DNA from: Nocardia nova SH22a | Lineage (GTDB): Bacteria > Actinomycetota > Actinomycetes > Mycobacteriales > Mycobacteriaceae | Assembly (NCBI RefSeq): GCF_000523235.1 | Contig: NZ_CP006850.1 | Location: 5,084,001-5,148,000, forward strand | Reading direction: 5' to 3' | DNA: 64,000 bases | Shown: positions 1 to 64,000 of the stretch, in pieces | How positions within the stretch are numbered: the stretch's first letter is position 1 | Layout: each line of letters opens with the position of its first letter | Made by a program: the position numbers and the translations under genes | Notes under the pieces: generated by a model | Seen by the model: only the letters and a program-made list of their open reading frames with translations | Told to the model about the DNA's origin: nothing | Databases searched by the model: none

Positions 1-539
1 ACCGGCTGCCGTGGCTGGCGGACTGCACGGTCTACGAACTCGACCGGCCGCAGGTGCTCGACTACAAACGCGAGACCCTGGCCGGGCGCGCGCCGATCGC
101 CGATCGCCGCGAGGTGGCCGTAGACCTGCGCGCCGATTGGCCGAAATCCTTGCGCGACAGCGGTTTCGACGCCGACCGGCCCACCGCGTGGCTGATCGAG
201 GGCCTGCTGATCTACCTGACGCCCGCCGCCCAGGATCAGCTGTTCGACACCGTCCGCACCCTCAGCGCGCCCGGCAGCCGGGTCGCTGTCGAACAGATGG
301 ATCCGCTGCCCGCCGAGGCCGCCGACGCCCTGGTCGCCGACGGGAACGCCGGCTCGGAGTGGGTCCAGTTGATCTACAACGAGCCGCACAGCGACGCCAC
401 CGCCTGGTTCGGCGAGCACGGCTGGACCGGCGAACGCATCGACCTGCCCGACTACATCCGCAGCCTCGGCCAGAACCCGGCGGGCCCGGACGGACGCCAG
501 CAGTCACTGATCAACCTGGCGACAGTGATCCGGCCGTGA
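1..539 (+). CDS. Class I SAM-dependent methyltransferase, C-terminal part (partial)
   Basis: The window opens inside this gene; codons start at base 3 and about 178 residues remain. The segment WLIEGLLIYL followed by a helix and GSRVAVEQMD fits the C-terminal half of the TIGR00027/leucine-carboxyl-methyltransferase-like family, which is expanded in Nocardia and mycobacteria. These enzymes transfer a methyl group from S-adenosylmethionine, usually to unknown substrates. The SAM-binding glycine motif would lie upstream of the window. A 6-bp hairpin follows the stop within ten bases. The family call is from motif recall and no substrate can be inferred. Confidence 0.8.
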   Translation, partial: RLPWLADCTVYELDRPQVLDYKRETLAGRAPIADRREVAVDLRADWPKSLRDSGFDADRPTAWLIEGLLIYLTPAAQDQLFDTVRTLSAPGSRVAVEQMDPLPAEAADALVADGNAGSEWVQLIYNEPHSDATAWFGEHGWTGERIDLPDYIRSLGQNPAGPDGRQQSLINLATVIRP

Positions 540-547
540 GACCGATC

Positions 548-565
548 GCACCCGTTCGTGGGTGC
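548..565 (+). terminator. Hairpin after methyltransferase stop
   Basis: GCACCC and GGGTGC pair perfectly around a 6-base loop, nine bases after the stop codon. No T-run follows, so it may act only as an RNA 3' end stabiliser or weak terminator. Confidence 0.4.
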
Positions 566-840
566 GGGCAGCAGTGACAGCTCACCCCGGTCCGACCTCG
601 ACATTGCGGCTGCGTCGTCTTGCGGGTGCCGACCGGAGAACCTGGCGACGACGGCTGGATACGGACCGCCCTGAGCCGACGCCCCACGATCCAACCCACA
701 ATGGATTTCCTGGTACAGCCGGTAGCGAACCACAAGGCGCGGATGACCGCGAATCGGGAGCGGGCCGCTACCACATCGCGCGGACCCTACTTATCCGGCT
801 CGGTCGTCGGCGTCGAAGTAGACGATCGAGCACGACGGTA

Positions 841-888
841 GAAACGAAAAGCTGGGCTGGACAATGGAATCCATCGCCCAGCCCAGCT
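841..888 (-). terminator. Intrinsic terminator of the glycosyltransferase gene
   Basis: Bases 850-860 pair perfectly over 11 bp with 878-888. The loop can pair further through ATGG/CCAT. Read on the minus strand the hairpin is followed by TTTTCGTTTC (841-850), giving a classical stem plus U-rich tail 16 bases after the stop of the minus-strand gene. Confidence 0.8.
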
Positions 889-903
889 GTCCCGCCCCTG
901 GGC

Positions 904-3075
904 CTACCCGTGATATCCGGTCAGCTGATAGACCGTCGCGGTGCCGATGTGCTGTGCGGGGAAGGTCGCGGTGACCCAGTCGGTGATGTCGGTGTGCTGA
1001 TTTCGGCCGAATCCACCTGAACCGCCGGGATTTTCGGCGCTGCTCGATTGCGGTGCACCATCGGTCGTCCGCGATCCATGCGCTGAAGAGCGCCCATCGA
1101 CCACACCTCGACTCTGCGCGCTCGTCCCGGGGTGCACGGCGCCGGTCTGATTGCGAATACCAGGCGCGTCCTGAACGCGCCCGTCAGCCGTGCCCCGCCC
1201 GCCCGGGTACACGGCACCGGCCTGGCCTGGGGTACCGGGCGCGTCCTGATCACGCCCGGCCGCGCCCTGGTTCCGGCCGTCGGCCTGTACGACGTAGTAG
1301 GCGACCTTTCCGTCGCGCACGTCGGCCTGGAACTGGGCCAGCGTCGGCACCGGATCGCTGCCGGAGAATCCGCCGATCGCCATCACCGCCTTATCGCTGT
1401 CCAATTCGAGTCCGGCCGCCGCGGACGAACCGTTCGTCGCCGCCGCCCAGGTCGTGTTCGTCGCCTTCAGCAGCGCCGCGAGCTGCGGGTTCGGGCGGCT
1501 CTGGCCGAAACCGCCGCGGCCGCCCGCTTGGGCGGGGCCGACGGTCGGTCCGCCGCCGGAGTGTGCGGTGGCGACGGTGGCGAACGAATAGGCCGCCGAG
1601 CCCGCGAGACTCCCGAGCAGGCCGATCGTCAGCACGACCGACGCGAGACGACGAGGCGCGAGGTGGGTTCGAGGCACCGCGAGCGCGACCGCAGCGACGA
1701 TCGTCACCACCAGGATCGACCACCGCAGTTCCGGATGCCACGCGCTGTTGCGGTGCAGCAGAACGAAACTCCACATCCCGGTGACCAGCAGCAGTGCGGC
1801 CGTACCGAACCGGCCGAAGGCGGTGGTGCGCCGGTGCCACATCTCGGCCACGCCGATCGCGAACATCCCGGCGACGGCGGGAGCGATCGACAGGCAGTAG
1901 TACGGGTGCACCATGCCGTTCATGTAGCTCAGCACACCGCCGTCGATGATGATCCAGCCACCGAATATCAGTGCCGCCGCGCGCATCCGGTCGGTCCGCG
2001 GCGCCCGGCCGCGCGAGACGAGGACCAGGACGAAGGCCAGCAGTGCGGCGGGCAGCAGCCAGCCGATCTCGAACCCGAACTCGCCGGTGAACAACCGCTG
2101 CACACCGTGCACCTGCCCGCCGAAACCCCCGAATCCGGGATGATCACCGGCCGCCGCGTGCGCGGGCGCCGCATGGGCCGCGGCCGGGTGGCCGCCTCCG
2201 CCGCCGTGGTTACGTCCCAGGATCCGTGCGAAGCCGTTGTATCCGAGCACCAGGTTCATGAAGTTGTTGTCGGTCGACCCGGCCAGATACGGCCGGGACG
2301 ACGCGGGCCACAACAGTGTCAGCACCACATACCAGCCGCTGGACACCACCAGCGCCGCCAGTGCCGCGAGCAGTTGCAGCAGCCGGGTGCGCAGCGGATT
2401 CGGCGCCGCCACCAGATAGGCCAGTCCCAAAGCGGGCAGCACCATCAGGCCCTCGAGCATCTTGGCCAGGAAGGCGAAGCCCAGGGCGGCGCCCGCCAGC
2501 ATCAGCCATGTCGTGGAGGCGCGATCGAGTGCGCGGACGGTGGCGTAGGCGGCGGCCGTCATGAGCAGCACCATGACCGCGTCCGGGTTGTTGAACCGGA
2601 ACATCAAAGCCGCCACCGGTGTCAGGGCCAGGGCGGCACCGGCGAGCAGGGCGACGGCCGGATTGTTCGTGATCCGGCGGACCGCCCCGTACAGCAGCGC
2701 GACCGCGGCCACCGCCATCAATGCCTGCGGGATCAGCATGCTGGCACTCGAGAAGCCGAAGATCCGCCCGGACAGGCCCATCACCCACTGGGAGACCGGT
2801 GGTTTGTCGACGGTGATGAAATCGGCCGGATCCAGCGATCCGAACAGCAGCGCTTCCCAGCTCTTCGAACCGGCCCAGGCGGCGCCGGCATAGAACTGGT
2901 TGCCCATCCCGTCGATGGTGATGTGCCACAGGTACAGCACCGTCGTGGCGATCAGGAGTGCGGCGAGTCCGGCCCGTTCGGCGGTCCTGCGGCCGGGCAT
3001 CGTGGCGGTGGCCGGGCGCGCGGGCTCTGGTGGGACCACGGAGGCGTGGTCGACGAGTGTGGTCACGGTGCCCAT
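904..3075 (-). CDS. ArnT/PMT-like membrane glycosyltransferase (GT39/GT83 superfamily)
   Basis: A 723-residue polytopic protein. After one N-terminal membrane segment come acidic residues (D55 in TIDGMGN) and VDKPPVSQW at 89-97; the D-K-P-P motif marks the ArnT/PMT fold that uses polyprenyl-phosphate sugars on the outer face of the membrane. Roughly a dozen hydrophobic segments follow. An insert rich in Gly, His and Ala (about 289-324) sits in a loop. The C-terminal periplasmic part has a low-complexity linker (about 599-692) with two related units beginning QDAPG at about 610 and 635, ending in a conserved-looking ITDWVTATF segment. ATG at 3075 is the only good start. The acceptor sugar or lipid is unknown. 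It stands alone, with an intrinsic terminator downstream. Confidence 0.85.
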   Translation of the reverse strand: MGTVTTLVDHASVVPPEPARPATATMPGRRTAERAGLAALLIATTVLYLWHITIDGMGNQFYAGAAWAGSKSWEALLFGSLDPADFITVDKPPVSQWVMGLSGRIFGFSSASMLIPQALMAVAAVALLYGAVRRITNNPAVALLAGAALALTPVAALMFRFNNPDAVMVLLMTAAAYATVRALDRASTTWLMLAGAALGFAFLAKMLEGLMVLPALGLAYLVAAPNPLRTRLLQLLAALAALVVSSGWYVVLTLLWPASSRPYLAGSTDNNFMNLVLGYNGFARILGRNHGGGGGHPAAAHAAPAHAAAGDHPGFGGFGGQVHGVQRLFTGEFGFEIGWLLPAALLAFVLVLVSRGRAPRTDRMRAAALIFGGWIIIDGGVLSYMNGMVHPYYCLSIAPAVAGMFAIGVAEMWHRRTTAFGRFGTAALLLVTGMWSFVLLHRNSAWHPELRWSILVVTIVAAVALAVPRTHLAPRRLASVVLTIGLLGSLAGSAAYSFATVATAHSGGGPTVGPAQAGGRGGFGQSRPNPQLAALLKATNTTWAAATNGSSAAAGLELDSDKAVMAIGGFSGSDPVPTLAQFQADVRDGKVAYYVVQADGRNQGAAGRDQDAPGTPGQAGAVYPGGRGTADGRVQDAPGIRNQTGAVHPGTSAQSRGVVDGRSSAHGSRTTDGAPQSSSAENPGGSGGFGRNQHTDITDWVTATFPAQHIGTATVYQLTGYHG

Positions 3076-3135
3076 TCAGCCCGCCGCAGTCCACAGCTAC
3101 CTGTGAACGAGCGGTGAGCTCGGTGAGAGACCTGG

Positions 3136-3594
3136 CTACCCCCGCGTCACCTGCCGCGATCGCTCCCCCGGTACGAGCAGGGCCAGGATCGCGACGACGA
3201 GCGCGCCGCCGAACAGGTACAGCCCCCAGGTTCCGGTGAGCAGATGCCGGTAGTCGTCGCGCAGCAGATCGCCGAACCGTTCGTGCAGCCGCCACGCCGG
3301 TACGGCCAGCGCCGCGAGCCCGGCCAGGACGCCGAGCCAGCCCAGTACGCGCGAGCCGAACAACCCGGCCAGCAACATCACCAGGGCCACGATCAGCAGG
3401 ACCACGGTGTAGGACTCGCGCAACTGCGGCGTCTGCGCCTGGACCCCGTCGAGCGGAATTCCGGTGGCGAAGCCGTCGCGGATATCGGTCAGCCGGATGT
3501 GGCGGACCTCGACGATGCCGATGAACGGACCGAAAGCGCCGACCGCCATAGCGACACCACAGGCGAACAGCACCAGATGGACCACAGTGCGCAT
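3136..3594 (-). CDS. Four-segment membrane protein of unknown function
   Basis: About 152 residues with four hydrophobic segments: an N-terminal MRTVVHLVLFACGVAM helix, two in the middle, and one near the C-terminus followed by the basic tail GERSRQVTRG. The frame opens 15 codons earlier, but MRTVV is preferred because it places the first membrane helix at the N-terminus. No catalytic motif is seen. It lies on the same strand as the glycosyltransferase, 60 bases upstream, so co-transcription is possible. Confidence 0.65.
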   Translation of the reverse strand: MRTVVHLVLFACGVAMAVGAFGPFIGIVEVRHIRLTDIRDGFATGIPLDGVQAQTPQLRESYTVVLLIVALVMLLAGLFGSRVLGWLGVLAGLAALAVPAWRLHERFGDLLRDDYRHLLTGTWGLYLFGGALVVAILALLVPGERSRQVTRG

Positions 3595-3911
3595 GACTCC
3601 ACGGTATGGCGAGCGACGCTCCGGCGCAGCGACTCGCACCCGATCGTCGCCGTGTCGGAACGAAATCGACCGGAATCATTGCGCCGCACGTCATACACCG
3701 AGGCCGGTGTTCACCACCCGGACGCCCACTCGTCACACGTTGCGGGTGAATCCACCGGCTCCGCGCGCCGATCGGGCGGTGCCGCCGCGGCCGGGCCGCC
3801 GGGTGGAGATCATCCCGATCGGATGAAGCGGACATCACCGGGCACGGACCAGACTCGGCGACGAGGAACACCCCCGGCCGAGCGCACCGGCGACGGAGAG
3901 GCAGGCCCGAT
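3595..3911. other. Divergent intergenic region
   Basis: This lies between a leftward membrane-protein gene and a rightward small gene and should hold both promoters. I see no convincing ORF, RNA gene or repeat in it. Confidence 0.5.
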
Positions 3912-4127
3912 ATGCCGAAGGACATTCGATACCGATTCGTCATCGAGGGCGAGTTGTCCGAGCGCGCCCTGGCGGCCTTTCCCGACCTCAATCGCAGCGA
4001 GATATCCACCTCCGGTACGACCACACTGTTCGGATCGATGGCCGACAACACCGCGGTGCGCGGCGTGCTGGCCCGCGTCGACGCGCTCGGGCTGACGTTG
4101 ATCGAGATGTCGCGGCTGCCCGACTGA
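3912..4127 (+). CDS. Small conserved-looking hypothetical protein
   Basis: A 71-residue acidic protein beginning MPKDIRYRFVIEG, preceded by GGAGAGG about a dozen bases upstream. The alternating beta-like pattern at the N-terminus (RYRFVIEG) and the C-terminal GVLARVDALGLTLIEM helix/strand suggest a small alpha/beta fold. No signal peptide or membrane segment is present. It ends four bases from the convergent FadD gene. I do not recognise the family. Confidence 0.6.
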   Translation: MPKDIRYRFVIEGELSERALAAFPDLNRSEISTSGTTTLFGSMADNTAVRGVLARVDALGLTLIEMSRLPD

Positions 4128-4131
4128 GCGC

Positions 4132-5811
4132 TCAGAGCATGCGCTGCCTGCCGTGGTCGGCGAACTCCGATTCCAGCGCCTGCTTGTCCGAGGCGGACAT
4201 GAGCCGGTACTCCGGTGCCCCGCGGCCGATCCAGCGATGGACCGGTTCATCGGTGCGCCAGCGTTGTTCCTGCAGTGCGCGTTTGAGCACCTTGTTGGAT
4301 CCGGTCACCGGCAGATTCGCCGACACCCGCAGCAGCCGCGGGGCGCCCTTGCTGCCGAGATCGTCCTGGGCGGACAGGAATTCGGCGAATTCGCGCAGAT
4401 CGAAGGAGCCGGGATCGGTGACTTCGACGGCGGCCATGACCTGATCGCCCGACCGCGGATCGGGCACCCCGAACACGGCCGCGGCGACGACGCGGGGATG
4501 GCGGCGCAGGACCTGCTCGATCATGAGCGTGGAGATGTTCTCCCCGTCGACTCGCAGCCAATCGCCTTTGCGGCCCGCGAAATACAGGAATCCGGCGGTA
4601 TCGAGGTAGCCGAGATCGCCGGTCCAGAACCAGCCGTTGCGGATGCGGTCGGCGTCGGCGTCCTCGTTCTTGTAGTAGCCCTCGAAGGTGAGCGCACCGG
4701 CCTTGTCGACCATTTCACCGATGGCCTCGTCGGGATTGCGGACCCGGCCGTACTCGTCGAGTTCGGCGGGCACGCACTCGCGCAGAGTATCCGGATTCAC
4801 CACCGCCACCCCCGCGTGGGCGGGCCGCCCGAGTGCGGCCGGTGGCGCCTCCGGATCGAGCGCGGCCAGATGCGCGCCCTCGCTGGATCCGTAGCCCTCG
4901 TAGATCTCGGCGCCGAACCGGCGGCGGAACTCGTCCTGGTCGGCCACCGACGCCTCGGTTCCGAAGGCGCGCACCAGTGTGTTGTCGGCGTCGTCCGGGG
5001 CCTCCGGGGTGGCGAGCAGATAGCCCAGCGCCTTGCCGACATGGGTGAAGAAGGTCGCGCCGAAATACCGGACATCGGACAGGAATCCGGACGCGGAGAA
5101 CTTCGGGGTCAGGCAGACCGTCGCGCCCACCGACAGCGCGGGCGCCCACAGCGCCATGATGGCGTTGCCGTGGAACAGCGGCATGCAGCAGTAGTCGACG
5201 TCCTCGCGCACGTGCCCGAATTTCTCGGTCGCCGCGTAGGCCACCACGGCCAATCGGCGCTGGGTGCAGCGCACCGCCTTGGAGGTGCCGGTGGTGCCGG
5301 AGGTGAACAGCAGCAGCATCAGCGCGTCCGGTCCGGCCGTGGCCGCGGGTTCGCCGCGGTGGGCCTCGACCCGTGCCCGGTAGCCGGGATCGTCGACGAG
5401 CAGGAACCGATCCTCGGACAGCCCGGTGTCGAGTTGCCGCAACCGGGCCATGCCCGCGGCGTCGGTGACGATCAGCTGACAGTCGACGTATCGGATGTCG
5501 GCGGCGAGCTGGGGATTGCCCCGGGTCGGATTCAGTCCGGCCAGCGTCGCACCCGACAACGCGGCCGCACCGAGCCAGAAGACGAAATCGGGCACATTGT
5601 CCAGCAGCACACCGATGTGGAACGGGCCCTCGCGCCGCAGCGACCGCGCCAGTTCCGCGCGGGCGGCCGATTCCCGGACCACCTCGTCCCAGGTCCAGTC
5701 GGTGTCGCGGGTGCGCAGGCCGAGGCGCTGATCACCGAGCCGATCGAGCAGCATGGTCGCGATATCCGACCGCCACACGCCCAGGATCGCGTGCTGTGGG
5801 AGTTCCGTCAT
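4132..5811 (-). CDS. Acyl-CoA synthetase (AMP-forming), FadD17-like
   Basis: A 559-residue ANL-superfamily enzyme that activates a carboxylic acid with ATP and CoA. The P-loop-like A3 motif FTSGTTGTSK lies at about 169-178, the A5 motif YGSSEG near 310, and the hinge region GRKGDWLRVDGENIS near 430. The C-terminal catalytic lysine region reads NLPVTGSNKVLKRAL. Length and motifs resemble mycobacterial FadD17-type ligases, but the substrate (fatty acid or steroid-derived acid) cannot be read from sequence. It starts 36 bases after the NTF2-like gene on the same strand, so the two probably share an operon. Confidence 0.88.
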   Translation of the reverse strand: MTELPQHAILGVWRSDIATMLLDRLGDQRLGLRTRDTDWTWDEVVRESAARAELARSLRREGPFHIGVLLDNVPDFVFWLGAAALSGATLAGLNPTRGNPQLAADIRYVDCQLIVTDAAGMARLRQLDTGLSEDRFLLVDDPGYRARVEAHRGEPAATAGPDALMLLLFTSGTTGTSKAVRCTQRRLAVVAYAATEKFGHVREDVDYCCMPLFHGNAIMALWAPALSVGATVCLTPKFSASGFLSDVRYFGATFFTHVGKALGYLLATPEAPDDADNTLVRAFGTEASVADQDEFRRRFGAEIYEGYGSSEGAHLAALDPEAPPAALGRPAHAGVAVVNPDTLRECVPAELDEYGRVRNPDEAIGEMVDKAGALTFEGYYKNEDADADRIRNGWFWTGDLGYLDTAGFLYFAGRKGDWLRVDGENISTLMIEQVLRRHPRVVAAAVFGVPDPRSGDQVMAAVEVTDPGSFDLREFAEFLSAQDDLGSKGAPRLLRVSANLPVTGSNKVLKRALQEQRWRTDEPVHRWIGRGAPEYRLMSASDKQALESEFADHGRQRML

Positions 5812-5847
5812 CGTGTGTCGCCTTCCGTGATCCGGCCCGGGCCGCCC

Positions 5848-6399
5848 TCAGGCGCCCGCGTGCACGAGTTCGATGTATTCGCGCGGTAATTCGTCGAACG
5901 TCAGTTTGCGAATCTCCACCGGGCCCGAGTGATAGGAGTCCTCCCCCTGGATACGCCCGTCGGCGTCCACCGGCCACAGCAGCAGTTGCCGGAAGACGAC
6001 CAGATAGTCGGCGGCCGGATCATCGACCGGGATGCCGATCCGCTCGGCATAGGCGCCCGGGTAGATCTGCTTCAGGTAGCCCTCGGTCACCACGCAGTCG
6101 TCGTCGACGACCAGCCGGTCCAGCGCGTATTCGAGGATGTTGCTGCGGCTGGCGACGAAATCGGAGTAGTAGCTGTGCACACCGTCCCAGCCCTTCGGCC
6201 CGACATCCTGCCCGGCGTTCCAGAAGTGGTAGGCGGGTTCGGGGACCAGGGTGCGCATCAGCCCGTCGAGATCGGGCGCGGCCTCGGCTTTCATATGTTC
6301 GACGACGATGCCGAGCACCCGGCGGTGCCGCTCGTTCGTGGTGGTGGCCAGGCGCTGTTCCAGCGGGGCCCAGGTGTTGTTCGGATCGATGACCGCCAT
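5848..6399 (-). CDS. SnoaL/NTF2-like protein
   Basis: A 183-residue protein with the NTF2-like pattern: helices in the first 40 residues, then YHFWNAGQDVGPKGWDGV and strand segments such as LDRLVVDDDCVVTEGYLKQI. Family members are ketosteroid-isomerase-like or polyketide-cyclase-like enzymes or binding proteins, so a role with the neighbouring FadD in degrading a steroid or aromatic side chain is plausible but inferred. A perfect 22-bp palindrome lies 57 bases upstream of the ATG. Confidence 0.8.
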   Translation of the reverse strand: MAVIDPNNTWAPLEQRLATTTNERHRRVLGIVVEHMKAEAAPDLDGLMRTLVPEPAYHFWNAGQDVGPKGWDGVHSYYSDFVASRSNILEYALDRLVVDDDCVVTEGYLKQIYPGAYAERIGIPVDDPAADYLVVFRQLLLWPVDADGRIQGEDSYHSGPVEIRKLTFDELPREYIELVHAGA

Positions 6400-6455
6400 G
6401 GCGAGACTCCTTCTCGTTCACTGGTTTTCGCGAGTGCCCGCCCATCGTCACCGAA

Positions 6456-6477
6456 TCGGGTGATCCGGATCACCCGA
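6456..6477. promoter_or_regulatory. Perfect 22-bp palindrome, candidate operator
   Basis: Every base from 6456 to 6466 pairs with its partner in 6467-6477; the core half-site is CGGGTGATCC. It lies between the PucR-type regulator gene (stop at 6527) and the NTF2/FadD genes. With no spacer it looks like a dimeric repressor or activator site rather than a terminator. The adjacent PucR-type protein is one candidate ligand, by position only. Confidence 0.55.
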
Positions 6478-6526
6478 CACCCGTCGCCGGATGACGCGGG
6501 TCCACCCGACGCCTGTCGGATACCGG

Positions 6527-7666
6527 TCATCCAGCACCCGCCGGTGCCGCGGCGAGTGCCGTCGAGGACAGCGCGACCCGGCGCGCCATGAGCACCAGGG
6601 TGGCCGTGAACCGGTCCAGCGCCCGGTCGACATCCCACTCCATGGCGGCTTCGACCTGTCCGATGCGCGCGGCGACGGTGCTGTGGTGCAGATGCAGTTC
6701 GGCGGCGGTGCGCCGCAGCGATCCGAAGACGCAGAACGCCTCCAGGGTGTCGACGGCCAGGGCGCCGGCCGGGGTCGCGGCGAATTCGTTGATCCGCACC
6801 ACATCCGAGGCGCCCAGCAGCCTGCCGACCGGCAGTTCGCCGAGCAGGGCCAGCGATCCGAGGCGTTCGTAGGCGATCACCCGCCGCCCGTGCCACGTCG
6901 ACGACGCGAAGTGCAGCGCCCGCCGGGCCTGCTCCCACGACGTGGCCGCCGCGGCCGCGGGCAGCCGCTCCCCCATACCCATCCACGGCCCCGTGGCGCC
7001 CTGGCGACAAGCCGGAAACTCCTGTACTACAGCAGTATTCAGCACATCCGACAGTTCGCGGCAATCGGCGTGGTCCTGGATCAGCACGGCGGTGATCGCG
7101 CCGATGCCCGCCGAGCGGACCACCGGCACCGCACCGGTGACGATGCGCACCGCGGCCACCGCCCCGGGCCCGGCCACTGCCAGGACGCGGACCGGCCGCC
7201 CGGGATCCACACCCAGCAGGCGCATCGCGCGCACCCGTTCCTCGCGCCGCTGCTTCTCCGACAGCACCACCTCGAGCAGGGCCGGATCGTCCAGGCCGGT
7301 GGGCGCGGTGACCGGCGTGCGCGTCGCCGCCACCCGCAGGCAGTGCCGCACCCGGGTCACCACCAGGTCGTCGAGCGGATGGGCGGGCCCGGCCCGCTCC
7401 AGCCACACCGCGGGATCGCCGCCGGGGACGCCCGGCGGGGTCGCTGCCGCGAGCAACCGGCCCGCGGCGTCGTAGCGGATCACGGTGCCCGAGGACCAGC
7501 GGGCACCCGCCGGACATTCGGTCAGGACCGCGGCGGCGCGAATCACGGTGTCGGCGTTGGCCCCGGATTCGGCCAGGCCGTCGAAGTAGTCGATCAGCCG
7601 CAGCATCCCAGCGGGCCCGGACGCGAGATCGTCCCAGCGCGGCCGGTCCGCGTCCGGCTCACCCAT
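6527..7666 (-). CDS. PucR-family transcriptional regulator
   Basis: A 379-residue protein. The C-terminal 70 residues contain the PucR/CdaR helix-turn-helix: ALAVDTLEAFCVFGSLRRTA, then AELHLHHSTVAARIGQVE. The middle (about 150-290) fits the GGDEF-like ligand module of this family, and the N-terminus may sense a small molecule. It is the first gene on its strand ahead of the NTF2-like and FadD genes, so it may regulate acyl or steroid substrate use. The initiator ATG at 7666 lies shortly after an AGGTGCGG sequence. Confidence 0.82.
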   Translation of the reverse strand: MGEPDADRPRWDDLASGPAGMLRLIDYFDGLAESGANADTVIRAAAVLTECPAGARWSSGTVIRYDAAGRLLAAATPPGVPGGDPAVWLERAGPAHPLDDLVVTRVRHCLRVAATRTPVTAPTGLDDPALLEVVLSEKQRREERVRAMRLLGVDPGRPVRVLAVAGPGAVAAVRIVTGAVPVVRSAGIGAITAVLIQDHADCRELSDVLNTAVVQEFPACRQGATGPWMGMGERLPAAAAATSWEQARRALHFASSTWHGRRVIAYERLGSLALLGELPVGRLLGASDVVRINEFAATPAGALAVDTLEAFCVFGSLRRTAAELHLHHSTVAARIGQVEAAMEWDVDRALDRFTATLVLMARRVALSSTALAAAPAGAG

Positions 7667-7764
7667 ACCGCACCTCCACTTCCGCCGGACTTTCGACCAG
7701 CGTCGCAGGAGTGTGCCCGGTCACCGGTGGATTCGGCCGAACCCTCCCACTGGGTGGTATGCCC

Positions 7765-8499
7765 TCAGGCGATGGCGCCGTTGACGAACAGGGTCTGGCC
7801 GTCGACCCACCGGCCCGGACCGGCAAGGAAGGCGACGGTCTCGGCGATGTCGTCGGGAGTGCCGAGGCGTTCCAGCGGGGATTGCGCGGCCAGCCGGTCC
7901 ACGGTCTGCTGGTCCTTGCCGTCGAGGAACAGCGGGGTGGCGGTGGGGCCCGGCGCGACCGCGTTCACCGTGATGTCGCGGCCTCGCAGTTCGCGAGCCA
8001 GGACCAGGGTCATGGCCTCGACGGCGCCCTTGCCGGCGGCATAGGCGGCGTATCCGGGAGTGGCGAGCCGGGTCACCGAGGTGGAGAAGGTGATGATCGC
8101 GCCGCCGGAGCGCAGACGGCGCGCGGCCTGCTGGGCGACGACGAAGGTGCCGCGAATATTGGTGCGGTGCATACGATCCAGGGCGTCGAGGTCGAATTCG
8201 GCGACCGGGCCGAGGATCATCACGCCCGCGGTGTTGACGACCACGTCGATACCGCCGAACGCGGCCTCGACCGCGTCGAACGCGGCCGCCATCTCTTGCT
8301 CGTCGGCCACGTCCGCGCCGACCGCGATCGCGTGCCCGCCCGCGGCCTCGAGTTCGGCCACGATGTCCCGGGCCGCCGCCTCGTTCCCCGCGTAGTGGAC
8401 TCCGACCGCCATACCGTCCGCGGCCAGCCGCCGTGCCACCGCGCGGCCGATTCCGCCCGAGGCTCCGGTGACGAGTGCGACGCGCGAATATTCGGTCAT
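7765..8499 (-). CDS. SDR-family oxidoreductase
   Basis: A 244-residue classical short-chain dehydrogenase. The NAD(P)-binding motif TGASGGIG lies at 11-18, the NTAGVM motif near residue 90, and the catalytic Tyr-Lys pair in YAAYAAGKGAV near 152-156, preceded by the active-site serine in FSTSVTRL. The C-terminal GRWVDGQTLFVNGAIA is typical of FabG-like members. The substrate is unknown. It diverges from a TetR gene whose promoter region carries repeated CGTCCATAT sites, so it is likely the target of that regulator. Confidence 0.9.
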   Translation of the reverse strand: MTEYSRVALVTGASGGIGRAVARRLAADGMAVGVHYAGNEAAARDIVAELEAAGGHAIAVGADVADEQEMAAAFDAVEAAFGGIDVVVNTAGVMILGPVAEFDLDALDRMHRTNIRGTFVVAQQAARRLRSGGAIITFSTSVTRLATPGYAAYAAGKGAVEAMTLVLARELRGRDITVNAVAPGPTATPLFLDGKDQQTVDRLAAQSPLERLGTPDDIAETVAFLAGPGRWVDGQTLFVNGAIA

Positions 8500-8527
8500 G
8501 CTGCCTCCTTGCGATTAATGAACGCAT

Positions 8528-8564
8528 CGTCCATATAATCAGATTGTGGACGCCGCGTCCATAT
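8528..8564. promoter_or_regulatory. Operator in the SDR/TetR divergent region
   Basis: CGTCCATAT occurs at 8528-8536 and again at 8556-8564, with an inverted half-site TGGACG at 8547-8552. TGGACGC and GCGTCCA form a 15-bp perfect palindrome with a one-base centre (8547-8561). Position between a repressor and its divergent partner is typical of an autoregulated TetR operator. Confidence 0.65.
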
Positions 8565-8600
8565 GCCACGGTGTGTTGCGAGGAAAGCGGAGGTGCGGAA

Positions 8601-9218
8601 ATGACGGAACAGGACTCCACCCGGGCGCGGCGCGGGCGGGGACGCCGCCCCGCCGCGCAAGTGCGGGCCGATGCGGTGGCGGCCGCGGGGGCGCTGCTGC
8701 TCGAGTCGGGGATGGGCGCGTTCACCATCGAGGCGGTCGCCGAGAAGGCCGGGGTCAGCAAGACGACGCTCTACAAGTGGTGGCCGTCCAAGGGCGCACT
8801 GGCACTCGACGGCTACTTCCACGCCGTGGAATCGACCCTGGCCTTCCCCGATTCCGGCGATATCGAGGCGGATCTGATCACCCAACTGCACGCCTTCGTG
8901 CACCTGCTCACCCGGACCCGGGCCGGGCGCGTGATGGCCGAGCTGATCGGCCGCGCCCAGACCGATCCGGATCTGTCCGCCGCTCTGCTGCAACACTATT
9001 CGGACCCGCGCCGGAAGCTGGGCGCGGATGCGGTGCGGCGGGCGCAGGAGCGAGGTCAGATCCGGCCGGAGGTCGATCCGGAAGTACTCGTCGACCAGCT
9101 CTGGGGCGCCTGCTACCACCGCCTGCTGCTGCCGAGCCTGCCGCTGACCGAGGAGTTCGCCACGGCACTGGTGGCGAATCTGATGCGCGGAATCGCCGTC
9201 CGGTCCGGCCATCGCTGA
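8601..9218 (+). CDS. TetR-family transcriptional regulator
   Basis: A 205-residue protein with an N-terminal helix-turn-helix at about 25-70: GAFTIEAVAEKAGVSKTTLY followed by KWWPSK. The C-terminal domain fits the TetR_C_11-like group. The frame opens 42 codons earlier, but ATG at 8601 has GGAGGTGCGG just upstream and gives a normal TetR N-terminus. It diverges from an SDR gene and probably represses it and itself through the CGTCCATAT sites. The inducer is unknown. Confidence 0.88.
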   Translation: MTEQDSTRARRGRGRRPAAQVRADAVAAAGALLLESGMGAFTIEAVAEKAGVSKTTLYKWWPSKGALALDGYFHAVESTLAFPDSGDIEADLITQLHAFVHLLTRTRAGRVMAELIGRAQTDPDLSAALLQHYSDPRRKLGADAVRRAQERGQIRPEVDPEVLVDQLWGACYHRLLLPSLPLTEEFATALVANLMRGIAVRSGHR

Positions 9219-9256
9219 TCCGGGCCCCGTCCCCGCACCGGCGATAGGCTGGGCGG

Positions 9257-10234
9257 ATGCGATTTCCTCCGATCGATCCCTATGCCCACGGAATGCTCGC
9301 GGTCGGCGAGGGGAATGAAATCCATTGGGAGACATCCGGAAATCCGGCGGGCAAGCCCGCGCTGTATCTGCACGGCGGGCCCGGCGGCGGACTGTCGGGT
9401 GGTTACCGCCGCGCTTTCGATCCCGGGAAGTACCTGATCGTCGGATTGGATCAGCGCGGCTGCGGCCGCAGCAGGCCACTGGTCACCGCGGACCCGAACA
9501 CCCTCGCACACAACACGACTCACCATCTGATCGCCGATATCGAGGCGCTGCGCGCACATCTGGGCATCGACCGCTGGCTGGTCTACGGCGGCTCCTGGGG
9601 CACGACTCTGGCGCTGGCCTACGCGCAGGCCCATCCCGAGCGGGTCACCGAGATCGTATTGACGGCCACCACGCTGACGAATCCCGAAGCCGTGGAATGG
9701 ATCACCGAAACGGTGGGCCGCCTGTTCCCCGTCGAATGGGACGCCTTCCGCGCGGGCGCCGCCGCCCCGCCCGGTCGCCGTCTCGTCGACGCCTACCATG
9801 ATCGGCTCACCGATCCGGACGAGCAGGTGCGCACTCGCGCGATCGAGGACTGGATGGCGTGGGAGGAGGCGCACATCTCGCTGGGCACGAAATACCCTCC
9901 GCGCGAACGCGATCCGCGCGAGTGCGAGATCTTCGTCCGCCTGGTGGTGCACTACTGGCGCCACGGCGCATTCCTGTCACCGACGGCGCTGCGCGACGCG
10001 ATCCCGGCCCTGCACGGAATTCCCGCCGTCCTGGTCCAGGGAAAGCTGGATGTCAGCGGCCCGGCCGCGGTCGCCTGGGACCTGCACAAGTCCTGGCCCG
10101 GAAGCCGATTCGTGCTGGTCGAGGACGAGGGGCACGGCGGCCCGAAGATGACCGAGGCGGTGTGCGCCGCGCTCGCCGAATTCGCCGCCGAGGACGATCG
10201 CGCCACCGATTCGAGGCGCGGCGCGACCGCATGA
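9257..10234 (+). CDS. pip: Proline iminopeptidase (peptidase S33)
   Basis: A 325-residue alpha/beta-hydrolase that removes N-terminal proline from peptides. The oxyanion motif HGGPGGG lies at 39-45, the family signature GLDQRGCGRS at 63-72, and the nucleophile serine in GGSWGTT at S113. The acid lies near VQGKLDVSGP and the histidine in EDEGHGG near the C-terminus. Length and motif order match typical Pip enzymes. There is no signal peptide, so it is cytoplasmic. A strong hairpin follows the gene. Confidence 0.93.
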   Translation: MRFPPIDPYAHGMLAVGEGNEIHWETSGNPAGKPALYLHGGPGGGLSGGYRRAFDPGKYLIVGLDQRGCGRSRPLVTADPNTLAHNTTHHLIADIEALRAHLGIDRWLVYGGSWGTTLALAYAQAHPERVTEIVLTATTLTNPEAVEWITETVGRLFPVEWDAFRAGAAAPPGRRLVDAYHDRLTDPDEQVRTRAIEDWMAWEEAHISLGTKYPPRERDPRECEIFVRLVVHYWRHGAFLSPTALRDAIPALHGIPAVLVQGKLDVSGPAAVAWDLHKSWPGSRFVLVEDEGHGGPKMTEAVCAALAEFAAEDDRATDSRRGATA

Positions 10235-10285
10235 CCGCCGTGGGACCGTGCGCGCGATGAGTCCAGGACGGGCCGACCTGGGTGT

Positions 10286-10319
10286 GACACGGCGACGCCC
10301 ACCCGGACGTCGCCGTGTC
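10286..10319. terminator. Hairpin between convergent genes
   Basis: A perfect 12-bp stem (10286-10297 with 10308-10319) encloses a 10-base loop between the pip stop and the stop of the dehydrogenase gene on the other strand. It could serve both directions. No long T-run flanks it. Confidence 0.65.
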
Positions 10320-10325
10320 GGGAGA

Positions 10326-11177
10326 TCAGCGGCTGTACTCGTAGAACCCGCGGCCGGTCTTGCGGCCGAGGCGGCCCGCGTCGACCATGCGGCGCAGCAG
10401 GGCGGGGGGCGCGAAGTGCGGTTCGGCGAATTCCGCGTACAGCGACTCCGCGGCGGCCAGCGCGATATCGAGGCCCACCGTGTCGAGCAGGGTCAGCGGG
10501 CCCATCGGGTAACCGCAGCCGCCCTTCATCGCGGCGTCGATGTCCTCGGCGGTCGCGTAGCCGGAATCGAGCATCCGCACCGCCTGGCACAGGTACGGGA
10601 TCAGCAGCGCGTTGACGATGAATCCGGACCGGTCACCGGCCTGCACGGTGGTCTTGTGCAGGGTGTCGCGGGCGTAATCGGTGACCGCGGCCGCCGTCGC
10701 GGGGGCGGTGACCAGGGTCGAGATGATCTCCACCAGCGGCATCACCGGCACCGGATTGAAGAAGTGCACGCCGACGACCCGTTCGGGCCGCTGCGTGGCG
10801 CCGGCCACCTTGATCACCGGGATCGAGGAGGTGTTGGTGGCGAGGATGCCTTCCGGCTTGACGATCTTGTCCAGCTTGCCGAAGATCTCGTACTTCAGCG
10901 ACTCGATCTCGGGGGCGGCCTCGATGACGAGATCGCGGTCGGCGAACTCCTCGATATCGAGGGTCACCCGCACCCGCGCGATCGCGGCGTCGGCGTCGGC
11001 CTGGCTGATCTTGCCCTTGCTCACCCCGCGCGAGATCGACCCGGCGACGCGCTGCTGCGCGGCCTCGGCGAACTCCGGAGTCGTCTCCAGGACCAGCACC
11101 TCACTCCCGGCCTTCGCGCACACCTCGGCGATGCCCGCACCCATGGTTCCGCCACCGATCACACCGATCAGCTTCAC
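10326..11177 (-). CDS. 3-hydroxybutyryl/3-hydroxyacyl-CoA dehydrogenase
   Basis: About 283 residues, the usual length for single-domain HADs. The NAD motif GVIGGGTMGAGIAE is at the extreme N-terminus, followed by ATNTSSIPV and the catalytic histidine region GVHFFNPVPVMPLVE. The C-terminal domain ends GRGFYEYSR. It oxidises 3-hydroxyacyl-CoA with NAD(P)+ in beta-oxidation or butanoate metabolism. The GTG start is preferred for its GGGAGAG ribosome site; an in-frame ATG at 11222 overlaps the TAA of the upstream TetR gene by one base and would add 15 residues. It is co-oriented and coupled with that TetR. Confidence 0.9.
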   Translation of the reverse strand: MKLIGVIGGGTMGAGIAEVCAKAGSEVLVLETTPEFAEAAQQRVAGSISRGVSKGKISQADADAAIARVRVTLDIEEFADRDLVIEAAPEIESLKYEIFGKLDKIVKPEGILATNTSSIPVIKVAGATQRPERVVGVHFFNPVPVMPLVEIISTLVTAPATAAAVTDYARDTLHKTTVQAGDRSGFIVNALLIPYLCQAVRMLDSGYATAEDIDAAMKGGCGYPMGPLTLLDTVGLDIALAAAESLYAEFAEPHFAPPALLRRMVDAGRLGRKTGRGFYEYSR

Positions 11178-11221
11178 AGTCGTCTCTCCCACCATCTCGA
11201 TTTCGACGTGTCCGCCGACCA

Positions 11222-11818
11222 TTATCGCTGTTCGGGTAGTTGGAACATGCCGCGGGCGAAGCGCAGCAGATGTTCGCGCAGGGCGGCGTCGTCCAGATCG
11301 ACCACCATCGGGTGCGCCGCGGCCCCGCCGATCGCGGAGTAGAGCATGGCCGCCTGCACCCGCATATCGGTGTCGGCGTCCTCACCTATCAGCGCGCCGA
11401 ACAGGCGTTCCATCAACTGCCGGAACTCGGCGTGCTCAGCGAGGAAGCGCGCCATGTACGGATCGTTCTGCATCACGCTGTAGAGGCGGCGGCGCTGCAC
11501 GGCGATATCGATCACACGGACCAGCAGGGCGTCGCGGGCGGCCGTCGCGCCGTCGTAGGTCTGCGACTCCGACAGCGCCGCCTCGAGCCGGGCCATCTCG
11601 GTTTCGGCGACGGCGGACACGATGTCGTCCTTGGATTTGAACTGGTGGTACACCGCCGCCTTGGTGACGCCGATGAAATCGGCGAGCATCTGCAGCGAGG
11701 TCGCGCTGACGCCGTGTTGCGCGAACAACTCGAAGGCCGCGAGAATGATGCGGCGTTGCGCGGCACTGTATTTCGCGGGAACCGTCACGTCAGGTCCGGC
11801 CGTGGCGTCTGAGGTCAT
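11222..11818 (-). CDS. TetR-family regulator, candidate controller of the mce/oxidase region
   Basis: A 198-residue TetR protein. The DNA-binding domain at about 20-65 includes HGVSATSLQMLADFIGVTKA followed by AVYHQFKSKDD, and the ligand domain fills the remainder. A copy of the palindromic site found twice in the mce/oxidase divergent region lies 8-22 bases before its ATG, which suggests autoregulation and control of those operons. It follows the oxidase-like operon by 33 bases on the same strand and is coupled to the dehydrogenase gene downstream. The ligand is possibly an acyl-CoA, by context only. Confidence 0.85.
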   Translation of the reverse strand: MTSDATAGPDVTVPAKYSAAQRRIILAAFELFAQHGVSATSLQMLADFIGVTKAAVYHQFKSKDDIVSAVAETEMARLEAALSESQTYDGATAARDALLVRVIDIAVQRRRLYSVMQNDPYMARFLAEHAEFRQLMERLFGALIGEDADTDMRVQAAMLYSAIGGAAAHPMVVDLDDAALREHLLRFARGMFQLPEQR

Positions 11819-11825
11819 CGTCCGA

Positions 11826-11839
11826 GGCTAGCCGATCGA
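11826..11839. promoter_or_regulatory. Third copy of the mce-region palindromic site
   Basis: GGCTAGCCGATCGA matches 13 of 14 bases of the reverse complement of the two sites at 14253-14290. It lies directly upstream of the TetR start codon (11818). Confidence 0.6.
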
Positions 11840-11851
11840 CAAGTAGCGGCT

Positions 11852-12121
11852 TCACCACAGGTAGGTCCCGCCGATCACCACAGTGAAACCCAGCAACCAC
11901 AGATCGGTGCCGTACCGCAGCCAGCGCGGCGCGCCGCGAACCTCCATGAACTGCCGGAGCACGACGCGCGCCTTGACCACCGCGAGCACCAGCACGGTGA
12001 GCGCTGCCGCCTCGCGATGCGCGCCCGAGTTGCCCAGTAACCAGGACACGAGCGTGATCGCGACCAGCACCGCCCAGGCGATGGTGATCCGCGCCGTGGC
12101 CGATATCGTTGTCGATCGCAT
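11852..12121 (-). CDS. Cytochrome c oxidase subunit IV-like protein (pfam03626 type)
   Basis: An 89-residue protein with three hydrophobic segments, including ITIAWAVLVAITLVSWLLG and ALTVLVLAVVKARVVLRQFM. The second matches the helix with the VK.R...  .FME pattern of prokaryotic subunit IV (CyoD/NorF-like). It starts one base after the stop of the subunit III gene, so the two are co-translated. Subunits I and II of an oxidase are not in the window, so its partner enzyme is unknown. Confidence 0.8.
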   Translation of the reverse strand: MRSTTISATARITIAWAVLVAITLVSWLLGNSGAHREAAALTVLVLAVVKARVVLRQFMEVRGAPRWLRYGTDLWLLGFTVVIGGTYLW

Positions 12122-12122
12122 G

Positions 12123-12725
12123 TCACCTCATCACGTATACGAGTGCGAATATCAGCAGCCAGAGCAGGTCGACCATGTGCCAGTAGGTCGCACCGGTCTC
12201 GGTCATCGACAGCCGCCGTCCCCGCGGATCGCGCAGATCGCGCACCACCAGCCCCAGGATCAGCAGTCCCAGCACCACATGGAACAGGTGGATGCCCGTG
12301 AGCATGTAGTAGTACATGTAGAACGGGCCACTCGGAAACGTTGCGCCGGAACGGATTTCCGAGGTCCACTCCCCCGCCTTCACCACCACGAACAACAGTC
12401 CGCACAGTCCGGCGCCGGTGACGGCGGCGACCGCGGCGCGATACCGTTCGCCGCGGGCCGCCAGCACGCCGCGGGCGACCAGCAGTGAGCTGGTCAGCAG
12501 CAGCACCGTGTCGAAGACGCCGACGCCGAGGTGCACACCGCGCTGCTGTTCCAGGAAAGCCCCGGGATCGCGCTGTCTGTCGATCATGAAAATCACCAGA
12601 TAGACCGAGAATATGAGGAAGTCGCCGAGGATGAATATCCACATGTTCGGATCGCCCGGGATTCTGCGGACGGGCTTCTCGCGCGATACCGACCACGGAA
12701 CGGATTCGCGCACATCCGAACTCAC
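12123..12725 (-). CDS. Heme-copper oxidase subunit III family protein (NorE-like)
   Basis: A 200-residue, five-segment membrane protein. MWIFILGDFLIFSVYLVIF and the H...L...H pattern in YYYMLTGIHLFHVVLGLL, plus GATYWHMVDLLWLLIF, are hallmarks of COX3/NorE proteins. The GTG start overlaps the TGA of the preceding gene in a GTGA tetranucleotide (12722-12725). NorE-type proteins accompany nitric-oxide reductases or oxidases and contain no cofactor themselves. The lack of a catalytic subunit nearby makes the role here unclear. Confidence 0.85.
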   Translation of the reverse strand: MSSDVRESVPWSVSREKPVRRIPGDPNMWIFILGDFLIFSVYLVIFMIDRQRDPGAFLEQQRGVHLGVGVFDTVLLLTSSLLVARGVLAARGERYRAAVAAVTGAGLCGLLFVVVKAGEWTSEIRSGATFPSGPFYMYYYMLTGIHLFHVVLGLLILGLVVRDLRDPRGRRLSMTETGATYWHMVDLLWLLIFALVYVMR

Positions 12726-13471
12726 GACGCCTCCGCAGCGTCGGCGGACAACGGTTTCGGCCAGGTCGCACCCGAAATGGCCCGGCGCAGAACCATGATC
12801 ATGCAGAATTCCCATCCGACGAAGATGATGGTGCCCAGCCAGAAGCTGATGGCCCCGTTCCACGACAGCGGTCCGGAACGGAAGACGAAAACCGGACCGG
12901 CGAGTATCTCGGTCACCACCATCCAGATGGAGATATATCCCAGCCAGACCGGGAAAACACCGTTGCGGTCGAGGAATATCGCGAGCGCGAGCACCGTGCA
13001 CTGGGTGGCGAAACAACCCAGCGATCCGACGAACGACAGCAGCCCGAGATCGTAGAGCAGCACCAGGATCTGCGGATCGCGGTCGAGCCGGAAGGTGGCG
13101 GTCACGAACGCGAACGAGGCGAACAGGCAGCCCGGTACCGCGCCCACCGCCAGGGCCGCGATATAGGAATACGCGAATACCGGACTGATCGACATGCGCT
13201 TCATCTGGAACGCGATGAGCCCGTTGGCCATTCCGGTGAATCCGATGATCGCCGCCAGCAGGCCGAATCCGATCCGAATGGTCAGCGCGTGATCGTGGAA
13301 GAAGGCGACGATCTGCTCGGTGGACGCGTCCGGGCGCGGCGGCGGCATCACCCGGGTGAGTACCACGAAGATCAGGCCGAACAGCCCGTAGAACACCGGA
13401 ATCGACCACCAGCAGATCATCTGGTCCAGCGGGCGCGAAGCCGAATCCGGCGCCACCGCACCGGCACTCAC
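12722..13471 (-). CDS. Six-to-seven-segment membrane protein, paralogue A
   Basis: A 249-residue polytopic protein of unknown function. It has a GTG start inside a GTGA overlap with the previous gene (13468-13471). Its features parallel the neighbouring gene: an acidic loop after helix 1, the segment FQMKRMSISP, LDRDPQILVLLYDLG, and a C-terminal FRSGPLSWNGAISFWLG. The paralogue has QMKRMATPSQ, ERDPQLVQLLNDLA and FRSGPLAWNGVVSFWI, so the two arose by duplication. Lying in a coupled operon with subunit III and IV homologues, they may form a membrane complex with them. Confidence 0.7.
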   Translation of the reverse strand: MSAGAVAPDSASRPLDQMICWWSIPVFYGLFGLIFVVLTRVMPPPRPDASTEQIVAFFHDHALTIRIGFGLLAAIIGFTGMANGLIAFQMKRMSISPVFAYSYIAALAVGAVPGCLFASFAFVTATFRLDRDPQILVLLYDLGLLSFVGSLGCFATQCTVLALAIFLDRNGVFPVWLGYISIWMVVTEILAGPVFVFRSGPLSWNGAISFWLGTIIFVGWEFCMIMVLRRAISGATWPKPLSADAAEAS

Positions 13472-14205
13472 GCCGCACCCCCGCACTCGATTTCCTGCCG
13501 CAGCAGCGCGGCCCGCACGACGAAGAACATCACCAGCAGAAATGCGGCGAAAGCACCGATGCGAATCCAGAACGAGACGACACCGTTCCACGCCAGCGGC
13601 CCGGAACGAAATATCACCGAGCAGGCCGCCGGGGCCATGGCGGCGCCGACGGCCAGACTGAATGCCGCGACCCAGCGCGGGAATATCGGCTTCGGCCGGG
13701 CGTCGAGCCGGACAGCTAGTGCGAGGCAGACCATTTGCGCCACCAGCATTCCCACCGGTGCGGTGAAGGTGAGCCAGGCCAGATCGTTGAGCAACTGGAC
13801 CAATTGCGGATCGCGTTCGGGCCGGAATGCCGCCACCAGCCAGAAGATATCGGCGATCGCGAACAGGGTGGCGCCGCTCACCACGGCGGCCAGATAACTG
13901 TAGGCCAGCACTTGACTCGGAGTGGCCATCCGTTTCATCTGCACGACGATCACCATGAAGAACGGAATCAGCATGATGCCACAGAGATTGAAGGTGATCA
14001 TGCTGAACCGGATCATGCCGAGATGGTCCGAATAGAACCGCGCGATCGACTCGGCGTCGGCGGCCGGTGAGGTCGGCGGCAGGAATCCCGGAAACGCGAG
14101 AAACGCCACGATCAGCACGGCACCGAAAACGGGCAACAGCCACAACGCGATCCATTGGGATCGCAGGCGGGCGACGGGCAATCGGTCGTCGACGAGTACT
14201 GGCAT
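13468..14205 (-). CDS. Six-to-seven-segment membrane protein, paralogue B
   Basis: About 245 residues; MPVLVDD is preferred as the start because the first membrane helix (WIALWLLPVFGAVLIVAFLA) then lies near the N-terminus, although the frame extends 21 codons further. It shares motifs with paralogue A, notably FRSGPLAWNG. It is the first gene of the minus-strand operon diverging from mce, and its promoter region contains two copies of a TetR-type palindrome. No cofactor-binding motif is evident. Confidence 0.7.
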   Translation of the reverse strand: MPVLVDDRLPVARLRSQWIALWLLPVFGAVLIVAFLAFPGFLPPTSPAADAESIARFYSDHLGMIRFSMITFNLCGIMLIPFFMVIVVQMKRMATPSQVLAYSYLAAVVSGATLFAIADIFWLVAAFRPERDPQLVQLLNDLAWLTFTAPVGMLVAQMVCLALAVRLDARPKPIFPRWVAAFSLAVGAAMAPAACSVIFRSGPLAWNGVVSFWIRIGAFAAFLLVMFFVVRAALLRQEIECGGAA

Positions 14206-14252
14206 GATTCCTCGATTTCCCGGCCCGGAACCCTGGACCGTTGAGAGAATAA

Positions 14253-14290
14253 CCGATCGGCTAGCCAAGACAGTAGCCGATCGGCTAGCC
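14253..14290. promoter_or_regulatory. Tandem palindromic operators in the mce divergent region
   Basis: CCGATCGGCTAGCC occurs twice as a direct repeat (14253-14266 and 14277-14290, 24 bp apart). The second lies in the 14-bp perfect palindrome TAGCCGATCGGCTA (14274-14287) and the first in a one-mismatch version of it. The pair sits 59-96 bases before the YrbEA start and 48-85 bases before the oxidase-operon start, so it can control both. Confidence 0.7.
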
Positions 14291-14348
14291 TCTGTTCAAT
14301 CCCGCCGCCCGACCGGCGCGCAGCGAGTACCGAACGAGGAGCGGCACC

Positions 14349-15206
14349 GTGGTCGACACAGCGTCATCGAACTCGCGGACCTCCGCCGTCGACGAAATCA
14401 CCGGCTGGACAAGCGGATACCTGCGGCGACATCCGGTCGCGGCGCTGCGCACCGTAGGCCGTCAGGTGAGCCTCGGCGGCCGGGCCGTGCGCTATCTGGG
14501 GGTGGACGTGGCCACCGGGAAGTTCCCCTTCGGTGAGTTCGTGCACCAGGCGACCTTCATGGTGAAGACCTCCTATCTCCCGACGGTCGCGGTCGCCCTG
14601 CCGATCAGTGCCACGTTGTCGATCCAGTTCGGCCTGCTCGCCGGACAGGTCGGCGCGACGTCATTGGCCGGTGCCGCAAGCGGTTTGGCGGTCATCCGGC
14701 AATCGGCGCCGCTGGTGACCGCGATCCTGCTGGCCGCCGCGGTGGGTTCGGCGGTCTGCTCGGATCTGGGTTCGCGCACCATCCGGGAGGAGATCGACGC
14801 GATGGAGGTGATGGGCGTTTCGGTGCTGCGAAGACTCGTCGTGCCCCGCCTGTCGGCCTGCGTCGTGGTGGCGATGGGACTGACCGGGCTGAGTTGTTTC
14901 ATCGGGTTCCTGGCCGGATATCTGTTCAACGTCTACGTCCAGAACGGCACGCCCGGAAGCTTTCTCGCCACCTTCTCCTCCTTCGCCACCACCGGCGACC
15001 TGTTCCTGGCCATGGTGAAATCCGCGGTGTTCGGGACCATCGTCGCCGTCGTGGCGTGCGAGAAGGGGCTGAGTACCCGCGGTGGTCCGGGCGGGGTGGC
15101 CAACTCCGTGAACGCCGCGGTGGTCGCCTCCATCATCGCGCTGATGATCGTCAATGTCGGCTTCACCGAGCTGTACACGATCCTGTTCCCCAGGACCACG
15201 CTGTGA
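14349..15206 (+). CDS. yrbEA: YrbEA-type Mce permease (MlaE family)
   Basis: A 285-residue membrane permease subunit of a Mce lipid transporter. The MlaE-family core includes GLLAGQVGATSLAGAASGLA, SAVCSDLGSRTIREEIDAMEVMG and the C-terminal ACEKGLSTRGGPGGVANSV; the ..EEIDAM.VMG motif contacts the MceG ATPase in this family. GTG start with AGGAG at 14337. It is first in a nine-gene operon. The MceG ATPase itself is not in the window. Confidence 0.93.
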   Translation: MVDTASSNSRTSAVDEITGWTSGYLRRHPVAALRTVGRQVSLGGRAVRYLGVDVATGKFPFGEFVHQATFMVKTSYLPTVAVALPISATLSIQFGLLAGQVGATSLAGAASGLAVIRQSAPLVTAILLAAAVGSAVCSDLGSRTIREEIDAMEVMGVSVLRRLVVPRLSACVVVAMGLTGLSCFIGFLAGYLFNVYVQNGTPGSFLATFSSFATTGDLFLAMVKSAVFGTIVAVVACEKGLSTRGGPGGVANSVNAAVVASIIALMIVNVGFTELYTILFPRTTL

Positions 15207-16060
15207 CCGCCACGCCCTACCGCCCGCAGCTCGTGCGGCCGCTGCGGTCGGCGGCCCGCGCGCCGTTCACCACGGCCGGGCGGCTCGGACATCTCGCGAC
15301 CTTCTTCGTCCGGTCGGTCGCGTCGATTCCGATCTCGTTGCGGCACTACGGGAAAGAGTCGCTGCGCATCCTGTCCGACGTCACCTGGGGCAACGGTTCG
15401 CTCGTGGTCGGCGGCGGGACCGCGGGGGTGATCGTGCTGCTGGGCGCGGCCGCCGGCGGCATCGTCGGCATCGAGGGCTACAGCGCGTTGAAATTGCTGG
15501 GCATGGGCCCGGCGACCGGAATGATCGCCTCCACGGCGGCGACCCGCGAACTGGCGCCGATCATGGCCTCGATCGCCTTCGCCGCGCAAGCCGGATGCCG
15601 GTTCACCGCGCAGCTGGGCTCGATGCGCATCGCCGAGGAGATCGACGCGCTGGATTCCCTTGCGATCCGGCCGATTCCGTATCTGGTGGGTACTCGGCTG
15701 CTGGCCGCGGTCGTCGCCATCGTCCCGCTGTACCTGGCCGGGCTCGCCGCGGACTATCTGGCGGTGGAGATGTTCGTCGGATTCGCGGGCGGCCAGGCAT
15801 TCGGCACCTACGAGCACTACTTCCGGCTGGTCCTGGGCAGCACCGACATCCTGTATTCGCTGCTGAAAGCGGTGATCTTCGTGATCGTGACGACGATCAT
15901 CCAGTGCTACTACGGCTACTACGCCACCGGCGGGCCGCAGGGTGTGGGGGTAGCGGCCGGGCGCGCGATGCGGGCGGCGATCACCGTCATGATCTGCGTG
16001 AACCTCTTGCTCACCATGACGCTGTGGGGTGTGGCCTCCGGCGCGCGGATAAGTGGGTGA
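15203..16060 (+). CDS. yrbEB: YrbEB-type Mce permease (MlaE family)
   Basis: A 285-residue paralogue of the preceding permease. The GTG start overlaps the upstream stop in GTGA (15203-15206). MlaE features are GMGPATGMIASTAATRELAP, RIAEEIDALDSLAI and CYYGYYATGGPQGVGVAAGR near the C-terminus. Together the two YrbE proteins form the inner-membrane channel pair of the Mce transporter. Confidence 0.93.
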   Translation: MTATPYRPQLVRPLRSAARAPFTTAGRLGHLATFFVRSVASIPISLRHYGKESLRILSDVTWGNGSLVVGGGTAGVIVLLGAAAGGIVGIEGYSALKLLGMGPATGMIASTAATRELAPIMASIAFAAQAGCRFTAQLGSMRIAEEIDALDSLAIRPIPYLVGTRLLAAVVAIVPLYLAGLAADYLAVEMFVGFAGGQAFGTYEHYFRLVLGSTDILYSLLKAVIFVIVTTIIQCYYGYYATGGPQGVGVAAGRAMRAAITVMICVNLLLTMTLWGVASGARISG

Positions 16061-16063
16061 GCG

Positions 16064-17338
16064 ATGCCGATAGCATTCGAATCCGACGGACGCCGCCTCT
16101 CCGATACCCGACTCGCGGTGCGCGGGTTGATCTTTCTGGTAGTCGCGGGCCTGGCCGTGGCCGCCATGCTGGCCCGTTCCCAGGGCTGGTTCGAACGGAC
16201 CGTGCCGGTGATCGCCGAACTGGCCGATGTGGGCGACGGCCTGCCCGCGAAGTCGGATGTGAAGTTCCACGGGGTGCTGGTCGGCACGGTCGACGGGGTG
16301 GAACCGTCGCGCGGTGACGGCCCGCATCGGGTGCGGCTGTCGCTGCTGCCCGGACGGGTCGGCGGGATTCCCGCCACCGTCACCGCGCGGGTGGTGCCCA
16401 GCAATGTGTTCGCGGTGCCGTCGGTGCAGCTGGTCGACAACGGCCCGGCTCCGGCCTTGCGCGCCGGTGCGCGTCTCCCGCAGGACCGCAGTCTGCCCAC
16501 CGTCCGGTTGCAGACCTCGCTCACCGCACTCGACCGGATCGCCGCCGCCGCGGGACGTTCCGGTGCGGACCCGATGCTCGGCATCCTGACCACCGTCGAG
16601 CGCGCGACCAGCGGGCGCGGGGACGCGGCCGTGCGCGCCGCCGGGCAGCTGAATCGCATCGTGCAGGCCCTCGACGGTGCGATGACACCCGACGGCACCG
16701 TCGCCACCCTCGATTCGCTGGCTCGCGCCGTGACCGAATGGCAGTCCGCCGCACCGGATCTGCTCGACGCCCTGCACAACGCGGTACTCCCGCTGCGGAC
16801 GGTGGCACAGCAGCGCGCGGGGATCGCCGAACTACTGGGTTCCGCGATCACGACCTCCGGCACGGTCGACTCCGCGCTGGCGCATCATGGGGATCAGGTG
16901 CGCGCGATCACCGCGAACATGGGCCCGGTGCTCGACGTCCTGGCCGAGGGCGGCCGGAACTTCCCCCGGATGACCACCTCGGTCACCCGCGTGGATCAGC
17001 GGTTCCTCGCCGAATTCTGGGATCCGCAGGCGCACAACGGAACCGCGAAGATCATTCTCGAACTCGCACCGCATCAGCAGTACACCCGGGCCGATTGCCC
17101 CCGGTACGGGACCTTGGAGGGGCCCAGCTGCCACACCGCGCCGGTGAACGGGCCCTCGGTGTTGGACCGGCCCGGGACGGCGACGCCTGCGGCCCAGACC
17201 ACGGGCGGCGAACCGGAACGGCAGCAGGTCGCCGCGATCGTCGGGTCGGCACCGAATCCCTTGGCGGACTTGCTGATCGGACCGCTGGTGCGAGGTAACG
17301 ACGTCACCGTCACGCGTGAGCCCGGAGGTGCCCGATGA
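16064..17338 (+). CDS. mceA: Mce-family protein A
   Basis: A 424-residue substrate-binding subunit with an N-terminal signal anchor (about 20-38) and an MlaD/MCE domain beginning PVIAELADVGDGLPAKSDVK and continuing HGVLVGTVDGV. A long helical coiled region follows, then a cysteine-containing tail (YTRADCPRY, EGPSCHTAP). Mce proteins form a hexameric tube that carries lipids or sterols across the periplasm. It starts three bases after yrbEB and ends in an ATGA overlap. Confidence 0.92.
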   Translation: MPIAFESDGRRLSDTRLAVRGLIFLVVAGLAVAAMLARSQGWFERTVPVIAELADVGDGLPAKSDVKFHGVLVGTVDGVEPSRGDGPHRVRLSLLPGRVGGIPATVTARVVPSNVFAVPSVQLVDNGPAPALRAGARLPQDRSLPTVRLQTSLTALDRIAAAAGRSGADPMLGILTTVERATSGRGDAAVRAAGQLNRIVQALDGAMTPDGTVATLDSLARAVTEWQSAAPDLLDALHNAVLPLRTVAQQRAGIAELLGSAITTSGTVDSALAHHGDQVRAITANMGPVLDVLAEGGRNFPRMTTSVTRVDQRFLAEFWDPQAHNGTAKIILELAPHQQYTRADCPRYGTLEGPSCHTAPVNGPSVLDRPGTATPAAQTTGGEPERQQVAAIVGSAPNPLADLLIGPLVRGNDVTVTREPGGAR

Positions 17339-18372
17339 GTTATCGCCGCCCCCTGGTCGCGTTGATCCTGTTCCTCGTCGTGTCAGTGACGCTGACCTGG
17401 ACGGTGTTCGTCACCCTCGAACGCTCCGTTCCCGGCGACGTGGACCGGTATTCGGCGGTGTTCACCGATGTGTCGGGACTGCGCACCGGTGACGATGTGC
17501 GGGTGGCCGGGGTGCGGGTGGGCCGTGTCGTCTCGATCGACCTCGACGGCACCCGCGCGCAGGTCGGATTCGAACTCCAACGCGCACAACGAGTCTACGG
17601 CAATACCCTAGCCTCGATCACGTATCAGAATCTCATCGGCCAGCGCTATCTCGGACTGTCGATGGGAGATTTCCACGATCCCGCGCTGCTACGTCCCGGC
17701 GCGAGTATCCCGGTCGAGCACACCGAACCGTCCTTCGACCTGTCGGCGCTGCTCAACGGATTCGAGCCGCTGTTCGGTCTGCTGAAGCCCCAGGACGTCG
17801 ACAATCTCACCACCGCGCTGATCCGCGGACTCCAGGGCGACGAGGGGGCCGTCACCACCCTCGTCGCCGAAACCTCCACGCTCGCCGAGTCGTTCGCCGG
17901 ACCCGACCAGATCCTGGGCACGGTGATCGACAACCTGGCGAAGGTGGTCGGCGATCTGGCCGCGCGCAGTGGGCAGTTGCAGACCACCCTCACCGCGACC
18001 CGGCAGATCTTCGACGGCCTCCGGCAGCACCGCGACACCCTGTTCCAGCAGCTACCCGAGATCTCCGCGGTCCTGGACCGGGCGGCGGGCGTGGTCGACG
18101 GCGCGAGTCCGGCACTGCGCGAATTCCTCACCCGCCAGCCGGGTTTCAGTCACCACTTCCTCGACGAGAAGGACAAGTTCGCCTACCTCGGCGCCAATAT
18201 TCCGCTCCTGCTCAAATCGCTCACCCGCATCGTGGATTCCGGTTCGTATCTGAACGCCTACATCTGCGATATCCGGATGAGCATCGTGCCCGATGTGAAC
18301 CCGCTGCTCGCGGCCCTGCTGGCCACCGCGACGCCCGGGGGCACAGCCGAGAACTCCGCGATCTGCCGATGA
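17335..18372 (+). CDS. mceB: Mce-family protein B
   Basis: A 345-residue protein with an N-terminal membrane anchor and MCE domain (VFTDVSGLRTGDDVRVAGVR, VGRV), then a helical needle region and a C-terminal segment ending ICR. ATGA overlaps link it to both neighbours (17335-17338 and 18369-18372). It is the second of six subunits of the hetero-hexamer. Confidence 0.92.
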   Translation: MSYRRPLVALILFLVVSVTLTWTVFVTLERSVPGDVDRYSAVFTDVSGLRTGDDVRVAGVRVGRVVSIDLDGTRAQVGFELQRAQRVYGNTLASITYQNLIGQRYLGLSMGDFHDPALLRPGASIPVEHTEPSFDLSALLNGFEPLFGLLKPQDVDNLTTALIRGLQGDEGAVTTLVAETSTLAESFAGPDQILGTVIDNLAKVVGDLAARSGQLQTTLTATRQIFDGLRQHRDTLFQQLPEISAVLDRAAGVVDGASPALREFLTRQPGFSHHFLDEKDKFAYLGANIPLLLKSLTRIVDSGSYLNAYICDIRMSIVPDVNPLLAALLATATPGGTAENSAICR

Positions 18373-19457
18373 GGTTCAGCATGGATGTCCGAACGATTCT
18401 CCGGCGCGGCCGGAACCGATTGCACCGCAACCGCACCCGGCGCACCGACCGCTCGCCGCACCCGGACCGCTCGCTGCGCCTGGGCGTCGGCTCCGTCGCC
18501 CTGGTCGCGGTCGTCCTCGGCGCGACCGTGCTCATTCACTCCCTGCACCTCGGGCAACACGCCTACAGTGCCGAATTCGCCCAGGCCGCGGGCGTTTCCC
18601 GAGGTGACGCGGTGACCGATGCCGGGATCCCCGTCGGCACGGTGACCGGTCTGCGCCTGGCCGGGGACCGCGTGGTGGTGACGATGAAGATCGATCGCGA
18701 TGTCGCATTGGGCGCCACGACCGGCGCGGCGATCAAACTGACCACCCTGCTCGGCTCCCGCTACATCGAACTGCGGCCCGCCGGAACAGGCCGCCTCCAC
18801 GGGCCGATCCCGTTGGCGCGCACCGAGGTTCCCTACGATCTGGAAACCGCACTGCAGCAGGCCACCACGACCTTCGGGCAGATCGACGCCGACAAGATCG
18901 CCCGGTCGATGACCACACTGTCGGCGCAATTGCGCACCACCCCGGCACTGGTGCCGGATCTGCTCGACAACGTGCGGACCCTGTCGTCGATCGTCGCGAG
19001 CCGCCGTGACCAGATCCAGGCCCTGCTCACCAGCACCGCCCAGGTCACCACCGTGATCCGCGCCCAGCAGGCCGATCTGGGCGCACTCGTCGAACAGGGC
19101 AGATCCGTGCTGCGCCAGATCATCGACCAGCGCGGCGCCGTCGAACGCATGATCGCGGCCACCACGACCCTGGTGCACCAGCTGGAACCCATCGCCGTCG
19201 GCGACCGCGACGACATCCAGCAACTACTCACCGATCTGCGGGCCATGACCGCGACCATCGCCGGTCACGACGATCTGCTGCGCAACATCCTGCAGATCCT
19301 CCCGGTGCCGTGGCGCCTGTTCGCCAACGCCACCGGCACCGGACGCGAACTGGTCGGCAACGCACCCGACGGCGCGTTCATCGACACCTTCATGTGCGCG
19401 CTGTCGGCGCGCGCGGAACAGGTGGGACGGCCTCCGTATCTGAAGGACTGCCGATGA
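18369..19457 (+). CDS. mceC: Mce-family protein C
   Basis: A 362-residue protein. Its basic N-terminus (about 35 residues, many Arg) is longer than in its neighbours and precedes the membrane anchor (about 40-55). The MCE domain reads EFAQAAGVSRGDAVTDAGIP then VGTV. A long helical region contains Gln-rich coils. The C-terminus ends PPYLKDCR. ATGA overlaps occur on both sides. Confidence 0.9.
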   Translation: MRFSMDVRTILRRGRNRLHRNRTRRTDRSPHPDRSLRLGVGSVALVAVVLGATVLIHSLHLGQHAYSAEFAQAAGVSRGDAVTDAGIPVGTVTGLRLAGDRVVVTMKIDRDVALGATTGAAIKLTTLLGSRYIELRPAGTGRLHGPIPLARTEVPYDLETALQQATTTFGQIDADKIARSMTTLSAQLRTTPALVPDLLDNVRTLSSIVASRRDQIQALLTSTAQVTTVIRAQQADLGALVEQGRSVLRQIIDQRGAVERMIAATTTLVHQLEPIAVGDRDDIQQLLTDLRAMTATIAGHDDLLRNILQILPVPWRLFANATGTGRELVGNAPDGAFIDTFMCALSARAEQVGRPPYLKDCR

Positions 19458-20578
19458 GAACGATGGTGTGGCGCAGCCGATTCCGGCGCGCGATTCGGTT
19501 GCTCGCGCTGGGCGCGGTGGTGGTCGCCGCCGCGACCCTGCCGGGCTGTTCGAATCCGGTCTCCGGGTCGCGCACCATCACCGCCGATTTCGACAATGCC
19601 AACGGCCTCTACACCGGGAACGCGGTGTCGATACTCGGGATGCGGGTCGGCGACATCGCCGCGATCACACCGCACGGCTCCGGCGTGCGGATCACGCTGC
19701 GGGTGGGCCGGTCGATCTCGTTGCCCGCCAACGTATCCGCGGTGACGGTGTCGGATTCGGTGCTCACCGATCGCCACATCGAACTGTCGCCGCCGTATCG
19801 CGGCGGACCGGCATTGCCCGATCCGGCGGCCCTCGATCGCGACCACACCAGGACGCCCGTCGAATTCGACAGTCTGCTGTCCATGGCGGACAAGCTGTCC
19901 ACGGCGCTGGCGGGTGACGGCAGCGGCAACGGCCCGGTCGCCGACCTGCTGACCACCGGATCCGCTCTCACCGCGGGCAACGGCGCGGGCATGCGTGACG
20001 CACTGGGTCAACTGTCGGCGGCCCTGCGCATGAACGGTGACGGCGCCACCACCCGCGACGCCGTGACGAAGGTGGTCACCAATCTCGACGCGCTCACCGC
20101 GGCGGCCGCACGCAACGACGCCACCGTGCGCGACTTCGGTTCCGGTATCCGGCAATTGGGGGATCTGTTCGCACGCGAGCAGCTCGGCACCGGCGACACC
20201 GGCGCACAACTCAACGAGATCCTCGACCGCACCACCGAACTGCTGCAACGCAATCGACCGGCGATCGCCGGGCTGACCGGCAATGCGAACACCGTCATGA
20301 CCTCATTGTCGGACTACAACCGCAACCTCGCCGAATTCCTCGATGTCTTCCCGCTGGTCACCGACAACGTCTACAACGCCATCGATCAGCGCGCCGGAGC
20401 ATTGCGGGCCACCGTGGACCTCAACCGGTTCCTGCTCGACGGGCAGATGGTCAAGGAGGTCTGCAATCTGCTGGGCCTGCGCAACCTCGGCTGCGCCACC
20501 GGGACGATGCGCGATATGGGACCCGACTTCGGGCTCACCGAAATACTTTCCGCGATGGCGGGGGTGCAGCCGCGATGA
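19454..20578 (+). CDS. mceD: Mce-family protein D with a lipobox-like N-terminus
   Basis: A 374-residue Mce subunit starting at the ATG of an ATGA overlap. A basic N-terminus and a hydrophobic stretch end in LPGC at 29-32, which looks like a lipoprotein cleavage site although proline at -2 is unusual. The MCE domain follows: ITADFDNANGLYTGNAVSIL and GMRVGDI. In canonical mce operons only the fifth protein is the lipoprotein, so two consecutive lipobox-type subunits are atypical. Confidence 0.88.
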   Translation: MRTMVWRSRFRRAIRLLALGAVVVAAATLPGCSNPVSGSRTITADFDNANGLYTGNAVSILGMRVGDIAAITPHGSGVRITLRVGRSISLPANVSAVTVSDSVLTDRHIELSPPYRGGPALPDPAALDRDHTRTPVEFDSLLSMADKLSTALAGDGSGNGPVADLLTTGSALTAGNGAGMRDALGQLSAALRMNGDGATTRDAVTKVVTNLDALTAAAARNDATVRDFGSGIRQLGDLFAREQLGTGDTGAQLNEILDRTTELLQRNRPAIAGLTGNANTVMTSLSDYNRNLAEFLDVFPLVTDNVYNAIDQRAGALRATVDLNRFLLDGQMVKEVCNLLGLRNLGCATGTMRDMGPDFGLTEILSAMAGVQPR

Positions 20579-21681
20579 ACGGATTCCCGCGCCGGTGGGC
20601 GCCGCGACTCGTCGCCCTCACGGCGGTGGCGGTCGCGGGCTGCTCGACCACCCTCGACACCCTGCCGCTCCCGGCGCCCGGACTCGGCGGGCAGAGCTAC
20701 GAGGTGACAGCCACGTTCACCAACGCCCTCAATCTGCCCGCGAAAGCGAAGGTGGAACTCGACGGCGCCGAGATCGGCCAGGTCGAGCGGATGGAGGCCC
20801 GCGATTACACCGCGGTGGTGACCTTGCGCATCCGAGCCGAGGTCCGGCTGCCCGGCGCGACCACCGCACAACTGCGCTCGGCGACACCGATGGGCGATGT
20901 GTTCGTCGCCCTCACGCCCCCGGCCCGGCCCGATCCGGCGGCCGGGGAACTGCACGACGGCAGCGTGATTCCGGTGGCGGCGACCTCGGCGGCCGCCACC
21001 ATCGAAGAACTGCTCAGCCGTGCGTCCCTGCTCGTCAGCGGCGGCGCGTTGAAGAACCTCACGGGGCTGGTGAACGGGCTCGGTGAGGATGTCGGCGGCC
21101 GCGGCGAACGCCTCGCCGCATTGATCGACCACACCCGGCGCCTGCTCGCCGATCTGGCCGCCCGATCCGATCGGATTCGTGAAGTACTCGGCGCCGCGGG
21201 TGATCTGACGACAACGGTTGCCGCGCAGCAGGGTTCGATCGACGATGCGCTCGGCGCCGCCGCGCCCGCGCTACAGGTGGTGGGCGACAACACCGGGCGC
21301 GTCCTGGATCTGGTGGGCCGCATCGACTCGATCTCCCGGCAACTCGGGCAGTTCCCGTCGATTCGCGGCACCAACGAGCACAGCCTGAGCGCGTCCATCG
21401 ACTTGCTCGGCCGCGATCTCAACGACGCGGCGACCAACCCGGAGGCGAATCTCGACTGGCTCAACACCGCGCTGGCCACGATCCTGAAGGTCACCGACGC
21501 CTCCTCCGCCCATGTGAACGTCGACATCGTGCAACTGGCCCTGGGCGCCGCGCCGGATCCGAACTTCGCCGGTGATCCGGGCGCCCGGCCACCGGAGGCC
21601 ACCGACTGGACGAACTTCGTCGGATCCCTGGAATACAACCTCGGGCGGCTGCGCGGACGACTGACCGGACCGGGCCGATGA
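20575..21681 (+). CDS. mceE: Mce-family lipoprotein E
   Basis: A 368-residue Mce subunit with a standard lipobox VAGC at 20-23, the position expected for the LprK-type lipoprotein. The MCE domain contains VTATFTNALNLPAKAKVELD and GAEIGQV. The C-terminal half is helical and ends RLRGRLTGPGR. Overlaps by ATGA with both neighbours. Confidence 0.92.
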   Translation: MNGFPRRWAPRLVALTAVAVAGCSTTLDTLPLPAPGLGGQSYEVTATFTNALNLPAKAKVELDGAEIGQVERMEARDYTAVVTLRIRAEVRLPGATTAQLRSATPMGDVFVALTPPARPDPAAGELHDGSVIPVAATSAAATIEELLSRASLLVSGGALKNLTGLVNGLGEDVGGRGERLAALIDHTRRLLADLAARSDRIREVLGAAGDLTTTVAAQQGSIDDALGAAAPALQVVGDNTGRVLDLVGRIDSISRQLGQFPSIRGTNEHSLSASIDLLGRDLNDAATNPEANLDWLNTALATILKVTDASSAHVNVDIVQLALGAAPDPNFAGDPGARPPEATDWTNFVGSLEYNLGRLRGRLTGPGR

Positions 21682-22970
21682 GCAACGCGCACAGCCGGAT
21701 CCGGCGAATTCTGGAACCACCCGCGCGCCTGCTGGTCGGCGCGGCCAAGCACAGCCATGCCCACCGCACCCTCGCCTCGCTCGGCGGATTGGTACTGATC
21801 CTGCTGGCCGGTGGCGGATATCTGCTGCTGGGGGCGCTGCGAATCGATCCGCTGCACGGCCAGTTCCTGGTCCGCGTGGAGCTGGCCGAATCGGGCGGAC
21901 TGCTGCCGGGGCAGGACGTCACCCTGCACGGCGTGCGGATCGGCCGGGTCGCCGCGGTCGACATCGAAGCGAACAAAGTGGTCGCCACGGCCGAAATAGC
22001 CGAGGGCACAAGGGTTCCCGATTCCGGACCGGTGCGGGTGGCGGCATTGTCGGCGGCCGGTGAACAGTATCTGGACTTCGCACCGGTCACCGATCGTGGA
22101 CCGTATCTCGGTGACGGGTCGCGGATCCCGATCGACCGCACCTCGAGCCCCACCACCCTGGCGACGATGCTGGGCGATCTCAGCGGCACGCTCGCACAGA
22201 TCGATCCGGACACGATCACCGCTATCGAGCACGAACTCGGCGTGAGCGCCGCCGGACCGGACAAACTCGCGGCGATCATCGACGGCGGGACATTCATGAT
22301 CTCGACCCTGGATTCCGTGCTGCCGCAGACAGTCGATCTGCTGCACAACAGCAAGACGGTGCTGACCACCCTCGGCGACACCGGTCCGGGACTGGACGCG
22401 GCGGCCGCGGACTGGGCGGCGGTGATGCGGTCGATCGCGCCCAAGAGCAGCGGACTCGCGCACCTCGTGGACCGGACGCCGGACACTTTGACCGCGATGG
22501 ACCGGATCATCGCGGAGAACTCCCCGACCATGGTGCAGTTGCTGGCGAATCTGGCGACGGTCTCCCAGATGAGCTATCTGCACGTGCCCGCGCTGCAGGA
22601 ATTCTTCTTCCCCCAGCAGCGCGGCGGTTCCGCCCTCGACGCCATCACCTCCGCCTTCCACGACGGCGGCGTGTGGGCGCTGGCGGCGATCTACCCGCAC
22701 TACTCGTGCGACTACGCCGTACCGCGACGGCCGGGCACCCGCCCCGACTCCCCCGAGCCGTACCTCAACGCCCAGTGCACCGACACCGACCCGTCGGTCC
22801 TGATCCGCGGCGCCGACAACGCACCCCGCCCACCCGGCGACACCACCCGAAACCCGCCACCCGGGGCCGACCCGCACGCGACAGCGAATCCCACTCCCCC
22901 GCAACCGTTCACGATCCCCCTGCCCTACGGCGGCCCGGTCCTCCCGCAACCGCCGCTGCCCTACAAGTAG
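21678..22970 (+). CDS. mceF: Mce-family protein F
   Basis: A 430-residue last subunit of the Mce hexamer. The membrane anchor lies at about 38-56 and the MCE domain includes ELAESGGLLPGQDVTLHGVR and IGRV. The helical needle is followed by a Pro-rich tail of about 60 residues (from RPPGDTTRNPPPG to the end), as in many MceF proteins. It starts in an ATGA overlap. Confidence 0.91.
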   Translation: MSNAHSRIRRILEPPARLLVGAAKHSHAHRTLASLGGLVLILLAGGGYLLLGALRIDPLHGQFLVRVELAESGGLLPGQDVTLHGVRIGRVAAVDIEANKVVATAEIAEGTRVPDSGPVRVAALSAAGEQYLDFAPVTDRGPYLGDGSRIPIDRTSSPTTLATMLGDLSGTLAQIDPDTITAIEHELGVSAAGPDKLAAIIDGGTFMISTLDSVLPQTVDLLHNSKTVLTTLGDTGPGLDAAAADWAAVMRSIAPKSSGLAHLVDRTPDTLTAMDRIIAENSPTMVQLLANLATVSQMSYLHVPALQEFFFPQQRGGSALDAITSAFHDGGVWALAAIYPHYSCDYAVPRRPGTRPDSPEPYLNAQCTDTDPSVLIRGADNAPRPPGDTTRNPPPGADPHATANPTPPQPFTIPLPYGGPVLPQPPLPYK

Positions 22971-23049
22971 ACGTGCCCGACAAGCGGACACGCATGTGCC
23001 ACCCGACGAGGCACACCACCGAAAATCCCCCACCGGAAAGGACCGCGCA

Positions 23050-24021
23050 GTGGACCGACCGACTGTAACCACACCGGACGACACCGAGCCGGACGATGAC
23101 CACCGACCACCGCACGGCAACGCAGAATCAGCACGTCCCAGAGCCGGAACATTCTCGCGTACCACCCCTCCACCCACCGAAGGTGAGCAGTGGGCCGAGC
23201 AGACTGCACCGGACGACACCGAATCCACCGGCATGCCAAGGCCGATCATCGAATCCCGGCGCACACCGAAGCCCGGCCCCGCCTCCGCGGGACCGTCCGC
23301 ATCCGGGCCGAATATCGCGTCCGCTGGCGACGTTTTCGTTCCGGCGACCAGGGATGAGCACAGGCCCACGGCGAGCGACGGGTCGGTAAACACAGTGGGC
23401 CACGAGTCCGTGCGACGCGAGACACCGGTGTCACCGGACAACGATGCAGCGCATGAGGATCCGGCGACAACATCCGCCGTCGACACAGACACCGACATGA
23501 ACGCGAGCACGGGCAGGAGTAGAGGTTGGGTTTCCCGGCGCCGTCTCCTGCGCAAGGTCACCGTGGGAGCGCTCGTTCTCCTGCTGGTCGTTTCCAGCGG
23601 CGCCGCAATCACTTTCGGCTGGAAGCTGAAGCATCGCGACGACCTCGCCCGGGCGAGCGAGGCGGCCCTCGACGCCGCCCGGACCTATGCCGTCGCTCTC
23701 ACCAGTATCGACGCCGCGCACACCGATCAGGACTTCACCGCGGTGCGCGGCGGGGCGACCGGGGATTTCGCCCGCATGTACGACGAATCGGCGCAGAAGC
23801 TGAAACCTCTTCTGGTGCAGGCCAAATCGGTCAGCAAGGGCCGAGTGGTCGGCGCGGGGGTGCAGTCGGCCTCGACCGACCGGGTCGTGGTGGTGCTGTT
23901 CGTCGACGCCGAGATCACCAATGTGACCTCTCCGACGCCCCGCGTCGACCGCAACCGAATCACCATAACAATGGACCACATCGACGGAAAGTGGCTGGCC
24001 AGCGCCGTCGACCTCACCTAG
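23050..24021 (+). CDS. Mce-associated membrane protein
   Basis: About 323 residues: a Pro/Thr/Asp/Glu-rich disordered cytoplasmic region of some 150 residues, one transmembrane helix at about 170-191 (VTVGALVLLLVVSSGAAITF), and a periplasmic domain of about 130 residues typical of Mce-associated (Mas/Mam) proteins. GTG at 23050 is preferred over an in-frame ATG at 22996 because GGAAAGGA lies just upstream. Its stop shares the four bases CTAG with the stop of the convergent GNAT gene. It probably stabilises the Mce complex. Confidence 0.85.
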   Translation: MDRPTVTTPDDTEPDDDHRPPHGNAESARPRAGTFSRTTPPPTEGEQWAEQTAPDDTESTGMPRPIIESRRTPKPGPASAGPSASGPNIASAGDVFVPATRDEHRPTASDGSVNTVGHESVRRETPVSPDNDAAHEDPATTSAVDTDTDMNASTGRSRGWVSRRRLLRKVTVGALVLLLVVSSGAAITFGWKLKHRDDLARASEAALDAARTYAVALTSIDAAHTDQDFTAVRGGATGDFARMYDESAQKLKPLLVQAKSVSKGRVVGAGVQSASTDRVVVVLFVDAEITNVTSPTPRVDRNRITITMDHIDGKWLASAVDLT

Positions 24022-24536
24022 CGGGCGGCCGTGAACTCGGTGCGGCGCACACCGAGCCGCACCAGATTCTCGCCGGGCAGTTCGATCCGCCGCCCGAACC
24101 CGGCCTTCTCCGCCACCCGCACCGACGCCGGATTCGACGGTTCAACATTCGCGAACACCACATCGACTTCCGTTGCGGTGAAGGCGTATTCGGTCAGCAC
24201 CCGAACCGCCTCGGTCGCGTACCCGTACCCACGGCGTGACGCGACGACGCCGTAACCGATCTCGAGCGCATCGTCGGCGGGCGGCCAGAACCAGCCGATC
24301 GATCCGACGACGAGCCCGCTGTCGCGTTCCACGATCAGCCGATGTCCCTGGACCGCAACGGAATCGAGCCGCGGCAGCAGACCGGCGACGACCCGATCGC
24401 CCTCCGCTGGGAAGTCATCGGCCCACTCCGGGACGCGCCGCCCCGCGGAGACTGCCTCGATATCATCGGGCGTCCACCAGCGCAGAACCAGCCGCTCGGT
24501 CACCAGATCGCCCGGCGCGGACACCGGTCCTGTCAT
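24018..24536 (-). CDS. GNAT-family N-acetyltransferase (RimJ/RimL-like)
   Basis: A 172-residue acetyltransferase. N-terminal TERLVLRWWTPDDIEAV is typical of RimJ/L-type GNATs; the acetyl-CoA loop appears as GVVASRRGYGYATEAVRVL and the C-terminal strand as EPSNPASVRVAEKAGFG. The acceptor is unknown. The frame stays open 65 codons further upstream and that extension contains a Cys-rich stretch (FGCPQCQGKEPSGCDDW), so a longer protein cannot be excluded; MTGPV gives the normal family length. It ends in a CTAG shared with the convergent gene. Confidence 0.85.
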   Translation of the reverse strand: MTGPVSAPGDLVTERLVLRWWTPDDIEAVSAGRRVPEWADDFPAEGDRVVAGLLPRLDSVAVQGHRLIVERDSGLVVGSIGWFWPPADDALEIGYGVVASRRGYGYATEAVRVLTEYAFTATEVDVVFANVEPSNPASVRVAEKAGFGRRIELPGENLVRLGVRRTEFTAAR

Positions 24537-25000
24537 GCGAAACCAATCATCACAGCCCGATGGTTCCTTCCCCTGGCACTGCGGGCAACCGAATTTCACC
24601 CCGCTGGCCGGTCCCCCATACTCCGCGACCAACTCTCCACTCGCGAACCCCGGGGCGCCCTGGACGGAACTCATGGACGTGGCCGCGTCGACTACCCCGC
24701 TCTCGATCGGCTCGAGATCGAAGCTGCCCACACCCGGACGAGCCGATCGTCACCGGTTTCAGCTCCCATCTCCGTCGACCTGTGTTCCCCCGCCCACGTC
24801 ACCGGTGATCATCGGGATTCGGTCACCTACACGGTCGAGCGGCTTGGTAGGCCCCCGGTTGGACCGGTCAGACCGGTCGGTCCTGGTGGCGACAGTCGGA
24901 CCGGTCCGGCCTCGGGTCGGTCGGTACATCGACTGTGACGGGCGCGCCTTCACCCTCGGCGGGTGATCCGGTGCGGTGGACGCAGGACAACGATCGCGAG
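24537..25000. other. Divergent regulatory region with palindrome cluster
   Basis: No independent gene is supported. The left part (24537-24731) continues the GNAT frame on the minus strand. The right part carries three copies of the palindrome GACCGGTC. A GTG at 24935 in frame with the secreted protein gene is a possible earlier start for it. Confidence 0.5.
24862..24906. promoter_or_regulatory. Three GACCGGTC palindromes
   Basis: The 8-bp palindrome GACCGGTC occurs at 24862-24869, 24871-24878 and 24899-24906, about 100-140 bases before the likely start of the secreted protein gene. Clustering suggests a multi-site operator. Confidence 0.45.
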
Positions 25001-26278
25001 GTGACCCACGCTGCCAGCTCCGCACGATCGCGCACGGCCCGAGTCCTCGGAATGGCGCTCATCCTGTTCAGCGCCGCGTTCTGGTCGGTTCCGGCGCCGA
25101 GTGCCGCCGACCCCTCGCCCGGCGATCCGGCGCTGTGCGCGTGGCGATTCATGTCGAACGACACGGTCCTCAATGTCGCGTTCCCGGACGCGAACGCCAC
25201 CTACTGGGTGCTGCCGTTCGCACTCGGGCCCGGTGACTCCATCGAACTGTCGGGCACCTATCCGGACGCGCGATATTTCTCGCTCAACACCTACGGCACG
25301 AACTTCGACACGGTCGACACGCTGCGGGACGATCAGATCGTGCCCGATCCCGGCAGCGGCAATCCGTTCACCGATGCGGCGGCGGCGAACATCCCTGCGG
25401 CACAGCGTCGTTGGCATGCGACCCTGGTCACCGGGCCCGCCGATCACAACCGCAATCAGATCCGTGCGCTGCCTCCATCGCAGACCGCGCCGATCGGATT
25501 CCTCATCATCAGGGTGTACGTGCCGACCGATCCCGCCTCGCTCACCGGCGGTGTGCCGCTGCCCGAGGTGACGCTCGAGGTCGCCGGGAGGACCGTCGCG
25601 AGTCCGCCCTGTACTCGAGCGTTCGATCCGAGTGCCTATCCGGGCCCGATCGCCCAGGCCGCCACCGCGGGCTTCGACCAGGTCATCGCCGGGGCGGCGG
25701 CGGGCGCGTTCCCCGGCAACGTCCCCGAGGCGACCTTCGTCAACCCGGCCAGCACCTCCGGACTCTTCCCGAACGGCGACAACAAATACATCGGCGCGGG
25801 CCTCACCTACCGGCCCGGGCGCCTCGTCGTCGTGCGCGGCAAGGCCCCGGACTTTCCCGACTCGCGCGCGGGGCAATCCCCGGCCGACCCGAACCGGCAG
25901 GTCCGGTACTGGTCCATGTGCCAGAACGACCTTGTCAGCCCGTACCCCGTCGTGGGATGCGCCGCCGACTACCAGACCCACCTGGACGCGAACGGCTACT
26001 ACACCTACGTCCTCGGTGCCCCCGCCGACCTCCCCGCGAACCCCGGCCCGGCCGTCACCGTCCTGCCCTGGGGCAGCACCGAGGTGGCGAAGAAGGTCCT
26101 CTTCCTCCGCTACATGCTGCCGAGCGGGAACTTCTACCCGCGGTCGATCCAGGCGTCCCAGGACGGCGGCAGCGATCCGGCGGCGACGATGGGCCCGTAC
26201 TATCCGGCCGCCACCTATTGCGGCGCAACCACATTCGCCACCGGCGGTGCCGCGGCGTGCTTCGATTCGGGTCACTGA
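25001..26278 (+). CDS. Secreted protein of unknown function with DUF1214-like features
   Basis: About 425 residues. The GTG start at 25001 gives an ideal signal peptide (basic N-terminus, MALILFSAAFWSVPAPSAAD); a GTG at 24935 would add 22 residues. The mature region has beta-rich segments such as FALGPGDSIELSGTYPDARY followed by FSLNTYG, reminiscent of DUF1254/DUF1214 jelly-roll proteins, and cysteines spaced as if for disulfides (SPPCTRAF, SMCQNDL, VVGCAAD, TYCGAT, AACFDSG). No catalytic motif is recognised. A hairpin follows the stop. Confidence 0.75.
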   Translation: MTHAASSARSRTARVLGMALILFSAAFWSVPAPSAADPSPGDPALCAWRFMSNDTVLNVAFPDANATYWVLPFALGPGDSIELSGTYPDARYFSLNTYGTNFDTVDTLRDDQIVPDPGSGNPFTDAAAANIPAAQRRWHATLVTGPADHNRNQIRALPPSQTAPIGFLIIRVYVPTDPASLTGGVPLPEVTLEVAGRTVASPPCTRAFDPSAYPGPIAQAATAGFDQVIAGAAAGAFPGNVPEATFVNPASTSGLFPNGDNKYIGAGLTYRPGRLVVVRGKAPDFPDSRAGQSPADPNRQVRYWSMCQNDLVSPYPVVGCAADYQTHLDANGYYTYVLGAPADLPANPGPAVTVLPWGSTEVAKKVLFLRYMLPSGNFYPRSIQASQDGGSDPAATMGPYYPAATYCGATTFATGGAAACFDSGH

Positions 26279-26290
26279 AACCTCGCGACG

Positions 26291-26312
26291 ACCCGCCCCG
26301 CCACCGGCGGGT
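26291..26312 (+). terminator. Hairpin after the secreted-protein gene
   Basis: ACCCGCC (26291-26297) pairs with GGCGGGT (26306-26312) across an 8-base loop, 13 bases after the stop. No T-run follows. Confidence 0.45.
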
Positions 26313-26560
26313 GCTGGGCGTCGGGAGCATCGCCATCACCGACGGCGACGCCGGGCGGTGCTCCCGCCGCGACGGAACACACTTGCGGCCCCGGGCATTC
26401 CAGCTCCGACCGAGCACGGCACCGGCGGACCCGACCACGAACGCGGCGGACGGCCCCGGCACCGGATCGCGACACGCTTGCCGACGCGGCGTTGCCGGAG
26501 CGAGTGCGCCTGTGCTGCGTATGGTTCCGTGTCCGGACCGGTCGGCCAGGAGGGTGCTCG

Positions 26561-26845
26561 ATGACGTGGATGACGATGTTCGCCGGGGCTGTTGCCGTGT
26601 CCGCGGTCGTCGCGGGTGCGGCGAGTATCGCGGCCGCCGATCCTGATTGCGGCAGCGCGATGACCTCCTGCCGGGAGGCGCCGGCGATCGCGCCGGTGGC
26701 GCACACTCCGACGCAGTGGACCAAGACAGTGACCGTCACCCGTCGCCCCACCCCAGGAACCAAACGGCCCATGACGAACGGGAAGAACCCGTCCACCACG
26801 AGAACCCGAACACCCACGTTCACCTCGGGCCATCCGAAAAAGTAG
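26561..26845 (+). CDS. Small secreted hypothetical protein
   Basis: 94 residues with a strong AGGAGGG ribosome site six bases before ATG. A signal peptide (FAGAVAVSAVVAGAASIAAA, then DPDCG) is followed by a short mature part with two cysteines (DPDCGSAMTSC) and a Thr/Pro/Lys-rich basic tail ending GHPKK. Function unknown. An overlapping longer frame on the same strand is a shadow of the preceding gene. Confidence 0.6.
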   Translation: MTWMTMFAGAVAVSAVVAGAASIAAADPDCGSAMTSCREAPAIAPVAHTPTQWTKTVTVTRRPTPGTKRPMTNGKNPSTTRTRTPTFTSGHPKK

Positions 26846-26944
26846 CCGCGGACGGCCGGACGTCACTGCCGTGCACAGCCTCGATCGAGCCGCGCGGCGA
26901 CGGAACGCACACGGGCACTGGCAGTTTCGAGAGCTTCGGCCTTG

Positions 26945-27685
26945 CTAGAGCGCTGGACGGCGGGTTGCCGCGGCGTCCAGGAAGAGTTCGAGCTTGGCCT
27001 GCAGCCAGCGGCGAGGGTCGTCGGCGACGACAGCGGCGAGGACCTGCGCGACCTCGTGATCCCCGGGCTTCCCGGACGACGCGCGCATCAGTCGGCGGCG
27101 CCGCGCCGCGATTCGATCCAGCACGCCGACCGGGCCGTCTCCGTTCCCCAGATCGGCTTCGGAAGTGCGCGCGGCATCCGGATCCCGGGCGAGCAGGAAC
27201 GGCCCGAGTGCGAGTTCCCCGGCCATGTCCGCGATCAGGACGGCGTCGCGAGCCTCGAAACCGGCGCCGCGCAGCACCTCGACGATGCGCTGGGACACCG
27301 CGGCCAGGGTCGGCGGGGCGAAGACCAGAGCGGCGACCTCGACGGCCAGGCCGGGGTGGCGATCGTAGAGATTCCACGCCGTCCACACGACCTCACCGAG
27401 GTGCTCGCGCCACTGCCGGCCCGGCTGCCCCGGCACGCCCGGCCAGGCCGCACCCGCCACGACCTGTTCCACCGCCGCCGCGGCCAGCTCGGTCCGGCCC
27501 GGAAAGTGGCGGTACAGCGCCGAGGGGCGCACACCCATGCGTTTCGCGACCCCGGTGACGGTGAGCGAGTCGAATCCCACCGCAATCGCCGCGGCGACCA
27601 CCGCGTCCCGCTCGATGACCGGGGGCCTGCCCAGCCGCGGACTCCACAGGCCGTCACCACCGGACCGCGGAGAAGACTCTCCCAC
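26945..27685 (-). CDS. TetR-family transcriptional regulator
   Basis: About 246 residues. The helix-turn-helix reads SLTVTGVAKRMGVRPSALYR followed by HFPGRTEL, and a TetR_C-type ligand domain fills the rest. The GTG at 27685 is chosen because GGAGGTGA, a near-perfect anti-SD match, lies five bases upstream; the open frame runs on to 28000 without good starts. It diverges from a methyltransferase gene with a leaderless-type promoter 95 bases away and may regulate it. Confidence 0.85.
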   Translation of the reverse strand: MGESSPRSGGDGLWSPRLGRPPVIERDAVVAAAIAVGFDSLTVTGVAKRMGVRPSALYRHFPGRTELAAAAVEQVVAGAAWPGVPGQPGRQWREHLGEVVWTAWNLYDRHPGLAVEVAALVFAPPTLAAVSQRIVEVLRGAGFEARDAVLIADMAGELALGPFLLARDPDAARTSEADLGNGDGPVGVLDRIAARRRRLMRASSGKPGDHEVAQVLAAVVADDPRRWLQAKLELFLDAAATRRPAL

Positions 27686-27781
27686 GCCACTCACCTCCAC
27701 ATCGTGGCAGCCCCCGCCGCCTCCGGACCACACAGGTGGATCACCACGCGCCACCGTCTTCCACATTATTCGAGAAACCCA

Positions 27782-27810
27782 TTCACAAATAACATAGGCT
27801 TGGCTAACCT
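27782..27810 (+). promoter_or_regulatory. Promoter of a probably leaderless mRNA
   Basis: TTCACA (27782-27787), a 17-base spacer and TAACCT (27805-27810) resemble a SigA promoter. The predicted transcription start coincides with the ATG at 27817, implying little or no 5' leader. Confidence 0.55.
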
Positions 27811-27816
27811 GGAGCC

Positions 27817-28566
27817 ATGACCGATGCCGACGAGTCCCGTCCACCCGCACCCCGCGCAACGTCACCGCTGGATCCGCGCGCCCGCGCGGTGGCCGACCGG
27901 TTACACGCCCGCAGTACCCGCCAGACCCGCGCGAGTCTCGCTGCGATGCTGACCAAGGCGGTGCGTAGCCGGTTGCGCGAGGGCAGCTGGGATATGACAC
28001 AGAGCGCCGAGAACAAGACGTGGCTGGCCGACAAACTCGTCGCCCTCGATCCGCACAAGGCCGCCCTGTGCTACCAGCTCTGCCGTGCCATCGGCGCGCG
28101 CCGAGTGGTGGAGGCCGGAACCTCCTACGGCGTGTCGACCATCTACCTCGCCGCGGCCGTACGGGACAACATGGCCGACGACCCCGACGGCACGCCGCCG
28201 CGGGACGGCCTGGTGATCGGCACCGAACACGAACCCGCGAAAGTCGCCGCCGCGCATGCCACTCTGACCGAGGCCGGCCTCGACGGCTATGTCGAGATCC
28301 GCGAGGGCGACCTGCGCCGATCCCTGCGCGACCTGGACGGCCCGATCGATTTCATGCTCGTCGACATCTGGATCCCGATGGCCCTTCCGGCGCTCCGATC
28401 GGTCACCCCGGCACTGCGTCGTGGGGCGCTGGTCGTCTGCGACAACGTCGACGCCGGCCGCAAGCAATACGCCGACTACCTGTCCTATGTGCGCGACCCC
28501 GCCGGACCGTTCACCTCCATCACCATCCCGGGCCACGGCGGCCTGGAGATCTCGCTCAAAAATTAG
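27817..28566 (+). CDS. Class I SAM-dependent O-methyltransferase-like protein
   Basis: A 249-residue protein with SAM motif I VVEAGTSYGVSTIYLAAAV (about 98-116), a second acidic motif GTEHEPAK, and DFMLVDIWIPMALPAL, matching the MT_24/O-methyltransferase group related to caffeoyl-CoA O-methyltransferases. The final NVDAGRKQYADYL also fits. Substrate unknown. It probably lacks a 5' leader, and its divergent neighbour is a TetR regulator. Confidence 0.82.
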   Translation: MTDADESRPPAPRATSPLDPRARAVADRLHARSTRQTRASLAAMLTKAVRSRLREGSWDMTQSAENKTWLADKLVALDPHKAALCYQLCRAIGARRVVEAGTSYGVSTIYLAAAVRDNMADDPDGTPPRDGLVIGTEHEPAKVAAAHATLTEAGLDGYVEIREGDLRRSLRDLDGPIDFMLVDIWIPMALPALRSVTPALRRGALVVCDNVDAGRKQYADYLSYVRDPAGPFTSITIPGHGGLEISLKN

Positions 28567-28629
28567 CTCCGGCCCGCCGCGCCGAGCGCAATCCCCTGTC
28601 GGCCGCTCCGGCGACTGGACAATCCACCC

Positions 28630-29058
28630 ATGAGCACACCAGACGACTGGAACACCCAGATCATCGACGAGTTCCGGGCCAATCAGGGCCGCGTCGGCGG
28701 ACCGTTCGAAGGTGCCCCGATGCTGCTGGTCCACCACCGCGGCCGCAAGAGCGGACGCGAAACCGTCACTCCCGTGATGTATATGCCCGACGAACGCCGC
28801 CTCGACACCATCTATATCTTCGCCAGCAAGGCCGGCGCCCCGACCAACCCCGCGTGGTACCACAACCTGACCGCCGCGGGCACCGCCGAAGTCGAACGCG
28901 GCACCGAGAAATACCCGGTCACCGTGGAGGAGATCACCGGCGAGGCCCGCGACCGGATCTACGCCGAACAGGCCCGCCGGTACCCGGGTTTCGCCGACTA
29001 CGCCGAGAAGACCGCCGGTATCCGGACGATCCCGGTCCTCGCACTCCACCGCGCCTGA
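28630..29058 (+). CDS. Deazaflavin (F420)-dependent nitroreductase-family protein
   Basis: A 142-residue Ddn/FDOR-B-like protein. VHHRGRKSGRETVTPVMYM and the NPAWYHNLTAAG segment with PGFADYAEKTAGIRTIPVL are typical of the family, which binds coenzyme F420 in Mycobacteriales and reduces quinones or nitro compounds. It lies 63 bases after the methyltransferase gene. A 74-bp palindromic element starts 15 bases after the stop. Confidence 0.92.
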   Translation: MSTPDDWNTQIIDEFRANQGRVGGPFEGAPMLLVHHRGRKSGRETVTPVMYMPDERRLDTIYIFASKAGAPTNPAWYHNLTAAGTAEVERGTEKYPVTVEEITGEARDRIYAEQARRYPGFADYAEKTAGIRTIPVLALHRA

Positions 29059-29073
29059 ACGAACGGGAACAGG

Positions 29074-29147
29074 CGAACGAATCGTGCACACCGCGAGGAA
29101 ATATCGGGAATTCCCGAAATCGGGGCGCGGTGTGCACGATTTGTTCG
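29074..29147. repeat. 74-bp palindromic element, copy 1
   Basis: Outer arms 29074-29095 and 29126-29147 pair at 21 of 22 positions, and the centre holds a 14-bp perfect palindrome TCGGGAATTCCCGA (29104-29117). A second copy of identical length occurs at 59564-59637 with about 57 of 74 bases matching by hand count. Copy 1 lies exactly between two convergent genes. It may be a non-autonomous mobile element, a REP-type repeat or a bidirectional terminator. It has no clear target-site duplication. Confidence 0.75.
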
Positions 29148-29179
29148 GAGATACCCACGAGCGGAGAAAACGCGCGCCC

Positions 29180-30142
29180 TCAGCCCAGCGACCAGGGCGC
29201 CGCGGCGCGTTTCCCCGACCACCGCCGCGGGTCGCATTCGAGGGCGGCGCGGTTCCACTGCCCGAGTTCGGCTGCGGCCTCGTAGGTTTCGCGGAGGAAC
29301 TCGGCGACCGTCGCGTTCGGATCGTCCGCGGTGCGGACCGTTTCGTAGGGCAGGACGAACTCGCCCAGGTCGGCGGCGTAGGTGGCGCCTGGTACTCGCA
29401 GGTGGCGCTCGCGGTAGCCGTCGGGCTCGGGATAGGAGTAAGCGTAGAACGCGCCTTCGTCGCCGCCGCCGGGCCAGAAGCCGCAGCTGCTGAGTTCGTG
29501 GGAGTAGCCCTCCACCATCACCCAGTCGGCACAGTGCGGTGCGCCGCCACCGTGTTCGGGCGCGGTACGACCGGAGAAGCGGGTGCACGCCAGATCCATG
29601 GCGCCCCAATAGAAATGCACCGGACTGGATTTCCCGGTGAAGCCGGAACGGAACTCGCCGAGCAGGCGGTTGGCGTGCACGAGTTGCCGCCAGAACGTCT
29701 GCGCGGCGTCTGGATCATAGGAAGCGTGCCGGGTGTCCTCGGCGAACGGGATCGAGGGGTCGACCTCGTTGGGACGGCCCTGAATTCGTGTCTCGAGGCC
29801 GAGTTCGTCCAGGGCCCGCATGGTTTCGGAATAGAACTGCGCGACCGATTTCGGTTCGAGCGTCACGGCACGGGTCTCACCGCTGTCGGTGCGGATCACC
29901 AATCGGTGTGCGAGGAAATCGAATTCGATGTCGAACAGCCGATCACCGTAAGGAATCGCCGACGTCGTCAGCCCGCGCGGGCTCACATAGAGGGTGACCT
30001 GCCACCAGTGATTCAGCAAGGGCGCGTGCGCGAGCCGGACCTTGCCGACGATCTGCGTCCACATGTGCAGGGTCTCGCGGGTATCCGTCCAGTCCGCGAC
30101 CCGCAGTCGCGGCCAGGCGGTGGTCGAATCGGTCGCTGCCAT
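29180..30142 (-). CDS. DUF5996 family protein
   Basis: About 320 residues with the family's features: WPRLRVADWTDTRETLHMWT at the N-terminus, PLLNHWWQVTLYVSPRGLTT, the tract SSPVHFYWGAMDLACTRFSG and YSYPEPDG. No signal peptide or transmembrane segment. Function is unknown. The start at 30142 has GGAGGG upstream; another ATG six codons earlier is possible. It converges on the F420-type gene, with a palindromic element between. Confidence 0.85.
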   Translation of the reverse strand: MAATDSTTAWPRLRVADWTDTRETLHMWTQIVGKVRLAHAPLLNHWWQVTLYVSPRGLTTSAIPYGDRLFDIEFDFLAHRLVIRTDSGETRAVTLEPKSVAQFYSETMRALDELGLETRIQGRPNEVDPSIPFAEDTRHASYDPDAAQTFWRQLVHANRLLGEFRSGFTGKSSPVHFYWGAMDLACTRFSGRTAPEHGGGAPHCADWVMVEGYSHELSSCGFWPGGGDEGAFYAYSYPEPDGYRERHLRVPGATYAADLGEFVLPYETVRTADDPNATVAEFLRETYEAAAELGQWNRAALECDPRRWSGKRAAAPWSLG

Positions 30143-30349
30143 ATCGGTGGTTCCCTCCATCGCCGGTTCGATTCGGGTTCCGGACGCCGCGGAAGCCGCC
30201 GAGCCCGCATCAGTGGGATTGCGGGTTCACCGCCCCGATCGAACCGATACGGCTCACCGGCCACATTCGGACAACCGCCTTGCCGCGCACATCCGACACC
30301 GGAACAGTACCGCGCAATTCATCCGTCATGTGGTACCGCGAATCTGTCG

Positions 30350-31174
30350 TCACATCGACGCCGGATCGCCGCCTGGTGCGGAATGTCCGAGGAAGTGGAG
30401 TATCGATTGCCGGCGGCGCCGGTATTCGTCCTCGAACTGTGCGTGCGGATCGCGTGGGCGGTCGATGGTGATGATGTCGGCGACGGTGGCCGGGCGGTGG
30501 GTGAGGAGTACGACGCGGTCGGCCAGTAGCAGGGCCTCGTCGACGTCGTGGGTGACGAACAGGATCGTCATCCTCGTCTGCTGCCACACCGAGATCAGCA
30601 GTTCCTGCATGTCCAGGCGGGTCTGGGCGTCGAGGGCGCCGAACGGCTCGTCCATCAGCACGACCTTCGGATCGCAGGCCAGGGTTCGGGCGAGCTGCAC
30701 TCGCTGCCGCATACCGCCGGACAGATGGCTCGGCAGGTGGTCGCGGTAGGCGCCGAGTCCGACCTGATCCAGATAGCCGGCGGCGGCGGCCTTCGACGCC
30801 TTCCCGCGCAGGCCCCGCAGCTTCAGCGGGAACCGCACGTTCTCGACGGCGGTCCGCCACGGGAACAGCGCGTCCTCCTGGAAGACCATGGCGCAGTGGG
30901 CAGCACTGCCGGTGACCGGTGCGCCGTCGACCGTCGCGGTGCCGCCCATCGGGGTGAGCAGACCGGCCAGCGCCCGCAGGATCGTGGACTTCCCGCAACC
31001 GGAGGGACCGAGGAAGACGATCACCTCGCCGGGGTCGATGTCGAGGGTGATGTCGGCGGCGATCGCACCGTGGAAACCCAGTCGCAGGTGGTCCAGCCGG
31101 ACGGCGGCGCCGGCGGCCTGCTCGGATCGGGTGCTGGGCATGGTGTGGCTCCTCATCGTGATGTCGGTGGTCAT
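30350..31174 (-). CDS. ABC transporter ATP-binding protein (SsuB/TauB type)
   Basis: A 274-residue ATPase with Walker A GPSGCGKST (56-64), signature LSGGMRQRV, Walker B VVLMDEPFGALD and the H-loop VTHDVDEAL. Order and length match nitrate/sulfonate/taurine importers. Its ATG overlaps the permease stop (ATGA, 31171-31174). It energises import of an organic sulfur compound or sulfate ester, judging from the sulfatase genes nearby. Confidence 0.92.
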   Translation of the reverse strand: MTTDITMRSHTMPSTRSEQAAGAAVRLDHLRLGFHGAIAADITLDIDPGEVIVFLGPSGCGKSTILRALAGLLTPMGGTATVDGAPVTGSAAHCAMVFQEDALFPWRTAVENVRFPLKLRGLRGKASKAAAAGYLDQVGLGAYRDHLPSHLSGGMRQRVQLARTLACDPKVVLMDEPFGALDAQTRLDMQELLISVWQQTRMTILFVTHDVDEALLLADRVVLLTHRPATVADIITIDRPRDPHAQFEDEYRRRRQSILHFLGHSAPGGDPASM

Positions 31175-32070
31175 CGGTCAGCTCTGGGCAGCCAGTGATT
31201 GACGCGCCGACCGGCCAACTCGACGACCCACGCCGTCGCCAGGCCCAAGACGCCGATCGACAGCATGCCGACCACGACCCCGGCGTAGTCGAGCAATCCG
31301 TACGCCTGCCAGGTGTAGTAGCCGATGCCGAATTGGCCGGAGATCATCTCGGCGCTGACCACACAGATCCAGGCGACACCCATCGCGACCGACAGGCCGG
31401 AGAAGATGCCGGGCATCGCGCCGGGCAGGACGACATGCCGCAGGATCGTCCACCGGCCCGCGCCCATCGTCCGCGCCGCCTCGTCCCAGACCTTCGGCAG
31501 GGAGTCCATGGCGTGGATCGAGCTGACCACCACGGGGAAGAACGCGGCGAAGAAGGTGATGAAGACGATTCCCTGTTCGCTGGACGGAAACAGCAGGATG
31601 GTCAGCGGAACCAGGGCGATCGCGGGAATCGGGCGCACGATCTCGAGGAACGGGCGCAGGGTCTTACGAGCGATCTCCGAACGCCCGATGAGCGTACCGA
31701 GTCCGATACCGGCGATCGCCGCGCAGGCGAATCCGAGCAGGATGCGCTGCAGGCTGGCGAACAGATCGTCGTAGTAGGCGCCGGAGCCGAGCCGCTCGAG
31801 AAAACGCTCCCCGACGCTGCCCGGCGTCGGCATCCGGTTGAACCGCAGCCACGCGACGACGTCGTTGGCGGTCAATAGATGCCAGACGACGACGAACGCG
31901 ACGATCGGAACAAGGGGCAGGACAACCGATTTCACCGCCCCGCGGGCCCGGGCCGCGTCGATCGCCGGGATCCGGCCGCGCAGCCGCGTCATGATCCCGG
32001 CGGGCAGTGGGCGTCCGCCGCCGGGCTGGGCGAAGGCCGGTCCGTCGTGGGTGGGTGCTGTGATCGCCAT
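31171..32070 (-). CDS. ABC transporter permease (SsuC/TauC type)
   Basis: A 299-residue permease with about six membrane segments and the BPD_transp_1 EAA-like loop DEAARTMGAGRWTILRHVVL. ATG at 32070 has AAAGAG upstream; the open frame extends further without support. It lies 38 bases downstream of the binding-protein gene and is coupled to the ATPase gene. Confidence 0.9.
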   Translation of the reverse strand: MAITAPTHDGPAFAQPGGGRPLPAGIMTRLRGRIPAIDAARARGAVKSVVLPLVPIVAFVVVWHLLTANDVVAWLRFNRMPTPGSVGERFLERLGSGAYYDDLFASLQRILLGFACAAIAGIGLGTLIGRSEIARKTLRPFLEIVRPIPAIALVPLTILLFPSSEQGIVFITFFAAFFPVVVSSIHAMDSLPKVWDEAARTMGAGRWTILRHVVLPGAMPGIFSGLSVAMGVAWICVVSAEMISGQFGIGYYTWQAYGLLDYAGVVVGMLSIGVLGLATAWVVELAGRRVNHWLPRADR

Positions 32071-32108
32071 GTCGAATCTCTTTCCGGTCGGGCTCCGTGG
32101 TCCGGGGC

Positions 32109-33578
32109 TCAGGTGGTGGGGCGGGACTGCGTCAGCGCGCTGTCGTAGGTCACGATCTGTGTGCCGGGGTGTGTGGCCGTGAAGTCCGCGGCCGCCGCCC
32201 GGGTCGCGAAGGGCAGGTAGCGCCGCGGAGCCGGGGCGTCGCGGTCGGCCACCCAGGTGGCGTGGTCGGCGAAGAGTTTGGTGGCGGTGACCGCGTCGGG
32301 GACGTAACCGGCCCGGACCGGTGTGCGGGTCGCGGCGATGCGGCGCAGCAGGCAGCTCGGCGTCGCCGACACCTCGGTCGCGCTCTGCCCGGCGAACCAC
32401 ACTTCCGAGGCGGTCTTCGGGTCCGCGACCGGGAGGCCGCAGATCTCGTCGGTGCCGGTCAGTGTGCTCGGATTGGTGGTGTCGGCGGTGCGCCGATCGA
32501 AATCCGCGCCGAGCAGATCGCGCAGGTAGCGATCGTTGCGGAATGCCGCCTCATCGAAACCCGGTGTCACCGAACCACGTTCGACGAGAAACCGCTTCAC
32601 CTGGGTGAGGGTGCCGTCGAACTGTGTCTTGATGGTCGGATCGAAGGTGACGAGTCCGTCGGGGCCGTCGTAGAGGTAGGCGACCTCCGGTTCGATTCCG
32701 GTGAGTTCGCCGATCCGGAGCGCGGCCTGCATCGGATGGGAGGTGATGTAGTCGGTGGTCGTCAGCATGGCCTGCAGGAACGCCTTCATCACCTCCGGAT
32801 GGGCGGCGGAGAACTGCTTGCGCGCGACGACGCCGTGGAAGGTGGGCACGTCGTTGTCGCCGCCGTCGTAGAGGAGGCGTCCCTGATTCCGGAAGATGAC
32901 CAGCTGCGGCCAGGGCACGAACTGGGCCAGCGCGTCGACGTGCCCGCCCTCGACGGCGGCGGCTCCGATGGACGGGTCCTGGTTGGCGATCGCGACCTTG
33001 CCCGCGGGGATTCCGGCGCGGCGCAGGGCGGTGGACAGCATGCCGTCGCCCGCGGATCCGAGGCTCGTGGACACCTGCTTGCCCGCGAGATCGGGCAGGC
33101 CGGTCGCGGTCGAGCCGTTCGGGACGACCACCTGGTTGAGCGACCCGCGCAGGTTGTAGCCGGTGGTCGCGACGAATTCGGTGGCGGCGTCGGCGTATTT
33201 CCGTGTCTTCGAGCCGTTGGTGAGCAGCGGGTAGTCACCCATGGAGCCGATGTCGACGTGGGTGGCGATCATCGCGGCGGTCAGCGGCGCGCCGGAGGCG
33301 AAGTCCTGCCACACCACCCGGTACCGGGTGCCGGTCTGCTGCCCGGCCCGGTCCAGCGCTCGTTCGAAGTCACCGCGATCGCGCAGGAGGGTGCCCGCGT
33401 TGACGGTGTTGATGGTCTTGGACTGGTAGCCGACATTGACCACGACGGTCCGGGAGTCGAAGATCCCGCAGCCGGTCAGCGCCGACGAGAGCGCCAGCGC
33501 CGCTGTGGTGGCGACCGCCACGATCGTGCCGCGCGCTCTGCCGCGGACGCCGCGGCGCGGATTGCTCTCGTTGAACAT
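32109..33578 (-). CDS. ABC substrate-binding lipoprotein with C-terminal NosL-like extension
   Basis: A 489-residue protein, about 150 longer than usual SsuA/TauA proteins. A signal peptide ends in ALTGC (C37). Residues about 45-370 form an NMT1/SsuA-like periplasmic domain (VGYQSKTINTVNAGTL, GKQVSTSLGSAGDGMLSTAL). Residues about 378-489 look like a NosL-type domain: CGLP followed by a downstream cysteine (C409), VRAGYVPDAV, LFADHATWVADR and RYLPFATRAAAADFTATHPG then TQIVTYD. NosL proteins bind copper. The fusion could add metal binding or a substrate-capture role. Permease and ATPase genes follow on the same strand. Confidence 0.8.
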   Translation of the reverse strand: MFNESNPRRGVRGRARGTIVAVATTAALALSSALTGCGIFDSRTVVVNVGYQSKTINTVNAGTLLRDRGDFERALDRAGQQTGTRYRVVWQDFASGAPLTAAMIATHVDIGSMGDYPLLTNGSKTRKYADAATEFVATTGYNLRGSLNQVVVPNGSTATGLPDLAGKQVSTSLGSAGDGMLSTALRRAGIPAGKVAIANQDPSIGAAAVEGGHVDALAQFVPWPQLVIFRNQGRLLYDGGDNDVPTFHGVVARKQFSAAHPEVMKAFLQAMLTTTDYITSHPMQAALRIGELTGIEPEVAYLYDGPDGLVTFDPTIKTQFDGTLTQVKRFLVERGSVTPGFDEAAFRNDRYLRDLLGADFDRRTADTTNPSTLTGTDEICGLPVADPKTASEVWFAGQSATEVSATPSCLLRRIAATRTPVRAGYVPDAVTATKLFADHATWVADRDAPAPRRYLPFATRAAAADFTATHPGTQIVTYDSALTQSRPTT

Positions 33579-33834
33579 GCCCCTAGCGTCGAGGGGGACT
33601 GTTACACCCGGGCAACCCACGTTTTCGAAATAGTTAAGCTACCGGGCCCGGCGGCGGAACGAACCGGCAGGCGGCTACCGTCCGCTGCCCGGGAACGGCT
33701 TCGGCGCAGGCGTTTTCCGGATTCCGGGCCCCGCGACCGGACGGCTTCGACCGACTGCCGGAGAGGTCCCGAAAGTCGGCTAACGCCACCATGATTCGCT
33801 GGCCTCCACGGCACGGCTGCGACAGAGTGGAGTC

Positions 33835-34200
33835 ATGTCCGACCCAGGTTCCTCCGCGCCCGATCCGGTGCGCGAACCCGACTATCGATTCACGCTGGCG
33901 AACGAGCGGACCTTCCTGGCCTGGCAGCGCACCGCGCTGGGGTTGCTGGCGGCCGCGGTGGCGCTGTTGCACTTCGCGCCCGTCACCGAGCTGCCCGGCA
34001 TCGCCTATGGGCTCGGTGGCCTGCTGGGTTCGGTGGCGGTGGTGACCGCGGCGGGTGGTCTGCACCGCTGGCGGGCGAACGATCGCGCGATCCGCCGCGA
34101 CCGGCCGCTGCCCGCCTCGCGGCTGACGACCGTCCTGGCCGTCGTCCTCACCACCGTGGGGGTCACCGCGGTGATCATGTCCGTGTCCGCGGCGTCCTGA
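33835..34200 (+). CDS. DUF202/YidH-family membrane protein (first copy)
   Basis: A 121-residue protein with three hydrophobic segments and the DUF202 core RFTLANERTFLAWQRTALGL. Family members are small inner-membrane proteins of unknown role. It is followed after three bases by a second DUF202 gene, so the two likely form a heteromer. It diverges from the sulfur ABC transporter. Confidence 0.85.
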   Translation: MSDPGSSAPDPVREPDYRFTLANERTFLAWQRTALGLLAAAVALLHFAPVTELPGIAYGLGGLLGSVAVVTAAGGLHRWRANDRAIRRDRPLPASRLTTVLAVVLTTVGVTAVIMSVSAAS

Positions 34201-34203
34201 ATC

Positions 34204-34518
34204 GTGTCCGCCGCCGATCCCGGGCTGCAGCCCGAGCGCACCGCACTGTCGTGGACGCGGACCGCACTGGCCGTCGCGGCGAACGCCCTGCTCGCCGTCG
34301 GCCGTGATCTGCTCACCGAACCGGACCGCTGGCATCCGCTCACCGTGGCCGCGGCCGCGTTCGCTCTCGTGACCGCGCTGGCCGTGTGGTCCACCGGCCG
34401 CGGGCGCACTCGGAAGCTGGCAGATGATGCGGTGCCGCAACGGGTTTCGCGACCGATACTGGTCACCGGGTGTGCGACGGTGGCGCTCTGCCTCGCGCTG
34501 CTCGCCGCCGCCGTCTGA
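34204..34518 (+). CDS. DUF202 membrane protein (second copy)
   Basis: 104 residues with a GTG start three bases after the first DUF202 gene. The core LQPERTALSWTRTALAVAAN matches the second type of DUF202 protein. Three membrane segments. A strong hairpin follows, shared with the convergent SulP gene. Confidence 0.82.
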   Translation: MSAADPGLQPERTALSWTRTALAVAANALLAVGRDLLTEPDRWHPLTVAAAAFALVTALAVWSTGRGRTRKLADDAVPQRVSRPILVTGCATVALCLALLAAAV

Positions 34519-34533
34519 GCGGCGGACAACGAC

Positions 34534-34565
34534 CGAGCCCGGGACCGGTACGGGCCCCGGGCTCG
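34534..34565. terminator. Hairpin between convergent DUF202 and SulP genes
   Basis: CGAGCCCGGG (34534-34543) pairs perfectly with CCCGGGCTCG (34556-34565) across 12 bases. It lies between two convergent stops and is a likely bidirectional terminator. Confidence 0.7.
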
Positions 34566-34576
34566 TTCGCGCGCCG

Positions 34577-36130
34577 CTACGCCGCGGGCGGGCCGAACGC
34601 GCCGGTCAGCCGGGAGTGCAGCGCCGCCGAGGCATCGTCGAGTCCGATCAGGCCGACCGTCTTGCCGTGCCTGCGGTAGCGGTCACGGATCCCGTCGAGT
34701 GTGGCGACCGTGCTCGCGTCCCACACCCGCGAGGCCGAGAGGTCGATCGTCACTCGGGGTGGATCGCCCGCGTAGTCGAATTTGTCGGCGAGGGTGTTGC
34801 TGGACGCGAAGAACAGGTGCCCGGTGATGCGATAGATCCGTTCGCCCGCCCCGCCGGGATCGGGTGTGTCGACCGCCGCTCCCCCGGCCAGCAGCCGGAC
34901 GAACAGGATCATCGCGCAGGTCACGCCGGTGATCACCCCGTAGGCGAGGTTGTGGGTCACGACCGTGACCGCGACGGTGCCCAGCATGGTGAGCGATTCG
35001 CCGGGCGGCATCCGCCGCAGCGTCGCCGGGGCGAGGGAACGCCAATCCATGGTGGCGACGGAGACCATCACCATCACCGCCACGAGCGCCGCCATCGGGA
35101 TCGCCGCGAGCGGCCCGCCGAAGAAGGCGACCAGGCACAGCAGCGCGGCCCCGGCGACGAAGGTGGACAGCCGGGTCCGGCCACCGCACGCCTTCACATT
35201 CATCATGGTCTGCCCGATCATCGCGCAGCCGCCCATCCCGCCGAAGAATCCGGTGACCACATTGGCGACACCCTGCCCCCAGCTCTCGCGCCGATGATCC
35301 GACGGGGTGTCGGTGAGTTCGTCGACAAGCTTTGCGGTGATGAGGGATTCGAGCAGGCCGACCAGTGCCACGGCGATCGCGTACGGCGCGATGATCCGCA
35401 GGGTGGGTAGCGAAAGCGGTACCCCGGGCAGGCCGAGACTCGGCAGCGCCGAGGTCAGGGCGCCCTCGTCACCGACCCGGGGCACGTCGTGCGCGAACAC
35501 CACGGCGACGACGGTGAGCAGCGCCGTCGCGACGAGGGGCGCGGGAATCACGGTCGTGAATCTGGGCAGCACGATCATGACCGCCAGCCCGGCCGCGACC
35601 ATCGGATACACCGCCCACGGCACGCCGATCACATGCGGAAGTTGCGCGGTGAAGATGAGGATCGCCAGCGCGTTGACGAATCCGGTCATCACACTGTGCG
35701 GGACGAACCGCATCAGGGTGGCGACCCCGCATCGCGCGGCGACGATCTGGATCATCCCGGCGAGGATCACCGTCGCGATCAGATAGTTCACACCGTGGTC
35801 GCGGACCAGCGGGGCGACCACGAGCGCCACCGACCCGGCCGCCGCCGACACCATGGCCGGGCGGCCACCGACGACCGCGATGGTCATCGCGAAGAGGAAC
35901 GAGGTGAACAGCCCGACCGCGGGGCCGACACCGGCCAGAATCGAGAACGAGATCGTCTCCGGAATCAGCGCGAGGGCGGTGACCAGACCGGCGAAGACCT
36001 CGGTCCGCAGCAGGCGCGGGCTGCGCAACGCGGCCACGGTCGCCGACCGCCGGATCCGCTCGGCCGGACGCATCGTCACCGACGGCCGCCGGGACCGGAA
36101 GACGTTGCGGGACAGGGAAACAACACTCAT
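34577..36130 (-). CDS. SulP-family inorganic anion transporter
   Basis: A 517-residue permease. About ten to twelve membrane segments carry the SulP features AGLVTALALIPETISFSILA and GFFGGMGGCAMIGQTMMNVK, and the C-terminal STAS domain includes VTIDLSASRVWDASTVATLD. STAS-containing SulP proteins move sulfate, bicarbonate or other anions. Next to a sulfatase it probably handles liberated or external sulfate. ATG at 36130 has GAAGAGG upstream; a longer frame exists but lacks a good start. Confidence 0.9.
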   Translation of the reverse strand: MSVVSLSRNVFRSRRPSVTMRPAERIRRSATVAALRSPRLLRTEVFAGLVTALALIPETISFSILAGVGPAVGLFTSFLFAMTIAVVGGRPAMVSAAAGSVALVVAPLVRDHGVNYLIATVILAGMIQIVAARCGVATLMRFVPHSVMTGFVNALAILIFTAQLPHVIGVPWAVYPMVAAGLAVMIVLPRFTTVIPAPLVATALLTVVAVVFAHDVPRVGDEGALTSALPSLGLPGVPLSLPTLRIIAPYAIAVALVGLLESLITAKLVDELTDTPSDHRRESWGQGVANVVTGFFGGMGGCAMIGQTMMNVKACGGRTRLSTFVAGAALLCLVAFFGGPLAAIPMAALVAVMVMVSVATMDWRSLAPATLRRMPPGESLTMLGTVAVTVVTHNLAYGVITGVTCAMILFVRLLAGGAAVDTPDPGGAGERIYRITGHLFFASSNTLADKFDYAGDPPRVTIDLSASRVWDASTVATLDGIRDRYRRHGKTVGLIGLDDASAALHSRLTGAFGPPAA

Positions 36131-36184
36131 GGATACCTCTTCGAGCGGAGTCGCCGACCACTCGGACGACGGGAGAGAAACGGC

Positions 36185-36216
36185 GGGGAGGGCGCACCGC
36201 CGGGCGCGCCCTCCCC
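36185..36216 (-). terminator. Hairpin between sulfatase and SulP genes
   Basis: An 11-bp perfect stem (36185-36195 with 36206-36216) with a 10-base loop lies downstream of the sulfatase and upstream of SulP on the minus strand, followed by CGTTTCTCT. It may reduce read-through into SulP. Confidence 0.55.
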
Positions 36217-36246
36217 TGACCTGTTCAGGATCCGAACCACATCGGG

Positions 36247-37623
36247 TCAGACCGCGACGGCCTCGGTCTGTTTCGGAACGAAGTCGATCGGCGCACCGGG
36301 CGGAATCAGCTCCTCGCGCAGCACACTCTGCTCGTACTCGCGGATGATGCGCTGCGCATGCTGCATGACCCACCAGCGGACGAAGGTCTGATTGACCGCC
36401 TCCCGCTCCTTCGGATCCTCCAGCAGATTGATGATGCGGGCGAAACCGAGCGGAATCTCCGGATCATGGAAATGCTGCTGGCGCACGAAACTGATTTTGA
36501 ACTGCGACCATTTGACCGCGTGCAGTTCGTCGTTGAGCCACACCATGCAACCCTCTCGCGCGGATTCCTCGGCGCCCGCGAAGAATTCGCGCTGGTCGAT
36601 TCCGTCGATCAGCCGGTCGTCGGGAATCTCGCATCCCGCGAAGCGCAGCAGGGTGGTGAACATGTCGGTGACATGGACCATTTCATTGCTCTCGCGTGGC
36701 GCCACCCGGCCGGGCCAGCGGATCAGTGCGGGCGTGCGGATACCGCCTTCGGCCGAACTGAAGTACGAGCCGTCGAAGAACCCCGCGGTGCCGCGCCCGG
36801 CCAGATGGTCCTCCGGGCCGTTGTCACCGGCGAACACGACGATCGTGTTGTCGGCGACGCCGAGTTCGTCGAGTTCGTCGAGGAGGCTGCGGAAGTCGTG
36901 GTCGAGCATGAGCAGCGCGTCGCCCCAGGCGCCGTTGCTGCTCGTGCCGCGGAACTCCTCGCGGACCTCGATCGGGAAGTGCAGCAGCGAGTGATTGTGA
37001 TACAGGAAGAACGGTTTCCCCTCGGCGACACTGCGTTCCATGAAATTCTTGGCGCGCCGGTCGTATTCGGCGTCCATCCGGCCTTTGAGTTCGACGGTGA
37101 GCTGTTCGTCGGTGGTGTGCACTCCGTCTGCCTTGGTGCCGTCGTACATGTACGACCAGCCGTCGCGCTCGCCCTTGTACCAGGGGTCGTCGGGCCAGAG
37201 GCATTCGTCGTAGGTGCGGGCCGGGCCGTACCACTCGTCGAAGCCGTGGTCGGTGGGCCAGCGGCCGTCCTCGGCGCCGATATGCCATTTGCCGTAGCAG
37301 GCGGTGGCATATCCGGCGTCGGACAGAATGTCGCCCATGGTCCGTTCCCAGGCGACGATGCCGCCCGCATTACCGCCGAGTGCGATGGTGTGATTTCCCG
37401 ATCGGATCGGATAGCGGCCGGTCATGAGCGCCGAACGCGTCGGGGTGCACTGCGGTTCGACCACGAAGTGCGACAATTTCAGGCTCTCCGCGGCGAAGGT
37501 GTCGATATTCTTCGTGTCGGCGCCACGCAGAATTCCACCGCCGAAGCAGCCGAGTTCGCCGAGCCCCAGATTATCGACATGGAAATAGACGATATTCGGT
37601 TGTGACGAGGGTGATTCGGACAT
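36247..37623 (-). CDS. Cysteine-type sulfatase (arylsulfatase family)
   Basis: A 458-residue sulfatase. The formylglycine motif CTPTR lies at 59-63, embedded in EPQCTPTRSALMTGRYP, and metal-site segments include VDNLGLGELG (the usual Asp-Asp pair reads Asp-Asn) and FAGDNGPED. No signal peptide is seen, so it is cytoplasmic and would act on imported sulfate esters. Its cysteine needs conversion to formylglycine by the FGE encoded upstream. It follows the GntR gene by 59 bases. Confidence 0.92.
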   Translation of the reverse strand: MSESPSSQPNIVYFHVDNLGLGELGCFGGGILRGADTKNIDTFAAESLKLSHFVVEPQCTPTRSALMTGRYPIRSGNHTIALGGNAGGIVAWERTMGDILSDAGYATACYGKWHIGAEDGRWPTDHGFDEWYGPARTYDECLWPDDPWYKGERDGWSYMYDGTKADGVHTTDEQLTVELKGRMDAEYDRRAKNFMERSVAEGKPFFLYHNHSLLHFPIEVREEFRGTSSNGAWGDALLMLDHDFRSLLDELDELGVADNTIVVFAGDNGPEDHLAGRGTAGFFDGSYFSSAEGGIRTPALIRWPGRVAPRESNEMVHVTDMFTTLLRFAGCEIPDDRLIDGIDQREFFAGAEESAREGCMVWLNDELHAVKWSQFKISFVRQQHFHDPEIPLGFARIINLLEDPKEREAVNQTFVRWWVMQHAQRIIREYEQSVLREELIPPGAPIDFVPKQTEAVAV

Positions 37624-37682
37624 GGTTGATCCTCATTTCCTTTCGGTGGTGACAATTCGTGGGTGAGAGGCGGCGACCCGGG

Positions 37683-38495
37683 TCAGCGAGTCGCGTCGCC
37701 CGGACGCACGCGGCTGTTGACCGACACCAGCGTCAGCCGGTCGCCGCGATATCGAACGGATTCGAGGTCGAACGGGGTGCCGTCCTCGAGATAACTGAGC
37801 CGGTGCAGCAGCAGCACCGGGGACCCCGGTTTCACGTCGAGATGCCGCGCGGTGCCGCGGTCGGCCGCCACGGCTTCGACCGTGTTCTCCGCCTCCCCGA
37901 TGCGGACGCCGAGTCGGTCCTCGAGCAGGCGGAAGACATCCTCGTGATCGAGGTCGGCACCGGCGAGGGCGTCGATGGCCTCCGGCCGCAGCGAGGTGGT
38001 GTCCAGCGACAGCGGCACATTCGCCACCGACCGCAGACGCTCGATGAACAGGATCCGGCTGCCCTCGGGAACGGCCAGCTTCGCCGCCACGAACGGGGTC
38101 GCCGTGGATTCCCGCGCGGACAATACTCGGTTCTCGACCGAAAGCCGGTGCCCGGCAAGCGATTCGGCGAGACCTTCCAGCCGGTCGATGCGCTGCCGCA
38201 GTTTGGCGCCGGTGACGAAGGTGCCCGCCCCCTGGATCCGGGTGATCAGCCCCTCGGAGCGCAGCAGCTCGAATGCCTCCCGGATGGCGTTGCGGCTGAC
38301 CCCCAGTTCCTCGGCCAGGCTGTTCTCCGGCGGCAGGAGGGGCCGCGGCGCGGCCAGTCCGCCGTAGACGCCGTCGAGGATCTGGGTGCGGATCACATCG
38401 CGCACCCAGCGCGCGGCGTCCTCGCGGCTACCGGCGTACTTGCGCACCGGCGGGCGCGGAAAGTCCTTCGGCGGGATTCGGGGCCTCGATGTCAT
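37683..38495 (-). CDS. GntR/UTRA-family transcriptional regulator
   Basis: About 270 residues. The winged-helix domain reads PPENSLAEELGVSRNAIREA then FELLRSEGLITRIQGAGTF (about 50-95). The C-terminal UTRA ligand domain includes LFIERLRS, and VLLLHRLSYLEDGTPFDLES near the end. ATG at 38495 overlaps the FGE stop (ATGA). It probably controls the FGE-GntR-sulfatase-SulP transcription unit in response to a sulfur-containing ligand. Confidence 0.9.
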   Translation of the reverse strand: MTSRPRIPPKDFPRPPVRKYAGSREDAARWVRDVIRTQILDGVYGGLAAPRPLLPPENSLAEELGVSRNAIREAFELLRSEGLITRIQGAGTFVTGAKLRQRIDRLEGLAESLAGHRLSVENRVLSARESTATPFVAAKLAVPEGSRILFIERLRSVANVPLSLDTTSLRPEAIDALAGADLDHEDVFRLLEDRLGVRIGEAENTVEAVAADRGTARHLDVKPGSPVLLLHRLSYLEDGTPFDLESVRYRGDRLTLVSVNSRVRPGDATR

Positions 38496-39472
38496 GGCTC
38501 TACGATCCCCCCTTTTCGCACGATGCAGCGGAAGCCGATGTGGCCGGTCGACGCGTCTTCGGTGTGTCCCTGCCGGGCGGCCGGGCGGTAGCGGTCGCAG
38601 TAGTTGGGTGAGCACAGGTGCGAACCGCCCTTGACGACCCGGCGCGGATAGGCGTCCGGACCGGTCGCGACGGCGGCCTCCTGGACCGGGTTGCGGGGAA
38701 CGCAGCAGTTGCTCGCCGGTTCGACGTTCTTGTCGCTGTCGGCGTGGCTGGGGGTGTGGTGATCGCGGGTCCACTCCCAGACGTTGCCCGCCATATCGAA
38801 CAGGCCGTAGCCGTTGGGGCGGAATCTGCCGACCGGTGAGGTACCGGCCCAGCCGTCCGATTCCAGGTTCTGCCAGGGGAATTCACCCTGCCAGACATTT
38901 CCTCCGGGACGGCCGCCGGGTTCGCGCCGATCGCCCCACACGTAGGTGGCGCGGTCGAGGCCCCCGCGTGCCGCGTACTCCCACTCGGCCTCGGTGGGAA
39001 TCGACTTGCCCGCCCACTCGGCGTAGGCGCGGGCATCGAAGTACGACACGTGGGTCACCGGATGCCGGTTGCGTTCCCCGACATTGCTGCCGGGGCCTTC
39101 CGGCGCCCGCCACCGGGCCCCGGGGACATAGGTCCACCAGCGCCGGTAGTCGTTCAGCGGCACCGGGCCGGGCGGCGGGGTGAACACCATCGAACCGGGG
39201 ACGAGCAGGTCCGGATCGGCGTCGGGGAAGTCGGCCGGGTCCGGATCGCGCTCGGCGGTGGTGACGTATCCGGTGTCCTTGACGAAGCGCCGGAACTGAC
39301 CGACGGTCACCGGGTGGGTGTCCATCCAGAATCCGTCCACCGACACCCGGTGCGCCGGACGCTCCTCCGGATAGTGATCGTCGGATCCCATCCAGTAGGT
39401 GCCCCCGGGAATCCACATCATCCCCTTGTGCGCGGGAACTGTCCGAGGCGGTGTGAGCAACATGATGGCCAT
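38492..39472 (-). CDS. Formylglycine-generating enzyme (SUMF1/EgtB-type fold)
   Basis: About 326 residues. FGE features are MMWIPGGTYWMGSDDHYPEE, TEAEWEYAARGGLD, GNVWEWTRD, the CCVPRNP tract and LCSPNYCDRYRPAARQ, which supplies the pair of copper-binding cysteines. It oxidises the sulfatase active-site cysteine to formylglycine. The start near 39472 (MAIMLL) is chosen because the sequence upstream to 39610 is non-conserved. Coupled to GntR by ATGA. Confidence 0.92.
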   Translation of the reverse strand: MAIMLLTPPRTVPAHKGMMWIPGGTYWMGSDDHYPEERPAHRVSVDGFWMDTHPVTVGQFRRFVKDTGYVTTAERDPDPADFPDADPDLLVPGSMVFTPPPGPVPLNDYRRWWTYVPGARWRAPEGPGSNVGERNRHPVTHVSYFDARAYAEWAGKSIPTEAEWEYAARGGLDRATYVWGDRREPGGRPGGNVWQGEFPWQNLESDGWAGTSPVGRFRPNGYGLFDMAGNVWEWTRDHHTPSHADSDKNVEPASNCCVPRNPVQEAAVATGPDAYPRRVVKGGSHLCSPNYCDRYRPAARQGHTEDASTGHIGFRCIVRKGGIVEP

Positions 39473-39656
39473 CCTGCAGACCGGCGGCCGATATCGCGTT
39501 ACCCAGCGTGTTACGCCACCCGGTCGCCGGTGAAAGCCGAGTTCGACGGCGTCGGCGCGGCGGAATCGACGATGTTTCGCCACCTCGTCAGGTGCCCCCG
39601 CGCACGGCACCCGACGCCGGTCCCGCGCGCGTCGGAAGCGCGTGCGGGACAGCCGA

Positions 39657-41162
39657 TCACTTCTGGTGCGGCACCGGCTCGTCGTCGGATCCGAAGACGC
39701 GCCGATAGATGTCCATGGCGTGGCTCGTGGTGGCGGGCGGGCCGGGTTCCAGCCGGAAGTTGCGTGAACCGTCGGGCTGTCGCCCCGCGCGCAGGAACAG
39801 GTCGGCGGACCGGCCGCGATCGGCCTGTTCGGACGCGAAGTCGTGCAGGTGCGTCACCACGATCACTTTCACCCCCGAGTCGAGCAGCGCCTCGGTGATC
39901 GGCGCGAGGATCTGGGCGGCCTCCCGCTCGTTGGTCGACGCGAACGGTTCGTTCCACAGCACCATGGACCCCGGTGTGACTCGCTGGGTGAGTTCGCGCA
40001 TCCGCACCAGCTCCTCCTTCAGCCTGCCGTAGGTCATCGAGGAATCTTCCTGGATTCGGAAGTGGCTGAAGATTCCTTCTCGGATATCCGCCGAGAAGGC
40101 CTCCGCGGCGACGAACATTCCCGCCTGCATCATGATCTGAGCGGTGCCGAAACTGCGGAGGAAGGTCGACTTACCGCCGCTGTTCGCGCCCGTGACGACG
40201 GTCAGCAGAGTTCCCGCGCCGTCGATCGTATTGCCTTCGACCGCAACGGAACCCGACAGGCACAGCACCGGATCCCGCAGCGAGCGACAGGTGAAGGACG
40301 CGCCCTGGTCCCGTGGCACGGGGCGCGGAAAACACACCGCGTAGCCGTCGCCGCGCAGCCGCTCGGCGAGGTTCACGCAACCGATCAGGAAGGCCAGTTC
40401 GGTGCGCAGCGCCTGAAAGAAATCGGCGAGCACGTCGGCGGTGTGGGTGACCACATCGGCGACACGGTCGAGGGTTTCTCCGACGAGACGCCAGACGAAT
40501 GTCTTCGCGCTCTCGTCGGTATCGGCGATCTCGATGACATGACGCTCCCGGTTGCCGAACAGGGTTTGGCGGCGTCTGGCCGGCTTCGGCGGTTCGTGCA
40601 ATACCGGGTGTGCGATCCCGCCGCCCGCGCCGAGATCCGCGCTGATCTCGAATCCGTGTTCATAGCGCAGAAATTCGAGATGCCGCTCGACCTCGGCGAG
40701 ATACTCGTCTCCGAAGGTCGCGGCGAGCCGGTCCCGCAAACCGGTGAATCCCTCGGAGGTGAACGACGACGTATTCCGCTCGAGGGTGGATCGCAGCAGC
40801 CGCAGAAATCCGATCAGCTTGGTGAGCGGTTCCAGCGACAGATACAGCTTTCCCCGCGCGCCGCGATCGCGGCCGACCGCCCATTTCCGCGCACCGGTGG
40901 CATCGGTCGCGATCGCGTACAGCTCCCGGAGCAACCGCGGATTGCCGCAACCGTCGTTCACCACCCGTTGCCGGTACGCGATGACATCGGGGTTGTCGAG
41001 CGATCGGGGAACGATGTCGGCGACGACGGTACGGACGAATTGATCGCCACCGGCCATCGCGCGGAACACGACGGGCAACTCGAGATCGTCGACGACGGCG
41101 GCGCCGTTCGCAGCGGCCTGCGCGACGGCCCACCCGTCGGGCCCGAGGAGGTTCACCTTCAC
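39657..41162 (-). CDS. MutS-like P-loop ATPase, second of a pair
   Basis: A 501-residue protein with a C-terminal MutS domain-V ATPase: Walker A TGANSGGKST, followed by FLRSFGTAQIMMQAGMFVAA, Walker B SMVLWNEPFASTNEREA and VVTHLHDFA. The N-terminal half is helical and lever-like, with no mismatch-recognition F-x-E motif seen. GTG start overlaps the upstream gene's stop (GTGA, 41159-41162). Such stand-alone MutS-core proteins are annotated as MutS but are unlikely to do classical mismatch repair. Their function is unknown. Confidence 0.8.
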   Translation of the reverse strand: MKVNLLGPDGWAVAQAAANGAAVVDDLELPVVFRAMAGGDQFVRTVVADIVPRSLDNPDVIAYRQRVVNDGCGNPRLLRELYAIATDATGARKWAVGRDRGARGKLYLSLEPLTKLIGFLRLLRSTLERNTSSFTSEGFTGLRDRLAATFGDEYLAEVERHLEFLRYEHGFEISADLGAGGGIAHPVLHEPPKPARRRQTLFGNRERHVIEIADTDESAKTFVWRLVGETLDRVADVVTHTADVLADFFQALRTELAFLIGCVNLAERLRGDGYAVCFPRPVPRDQGASFTCRSLRDPVLCLSGSVAVEGNTIDGAGTLLTVVTGANSGGKSTFLRSFGTAQIMMQAGMFVAAEAFSADIREGIFSHFRIQEDSSMTYGRLKEELVRMRELTQRVTPGSMVLWNEPFASTNEREAAQILAPITEALLDSGVKVIVVTHLHDFASEQADRGRSADLFLRAGRQPDGSRNFRLEPGPPATTSHAMDIYRRVFGSDDEPVPHQK

Positions 41163-42682
41163 CGTGTCACCTGCCGGACGATCGCGTCGTAGGACAGGTC
41201 GAACCGATCCGCCAGCGCCACCGCGAAGGCCCGGCCGTCGGCGGCTTTTCGCTCCAGCTTGAATGTCCGCACCGTCGCGTCGTCACCGATTCCGGCGACC
41301 ATACTCACGACACCGTCCAGTGCCGCGAGTTCGTCGAGAAATGTCACGAAGACCGCGACGGATTTGCGTTCCGATATCTTCCGCAGGACCCGCCGCCCGA
41401 TCTTCTGCGCGTCGGCGGTCGAGGTCGAGCTGAAACTCTCGTTCAGGATGATCAGCGTCCGGTCGGTCGAGCGGTCGAGGGTCGTGTCGATCGCGATCAG
41501 CTCACTCTCGAGTTTTCCGGCCGCGTCCGACGACGACTCGCGCCGCTCGAAATGAGTGAATATGCCGTCGGTGAGCATCAGTCGCGCCCGGCGGGCCGGA
41601 ACCGGGCAGCCGAGCGCCGCGAGATAGGTCAGCTGGCCGAACATCCGGGCGAAGGTGCTCTTACCGCCCTGATTGGGCCCGGTGACCACGATGATGCGTT
41701 CCTCTCCGTCGAGATGGCAGTCGTTGGTCACGGGCATCTGGTCGTGGTCGGCGCATTTCGCGGCGAGCGACAGATCGCAGGCGGCTTCCACCCGGATACC
41801 GTCGAACGAATCCGTCACCTCGGGCAGGCAGAATTCCACGCCGCGCGCCGACAATCTGTCGACCATCCGCTGATAGGACAGGTAGAACCGCAATTCGGTC
41901 TCGACGCGGTCGAGTACCGGATCCACGAAGTCGGCGAATGTTTCCGAGTGTGCCGTCATGCGGCGAAACGGCCCCGGAAACAGTTCCACGAGTTCGTCGA
42001 CAATGCGTTCCTCGACCGGGTGCACGCCCGCGGACAACGGCGCGCTGTCCGGCTCGGCCGGTTTCCACGGGCCGGTGAACGGCTCGAACAGGCGCTCGAC
42101 GATCGCGGCGTAGTCGGGTGCTTCCCCGGCCTCGCCGATCGCTATCCGGTGTTCGTCGATTCGCATCGAATAGCGGATTGTCCCGAGCTCGGCACGGACC
42201 TCCTCACATCCCGAGACGAGCGCGCCGAATTCGGGGCGGGCGACGTAGGCGTCGAGATAGTCGCGCCAGGATCGCAGGCCCCGCGACCGCAGCGTGATTC
42301 CGGCCAGCCCCTGATGCAGAGACAGGACGGTCCGGCAATAGAAATGCAAGATATCGAGCCGGAGCCTGCGGCCGACGACGGGATGACGAACCGCGGGCAA
42401 TTCCAGGAGATGGGTGCGAATACGCCGCATCGACCGCGAGAACGTCTCGAGCTGCGTCCGCAGGGCCGGAGCCGACAGATCCGCGAAGACCTCCTGGCGA
42501 TAGGCGACATCCTCGCTGTCCAGCAGTGGCGCGCGCAGGAGACGATCGAGTGATTCGCCCTCGCTTCGCGCCGCGAGTTCGGCGAAGACGCGGTCGAGAT
42601 TCAGGTCGGGAATCGTCTCCGAATGCGGCGCCACGGTGGCCGTGTGCTCCGTCTCGCGCCACAGCACACTCGGCGACTGCAT
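41159..42682 (-). CDS. MutS-like P-loop ATPase, first of a pair
   Basis: About 507 residues, paralogous to the next gene. Walker A TGPNQGGKST is followed by FARMFGQLTYLAALGCPVPA, then the signature-like HFERRESSSDAAGKLESEL, Walker B TLIILNESFSSTSTADA and VFVTFLDELA. The N-terminal half contains repeats of helices (LETFSRSMRRIRTHLLELPA). The second of two ATGs (42682) is preferred because AGGAGG at 42689-42694 is six bases away. A six-codon ORF with its own SD lies just upstream. The pair probably forms a heterodimer. Confidence 0.8.
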   Translation of the reverse strand: MQSPSVLWRETEHTATVAPHSETIPDLNLDRVFAELAARSEGESLDRLLRAPLLDSEDVAYRQEVFADLSAPALRTQLETFSRSMRRIRTHLLELPAVRHPVVGRRLRLDILHFYCRTVLSLHQGLAGITLRSRGLRSWRDYLDAYVARPEFGALVSGCEEVRAELGTIRYSMRIDEHRIAIGEAGEAPDYAAIVERLFEPFTGPWKPAEPDSAPLSAGVHPVEERIVDELVELFPGPFRRMTAHSETFADFVDPVLDRVETELRFYLSYQRMVDRLSARGVEFCLPEVTDSFDGIRVEAACDLSLAAKCADHDQMPVTNDCHLDGEERIIVVTGPNQGGKSTFARMFGQLTYLAALGCPVPARRARLMLTDGIFTHFERRESSSDAAGKLESELIAIDTTLDRSTDRTLIILNESFSSTSTADAQKIGRRVLRKISERKSVAVFVTFLDELAALDGVVSMVAGIGDDATVRTFKLERKAADGRAFAVALADRFDLSYDAIVRQVTR

Positions 42683-42698
42683 CATCGACCTCCTTCAC

Positions 42699-42719
42699 TC
42701 ACCCGCGTCCACGAGACAC
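42699..42719 (-). promoter_or_regulatory. Six-codon leader ORF before the MutS-like pair
   Basis: AGGAGG (42725-42730) sits five bases before a GTG that opens MSRGRG and a stop. The stop lies just before the SD of the first MutS-like gene. It could couple ribosomes into the operon or act as a translational sensor. Not testable from one sequence. Confidence 0.35.
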
Positions 42720-42805
42720 GTGTACCTCCTTTCCCACGCTACTGACGATCTCTTCTGCGGCCACCCCGGTGGTCTCCGCACCAGCGCGACGGGCCGCCCC
42801 GGCGC

Positions 42806-42934
42806 TCAGTCCGCGCCGGGTATCAATCGGATCGCGGCAGCCGGGCAGAGAGCCGCCGATTCCTCGACGACCTCGCGCTGATCGGCGTCGGGCCGCCGCT
42901 GCTCACCAGAGAACCGGCACCCGGTCCACGCCAC
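42806..42934 (-). pseudogene. C-terminal remnant of a P450-type ferredoxin
   Basis: Directly after the P450 stop the minus strand encodes RRPDADQREVVEESAALCPA then AAIRLIPGAD and a stop. This matches the C-terminal half of [3Fe-4S]/[4Fe-4S] ferredoxins that accompany actinobacterial P450s, including the last CP cysteine. The N-terminal half with the C-x5-C cluster is missing: upstream the frame runs into the P450 3' end. A 42-codon ORF from a GTG at 42934 is possible but lacks enough cysteines to bind a cluster. Confidence 0.65.
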
Positions 42935-44123
42935 CCGTGACGCGATGGGACTGGATCTCGAGTTCGTCCAGTCCGGCGCCCAGGCGCAGGCCGGGGAAAC
43001 GGTGGAACAGTGCGGGGAAGACGATCCGCAGCTCGGTCCGCGCGAGACCGGCGCCGATGCAGACGTGCATACCGTGGCCGAAGGTCAAGTGGGCGTTGGG
43101 CTTTCGATCGGTCCGGAACTCCCGCGGATCGGTGTACACCGACTCGTCGCGGTTGGCGGCGTCGGTGTTCAGCAGCACCAGGTCACCGGCGGCGATGGTG
43201 ACACCGCCGATCTCGACGTCCTCACGCGCGTACCGCAACAGCCCGGGTCCGGCCGAGGGCGCGGCCAGCCGCAGGATCTCCTCCACCGTGGGCTGCACCC
43301 GCCCGTCCGGATCGGCCACGAAGGCCGAACGCCGCTCCTCGTCCGACAGCAGCCACAGCACACCGAAACTGATCCGCCCGGAGGTGGTTTCGTGTCCGGC
43401 GAACAGCAGGCCGGCGGCCAGCTCGGCCACATCGGCATCGGTGAAGGTCCGGTCCTGCTCCTGCATCGCGACCACATCGGAGATCACGTCCTGATCCGGA
43501 TGCGCCCGTTTGGCCGCGGCCAGCCCGGCGGTGTACTCCTCGAGTTCGGCGCGCGCGGCCCAGGCGTCGGCGCCGTCGTACATCGCGGTCATCCGCTTGG
43601 ACAGCTCACCGAACAGGTTCCGGTCCTCCGGCGGCACCCCGAGCAGTTCGCTGATCACCAAGGCGGGCAACGGAAATGCCAGCGTCTTGTTCAGATCCAC
43701 CGGTTCGCCCGGATGGGCGTCGCGCCGTGCTTGCATATCGTCGAGACAGCGGGCGGTGAGTTCCTGGATTCGCTCGGTGAGCCGCGTCATCCGCCGTGCG
43801 GAGAACGCGGGTACCAGCATCTTGCGCAACCGCTGGTGGTCGCGTGTCTCGGTGTTGTAGTCGCCGCGAGGACCGCCCGCGATCGCGGCCTGCGACACCT
43901 TGGCCGCCGTCTCCGGCGTGGGATGGCGGCGGCCGAAGCGCGGGTCGCCCAGGATCTGTTTGACCTCCGCGTATCCGATCGCGAGCCAGGCCGGATCTCC
44001 CGCCGGACTCGTCACCCGGGTCACCGGCGACCGCCTGCGTAATTCCGCGTAGCGCGGCGAGACCTCGAGGGCGCCGGGCCGGTCGAACGGCAACTGCGGA
44101 GCAGAGTGAACGGAACTGGTCAT
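42903..44123 (-). CDS. Cytochrome P450
   Basis: A 406-residue soluble P450. The I-helix motif AGHETT is at 242-247, the ExxR motif E282-R285, and the heme loop [15 protein letters not shown] contains the thiolate ligand C355. Length and motifs fit bacterial class I CYPs. The proline-free heme loop and the [20 protein letters not shown] segment resemble CYP105/107-like enzymes. The substrate is unknown. Its expected ferredoxin survives only as a remnant, so electrons must come from another ferredoxin. The upstream TetR gene is truncated. Confidence 0.93.
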
Positions 44124-44180
44124 GGAACTTCCTCACTGTCGCCGCGCGAACCCTGCGCCCACGCGGTACGGATCAGCCGG

Positions 44181-44690
44181 TCATGCGCTGCCGCCCTGCG
44201 GAATTCCGGTGCGCAGCTGCGCCAGCCCGGCCCGGACCACATCGGACAGGCGGGTCGAGCCGTCGCCCGCGGACCACACCTCGAGCGACGTGCGCACCGT
44301 CACCCCGGCCGCGGCGGCCAGCAGCCGGGTGGGCAGGTCCTGTTCGGGGTCGGTGCCCAGGCGCTCGGCGATGGACTGCGTCAGCTGCCGGGCGGTGCGG
44401 TCGATCGAGGTCAGATGCGCGGCGAGGATCGACGGATTCTCGCGCCCGGCCCGCAGGACCATGGCCACGTCCTCGCGACTGCTGACCATGCTCGCGACCA
44501 GATCGGGCAGGACCGCGGTGAGGGCGTCCCAGACCGGTTCGCCCGCCGGGCGGGCCCGCACGGCGTCGGCCATCGATTCGACGTGCCGTATGGATGCTTC
44601 GACGATGGCCTCTTCCACCGAGAAGAAGTAGTTACGGAAGGTCCGCCCGGAGACCCCGGCGACGTCATACCCCCATCGTGGGCCAAAACT
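44181..44690 (-). pseudogene. TetR-family regulator lacking its N-terminus
   Basis: The frame encodes DVAGVSGRTFRNYFFSVEEA followed by about 140 residues of a TetR ligand domain. The part present begins at the second half of the helix-turn-helix; helix 1 and helix 2 are missing. An in-frame TGA lies 27 bases upstream of DVAGV (44691-44693), and beyond it sequence changes to an AT-rich island. A GTG at 44618 could start a protein without a DNA-binding domain. It probably once controlled the adjacent P450 gene. Confidence 0.7.
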
Positions 44691-44770
44691 TCAAATCTGG
44701 CAATATTTCAAATTTGAAAGTATTTCTGGCAGACCATGATTCATGGTTCCAGCGCCGGTCTTCCTTGGCA
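44685..44770. other. AT-rich island with two palindromes
   Basis: Composition is far below the surrounding GC. It contains the 14-bp palindrome TTTCAAATTTGAAA (44706-44719) and the 15-bp palindrome ACCATGATTCATGGT (44733-44747). It sits at the broken 5' end of the TetR fragment and may be a scar of foreign DNA or an operator region. Confidence 0.5.
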
Positions 44771-44786
44771 GGTAACGGATTCCGCG

Positions 44787-46133
44787 CTAAGGTCCGGCAA
44801 CCGGGTTCGTGCAGCTGGCGGGCGGGTCCACGAAGATGCAGAGGGCCGGGGCGCGGGTGGGGCGGTAACCGCCGGGCACACCGCCCGCGGCGACGATCTG
44901 CGAGTAGGTGCCGACGGCATCGGTGGGGCGGCGGGTGAGAGACGGATCGCTGGTCACATCGACGGTAAACAACCCGAATCGCGGTGTGTAGCTACCCCAT
45001 TCGTAGTTGTCGGTGAGGCTCCAATAGTTGTAGCCCATCACGTTCATTCCGTCGGCCTTCGCGCGCTGCAACCAGTAGACGGTGTCGCGGAGATGGTCGC
45101 TGCGGGTGTAGCCGTCGCCCCGGGGCAGGCCGTTCTGGGTGGGCATGCCGTTCTCCACGACGTACAGGGGTTTGCCGGGAAAGCGCCGCGAATAGTGCTG
45201 CAGCGCATAGTAGATCCCCTCGGTGCGCAGCGGCATGTCCCAGATGCGCGGGCCCGGCAGATTCGGCAGCGCCGACCCGGTGGCCCGCCCGATCGCACTG
45301 TAGAGCGACTGCGCCGGATCGAATCCGAAGTAGTAGTCGACGCCCACATAGTCGAGCCGGGCGCCGATCCGGTCGGCCAGCTCGCCGTTGACCTGGTCCT
45401 CGGCACCCGCGACGTAGCCGACGTTGGCGGTCACCTGCGCGCCGGGCTGCCGCTGGTGGATGTAGTCGTAGATGGCGTTGTGCGCGTCGACCACACCGGT
45501 CAGCATCGCGCCCGCATCGGTGCCCGCCTCACGCACCTCGTTCTGGATGTAGGCGACGGGTTCGTTCACCGTGACCCACAACGGATTCCGTGACGAGTAG
45601 CGGTCGACCACGGCGCGCATATTCGCCAGCCAGTCGCCCACCATCCCCGGATTGCGCCAGCCGCCCCGGTCCGCCTCCCAGCCCGGATACACCCAGTGAT
45701 CCAGGGTGATCATCGGCCGCATCCCGGCCCGCACGATGCTGTCGACGACCGAATCGTAGAAACGGAAGGCGTTCTCGTCCCACACGCCCGGCGCGGGCTG
45801 CAGCCGTGCCCATTCGACGCCGACCCGGAACACCTTCATTCCCATGTCGGCGGCCAGCCGGATGTCGGAGTCGTAGCGATCGACGAAGTCGACCGAGTCC
45901 CGCAGTGGCTCGTATCCGGGGTTGCGCGCGATGTACCGGGTCCAATTGCTGTCGGGCGCATGCCCTTCGGACTGGAATCCGGAACTGGCCACACCCCAGA
46001 GGAACCCGGAATCCAGCGGTGAGAGCGCGGCCGCCCGCATCGGCGGTGCGGCCAGAGCCGGAGCGGTGACCGGCAACACCGCCGCTACAGCGACGAATAC
46101 GGCCGACACGTTCCGAAGAAACCGGGATCGCAT
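44787..46133 (-). CDS. Secreted glycoside hydrolase family 1 protein
   Basis: A 448-residue exported enzyme. A signal peptide occupies the first 29 residues (ending PALAAP). The GH1 acid/base motif is NEP at 190-192 and the nucleophile motif ENG at 327-329 (YVVENGMP). The N-terminal FLWGVASSGFQSEG is the GH1 signature. GH1 enzymes hydrolyse beta-glucosides or beta-galactosides; secretion is unusual for the family. ATG at 46133 is chosen because it begins the signal peptide. Confidence 0.88.
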   Translation of the reverse strand: MRSRFLRNVSAVFVAVAAVLPVTAPALAAPPMRAAALSPLDSGFLWGVASSGFQSEGHAPDSNWTRYIARNPGYEPLRDSVDFVDRYDSDIRLAADMGMKVFRVGVEWARLQPAPGVWDENAFRFYDSVVDSIVRAGMRPMITLDHWVYPGWEADRGGWRNPGMVGDWLANMRAVVDRYSSRNPLWVTVNEPVAYIQNEVREAGTDAGAMLTGVVDAHNAIYDYIHQRQPGAQVTANVGYVAGAEDQVNGELADRIGARLDYVGVDYYFGFDPAQSLYSAIGRATGSALPNLPGPRIWDMPLRTEGIYYALQHYSRRFPGKPLYVVENGMPTQNGLPRGDGYTRSDHLRDTVYWLQRAKADGMNVMGYNYWSLTDNYEWGSYTPRFGLFTVDVTSDPSLTRRPTDAVGTYSQIVAAGGVPGGYRPTRAPALCIFVDPPASCTNPVAGP

Positions 46134-46336
46134 CAATTCAGGGTAACCAACACCACCCGGACCGCGTGGGCGATCGGACGGCACAGCGATACGGACACAG
46201 CCACAACAACTTCCGTATCCGACGCTCAGCGACCGGTCAGCATCACGTGAACCGGCAGTATTCGGGCGGGCCACCACGCGCACGGCCCGGCCCGCTCCCG
46301 CGTGGCGGCCGCGGCCCCATCGGGCAGACTGGTCCG

Positions 46337-46900
46337 ATGGCACCTTCCGCCCCGTATCGCCCTACCCCGGCCGATCTGGCCGCCGCGAAGGACCGGACCA
46401 TCCCCGATCTGGTGGTTCCGGATCTGCGGGTTCTGTTCTGCGGAATCAATCCGGGACTGTGGTCGGGCGCGACCGGCCATCATTTCGCCCGGCCCGGAAA
46501 TCGGTTCTGGCCCGCGCTGTTCCGGTCGGGATTCACTCCACGGCAGTTCCGCCCCGACGAGCAGGCCGAACTGATCGCACTCGGGCTGGGGATCACCAAT
46601 GTGGCGGCGCGGACGACCGCGAAGGCCGACGAGTTGACGCCGCAGGAACTGCGCGACGGCGGGCGGGCGCTCACCGAACGAGTGCGCCGCAATCATCCGC
46701 GTGTCCTGGCCGTGCTCGGCCTGGGCGCCTACCGCACCGCCTTCGGACGGCCCAAGACCACCGTCGGGCCCCAGCCCGAAACGGTGGGCGGCACTCGTGT
46801 CTGGGTGCTACCGAATCCGAGCGGTCTCAACGCCCACTACACCCTCGACGCGCTGGCCGCGGAGTTCCGGAAGCTGCGGGAGGCAACGGAATCCGAGTGA
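46337..46900 (+). CDS. mug: Mismatch-specific DNA glycosylase (Mug/TDG family)
   Basis: A 187-residue enzyme that excises uracil or thymine opposite guanine. Motif A reads FCGINPGLWSGATGHHFARP and motif B LPNPSGLNAHY. The asparagine of GINPG is the catalytic residue of this family. Start ATG at 46337 follows a weak upstream SD. It converges with the VWA gene; an 8-bp inverted repeat (46898-46905 with 46954-46961) brackets the two stops. Confidence 0.92.
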   Translation: MAPSAPYRPTPADLAAAKDRTIPDLVVPDLRVLFCGINPGLWSGATGHHFARPGNRFWPALFRSGFTPRQFRPDEQAELIALGLGITNVAARTTAKADELTPQELRDGGRALTERVRRNHPRVLAVLGLGAYRTAFGRPKTTVGPQPETVGGTRVWVLPNPSGLNAHYTLDALAAEFRKLREATESE

Positions 46901-46958
46901 CGCCGATGCGAGGCCGGATTTCGCTTTCCGCGAACCGGAACGACGGACCCGACCGGCG

Positions 46959-48176
46959 TCATCCGATCCGCACGACCCGCGCCCAGTCGGGTGGCCGGGC
47001 CGGAATCCGATCCGGATCGTTCTCGTCCCACGACCGCTGCCTGCCGAACAGGCCCACCACCGTCCGGCAGGACGGCCGCGCGAGCGGCCACGGCGTATGC
47101 CCGTCGGTGAGCACCACGATCACGTCCGGACGGTGCCGCGCGCGCAGCGCTTCGGTGAAGCCCCGGCGCAGATCGGTTCCCCCGCCGCCGATCAGCGCGA
47201 TCCCGTCCGCCTGGCACAGCGGATGCGCGATCCGGGCCGCGGCATCACACGACAGGACGCTGACCAGATCGCGGCGACCGCCCAGAGCGCGGGTGATGGC
47301 GATCGTCTCGAGCAGCGCGCTGCCGAGTTCGGCGTCGCTGACCGAGCCCGAGGTGTCGATGACGACGCTGACCCGCGCCGGTGTGTGCCGCAGGCTCGGC
47401 AGCACCACACCGGGCAGCGCCGCCGACCGCCGCGCGGGCCGTCCGTAGGTGTAATCGTCGCCGACCCCGGACGCGGAGACCGCCGAGCGGATCGCCACGC
47501 GCAGCAGATCGCGCCACACCTGTGGCGGATGCAGCGCCTCCTCCGCCCAGCGCCGCCACGCCCGGGGCGCGCTGCCCGGACAACCGTCGATGCCCTGTGC
47601 CACCCGGAAGCGGACCGCGGCGCATTCCTGATCGCTCAGGCCGTTCGCGCCGTCCGGGCCGAGTTCCCATTCGCGGTCCAGCCCGTCCGCGCCGCTGCCG
47701 CAGTCGAGCCACGCCATTCGCTCGGTGTGATGTCCGAGCCGGAACTGGCGCAGATAGTCCTCCATGAGTTCCCCGCCGGGCAGCCCCAGGGTCGCGGGCA
47801 GAACCGCTCCCCCGGGCTGTACCAGTCCGTCGCCGAACGCGTCGTCGTTGATCTCGGCGTCCGCGGCGATATTCATCCGCAGTCGCTCCGCCGGGCCGGT
47901 CAGATCGTGCTCGCGCGCGAATCGGTCGCTGCGCCCGTGGTGGTCGCGCAGCAGGTGCGAAACCTCGTGCACCAGAATCGAAGCCAGCTCCTCCACGGGC
48001 GTGCGGTCGACGAAGACGGGAGAGACGTAGCAGCGCCAGTACCGGTCCACGCCCATCGTCGGCACCTCGCGCGAGGCGACCGTGTGCAGCGCGTACAGCG
48101 CGGTCGCCAGATACGGTCGCGCCCGCACGGCCAGCAGGCGGGCGGCGCCGATCTTGTCGGTATCCAAGCGCGTCAT
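46959..48176 (-). CDS. DUF2201 metallopeptidase-like / VWA-like protein
   Basis: A 405-residue two-domain protein. The N-terminal half has a zinc-metallopeptidase-like motif HEVSHLLRDHH (HExxH with further His). The C-terminal half is VWA-like with a MIDAS motif VVIDTSGSVSDAE and VVLTDGHTPWP. Such DUF2201 proteins accompany MoxR AAA+ ATPases and probably chaperone or remodel a client complex. ATGA overlap with the MoxR gene (48173-48176). Confidence 0.88.
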   Translation of the reverse strand: MTRLDTDKIGAARLLAVRARPYLATALYALHTVASREVPTMGVDRYWRCYVSPVFVDRTPVEELASILVHEVSHLLRDHHGRSDRFAREHDLTGPAERLRMNIAADAEINDDAFGDGLVQPGGAVLPATLGLPGGELMEDYLRQFRLGHHTERMAWLDCGSGADGLDREWELGPDGANGLSDQECAAVRFRVAQGIDGCPGSAPRAWRRWAEEALHPPQVWRDLLRVAIRSAVSASGVGDDYTYGRPARRSAALPGVVLPSLRHTPARVSVVIDTSGSVSDAELGSALLETIAITRALGGRRDLVSVLSCDAAARIAHPLCQADGIALIGGGGTDLRRGFTEALRARHRPDVIVVLTDGHTPWPLARPSCRTVVGLFGRQRSWDENDPDRIPARPPDWARVVRIG

Positions 48177-49390
48177 CGCCGTGTCCCCGCGGCGACGCGC
48201 TCCGCGGCGCGATCCGCCGTCCGGGACAGCGACACCACTCCGGCGAGTCGTTCGATCGACGCCGGGACCTCCCAGTCGTCGCGGCGCAGGGTGGCCAGGG
48301 TGGTCGCGGGAACGACGACCAGATCCGGCGCTCCGGTCTGCACGGCCCGCACCAGCAGTGCCCAGGCCGCGTCCCAGCGCGGCTTGTCCGTCCGGCGGCG
48401 CACCGCCGCCACCACACCGTCGAGCACGGCCTGGCGCAGATCGCCGCGTTCGGGCAGCTCGGCGGTGCCCGGATCGGCGAGCAGCTCTTCCGGGTCGGGC
48501 AGTTCCATCCGGTCGATGCTGGTGAGCAATTCGAAGCCGGGGCCGTCCCCGACGGTGCCGCGGACCAGGAGCGAGAGCACGTCCCGTCCAGCACCGGCCG
48601 CGGTCGCGAAGGCGATCAACCGCACCGTCATCTCCCAGCTTCGCGGCGACGGCCAGGCACCGCCCCGGCGTGCTTCCCCGCTGGGCAGCCGATGTACGAG
48701 CGTGGGCCGGGCGGCGAGCAGGCCGCAGACCGCGCGGCGCGCGAAATCCACTGCCGCCGGGAACTTTCCGACATCCAGCGCGGGCAGGGTTGCGCGCGGC
48801 CAGACGCCGCCGAGTCCGCGCACGACCACGTCGGGGTCGTGCGTCCAGTTCAGGTGCACGAATCGGTTGGCCAACGGTGGGCTCAGCTCCCAGCCGTCGG
48901 CCGCCGAGGAGCGCGGGTTGGCGGCCGCGACGATCCGGACACCGGCGGGCAGTCGCAGCGCGCCGATCCGGCGTTCCAGGACCAGCCGCAGCAGGGCGGC
49001 CTGCACCGCGGGCGGCGCGGTGGACAGTTCGTCCAGGAACAGCAGCCCCCGGCCGGTCCGCACGAGCCGCACCGCCCAGTCCGGCGGCGCGAGCGGAACA
49101 CCGTGCGCGGCCGGGTCGTCGCCGATCACGGGCAGGCCCGAGAAGTCCGACGGCTCATGCACACTCGCGATCACGGTGGTCAGCGGAAGGTCCAGGGATT
49201 CGGCGAGCTGGGTCAGGGCCGCGGTCTTGCCGATACCCGGCTCACCCCAGAGCAGGACCGGGAGGTCGGCGGCGACGGCCAGGGTCAGGGCCTCGAGCTG
49301 CATGTCGGGGCGCGGTTCGGTGGTCGCCTCGTTCAGCAGGGTCAGTAGTTCGGCGGCGGCGTCGATCTGGGTGGCGGCGTGTTCAGACAT
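48173..49390 (-). CDS. MoxR-type AAA+ ATPase
   Basis: A 405-residue AAA+ protein with Walker A GEPGIGKT, Walker B LLFLDELSTA, sensor 1 AANPR and a C-terminal lid. LPSGEARRGGAWPSPRSWEM resembles sensor 2/arginine regions. It pairs with the overlapping VWA-type gene, the standard MoxR-VWA arrangement, and is preceded by a third gene. The client of this machine is unknown here. Confidence 0.9.
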   Translation of the reverse strand: MSEHAATQIDAAAELLTLLNEATTEPRPDMQLEALTLAVAADLPVLLWGEPGIGKTAALTQLAESLDLPLTTVIASVHEPSDFSGLPVIGDDPAAHGVPLAPPDWAVRLVRTGRGLLFLDELSTAPPAVQAALLRLVLERRIGALRLPAGVRIVAAANPRSSAADGWELSPPLANRFVHLNWTHDPDVVVRGLGGVWPRATLPALDVGKFPAAVDFARRAVCGLLAARPTLVHRLPSGEARRGGAWPSPRSWEMTVRLIAFATAAGAGRDVLSLLVRGTVGDGPGFELLTSIDRMELPDPEELLADPGTAELPERGDLRQAVLDGVVAAVRRRTDKPRWDAAWALLVRAVQTGAPDLVVVPATTLATLRRDDWEVPASIERLAGVVSLSRTADRAAERVAAGTRR

Positions 49391-49423
49391 GTGGGAATCA
49401 CCTTGGGGTTCAGAAGGTTCGGG

Positions 49424-50834
49424 TCAGAAGAGTGCGCTGGATTTGCGCGGTTCCTGTGTCGCGTGCCGGGGATGCGCACGGTGGGCGCGGGCGCGGCGAA
49501 GTGCCGGTGTGAGAGGTGGTGACGGAGTGAGGGATTGCGGCAGCCCGGCCCGGAACTGCCGGTAGACGGTGTCCCGCTGCGCGGCCGCGTCGAGTTCGTC
49601 GCGTAGCGGGCCGTCCCGCAGCCGCGCCTCGGGGCCGAGCAGGCTCTCGACGACGGCCAGCGCCCCGGCGACATCACCGTGGATCAGCCGTTCCCGCACT
49701 CCGGCAAGGCAATCCGGACGCCGGTGCGCCAGATCGATCGCCCGCAGACAAGGCAGTGGCGTGCCGGACAGGGCGGTGAGCAGTTCCTCCCGCCGGATCT
49801 CGTCCGGGCTGTGGTCCAGCGCGGCCAGCACCCCGTTCACCAGTCCGATGCGGTGCTGCTCCCCCCCGGCACCGCACCAGGTGCGGGCCGGCGTCCGAGG
49901 TGTGCGAGTCCACCGCCGGTGCGGCGCCCGGCACGAATGCGGCGGCCACCAGCGGGTGGAGCCGGTCGACGGTGATCGCACCGGCACGCAGCAGCGCCAG
50001 ATCCGGCGGCATCCAGGTCGCCGCGTGCGGCAGGACCGGAAGGGCGGCCGTCGTGGCCCGCGGACAGCTCCGTGCGATGCGCACCACCGGGTCGGTGTCG
50101 CCGCACTCCACAATCACCCGTCGCCGCGCGCCGATCCGCACCAGCACCGGCCCGGGCGGACAGCCGTCGGCATGCAGCAGAAGCTCCGATTCGGCGGCCC
50201 ATCGGTCGACGGCGCAGCCCTGCGCGACCAGCTCCCCGAGCGCGGGCTCGACCTGTTGATCGGTGACTTGCCTTGTCCCGGAACGCATCCGAAGCTCGCC
50301 GCTGCGACGTGCTTCCCAGAGGTGACGATGCAGATCGAGCCGGAAACGGCGATCGGGCCGGGGATGCGGGTGCAGGCCGGTACCGGCCTGCGGACAGGAT
50401 TCGTCCCACAGCGCGAGGCTCATTCGCTGACCGGAGTCCGCCCAGGCGGGTGCGGTCCGGACCACGAGATGCACCGGACTCGCTCTGCCCCAGCGGTTTC
50501 CGTGTTCTGGGCCGTATCGGGACAGCGTTACCGTGAGGCCCGGTCGCAGCAGCCCGTCGGGAGCGACCCTCGGCATGTGCCAGCGCAGCAGATCCGGTGC
50601 GAGATGCAGCAGATCGGCCCGCACCCGGGCGGCGAGTTCCCGGCCACGGGTGCATGCCAGTGCGGGCAGGTCGACATCGACATCGAAACCCGCTGCGGCA
50701 CATGCCCCGGCCCAGTCGCCGACGCTGCGCCGGACGGTGGCGGTCTCGATCATGGACGGCGGCACGGCGTACTCACGCACGCGCTGCCAGAAGGAAATTC
50801 GGGAATCGTCCTCGTTCGTGATCCAAGGGTGCAT
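49424..50834 (-). pseudogene. Third protein of the MoxR-VWA cluster, split by a frameshift
   Basis: Two minus-strand frames together encode about 469 residues, but a run of seven G (49861-49867) carries one base too many. With six G the reading passes from SDAGPHLVRC to EQHRIGLVNGVLAALDHSPD without a break. The rest (DEIRREELLTALSGTPLPCL, GDVAGALAVVESLLG) is helical. ATG at 50834 has AAGGTGAG upstream. I do not recognise a family; it is a likely partner subunit. A sequencing error, real mutation or slippage site are all possible. Confidence 0.7.
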
Positions 50835-50977
50835 CAGCACTCACCTTGTGTGAACGGGACCCCCAATCTTGTTTCGCACTGAGTCGTCATCGCCTCCGAT
50901 GGTAGCGGCCCGGTGCGCGGCATGCCACCCGGGCCCCGATTCGGTTGCGCCGTAATCATCGACGGCCGATGCCGGTG

Positions 50978-51388
50978 CTAGCCGAGCTTGAAGATGTTGG
51001 CCTTACCGGACACCACGATGTCCTTCGCATCGACCAGCGCCACCCGCACCTGCACCGTCTGCCCCTGCGACAACTGCGCGGGCGCGCCATCGGGCCCGGT
51101 CAGCACGACGACGGTGTTCTGCGGTTGCCCATCGCACGTGATCTGCGGCTGAGCGCCCGTCGCCGAGGGGGCGTCGGCATCGGGATCGCCCACCATGACC
51201 TTCACGGCGGTCGTCCCGGAATCGGCGTCGCAGGTGTAATCGACGCCCACATTCGCCGGGCCCACCCCTTTGATGTCGATGGTGTTGGCGGCGAGCGCCG
51301 GACCGGCGGCCGAGACAGCGGCCACCCCCAGCGCGAGCAAGGCGGTCGAGACGAGTGCGGGACGTCGGAACTTCCGGCCGGTCATCAT
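50978..51388 (-). CDS. Small secreted hypothetical protein
   Basis: 136 residues with a clear signal peptide (STALLALGVAAVSAAGPALA, then ANTIDIKG) and AAGGA upstream of the ATG. The mature part, about 100 residues, is beta-rich with two cysteines (DYTCDAD, QITCDGQ), probably forming a disulfide, an Ig-like pattern. Function unknown. Similar small exported proteins are common in Nocardia. Confidence 0.75.
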   Translation of the reverse strand: MMTGRKFRRPALVSTALLALGVAAVSAAGPALAANTIDIKGVGPANVGVDYTCDADSGTTAVKVMVGDPDADAPSATGAQPQITCDGQPQNTVVVLTGPDGAPAQLSQGQTVQVRVALVDAKDIVVSGKANIFKLG

Positions 51389-51618
51389 GGTCTTCGTCCT
51401 TCCTGCCTGGCGGATACGATGCGCGTTGCGAGTTCGTCGGACAGTTGGAAAGGCATCTCGCGGATCGGCGGAGCACGGTCGACTACCCATCGACGGTAGC
51501 ACCGGGCAGTGGCGCCGATCGCCGAAAGAGCAGATCGAAACCCCGGCGAGACCGTCGCGGCAGATCGCCCGCGACAACCGGAATCACCCGGTCGTCGCGG
51601 GGCGACCTGCCGCCTACA

Positions 51619-51843
51619 TCAGTTGCGATACCGGAACAGGATCCGCCCGCGGGTGAGGTCGTAGGGGCTCAACTCGACGAGGACCCGGTCCTGCAGCTGG
51701 ATCTTGATGTAGTTCTTCCGGATCTTGCCGCTGATATGGGCGAGTACCTGGTGGCCGTTGTGGAGTTCCACCGTGAAGGTGGCATTACGCAGGCACTCGA
51801 TGACGGTGCCCTCGATCTCGATTCCCTTCCCGTTGACACTCAT
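51619..51843 (-). CDS. infA: Translation initiation factor IF-1 paralogue
   Basis: A 74-residue OB-fold protein: [37 protein letters not shown] and [20 protein letters not shown] match IF-1. It begins MSVNGKG rather than the usual MAKKDG, and differs at several surface residues. It lies outside a ribosomal-protein operon and its ATG overlaps the stop of an acetyltransferase gene (ATGA, 51840-51843). These features suggest a second, condition-specific IF-1. A main copy elsewhere is assumed but not visible. Confidence 0.9.
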
Positions 51844-52613
51844 CGCAGCACCAGTTCCAGATTGCTGTTCACGCAACGGGTTTCGATGCCGTCGAACAGG
51901 GCGACGGCGGCGGCGTTCGATTCGTTCACCTCGACCGCCGCGTGCGCGATCCCGCGCCGATGCAGCGCCTCCAGCGCGTGTGCCAGCAGGGCCCGCCCGA
52001 TGCCGCGGCGCTGCTGATCGGCCCGCACGGCGATCAGCCCGATCCGTGGCAGCCGGGTCACCTGGACGACGCGGATCAGTCCCACGTAGCGGCCGGATCG
52101 CTCCGCCACCGCGTACATCGACGGATCCACGACGGTGTCGTCTCCGCAGCGCGGCCGGATCTCGGCGGGCATCTCCCGCCAGCCGATGCTCGCCTCCACC
52201 TCGTCACGAATCGCTCGATCCGCCTCGCGCAGTGGACCTTCCGCCGCGTGCCCGGCGGCCAGGATCGTCGTGTCCGGCGGCGGAACCACCGCCGCGAGCC
52301 CGGTGACGCGCGGATCGGTCGGCACGAGACATTCCCGTTCCCGGCGCCGGACGGTGAAACCGGAACGGGTCCAACGGGTTACGAGTTCTTTGTCGCCCTC
52401 GTCGACCACTGTGTACAGCGGTCTCGGCAGGGATGTCAGCATGGCGTCGGCCAGGGGGTCGAAGGCGTCGTCGCGCCAGGTGTCGATGCTGAGGAACGGT
52501 CTGCCGTCGGGCCGTGGCGACACCTCGCCCGACCCGATCGGCACACCGAGATGTACTGCCCGCCATCGCGTCTGCGAGACGCGCGTGACGGCAGTGTCGT
52601 GTTCGGAATTCAT
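51840..52613 (-). CDS. GNAT-family N-acetyltransferase
   Basis: A 257-residue protein. The C-terminal GNAT domain has [20 protein letters not shown] followed by [13 protein letters not shown] (acetyl-CoA loop QRRGIG) and [15 protein letters not shown]. The N-terminal 110 residues form a second degenerate domain ([15 protein letters not shown]). ATG at 52613 follows AAAGGGCGAAAGC. It is coupled to an IF-1 paralogue and preceded by a 19-codon leader ORF behind a good promoter, which points to control by translation. Confidence 0.85.
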
Positions 52614-52663
52614 GCTTTCGCCCTTTCGGAGCAACCTCGGACTACAGGCGCTCCCGGCGACAG

Positions 52664-52723
52664 CTAGTTCGTTCGCCCAACCGTGACGTCGAGAGGGAGC
52701 TCCCACTTCGATACAACGTTCAT
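52664..52723 (-). CDS. Leader peptide ORF upstream of GNAT-infA
   Basis: ATG at 52723 follows GAGGAGGTGAG, one of the best SD sequences in the window. The ORF encodes MNVVSKWELPLDVTVGRTN and stops at 52664, 50 bases before the acetyltransferase ATG. A self-complementary GGAGC...GCTCC pair lies in the gap. Strong SD, short length and position before translation-related genes are typical of attenuator leaders. The peptide matches nothing I know. Confidence 0.55.
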   Translation of the reverse strand: MNVVSKWELPLDVTVGRTN

Positions 52724-52760
52724 GGGTCTCACCTCCTCGCGTGCGGTCACGGTGCCGATG

Positions 52761-52789
52761 ACTGTACGGACCGTCCTCCGGGCGTGCAA
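52761..52789 (-). promoter_or_regulatory. Promoter of the leader-GNAT-infA unit
   Basis: On the minus strand TTGCAC (52784-52789), a 17-base spacer and TACAGT (52761-52766) give a near-consensus SigA promoter about 38 bases before the leader ATG. Confidence 0.6.
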
Positions 52790-52873
52790 TCGGTTTTTCC
52801 GCGTATCGCCGAATGACGCTGCCGCCGTCGCGGTGCGGGCGGTTGCCCGGGGGCACGGTCGTGCCGCCGACGG

Positions 52874-53941
52874 TCAGGCTCCGCCGTAGCCCGGATCGCG
52901 GCCGCCGGTCGTCGCGACCTGGGCGGACGCTGGTTTCCATCCCAGCTCCGGAGCGATCAATTCCACCGTGTCGTGCAGGATCTGCTCGTAGTCCGCGCGG
53001 TGGAATTCGTAGGGCAGTTCCAGGCGTAGTTCGCTGGTCTCGGCGAGGACCGGATCGGCGTGCAATCGTTCGAGGATCTGTTCGGCGGTGCCGACGACGT
53101 CGGGGGCGAACAGCACCCGCCGCTCGCCCTGCGGGCCGAGGGTGCGTTCGTGGCGGCCGGCGGCGTAGGCCCGATATCGTTCGCGAGTCGCGCGGTCGGC
53201 GCTGTCGAACGGGACGATCACCCGGCCGATCGCGACGCGCGCCGGGCGGGACCGGTCGATCCGCTCGCGGTAGTCGCTGAGCAGGCTCAGTTGCGCGGTC
53301 GTGAAATCGTCACTGCGATCGCCGAATACGATGTTGCCTGTCAGGAGATTCAGGCCGTTGTCCGCGGCCCAGCGCACCGACCGCGCACTGCCGCCGCCGT
53401 ACCAGACGCGGTCGGCGAGGCCGGGGCTGTGCGGTTGCAGCCGGGGCCGCTGAGTGTTGCCGGGCGAGTGGATGACGGTGTCGGCGTCCCCGAGGTAGTG
53501 CCCGCGCAGGTTCTCGATCAGCCGGGCCACCCGGCCGTAGGACAGGTCGAAGCCGCGCCAGTCACCGTCGAACACCAGATCGCCGATCAGGTCCGCGTGG
53601 GGCGGCGTGCCCGCGCTGAAGCCCGGCTGCAGGCGGCCCTGCGACAGCACATCGGCCAGCGACAGATCCTCGGCCAGCCGGAACGGACTCTCGTAGCCGA
53701 TCGGAATGACCGCCGAGCCCAGCTCCACCCGGCTCGTGCGCTGAGCAGCCGCGGCCAGGAACACCGCCGCCGAGCCGACACCGTGTTCGAGATGCCGCTG
53801 CCGAATCCACGCGCCGTCGAACCCCAGGCGCTCGCCGTATTCGAACAGTTGCAACGTGTCCTCGAGGCCGGTGTACGGATCGTCGTCGAGGTAGTTGCCC
53901 GGAGTCAGGAATGCCAGCGAACTGATCCGCAGCGTACTCAT
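52874..53941 (-). CDS. LLM-class flavin-dependent oxidoreductase
   Basis: A 355-residue luciferase-like monooxygenase. Typical segments are FEYGERLGFDGAWIRQRHLE, GVGSAAVFLAAAAQRTSRVE, GSAVIPIGYESPFRLAEDLS and YGGGSARSVRWAADNGLNLL. Such enzymes use FMNH2 or F420H2. ATG at 53941 overlaps the TGA of the DUF1684 gene (53938-53941), so the two are co-translated and may act on the same substrate. Confidence 0.88.
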   Translation of the reverse strand: MSTLRISSLAFLTPGNYLDDDPYTGLEDTLQLFEYGERLGFDGAWIRQRHLEHGVGSAAVFLAAAAQRTSRVELGSAVIPIGYESPFRLAEDLSLADVLSQGRLQPGFSAGTPPHADLIGDLVFDGDWRGFDLSYGRVARLIENLRGHYLGDADTVIHSPGNTQRPRLQPHSPGLADRVWYGGGSARSVRWAADNGLNLLTGNIVFGDRSDDFTTAQLSLLSDYRERIDRSRPARVAIGRVIVPFDSADRATRERYRAYAAGRHERTLGPQGERRVLFAPDVVGTAEQILERLHADPVLAETSELRLELPYEFHRADYEQILHDTVELIAPELGWKPASAQVATTGGRDPGYGGA

Positions 53942-54756
53942 CCCTGACGCTCGTAGGGGATCTTCTCCCCCGCCTCGACGGCGATCGGCAGCCGGTTCTC
54001 CGCCGGTGGCAGCGGGCAGGTCGCCAGATCCGTGTAGGCGCACGGCAGATTCACCGCACGATTGAAGTCGAGCACCACCGTGCCGTCGGCCTCCGGCGAC
54101 GGCACCTGTACCACCCGGTTCGCCGCGTAGGTGGTGACTCCGGAGGTCGCGTCGGTGAACAACACCGACAGGTCGCCGGGGTTCTTGCCGGGGAAAGCGG
54201 TGAGGCGCAACGGTTTACCGTCGACCTCGAATTCGATCCGCCCCGGTGCGTCGTAGACGTGTTCGAGCCCTTCCACGGCGGCGCCGACCGTCGTAGGGCG
54301 CGGCTCGTCGAAGGCCACATAGCGTCCGTGCACGACCCACTTCGGGTCCGGCGCGTACGCCGGGGTGCCGTGAAAGTCCGTGCGCAACAGGTTGTCCGGA
54401 TGCCGGGGCCGCACGATGTCGTTGCCGCCTCGCTTGGCGACCTCGATCACCGCATCACCCCACGCGGCGTTCACACCACCGCGTTCGGGAATGACGCCGA
54501 ATCCATAGCGGCCGTGCACCGGCTCACCGTCGACGACCAGCTCTTCGCCTTCATCGAGCACGACCACCACGCCGTCGGCCCCGGTCGACCAGGCGCCGGG
54601 CGCATCCTCGAAGCGCTCGGGAGTCTCGGTGAGCCAGTGCAGACTCGTGATGGCGAGAAACCCGTGCCGATCGGACAGATGCGCCTCCTGCCGCCGATGC
54701 CATTCCCGCCACTCGGTGGTGAACGTGTCCGCGGCCGACGTCGCCTGAGCTGCCAT
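53938..54756 (-). CDS. DUF1684 family protein
   Basis: About 272 residues. Hallmarks are EWHRRQEAHLSDRHGFLAIT then SLHWL near the N-terminus, and DFNRAVNLPCAYTDLATCPL followed by PPAENRLPIAVEAGEK at the end, matching DUF1684. No signal peptide. The start at 54756 (MAAQATS) gives the normal family length. Coupled to a luciferase-like oxidoreductase downstream. Function unknown. Confidence 0.88.
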   Translation of the reverse strand: MAAQATSAADTFTTEWREWHRRQEAHLSDRHGFLAITSLHWLTETPERFEDAPGAWSTGADGVVVVLDEGEELVVDGEPVHGRYGFGVIPERGGVNAAWGDAVIEVAKRGGNDIVRPRHPDNLLRTDFHGTPAYAPDPKWVVHGRYVAFDEPRPTTVGAAVEGLEHVYDAPGRIEFEVDGKPLRLTAFPGKNPGDLSVLFTDATSGVTTYAANRVVQVPSPEADGTVVLDFNRAVNLPCAYTDLATCPLPPAENRLPIAVEAGEKIPYERQG

Positions 54757-55092
54757 GTATTCGATGTAAGCCGAAGCTCCGGCCGCCGAACAGGATTCCA
54801 CTCAGCCGGAACACAACTCGCGCCCGGGAATATCCGCGCCGCGCAGAGCCGCTACACCGACGAGGAACAGCGGGTGCGGCGGACGTGTCCGCCGCACCCG
54901 CCCGCGAAGGTGACCGCCGTACTCCCCGACCACGACCGAACGTGACACGCTCGCTCGCGGCGAAGTGCGGATCGCCGGAGTTGCCGTGCCGACCATGGCA
55001 CGGTCGCACCTCGCCCCTGGCGGCGGACCGCCTCGTATCCGATTGCCGCAGTGCGGGAATGCGGTCGTCTCGCAGTCCCGCACGACTGTCTC
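54757..55092. other. Intergenic stretch upstream of the DUF1684 operon
   Basis: No gene, repeat or strong hairpin is supported. Open frames in it are shadows without ribosome sites. It should contain the promoter of the DUF1684-LLM pair. Confidence 0.5.
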
Positions 55093-56268
55093 CTAGGCGA
55101 CCGGCGCGGCGGTGCGCTGTTCCTGCAGCAGCGCGGGCCGGTGCTTGCCGTCGGAGAACCAGTGGTGTGAGCCGGGTTTGCGGGCCTCGGTCGCCAGGTG
55201 GTTGATCCCCGCTTCGCACGCGAATTCCTTGAGCTTCTTGCCCACGGCGCCGCCGAAGTACAGCCGCATGGCGGTCTCGTCCTTGTGACCGAGCTGGTAG
55301 ATACCGGCGTCGCGGCCGAAGCTCAGGCACATCGCGGGGAAGGCGAGGTCGATCGGTGCGGGCGGTTCCCCCGCGATCCGGTGCAGCACGGTGTCGGCGG
55401 CGTGGGCGCCCAGGCAGTACGCCGTGTAGGCGCTCATCCGGAACGGCAGGTCCGAAGGTGCCGACGAATCGCCCGCCGCGACGATGCGTTCGTCATCGAT
55501 GCTGGTCAGTGTCTCGTCGGTGAGCAGACGCCCGGCGGCGTCGACGCTCAATCCGCTGCGGGCGGCCAGGTCGGGCACGCCGAATCCGGCCGCCCAGATC
55601 GTCACATCACTCGCCAGCGTCCGGCCGTCGCCGAGTTCCACGGCGTCCCGCGCGACCGCGATGACATCGGTGCCTTCGACGACACGCACGCCGAGTTTCG
55701 CGAGGTACTTGCGCGCCGTGCGCCGCGCCTTCGGATGCAGATAGGGAACGAGCACGCTGCCGCAGACCAGGGTGACCTCGCGTCCTTGTCCGGCCAGTTC
55801 GGCGGCGGTCTCGATGCCGGTCGGCCCGCCCCCGATCACCGTCACCGCGGCCGATGCAGGCGTATCGAACAGAATCGACCGCAGCCGCTTCGCCGCCTCC
55901 AAAGTCACTACCGGATAGGCGAATTCGGCCGCACCGGGAACCTTCGGCGCGGGAGTTCCGCTGCCCACCGCGTAGATCAGGTAGTCGTATCCGATGCTGC
56001 CACCGTCGGCCGGTTCCACGGTGCGCCCGGCCGGGTCGATCCGCGTCACGCTGTCGGTCACCAGCCGGACGCCCTCGGCCAGGACATCGCGGTAGTCGAC
56101 GACCGCATCGTGGGTCCCGCCCACCAGCTGATGCAGCCGAAGCCGCGGGACGAAGACCGGACGAGGGTTGATCAGGGTCACCCGCACGTCGTCGCGCTGC
56201 GTCAGGCGGTTGGCCGCCATCACTCCGGCGTATCCGCCGCCGATCACTACGACTTCGTTGTTGCTCAT
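55093..56268 (-). CDS. FAD-dependent NADH dehydrogenase-like oxidoreductase (NDH-2 type)
   Basis: A 391-residue pyridine-nucleotide-disulfide oxidoreductase. The FAD motif VVVIGGGYAGVMAANRL is at the N-terminus, the second dinucleotide motif VTVIGGGPTGIETAAEL is near 155, and IVAAGDSSAP is near 285. Similar to type II NADH dehydrogenases and carotenoid or ferredoxin reductases. The ATG at 56268 is preceded by GGAGGAC; the frame stays open far upstream into gene fragments and is not a longer protein. Confidence 0.9.
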   Translation of the reverse strand: MSNNEVVVIGGGYAGVMAANRLTQRDDVRVTLINPRPVFVPRLRLHQLVGGTHDAVVDYRDVLAEGVRLVTDSVTRIDPAGRTVEPADGGSIGYDYLIYAVGSGTPAPKVPGAAEFAYPVVTLEAAKRLRSILFDTPASAAVTVIGGGPTGIETAAELAGQGREVTLVCGSVLVPYLHPKARRTARKYLAKLGVRVVEGTDVIAVARDAVELGDGRTLASDVTIWAAGFGVPDLAARSGLSVDAAGRLLTDETLTSIDDERIVAAGDSSAPSDLPFRMSAYTAYCLGAHAADTVLHRIAGEPPAPIDLAFPAMCLSFGRDAGIYQLGHKDETAMRLYFGGAVGKKLKEFACEAGINHLATEARKPGSHHWFSDGKHRPALLQEQRTAAPVA

Positions 56269-56347
56269 CGTTCTGTCCTCCGTGTGGTGAGGGGGTTCGG
56301 ACATACGACGCCGCGACCCCCGCGGCTGTGACAGAGAGTGAGGCAGG

Positions 56348-56524
56348 TCACCCGAGGCCGGTTCGCCGATGTTCGAGGAACAGGCGCTCGGGTTCGGTGG
56401 CGGCCAGCTCGATCGCCCGCGTATACGCCGCACGGGCCTCGGTGGTGCGGCCGAGGCGGCGCAGCAGTTCGGCACGGGTGGAGTGCAGATAGCGATACCC
56501 GCCGAGCTCGAGCGAATCGACGAG
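56348..56524 (-). pseudogene. C-terminal fragment of an ECF sigma factor with TPR-like tail
   Basis: The 57 codons encode a GYRYLHSTRAELLRRLGRTT segment and EARAAYTRAIELA, followed by a stop. This is the diagnostic C-terminus of ECF42-type sigma factors (DUF6596 group), which are normally about 400 residues and partnered by YCII/DGPF proteins. The sigma2 and sigma4 domains are absent. Confidence 0.7.
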
Positions 56525-56541
56525 TTCCGGACCCGGATCGC

Positions 56542-56813
56542 GACCCCGACATCGCGTTCGTGGCCCGGGACTGGTTCGCGAGCTCGGGCTGGTCGCCGCG
56601 GGAATGGGCAGCACCGTGGTGCCGGGCATCGCGGTACCGCTGCTGCCTCCCACGGTCGCCGTGGTCCGTATCGAGCACCCGGCCGCGGTGCGCAGGACGG
56701 TGCTGGCCCGCGCCCCGCGGATCTCGGTGGCGGCCGCCGCGTTCGTGGATGCCATCCGCGAGAGTCCGGCCGGGCTGTCGGGCAGCGGACCCGGGGTGCC
56801 GGATCCGTCGTAG
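56542..56813 (+). pseudogene. C-terminal fragment of a LysR-family regulator
   Basis: DPDIAFVARDWFA (from 56542) and, after a one-base frameshift near 56580, LGLVAAGMGSTVVPGIAVPL through VAAAAFVDAIRE and a stop at 56813. Together they match the last third of a LysR substrate-binding domain. The matching middle portion is on the opposite strand at 56995-57162, so the gene was split by an inversion. Confidence 0.7.
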
Positions 56814-56910
56814 CGGTGAGCGAACCGGAAAATAGTTTCGCCGGACCTGTCCCCTCGGATGCGTCACGTTCGTCTCCATGGCGAGAGAAGATCCAACCAA
56901 GGAGGCGCAC

Positions 56911-56994
56911 ATGAAGTACGCACTGCTCATCTATCCCGAGCCCGGCAGCCACGAGGCGCTCGATCCAGCGGAGTACGCACCGGTGAACGTGCCG
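56911..56994 (+). pseudogene. N-terminal fragment of a YCII/DGPF protein
   Basis: ATG at 56911 with AAGGAGG upstream encodes MKYALLIYPEPGSHEALDPA followed by EYAPV, then runs into unrelated sequence. MKYALLIY is the usual start of YCII-related proteins found beside ECF42 sigma factors. About 70% of the gene is missing. Confidence 0.65.
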
Positions 56995-57162
56995 GGCGCC
57001 GAGCAATGTGCCACCGACCTCCGAACTGCCCGCGATCCACCGCTCGTCGCGCAGCTGTGCCGGGGTGACGCTGCGCCGTCCCGCGAGCCGATGTCCGGGA
57101 GCGACCGCGATCAGCAGTGGATCGTCGGTCAGATGTTCCACCACGACGCCACCCGGTATCGG
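56995..57162 (-). pseudogene. Middle fragment of a LysR-family regulator
   Basis: Minus-strand codons encode GGVVVEHLTDDPLLIAVAPG then HRLAGRRSVTPAQLRDERWI and AGSSEVGGTLLGA, typical of the first half of a LysR substrate-binding domain. The DNA-binding N-terminus is absent and the C-terminus is inverted nearby (56542-56813). Confidence 0.7.
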
Positions 57163-57176
57163 CTGCGCCTGACAAC

Positions 57177-57390
57177 AGAGTGTTGCCGCGGAACATCTTC
57201 GATCGCATGGCCGCGGGCGACAGCCGCGCATTGAGCGATGCCGTGGCCGACGAGTTCCGCTGGACCTTTCCGGGAAGCTGGTCCCGGTCGGGTAGCTGGG
57301 AGCCGAAAACGACGGCGCCGCAAGGTCTTCCGCGACCGTTGATGGCGCAGTTCACCGACTCGTCGAGCGAGTTCTCGAACCGCTGCGTCG
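57177..57390 (+). pseudogene. SnoaL-like (NTF2 superfamily) gene fragment
   Basis: The frame encodes NIFDRMAAGDSRALSDAVAD then EFRWTFPGSWSRSGSWEPK and LPRPLMAQFTD, the N-terminal half of a SnoaL-like protein. There is no good start codon and the second half is lost. Confidence 0.6.
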
Positions 57391-57406
57391 TGAACCGCTT
57401 CCCGGC

Positions 57407-59365
57407 TCAGCGCCCCGGTGCTGCGGAGGGTTTCACCGCTCGGGTGGGTGTGGTCGCCGTAGTGCTCGAACTACCCTGTGCCGGTGTCGTTTCCGCACGC
57501 GGCGCGACCTCACAGGCATTCGGCGCCGGGACTCCGGACAACCGCTCCCCCAGCCACTGCGTGGAGCCGAGGAAACCGTCGAAGTAGCCGAGAATGTGTT
57601 CACCACCCACGATGCTCTTCGTCGCGGGGACTCCGAGAGCGCATTGTTCGGCATAGAATTTCTCGGCATTCGCAACCGGCATCCAGGGATCGTGCAGGCC
57701 GTTGTAGACATAGATCGGCATGCCCGCCTTCTTGCCTTTCAGGCTCAATCGCCGGAACATCTCGTCGGCGAATTCGGTGTGCAGCGGATCGGCCATATTC
57801 GCCAGGGCCGCATACGGCACGAATATCCCGACATCGGCCATGGTCGAGCTGCACACGTCCTTGAGCGGGGAGATGGCCGCCCATTGCGCGAGATGATTCA
57901 TGCGCTCGAGGATTTCGGGATGTTCCCGGGCCAGCGCGAGAGTGACGGTCAACATCAGGCCCGAGGCGTAGGTGCCGTCGAAGGTCTTCGCGAAGGATTC
58001 GTAATCGCTGGGCAGGCCGCCCATCGCGGCGCCGGCCAGGAGGGGAAGCAGTTCCGGGGCGTATTCGCGCGCCAGCATGGCTCCGGCGTAGCTGGCGATG
58101 GCGCCGCCGGAATAGCCGGTCATCGCGAAACGGCTCTCGCCGAACTGATCCGGCATCAGGTGGCGTACCGCACGCACGGTGTCGAGCATGATGTGACCGG
58201 CCACGGTCGGCTCGGCGTAGGCCATCAAGGGTCCCTCGTGATCCGGGATCACCACCGCGTAGTTCCGGCTCGCGGCCCACATGGTCGGCGACGGAACGAA
58301 ATCGTTGCCGTTGCCGGAGGTCAGGTCGTATCCGTGGGAGAACACGTAGCCCGGAGTGCAGCGCCGGTTGAGTGCGTTGATCGGAGGCGCGTTCAGCAGC
58401 ACCGGGCGACTCCCCGGCCCGGTCCACCGGCCGAAGGGCAACAAGAGTGTCGCGGTTCCGAACGACGGCGCACCGGAGGAGTTCGTGGTCCGGAATTTCA
58501 GCTGTATCGCGCGTTGCACCGGGGTGAGCACCGTCAGGAAGACCATCGGCACCCCCGGCCAGCTGACATCACGCGATTCGATCACGTCACCGGGTGCGTA
58601 CTGCGCGAGATTGTCCGGTGTGGCGTCGAAGAACGGATCGCCGGTCGGACTGGATTGAATCCGATTCCACAACTCCTGTGTGTCCGTCAGCGCCCCGGGG
58701 TCGGAGGCGGCGGAGCCGATTCCGGGCAGGACCGCCGAGGGGGCCGGGATGTGGTCGTCGAGCCAGCGCTGGAACGGCGATGGTCCGGGGTTATGGGAGC
58801 CGGACGGTTCGGGGGACGTGGGGGCGGCAGGATCGGGGGACGCGGGGGCGGCGGGATCGGGGGCGGTTGGGGCGGCGGGATCGGCTGATGGCGCAACCTG
58901 ATCGGACTTGTTCGGGGCCGCTGGGCTGGATGTGGTCGGGGCCGCTGGAACGGGCGTGGTCGAGGCGGACGGATCCGACGCGGAGGATGCGGCCTGATCC
59001 GACGCGGAGGACGCAGCCCGACCTGACGCGGACGGCACAGCCTGATCCGTGGCGGAGGGGACAGACATATCGGTGGTCGTCGCCACGGCCCGACCGGACG
59101 GCGCCGCATGACCAGTGGTCGGCAGAACCCGATCGGAGGCAGACGGTGCCGCCCGCCCCGTGGTGGTCGGCACGTCCGGACCAGATGTGGTCGGCACAAG
59201 CCCCTCGGCGGCAGGCGGCGCGCCGGGATCGGGTTCCGGCGGTGTCTCCGGTCCGGCAGTGGCCGGTGCGGAAATCCCCGGCGGGTCGGCTACCGCGGCG
59301 CCGAGCCCCGACGCCAGCGCACAACCCAAAGCCATCGTGACCGCAACGCTCCGCAGACATTTCAC
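57407..59365 (-). CDS. Secreted LIP-family lipase with long low-complexity linker
   Basis: A 652-residue exported alpha/beta-hydrolase. A signal peptide (about 27 residues) is followed by an Ala/Ser/Thr/Pro/Asp-rich region of about 170 residues with imperfect PSASD/PAAPTSPDP-like repeats. The catalytic domain begins near QRWLDDHIPAPS. The nucleophile is in GYSGG (MTGYSGGAIAS), the acid in YNGLHDPWMP and the histidine in GGEHILGYF. This matches fungal-type secretory lipases (pfam03583) common in Nocardia and Mycobacterium. The linker may span the envelope. Confidence 0.88.
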   Translation of the reverse strand: MKCLRSVAVTMALGCALASGLGAAVADPPGISAPATAGPETPPEPDPGAPPAAEGLVPTTSGPDVPTTTGRAAPSASDRVLPTTGHAAPSGRAVATTTDMSVPSATDQAVPSASGRAASSASDQAASSASDPSASTTPVPAAPTTSSPAAPNKSDQVAPSADPAAPTAPDPAAPASPDPAAPTSPEPSGSHNPGPSPFQRWLDDHIPAPSAVLPGIGSAASDPGALTDTQELWNRIQSSPTGDPFFDATPDNLAQYAPGDVIESRDVSWPGVPMVFLTVLTPVQRAIQLKFRTTNSSGAPSFGTATLLLPFGRWTGPGSRPVLLNAPPINALNRRCTPGYVFSHGYDLTSGNGNDFVPSPTMWAASRNYAVVIPDHEGPLMAYAEPTVAGHIMLDTVRAVRHLMPDQFGESRFAMTGYSGGAIASYAGAMLAREYAPELLPLLAGAAMGGLPSDYESFAKTFDGTYASGLMLTVTLALAREHPEILERMNHLAQWAAISPLKDVCSSTMADVGIFVPYAALANMADPLHTEFADEMFRRLSLKGKKAGMPIYVYNGLHDPWMPVANAEKFYAEQCALGVPATKSIVGGEHILGYFDGFLGSTQWLGERLSGVPAPNACEVAPRAETTPAQGSSSTTATTPTRAVKPSAAPGR

Positions 59366-59563
59366 GACAACACACCCGTCCTGTCAGAGTGGTACTCGAA
59401 CCGAGGTCGTGCAGCAGTGGAGCAGTCCCGGTCACCCGGCAGCGCATCGGCAGCGGCCGACGCCGCACCGATTTCGAAACATACCCCCGGACCAGGCAAA
59501 ATCGTCGGATCTGCGAGCACATGCCTCGCACGTGTCTCTTCGGACGCCCCGCGTGGTCAGGGG

Positions 59564-59637
59564 CGAAAAAATCGTGCAAACCTCGACGATTCAACGGGAA
59601 TTCCCGATAATACGGCGCAGAGTGCACGATTTATTCG
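59564..59637. repeat. 74-bp palindromic element, copy 2
   Basis: Same length as copy 1 at 29074-29147. The central palindrome CGGGAATTCCCG (59595-59606) and right arm GTGCACGATTTATTCG are conserved. The outer arms pair less well than in copy 1. The stop codon of the truncated ADP-ribosylglycohydrolase gene lies inside its right arm. Confidence 0.72.
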
Positions 59638-60260
59638 GCACGACGGCCGGAGCCATTGCGAACGGCTAGATCGCAGGCAATGGGAGTTCGCCGGTACGGT
59701 GTCGCCCCGCCCAGCAATTCGCCGGGCGCACAGTCTTTTCCGCGAACCGCCGCGGCATGGGAGGCCGCGACGGCGATCGCCATGGCGCCCACGATCGCCT
59801 CCGGATGACGGTGGGTGACCTCGGCGGACAGCGCGGCCTGCGCCGCCGCCCGGTCCGGATTTCCGGCGAAATACGCCCCGAGCGGAGCAACCCGCATCGC
59901 GGCGCCGTTCCCCCACGAGCCGCGCCCGCCGAAGACGGCACCGGCCGCATCGGCCCAGGCGCGCCCGTCGCGAATCTCGTGCAGCACAACGACTGTGCCC
60001 GGACCGTAGCCACGATAGGGCTCACACCGATCGGCGAACGCGACCGCGAGCGCATCACGGTCGATACGTCCGCGGCCGAGAACTTCCGCATACACCGAAC
60101 AGGCCATCTCGGTGTCGTCGGTCCATTGCCACGGAGGTTGCGGTGGACGCCCGGCGTGAAGGTCGGATACGGAACGGCCGGGAACGAAGAATTGCGCATC
60201 CAGCGCGTCACCGACGGACAAGCCCTCGAGGCTGTCATGCGCGGTATCGAGGTTCAGCAT
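59631..60260 (-). CDS. ADP-ribosylglycohydrolase-like protein, truncated
   Basis: 209 residues from ATG at 60260. The N-terminal motif WTDDTEMA and the GNGAAMRVAPLGAYF segment are typical of DraG-like ADP-ribosylglycohydrolases, which use two metal ions. The family is normally 270-300 residues and its C-terminal metal motif (an Asp-x-Asp-Thr type) is missing; after KDCAPGELLGGATP the sequence is non-conserved and stops within the 74-bp element. Probably inactive. Confidence 0.75.
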   Translation of the reverse strand: MLNLDTAHDSLEGLSVGDALDAQFFVPGRSVSDLHAGRPPQPPWQWTDDTEMACSVYAEVLGRGRIDRDALAVAFADRCEPYRGYGPGTVVVLHEIRDGRAWADAAGAVFGGRGSWGNGAAMRVAPLGAYFAGNPDRAAAQAALSAEVTHRHPEAIVGAMAIAVAASHAAAVRGKDCAPGELLGGATPYRRTPIACDLAVRNGSGRRAE

Positions 60261-60365
60261 GTGCGGACAACTCTGCCAACAAAAGTCGGCCGCCACAAGA
60301 CTCGGATGTGCGATCAAACTCCGCTCGCCTCTGACCACCGGCCGAAGCAGTCCCCCGGTCAGCGG

Positions 60366-61220
60366 TCATAGCGCGAGCATGGCGGCAGCGATCCGGTCGG
60401 CCGTGCTGTCCCGAAGGGCGGTACCCATGTCGTCGAGGACGAGCAGTCGCGCCGAGGGGATCTCGGCGGCAAGGACTTTGCCGTTGCCGACCGGGAAGAA
60501 CGGGTCGGCACGACCGTGCACCACGAGCGTGGGCACATCGAGTTCCCCGAGCCGCTCCCGCCATCGCGGAGCGCAATCGATCCGGGAGAACACCATCCCG
60601 AGCTGATTCGCTTCGTGCACCGCACGATCGCTCGACGGCGTCCGGTCCCAGATTCGGCCCGCCGTCGCCGCCGCCTCGTCCGAATCGTTGCCCAGCCCAA
60701 CGGCGCCTTCGGCGGCGAACGCTGTGACCGAATCCCGATCGGTCCAATCCGGCAGGGAGCGGGAGAACAACCCGGCCATGACGGCGGGGTCGTGGTCCGG
60801 GAGGTCTGCATCGACCGGGCCCGGCGCCACCGGCCGGGTGCCGACGAGCGTCAGCGCGGTGACGATGTCCGGGTGGTCCAGCGCGGCAACCTGAGCGACC
60901 ATCCCGCCGACTCCGACTCCGCCGAGATGGGCGGTCCCGGCGCCCAGGACCGTAACCAGCGCGGCGGCATCGGCAACAAGATCCCGCAGGTCGTACCCCG
61001 GATTCTCCGGGTCGACGGTCGTCGATGCGCCGGAGTCCCGCAGGTCGTAGCGGACGATGCGCCGCCCGCCCGCCGCGAGCCGCTCACACAACGCGTCGGG
61101 CCAGGACAACATCGTCGGCGCGCCCACCAGCACAACGAGCGGATCGTTCTCGCGGCCGAAACTCTCGATGCCGAGATCCACACCATTCGCCCGCACCGAG
61201 GTCGTACCCGAACTCGCCAT
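60366..61220 (-). CDS. Alpha/beta-hydrolase fold protein lacking catalytic Ser and His
   Basis: 284 residues from MASSGTTS. The fold is clear: a strand-turn-helix at about 98-110 and VPTLVVHGRADPFFPVGNG near the C-terminus. The nucleophile elbow reads GVGVGG (101-106) where active members have GVSMGG, so Ser is Gly at 103. The usual catalytic His after the last strand is Thr267 (DDMGTALR). Only Asp239 remains. It may be a pseudo-enzyme with a binding role. It lies downstream of an HxlR regulator on the same strand. Confidence 0.8.
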   Translation of the reverse strand: MASSGTTSVRANGVDLGIESFGRENDPLVVLVGAPTMLSWPDALCERLAAGGRRIVRYDLRDSGASTTVDPENPGYDLRDLVADAAALVTVLGAGTAHLGGVGVGGMVAQVAALDHPDIVTALTLVGTRPVAPGPVDADLPDHDPAVMAGLFSRSLPDWTDRDSVTAFAAEGAVGLGNDSDEAAATAGRIWDRTPSSDRAVHEANQLGMVFSRIDCAPRWRERLGELDVPTLVVHGRADPFFPVGNGKVLAAEIPSARLLVLDDMGTALRDSTADRIAAAMLAL

Positions 61221-61309
61221 ACCCGCACTCCTACCTGTCGGAATATCCACAGGTATGGACGACGTATTCATCCGAAAGTCATCGGTGCGGAGGAACCGGC
61301 TGGGCGTCT

Positions 61310-61804
61310 TCAGTGTCGATCACCACGATCCCGACCTGGTCCACCGGATGCATTGTCGTGCAGGACGGTGGTTGTGGCGACGCTCGCGACGGCTCCGCGG
61401 GAGTCGACGGGACGCAGTGGGGCGAGCGGGCGTCCGCTTTCGTCCACGAGAACGGAGTGCGCCTCGCGTGGACCGAAGGTGTACCGCTCGCCCCACTGAC
61501 GCATCGCCACGATGACGGTGAACAGGTCGCGTCCCGCCGCGGTCAGTTCGTAGAGCCGTCGACGTCCCGATGTCGCTGTAACTCGTTCGAGGAGACCACG
61601 ATCGACCAGGCGGCGGAGCCGGTCGGTGAGGATGTTGCGCGCGACCCCGGTGCGGTGCTGGAAGTCGGTGAACGATCGCGCGCCATCCATCGCGTCACGA
61701 ATGATCAGCAGACTCCACCGATCTCCGACGAGGTCGAGCGTGCGCGCGACGGGGCAGGGCGAGTCGGTCCAGGTCATGTCATCGACGCTTACGACGGGGT
61801 CCAT
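61310..61804 (-). CDS. HxlR-family transcriptional regulator
   Basis: A 164-residue winged-helix protein. CPVARTLDLVGDRWSLLIIR with its N-terminal cysteine, then GVARNILTDRLRRLVDRGLL, is the HxlR DNA-binding domain; conserved HxlR cysteines can sense reactive aldehydes or oxidants. The ATG at 61804 has AGGGAG five bases upstream. It diverges from an MFS transporter gene with direct repeats between, so it probably controls that transporter. Confidence 0.88.
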   Translation of the reverse strand: MDPVVSVDDMTWTDSPCPVARTLDLVGDRWSLLIIRDAMDGARSFTDFQHRTGVARNILTDRLRRLVDRGLLERVTATSGRRRLYELTAAGRDLFTVIVAMRQWGERYTFGPREAHSVLVDESGRPLAPLRPVDSRGAVASVATTTVLHDNASGGPGRDRGDRH

Positions 61805-61819
61805 CACCACTCCCTCATG

Positions 61820-61869
61820 AGTTGCAGATTGAAACTATTCTGCCGTACGGTCTGATCAGTTGCAATTTG
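61820..61869. promoter_or_regulatory. Direct repeats in the HxlR/MFS divergent region
   Basis: AGTTGCAGATTG (61820-61831) and AGTTGCAATTTG (61858-61869) match at 10 of 12 bases, 38 bases apart. Between them is the palindrome CCGTACGG (61843-61850). They are candidate HxlR binding sites. Confidence 0.5.
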
Positions 61870-61888
61870 CTACTGATTGGAGTTGCCG

Positions 61889-63118
61889 GTGAGTCTCACA
61901 TTCGGCCGGAGAATGCTGCTCGCGGCGATCTGCTCGGTCGCCGTCGCGACGGTGTACGTCGCGCAGCCCGTGCTCGCGCAGATCGGCCGCGACCTCGGAG
62001 TGCCCGAGGGCGAGCTGGGCTGGATCGTGACGGCAGGACAGGTCGGCTACCTGATCGGCCTGACTCTCCTTGTCCCCCTGGGAGATAAGCTCGACCGACG
62101 CGGACTCGTCGTGGGCCACCTGATTCTCGCCGCGGCCGGCATGTCGGCCGCGGCGGTCGCCCCCGATCTCCGACTTCTCCTGGTCGGCCTCGCCGGTGCC
62201 GGTGTGTTCGCGGTCGTCGTCCAGATCACGGTCGCATTCGCCGCGGATCTGTCGACTCCGGAGGATCGGGGCCGCACGCTCGGAATCGTCACGTCCGGGG
62301 TCGTCCTCGGCATTCTCGGATCACGCACGCTCGCAGGGGGACTCGCCGCGCTGTGGGGATGGCGAAGCGTCTACGCGGTGCTCGCGGCGCTTCTCGTCGT
62401 GCTGGCCGTCTTCGTTCGAGTCCTGCTGCCGGGCGATCAGCGTTCCGGCACCCCAACATACGGCGAGACACTGCTGTCCCTCGGGCGGCTCTTCCGGGAT
62501 CCGCTGTTCGTTTCGCGCGGGCTGATCGCGTTCTTCCTGTTCGCGTCCTTCGGCACGCTCTGGAGCGGACTCGCACTACCGCTCGCGGCCGCGCCGTGGC
62601 ACCTGAGTACAGCGCAGATCGGCCTGTTCGGAATCGCAGGACTCGCCGGTGCGCTGGGGGCCGCACGAGCGGGCCGATGGGCCGACACCGGCAGAGCCGA
62701 CCTGGTCACCGGCGGCGCCCTGGTACTGCTGGCCGCGTCCTGGCTGGCCTCCGGACAAGCGACCTGGTCACTGTGGCTGACCATCGTCGGCGTCATCGTG
62801 CTCGACTTCGCGGTCCAAGCCGTACACGTCAGCAACCAGGCCCTGCTCACCGCCGCGTACCCACACCGAACCAGCAGCGCCATCGGCGGCTACATGCTCT
62901 TCTACTCCCTGGGCTCCGCCCTCGGCGCAACCGCCACCACCACGGTGTACTCCACGTCGGGATGGCACGGATCCGCCACCCTCGGAGCCACTTTCGCCCT
63001 CTGCGCACTCCTTGTCTGGGCGCTCAGCACAATGCTGCACGCCGCACCGCGCGGTGGCGGTATTCTGTGCCCTCATGTCGCAGCCGGGCATCGGGTGACG
63101 GAACAATCCGTACCATGA
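61889..63118 (+). CDS. MFS transporter
   Basis: About 409 residues with twelve predicted membrane segments. VYVAQPVLAQIGRDLGVPEG and LLVPLGDKLDRRGLVVGHL (the MFS GxxxDRxGRR-type loop) define the family, close to drug or arabinose-efflux type MFS proteins. The GTG at 61889 has GGAG seven bases upstream. Its TGA overlaps the next gene in ATGA (63115-63118), linking it with a luciferase-like oxidoreductase under the divergent HxlR regulator. Confidence 0.9.
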   Translation: MSLTFGRRMLLAAICSVAVATVYVAQPVLAQIGRDLGVPEGELGWIVTAGQVGYLIGLTLLVPLGDKLDRRGLVVGHLILAAAGMSAAAVAPDLRLLLVGLAGAGVFAVVVQITVAFAADLSTPEDRGRTLGIVTSGVVLGILGSRTLAGGLAALWGWRSVYAVLAALLVVLAVFVRVLLPGDQRSGTPTYGETLLSLGRLFRDPLFVSRGLIAFFLFASFGTLWSGLALPLAAAPWHLSTAQIGLFGIAGLAGALGAARAGRWADTGRADLVTGGALVLLAASWLASGQATWSLWLTIVGVIVLDFAVQAVHVSNQALLTAAYPHRTSSAIGGYMLFYSLGSALGATATTTVYSTSGWHGSATLGATFALCALLVWALSTMLHAAPRGGGILCPHVAAGHRVTEQSVP

Positions 63119-64000
63119 CGAACCAGCAGACGACACTGCGCTTTTCGGTCCTGGACACGGCACCGATCGTTCAGGGCTCGAATGCGAGTCAGGCGCTGCG
63201 TGACTGCGTCGAGCTGGCGGAATTCATCGACGGGCTCGGCTTCCACCGGTTCTGGATGCCCGAGCATCACGGTATGCGCGGAGTGGCCAGTGCGGCACCG
63301 GCGGTCATGGTCGACCGCATCGCGTCCGTTACCCGGAATGTGCGGGTGGGAGCGGGCGGCGTCATGTTGCCCAACCACTCGCCCATCGTGATCGCGGAGC
63401 AGTTCGGCACGTTGGAGGCATTTCACCCAGGTCGCGTCGATCTCGGGCTCGGCCGTGCGCTGGGCGGGCCCCGCGCGGTCGCCGATCGGATCCGCGGCCC
63501 GCGCGAACGGACGGCCACACCGTTCGAAGACCAGGTCCAGGAATTGCTGGGGCTGTTCGACGAACGGGCCGACAACGCCGTAGCGGCGGTGCCCGCCACC
63601 GGCAACCGACCCGAATTCTGGATGCTCGGAAGCAGTGACCACACCGCCCGGGTCGCCGGTAGGCTCGGACTTCCGTTCGCGGCGGCCCATCACCTCGAGC
63701 CCACGAACACACTCGCCGCCGCCCGCGTCTACCGGCTGGCTTTCCAACCATCCGCGCTGTGCCCGGCGCCCCGGACGATGATCAGCGTCGCGGCCATCGC
63801 CGCCGAGAACGACGACCGCGCTCAGTGGCTCTCCGGATCGCTGAGAATGAAAACCGCACGGCGAAAAGAGAAACAGGCGATACGACTACCCAGCCCACAG
63901 ACCGCAGCAGACCATGGATACGCCGGCAAACGGCACGCCGAAGACGAACTCGACGGCGTATTCGTCGGGGCCCCTGCGACCGTACTGCCGCGTCTATGGG
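63115..64000 (+). CDS. Luciferase-like monooxygenase (LLM class), partial at right edge
   Basis: The gene begins at the ATG of an ATGA overlap and runs off the window after 295 codons. GFHRFWMPEHHGMRGVASAA is the hallmark of the MsnO8-type LLM group, followed by GAGGVMLPNHSPIVIAEQFG and TLEAFHPGRVDLGLGRALGG. These use reduced flavin. The C-terminal part is outside the window. Confidence 0.9.
   Translation, partial: MTNQQTTLRFSVLDTAPIVQGSNASQALRDCVELAEFIDGLGFHRFWMPEHHGMRGVASAAPAVMVDRIASVTRNVRVGAGGVMLPNHSPIVIAEQFGTLEAFHPGRVDLGLGRALGGPRAVADRIRGPRERTATPFEDQVQELLGLFDERADNAVAAVPATGNRPEFWMLGSSDHTARVAGRLGLPFAAAHHLEPTNTLAAARVYRLAFQPSALCPAPRTMISVAAIAAENDDRAQWLSGSLRMKTARRKEKQAIRLPSPQTAADHGYAGKRHAEDELDGVFVGAPATVLPRLW

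Follow-up and report, generated by a model that had tools for sequence, protein, structure and literature searches.

The window analysed here, a stretch of 64,000 nucleotides of a Nocardia chromosome, holds two 74-bp palindromes that share most of their letters, and raises the question of what they are: the first-pass annotation had proposed a REP element, a MITE, a terminator or a protein-binding site. We favour a family of putative binding sites for a dimeric protein and give this reading a probability of roughly 45%. REP transposases or a terminator function are the usual explanations for dispersed palindromes in bacteria. The Nocardia elements have the anatomy of REPINs, yet the genomes and sites tested yielded neither a REP transposase nor hairpin covariation nor target duplications, and the core of the elements is constrained.

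The annotation of two 74-bp segments with CGAA and TTCG ends, a common core and about 57 matching bases held on measurement. Both copies (Table 1) are 74 bp long and identical at 57/74 bases, begin with CGAA, end with TTCG and carry the core CGGGAATTCCCG. Copy 1 agrees with its own reverse complement at 60/74 positions and copy 2 at 54/74, which makes them the top two palindromic 74-mers of the window, the next one reaching 48; within the window, copy 1 is matched best by copy 2 (57 identities), far ahead of the runner-up (39). In the core of copy 1, the central 6 bp GAATTC are the counterpart of the target of an insertion sequence in a relative. The surroundings also agree with the first description, copy 1 lying between convergent genes and copy 2 at the 3' end of a truncated gene, which matches positions 3-194 of the 287-position ADP-ribosylglycohydrolase profile and has its stop inside the right arm. 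Rfam revealed 0 matches at the gathering threshold in the window.

Table 1. Coordinates of both element copies, their parts and their neighbouring genes in the window
Feature	Position	Strand	Basis or remark
Copy 1, 74-bp palindromic element	29074..29147		sequence
Copy 1, left outer block GAAC	29075..29078		conserved among copies, alignment positions 7-10
Copy 1, right-hand partner GTTC	29143-29146		pairs with GAAC
Copy 1, left TCGTGCA block	29082..29088		block common to remote Nocardia families
Copy 1, core CGGGAATTCCCG	29105..29116		sequence; conserved among copies
Copy 1, right TGCACGA block	29133..29139		sequence
Copy 2 of the element	59564..59637		sequence
Copy 2, left TCGTGCA block	59572..59578		sequence
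Copy 2, core CGGGAATTCCCG	59595..59606		sequence
Copy 2, right TGCACGA block	59623..59629		sequence
F420H(2)-dependent quinone reductase family gene, neighbour of copy 1	28630..29058	+	stop codon 15 bp before the element
DUF5996 gene, neighbour of copy 1	29180..30160	-	converges on the element, stop 32 bp away
Secretory lipase (LIP) gene, neighbour of copy 2	57407..59365	-	start about 200 bp left of the element
Truncated ADP-ribosylglycohydrolase gene, neighbour of copy 2	59631..60338	-	TAA stop within the right arm of the element

The palindromes form a dispersed family between the genes of this Nocardia genome. Searched with the element, the genome and its Nocardia relatives yielded many intergenic copies, so that the two window copies are clearly not an isolated pair, and their arms are conserved in relatives. 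BLAST with copy 1 revealed full or near-full copies throughout the host chromosome (G000, a single contig of 8,348,532 bases), and a 56-base pattern (CGTGCA, 16 bases, CGGGAATTCCCG, 16 bases, TGCACG) found at least 35 copies there at up to three mismatches, with 0 in the reversed control; of the 148 genomes searched, 17 others also gave matches, real elements mixed with chance ones. A pattern blind to the core (CGTGCAAACC, 24-52 bases, GGTTTGCACG) was positive in 10/148 Nocardia genomes, with up to 26 places each and 0 in the control. Scanning genome contigs with the core-blind pattern at fixed gap gave 111 stretches, of which the 80 listed were all from Nocardia, the species among them being N. 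nova, N. kruczakiae, N. cerradoensis, N. aobensis, N. elegans, N. africana, N. veterana and Nocardia sp. BSTN01. A model based on sequence alone, made from 50 of the 65 non-redundant copies and scoring at most 32 candidates per genome, was positive in 16/150 Nocardia genomes at an E-value of 0.001. In G079, which at one locus is the closest relative (85% versus 79-81%), it gave 11 matches on the two strands together, compared with the 35 copies of G000. For the wider pattern TCGTGCA-N42-46-TGCACGA, 13/148 Nocardia genomes showed at least three matches, the reversed control at most two. The dispersed repeat family suggested at first was thus borne out, with related copies in the N. nova group and differently spelled ones in a few further Nocardia.

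Outside Nocardia, the exact TCGTGCA...TGCACGA arrangement with a gap of 43-45, in these letters only, had no more than two matches in each of 272 genomes from other genera of the same taxonomic family, and the control likewise no more than two. Phage and plasmid records contained no blastn match to a consensus at E 0.1, and viral contigs no exact match to the arm pattern of the relatives. A search of the open literature on Nocardia repeats, REPIN/RAYT systems, IS-targeted palindromes and miniature inverted repeats returned no title about this family, and a term search in the available portion of a survey of tagged REP repeats (PMC3733652) found no mention of Nocardi-, Mycobacterium, Streptomyces, Rhodococcus or Actinobacteria.

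The members of the family are of nearly constant length. With the gap left free between 24 and 52 bases, 72 of the 75 distinct places listed had 56 bases between the arm ends and the other three 53, 54 and 57 (-3, -2 and +1), the case of -3 being L066, which bears an apparent insertion-sequence scar. The fetched loci gave 178 detections (157 distinct sequences, some sites twice), 175 with identical spacing, in a scan that ranged over only +/-2 bases and included many loci obtained by a fixed-gap pattern; one shuffled set gave 0 detections. Spacing is looser in G103 and G148, where five of the nine copies measured have 74 bp and the others 64, 72, 72 and 76. In the 58 arms of 29 G000 copies, CGTGC and CGGGAA are nearly invariant and the stretch between them is variable. 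The family shows conserved inverted ends on both sides of a less conserved spacer, but the core in the middle of the spacer is conserved too. The bases just outside the element, the outer two to three on each side, are strongly G/C.

The letters of the core largely distinguish the host from its relatives, whose copies typically read TGAACTnnTCGTGCAAACCTCGnCG, core, then the inverse. The core CGGGAATTCCCG is present in 26/33 G000 copies, a set found mostly via copy 1 and so biased towards its core, versus 0/125 distinct copies of relatives, where 77/125 have GAAAAC or GTTTTC at the centre. A half-site search blind to the core still found exactly CGGGAATTCCCG in 19/26 uninterrupted G000 copies. 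More remote genomes follow the same plan in other letters. The G115 family reads mostly TGGCATTT-TCGTGCA ... TGCACGA-AAATGCCA (20 pattern matches, 14 sites read), that of G116 has GTATGC-like ends (10 matches, 4 sites read), and G019, G011, G074 and G073 contribute one or two examples each. Lineages vary the outer block, the inner arm and the core, which we refer to as a dialect, but retain TCGTGCA and about the same spacing. Among the arm types of the host, no replichore orientation bias was found (12 versus 10, with origin and terminus assumed), and an asymmetry between A and B arms was borderline (23/33 opposite pairs versus 18.4 expected, p 0.05, for types defined post hoc). As separate observations, G115 (L226-L238) is a separate Nocardia lineage with its own family of about 77 bp, mostly with TGGCAT/ATGCCA ends and the inner arm GTTCG, and its locus L229 contains two element copies 267 bp apart; at L102:1909-2170, two elements 189 bp apart, one of them degraded, resemble a local duplication of the element and its flank.

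Compensatory changes between the arms were sought in 29 G000 copies, 50 aligned copies and 32 copies of relatives, and none were found. Inner-arm identity in the 29 G000 copies was 9.0/17 within the same copy versus 9.19/17 between different copies, and 14641 of 20000 permutations reached the observed agreement; since the arms are no more alike within than between copies, the palindrome is kept via shared letters and not via pairing. Over the 50 aligned copies, pairing amounted to 71.3% versus 71.4% after shuffling, with 306/500 shuffles as high. In the 32 non-redundant copies of relatives it even fell below the shuffled level (999/1000 shuffles as high), chiefly owing to centres like GAAAAC, which lack self-complementarity. 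A hairpin RNA as the conserved property was rejected, as changes in one arm are uncompensated in the other. The strong RNA folding of the copies (six strands tested), with -49.6 kcal/mol and a z of -8.5 for the + strand of copy 1 and -25.9 with a z of -4.3 for that of copy 2, arises because the arms are conserved.

Constraint on the letters was assessed at orthologous sites. Of 510 flank-matched rows, those with exactly 74 bases from flank to flank were retained unless both flanks were more than 99% identical, which left 23 distinct pairs; these represent few species and are not independent of one another. Arm positions 9-19 differed at 0.026 per site and core positions 33-37 at 0.035, compared with 0.087 for positions 2-5, 0.135 for positions 20-32 and about 0.15 for the 15 flanking bases closest to the element. 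The core thus changes about four times more slowly than neighbouring positions. Because the searches used the arms, arm conservation is partly built in; most ortholog loci came from patterns that did not include the core.

The centre of the dyad also serves as an insertion-sequence target. In G148, an insert about 150 bp long with GGGCTGTTGC ends interrupts four copies (L204:1735, L205:1774, L206:1781 and L207:1771), and the six bases at the centre of the element (GAAAAC or GTTTTC) flank this insert on either side as a 6-bp duplication. Uninterrupted orthologs of L204, L205 and L207 have 74 bases between the flanks versus 229-230 in G148. Two further copies, L208:1742 and L209:1740, run at contig ends into another insertion with the same GGGCTGTTGC end, L153 being the uninterrupted counterpart of L209, and the half-copy L034 in G000 shows the same kind of insertion start. 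Among 11 genomes, the 83-base end of the G148 insertion sequence was seen only at two contig ends, and the transposase was not found; neither this end nor the short insert matched a plasmid. Insertion sequences have been reported to target REP palindromes (PMC1525189). Common to both cases are repetitive palindromes as specific targets; the Nocardia case differs in its actinobacterial host and in a target that is precisely the central 6 bp of a 74-bp dyad.

Comparison of orthologous sites revealed that copies come and go. The left side of copy 2 has an ortholog in L175 (two blocks, 86% and 78% identical) with an element at the same place but another core; the right sides differ, that of G000 being the truncated ADP-ribosylglycohydrolase gene. 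The genes next to copy 1 have some match in 18/20 relatives searched, and in the eight element-bearing relatives that match both genes the two matches always lie apart, on different contigs or, in G079, at a distance of 0.45 Mb; left-gene matches may in part be paralogs. None of the 30 loci fetched around these genes in relatives contained a credible element. Site L029 of G000 has an ortholog with other interior letters and another core in L153, and is empty in G079, where the flanks lie 12 bases apart; the element is also missing from G079 at L027, another G000 site, with the flanks kept. L153 is assigned to N. nova on the ground that its element is identical to the one at G133:C68:20677-20732 and that the coordinates of G133 fit those of L103, a record of N. 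nova NBRC 15556. At the L014 and L010 sites the element is missing in N. aobensis along with more sequence, and comparison of the element-free N. nova site L145 with L111 and L150 suggests a deletion and not an insertion. L029 and L018 carry CGGGAATTCCCG in G000, whereas their counterparts L153 and L175 have other cores; at the third orthologous site, L221, G000 and its relatives share a GTTTTC centre, so the core shift in G000 appears incomplete. Target duplication was looked for at 102 independent sites with 150 combinations of length and offset (offsets 0-4 outside the ends) and was not found, the best signal being equalled by 17/300 shuffles, as expected by chance. A further observation concerns window positions 29058-29183, where copy 1 joins genes whose matches are separate in the eight element-bearing relatives that match both, with the junction at the element and not seen in those relatives.

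Copies favour convergent genes and avoid gene starts. Placement was determined with a crude G+C-based gene finder, taking random placement in 1.2 Mb of G079 as the expectation. Among 150 independent sites, 51 were convergent, 43 tandem and 20 divergent, and the remaining 36 were left out of the comparison because they lay at a locus edge (17), within a predicted frame (12) or at a distance from any gene (7). Convergent placement (51/114 versus 17% expected, p 1e-11) was strongly enriched, whereas divergent placement (20/114 versus 24%, p 0.10) was not significantly reduced. Of the gene-start neighbours, 7/83 lay within 40 bp versus 35% expected (p 4e-8), and of the gene-end neighbours 62/145 versus 34% (nominal p 0.03). 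The neighbours are mostly unrelated genes, and the idea of a regulon was rejected on this ground; only 1/62 proteins predicted near elements of remote Nocardia matched any of 436 near elements of the N. nova group or G000 (E 1e-10). No candidate for a cognate protein was recognised among the neighbouring genes.

A bidirectional terminator, whose RNA hairpin would halt transcription from either convergent gene, would account for this placement, for the proximity to 3' ends and for the strong folding of both window copies. The position that the first-pass annotation invoked for it is indeed suitable, but neither arm covariation nor a T-tract speaks for it. A terminator requires pairing and not particular letters, and here the letters are kept and pairing is not selected; in the copy 1 region, a G+C-rich hairpin with a T-tract was not found, no T-tract following the long stem and the small core being the sole terminator-like site, and divergent sites are not significantly rarer than expected. 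We regard a terminator role as improbable. Still less credible, and in our estimation very unlikely, is the view that the copies are passive, decaying leftovers of a former element that no longer serve any purpose, and that their conserved blocks are mainly an artefact of detection. The arms were part of several search patterns, which makes their conservation partly a matter of ascertainment, and G079 is without copies seen in G000, one of them also present in the relative L153. This reading is weakened by the core, which lay outside the patterns for most relatives' loci and changes little in ortholog pairs, and by its recovery in exact form from most uninterrupted G000 copies in the core-blind search.

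A serious rival to a family of binding sites, and one that we consider possible, is a small non-autonomous mobile palindrome, REPIN- or MITE-like, with an enzyme that recognises the outer arms and the core and a dialect that follows the enzyme. Lineage dialects, above all the core common in G000 and absent from the 125 copies of relatives, the high copy number of G000 relative to G079 and the empty loci around the neighbour genes of copy 1 all favour it, and a presence/absence case at L145 disfavours it by its resemblance to a deletion. REPIN/RAYT systems offer the closest known anatomy (PMC3116915), being palindromic, intergenic and present in tens of copies, with conserved inverted ends, a variable interior and a similar length. 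This source, which deals with the fluorescens group, also describes compensatory changes in REPIN spacers, and these are absent from the Nocardia elements. The latter further differ in their conserved mid core, nearly constant length and lineage-specific outer block. The Y1/RAYT family (PF01797) had no match in 10/10 element-bearing genomes tested, and the single match among 16 genomes searched was in G003, itself without an element match in the two pattern searches and the model search. On both grounds the REP/REPIN label was rejected. As for MITEs, the elements are likewise short, dispersed inverted repeats with no gene of their own, but lack target-site duplication at the 102 sites; it is the G148 insert within the element that has MITE-like 6-bp duplications. 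Judged by position only, the 53 exact half-site matches in G000 included no inverted pair within 15 kb beyond the full elements, and no larger, autonomous relative with the same ends was seen in this way; a classic MITE was not supported either.

What remains after the lack of RAYT, compensation and duplication, and given letters that a terminator would not need, are letters probably read in double-stranded form, in two symmetric halves at a nearly fixed distance. Of the four labels proposed at the outset, a protein-binding site is the best fit, though no protein was found: conserved blocks, fixed spacing and constraint in orthologs without constraint on pairing were all observed, with G103 and G148 looser. 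The element would then be a dyad site of about 74 bp, repeated between genes and read as double-stranded DNA by a Nocardia protein. In both halves the blocks follow one another in one order and at one spacing, with GAAC on the outside, then TCGTGCA, then a weaker inner arm (AACCTCGnCG) and finally one half of the core; a dimer or tetramer contacting both halves would need such a match. We infer protein binding together with a local role, which might consist in insulating or stopping transcription between convergent genes or in structuring the chromosome. Counted against a binding site are the mostly unrelated neighbours, the missing cognate protein, the turnover of copies (two G000 sites without element in G079, all copy-1 loci empty), which a mobile element would produce as well, and the uneven change of dialect, with L221 retaining its GTTTTC. 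The binding-site and mobile-palindrome readings overlap because a copying enzyme would also bind the arms; from sequence, a host-serving protein and an element-copying enzyme would look alike and cannot be told apart.

Dispersed dyad-symmetric sites on the chromosome that are recognised by proteins in double-stranded form are known in parS and matS. The Nocardia elements are similar in that many like dyad sites are spread over the chromosome, but they are much longer, occur in lineage dialects and have no replichore orientation bias. The most elaborate version of the binding-site reading envisages Nocardia-specific, chromosome-wide dyad sites of 74-77 bp for a putative multi-domain protein, with TCGTGCA as the anchor and dialects shifted at many sites in one lineage, that would act in insulation or chromosome organisation mostly between convergent genes; we advance it tentatively, as it is rather doubtful in this full form. 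Should a protein bind, the family would represent a repeated long dyad site with a recognition code differing between lineages, in which the co-evolution of site and protein is open to study. At minimum, the element can mark lineages and offers an insertion-sequence target known at single-base precision.

Two minor observations concern genes near individual elements. At L072:1280-2875, L131 and L053, and in G000 at 5350554-5352379, pairs of elements enclose a gene for an XRE-type regulator, labelled by eye, in two lineages; the XRE-type proteins of these lineages show no significant match to each other, and the pattern is possibly a coincidence. L067 (G079:C1:1438246-1438319) is among the best-scoring elements of the copy-poor G079, and its adjoining gene, presumably coding for an AbiEi/DUF559-type protein, resembles one beside an L072 element.
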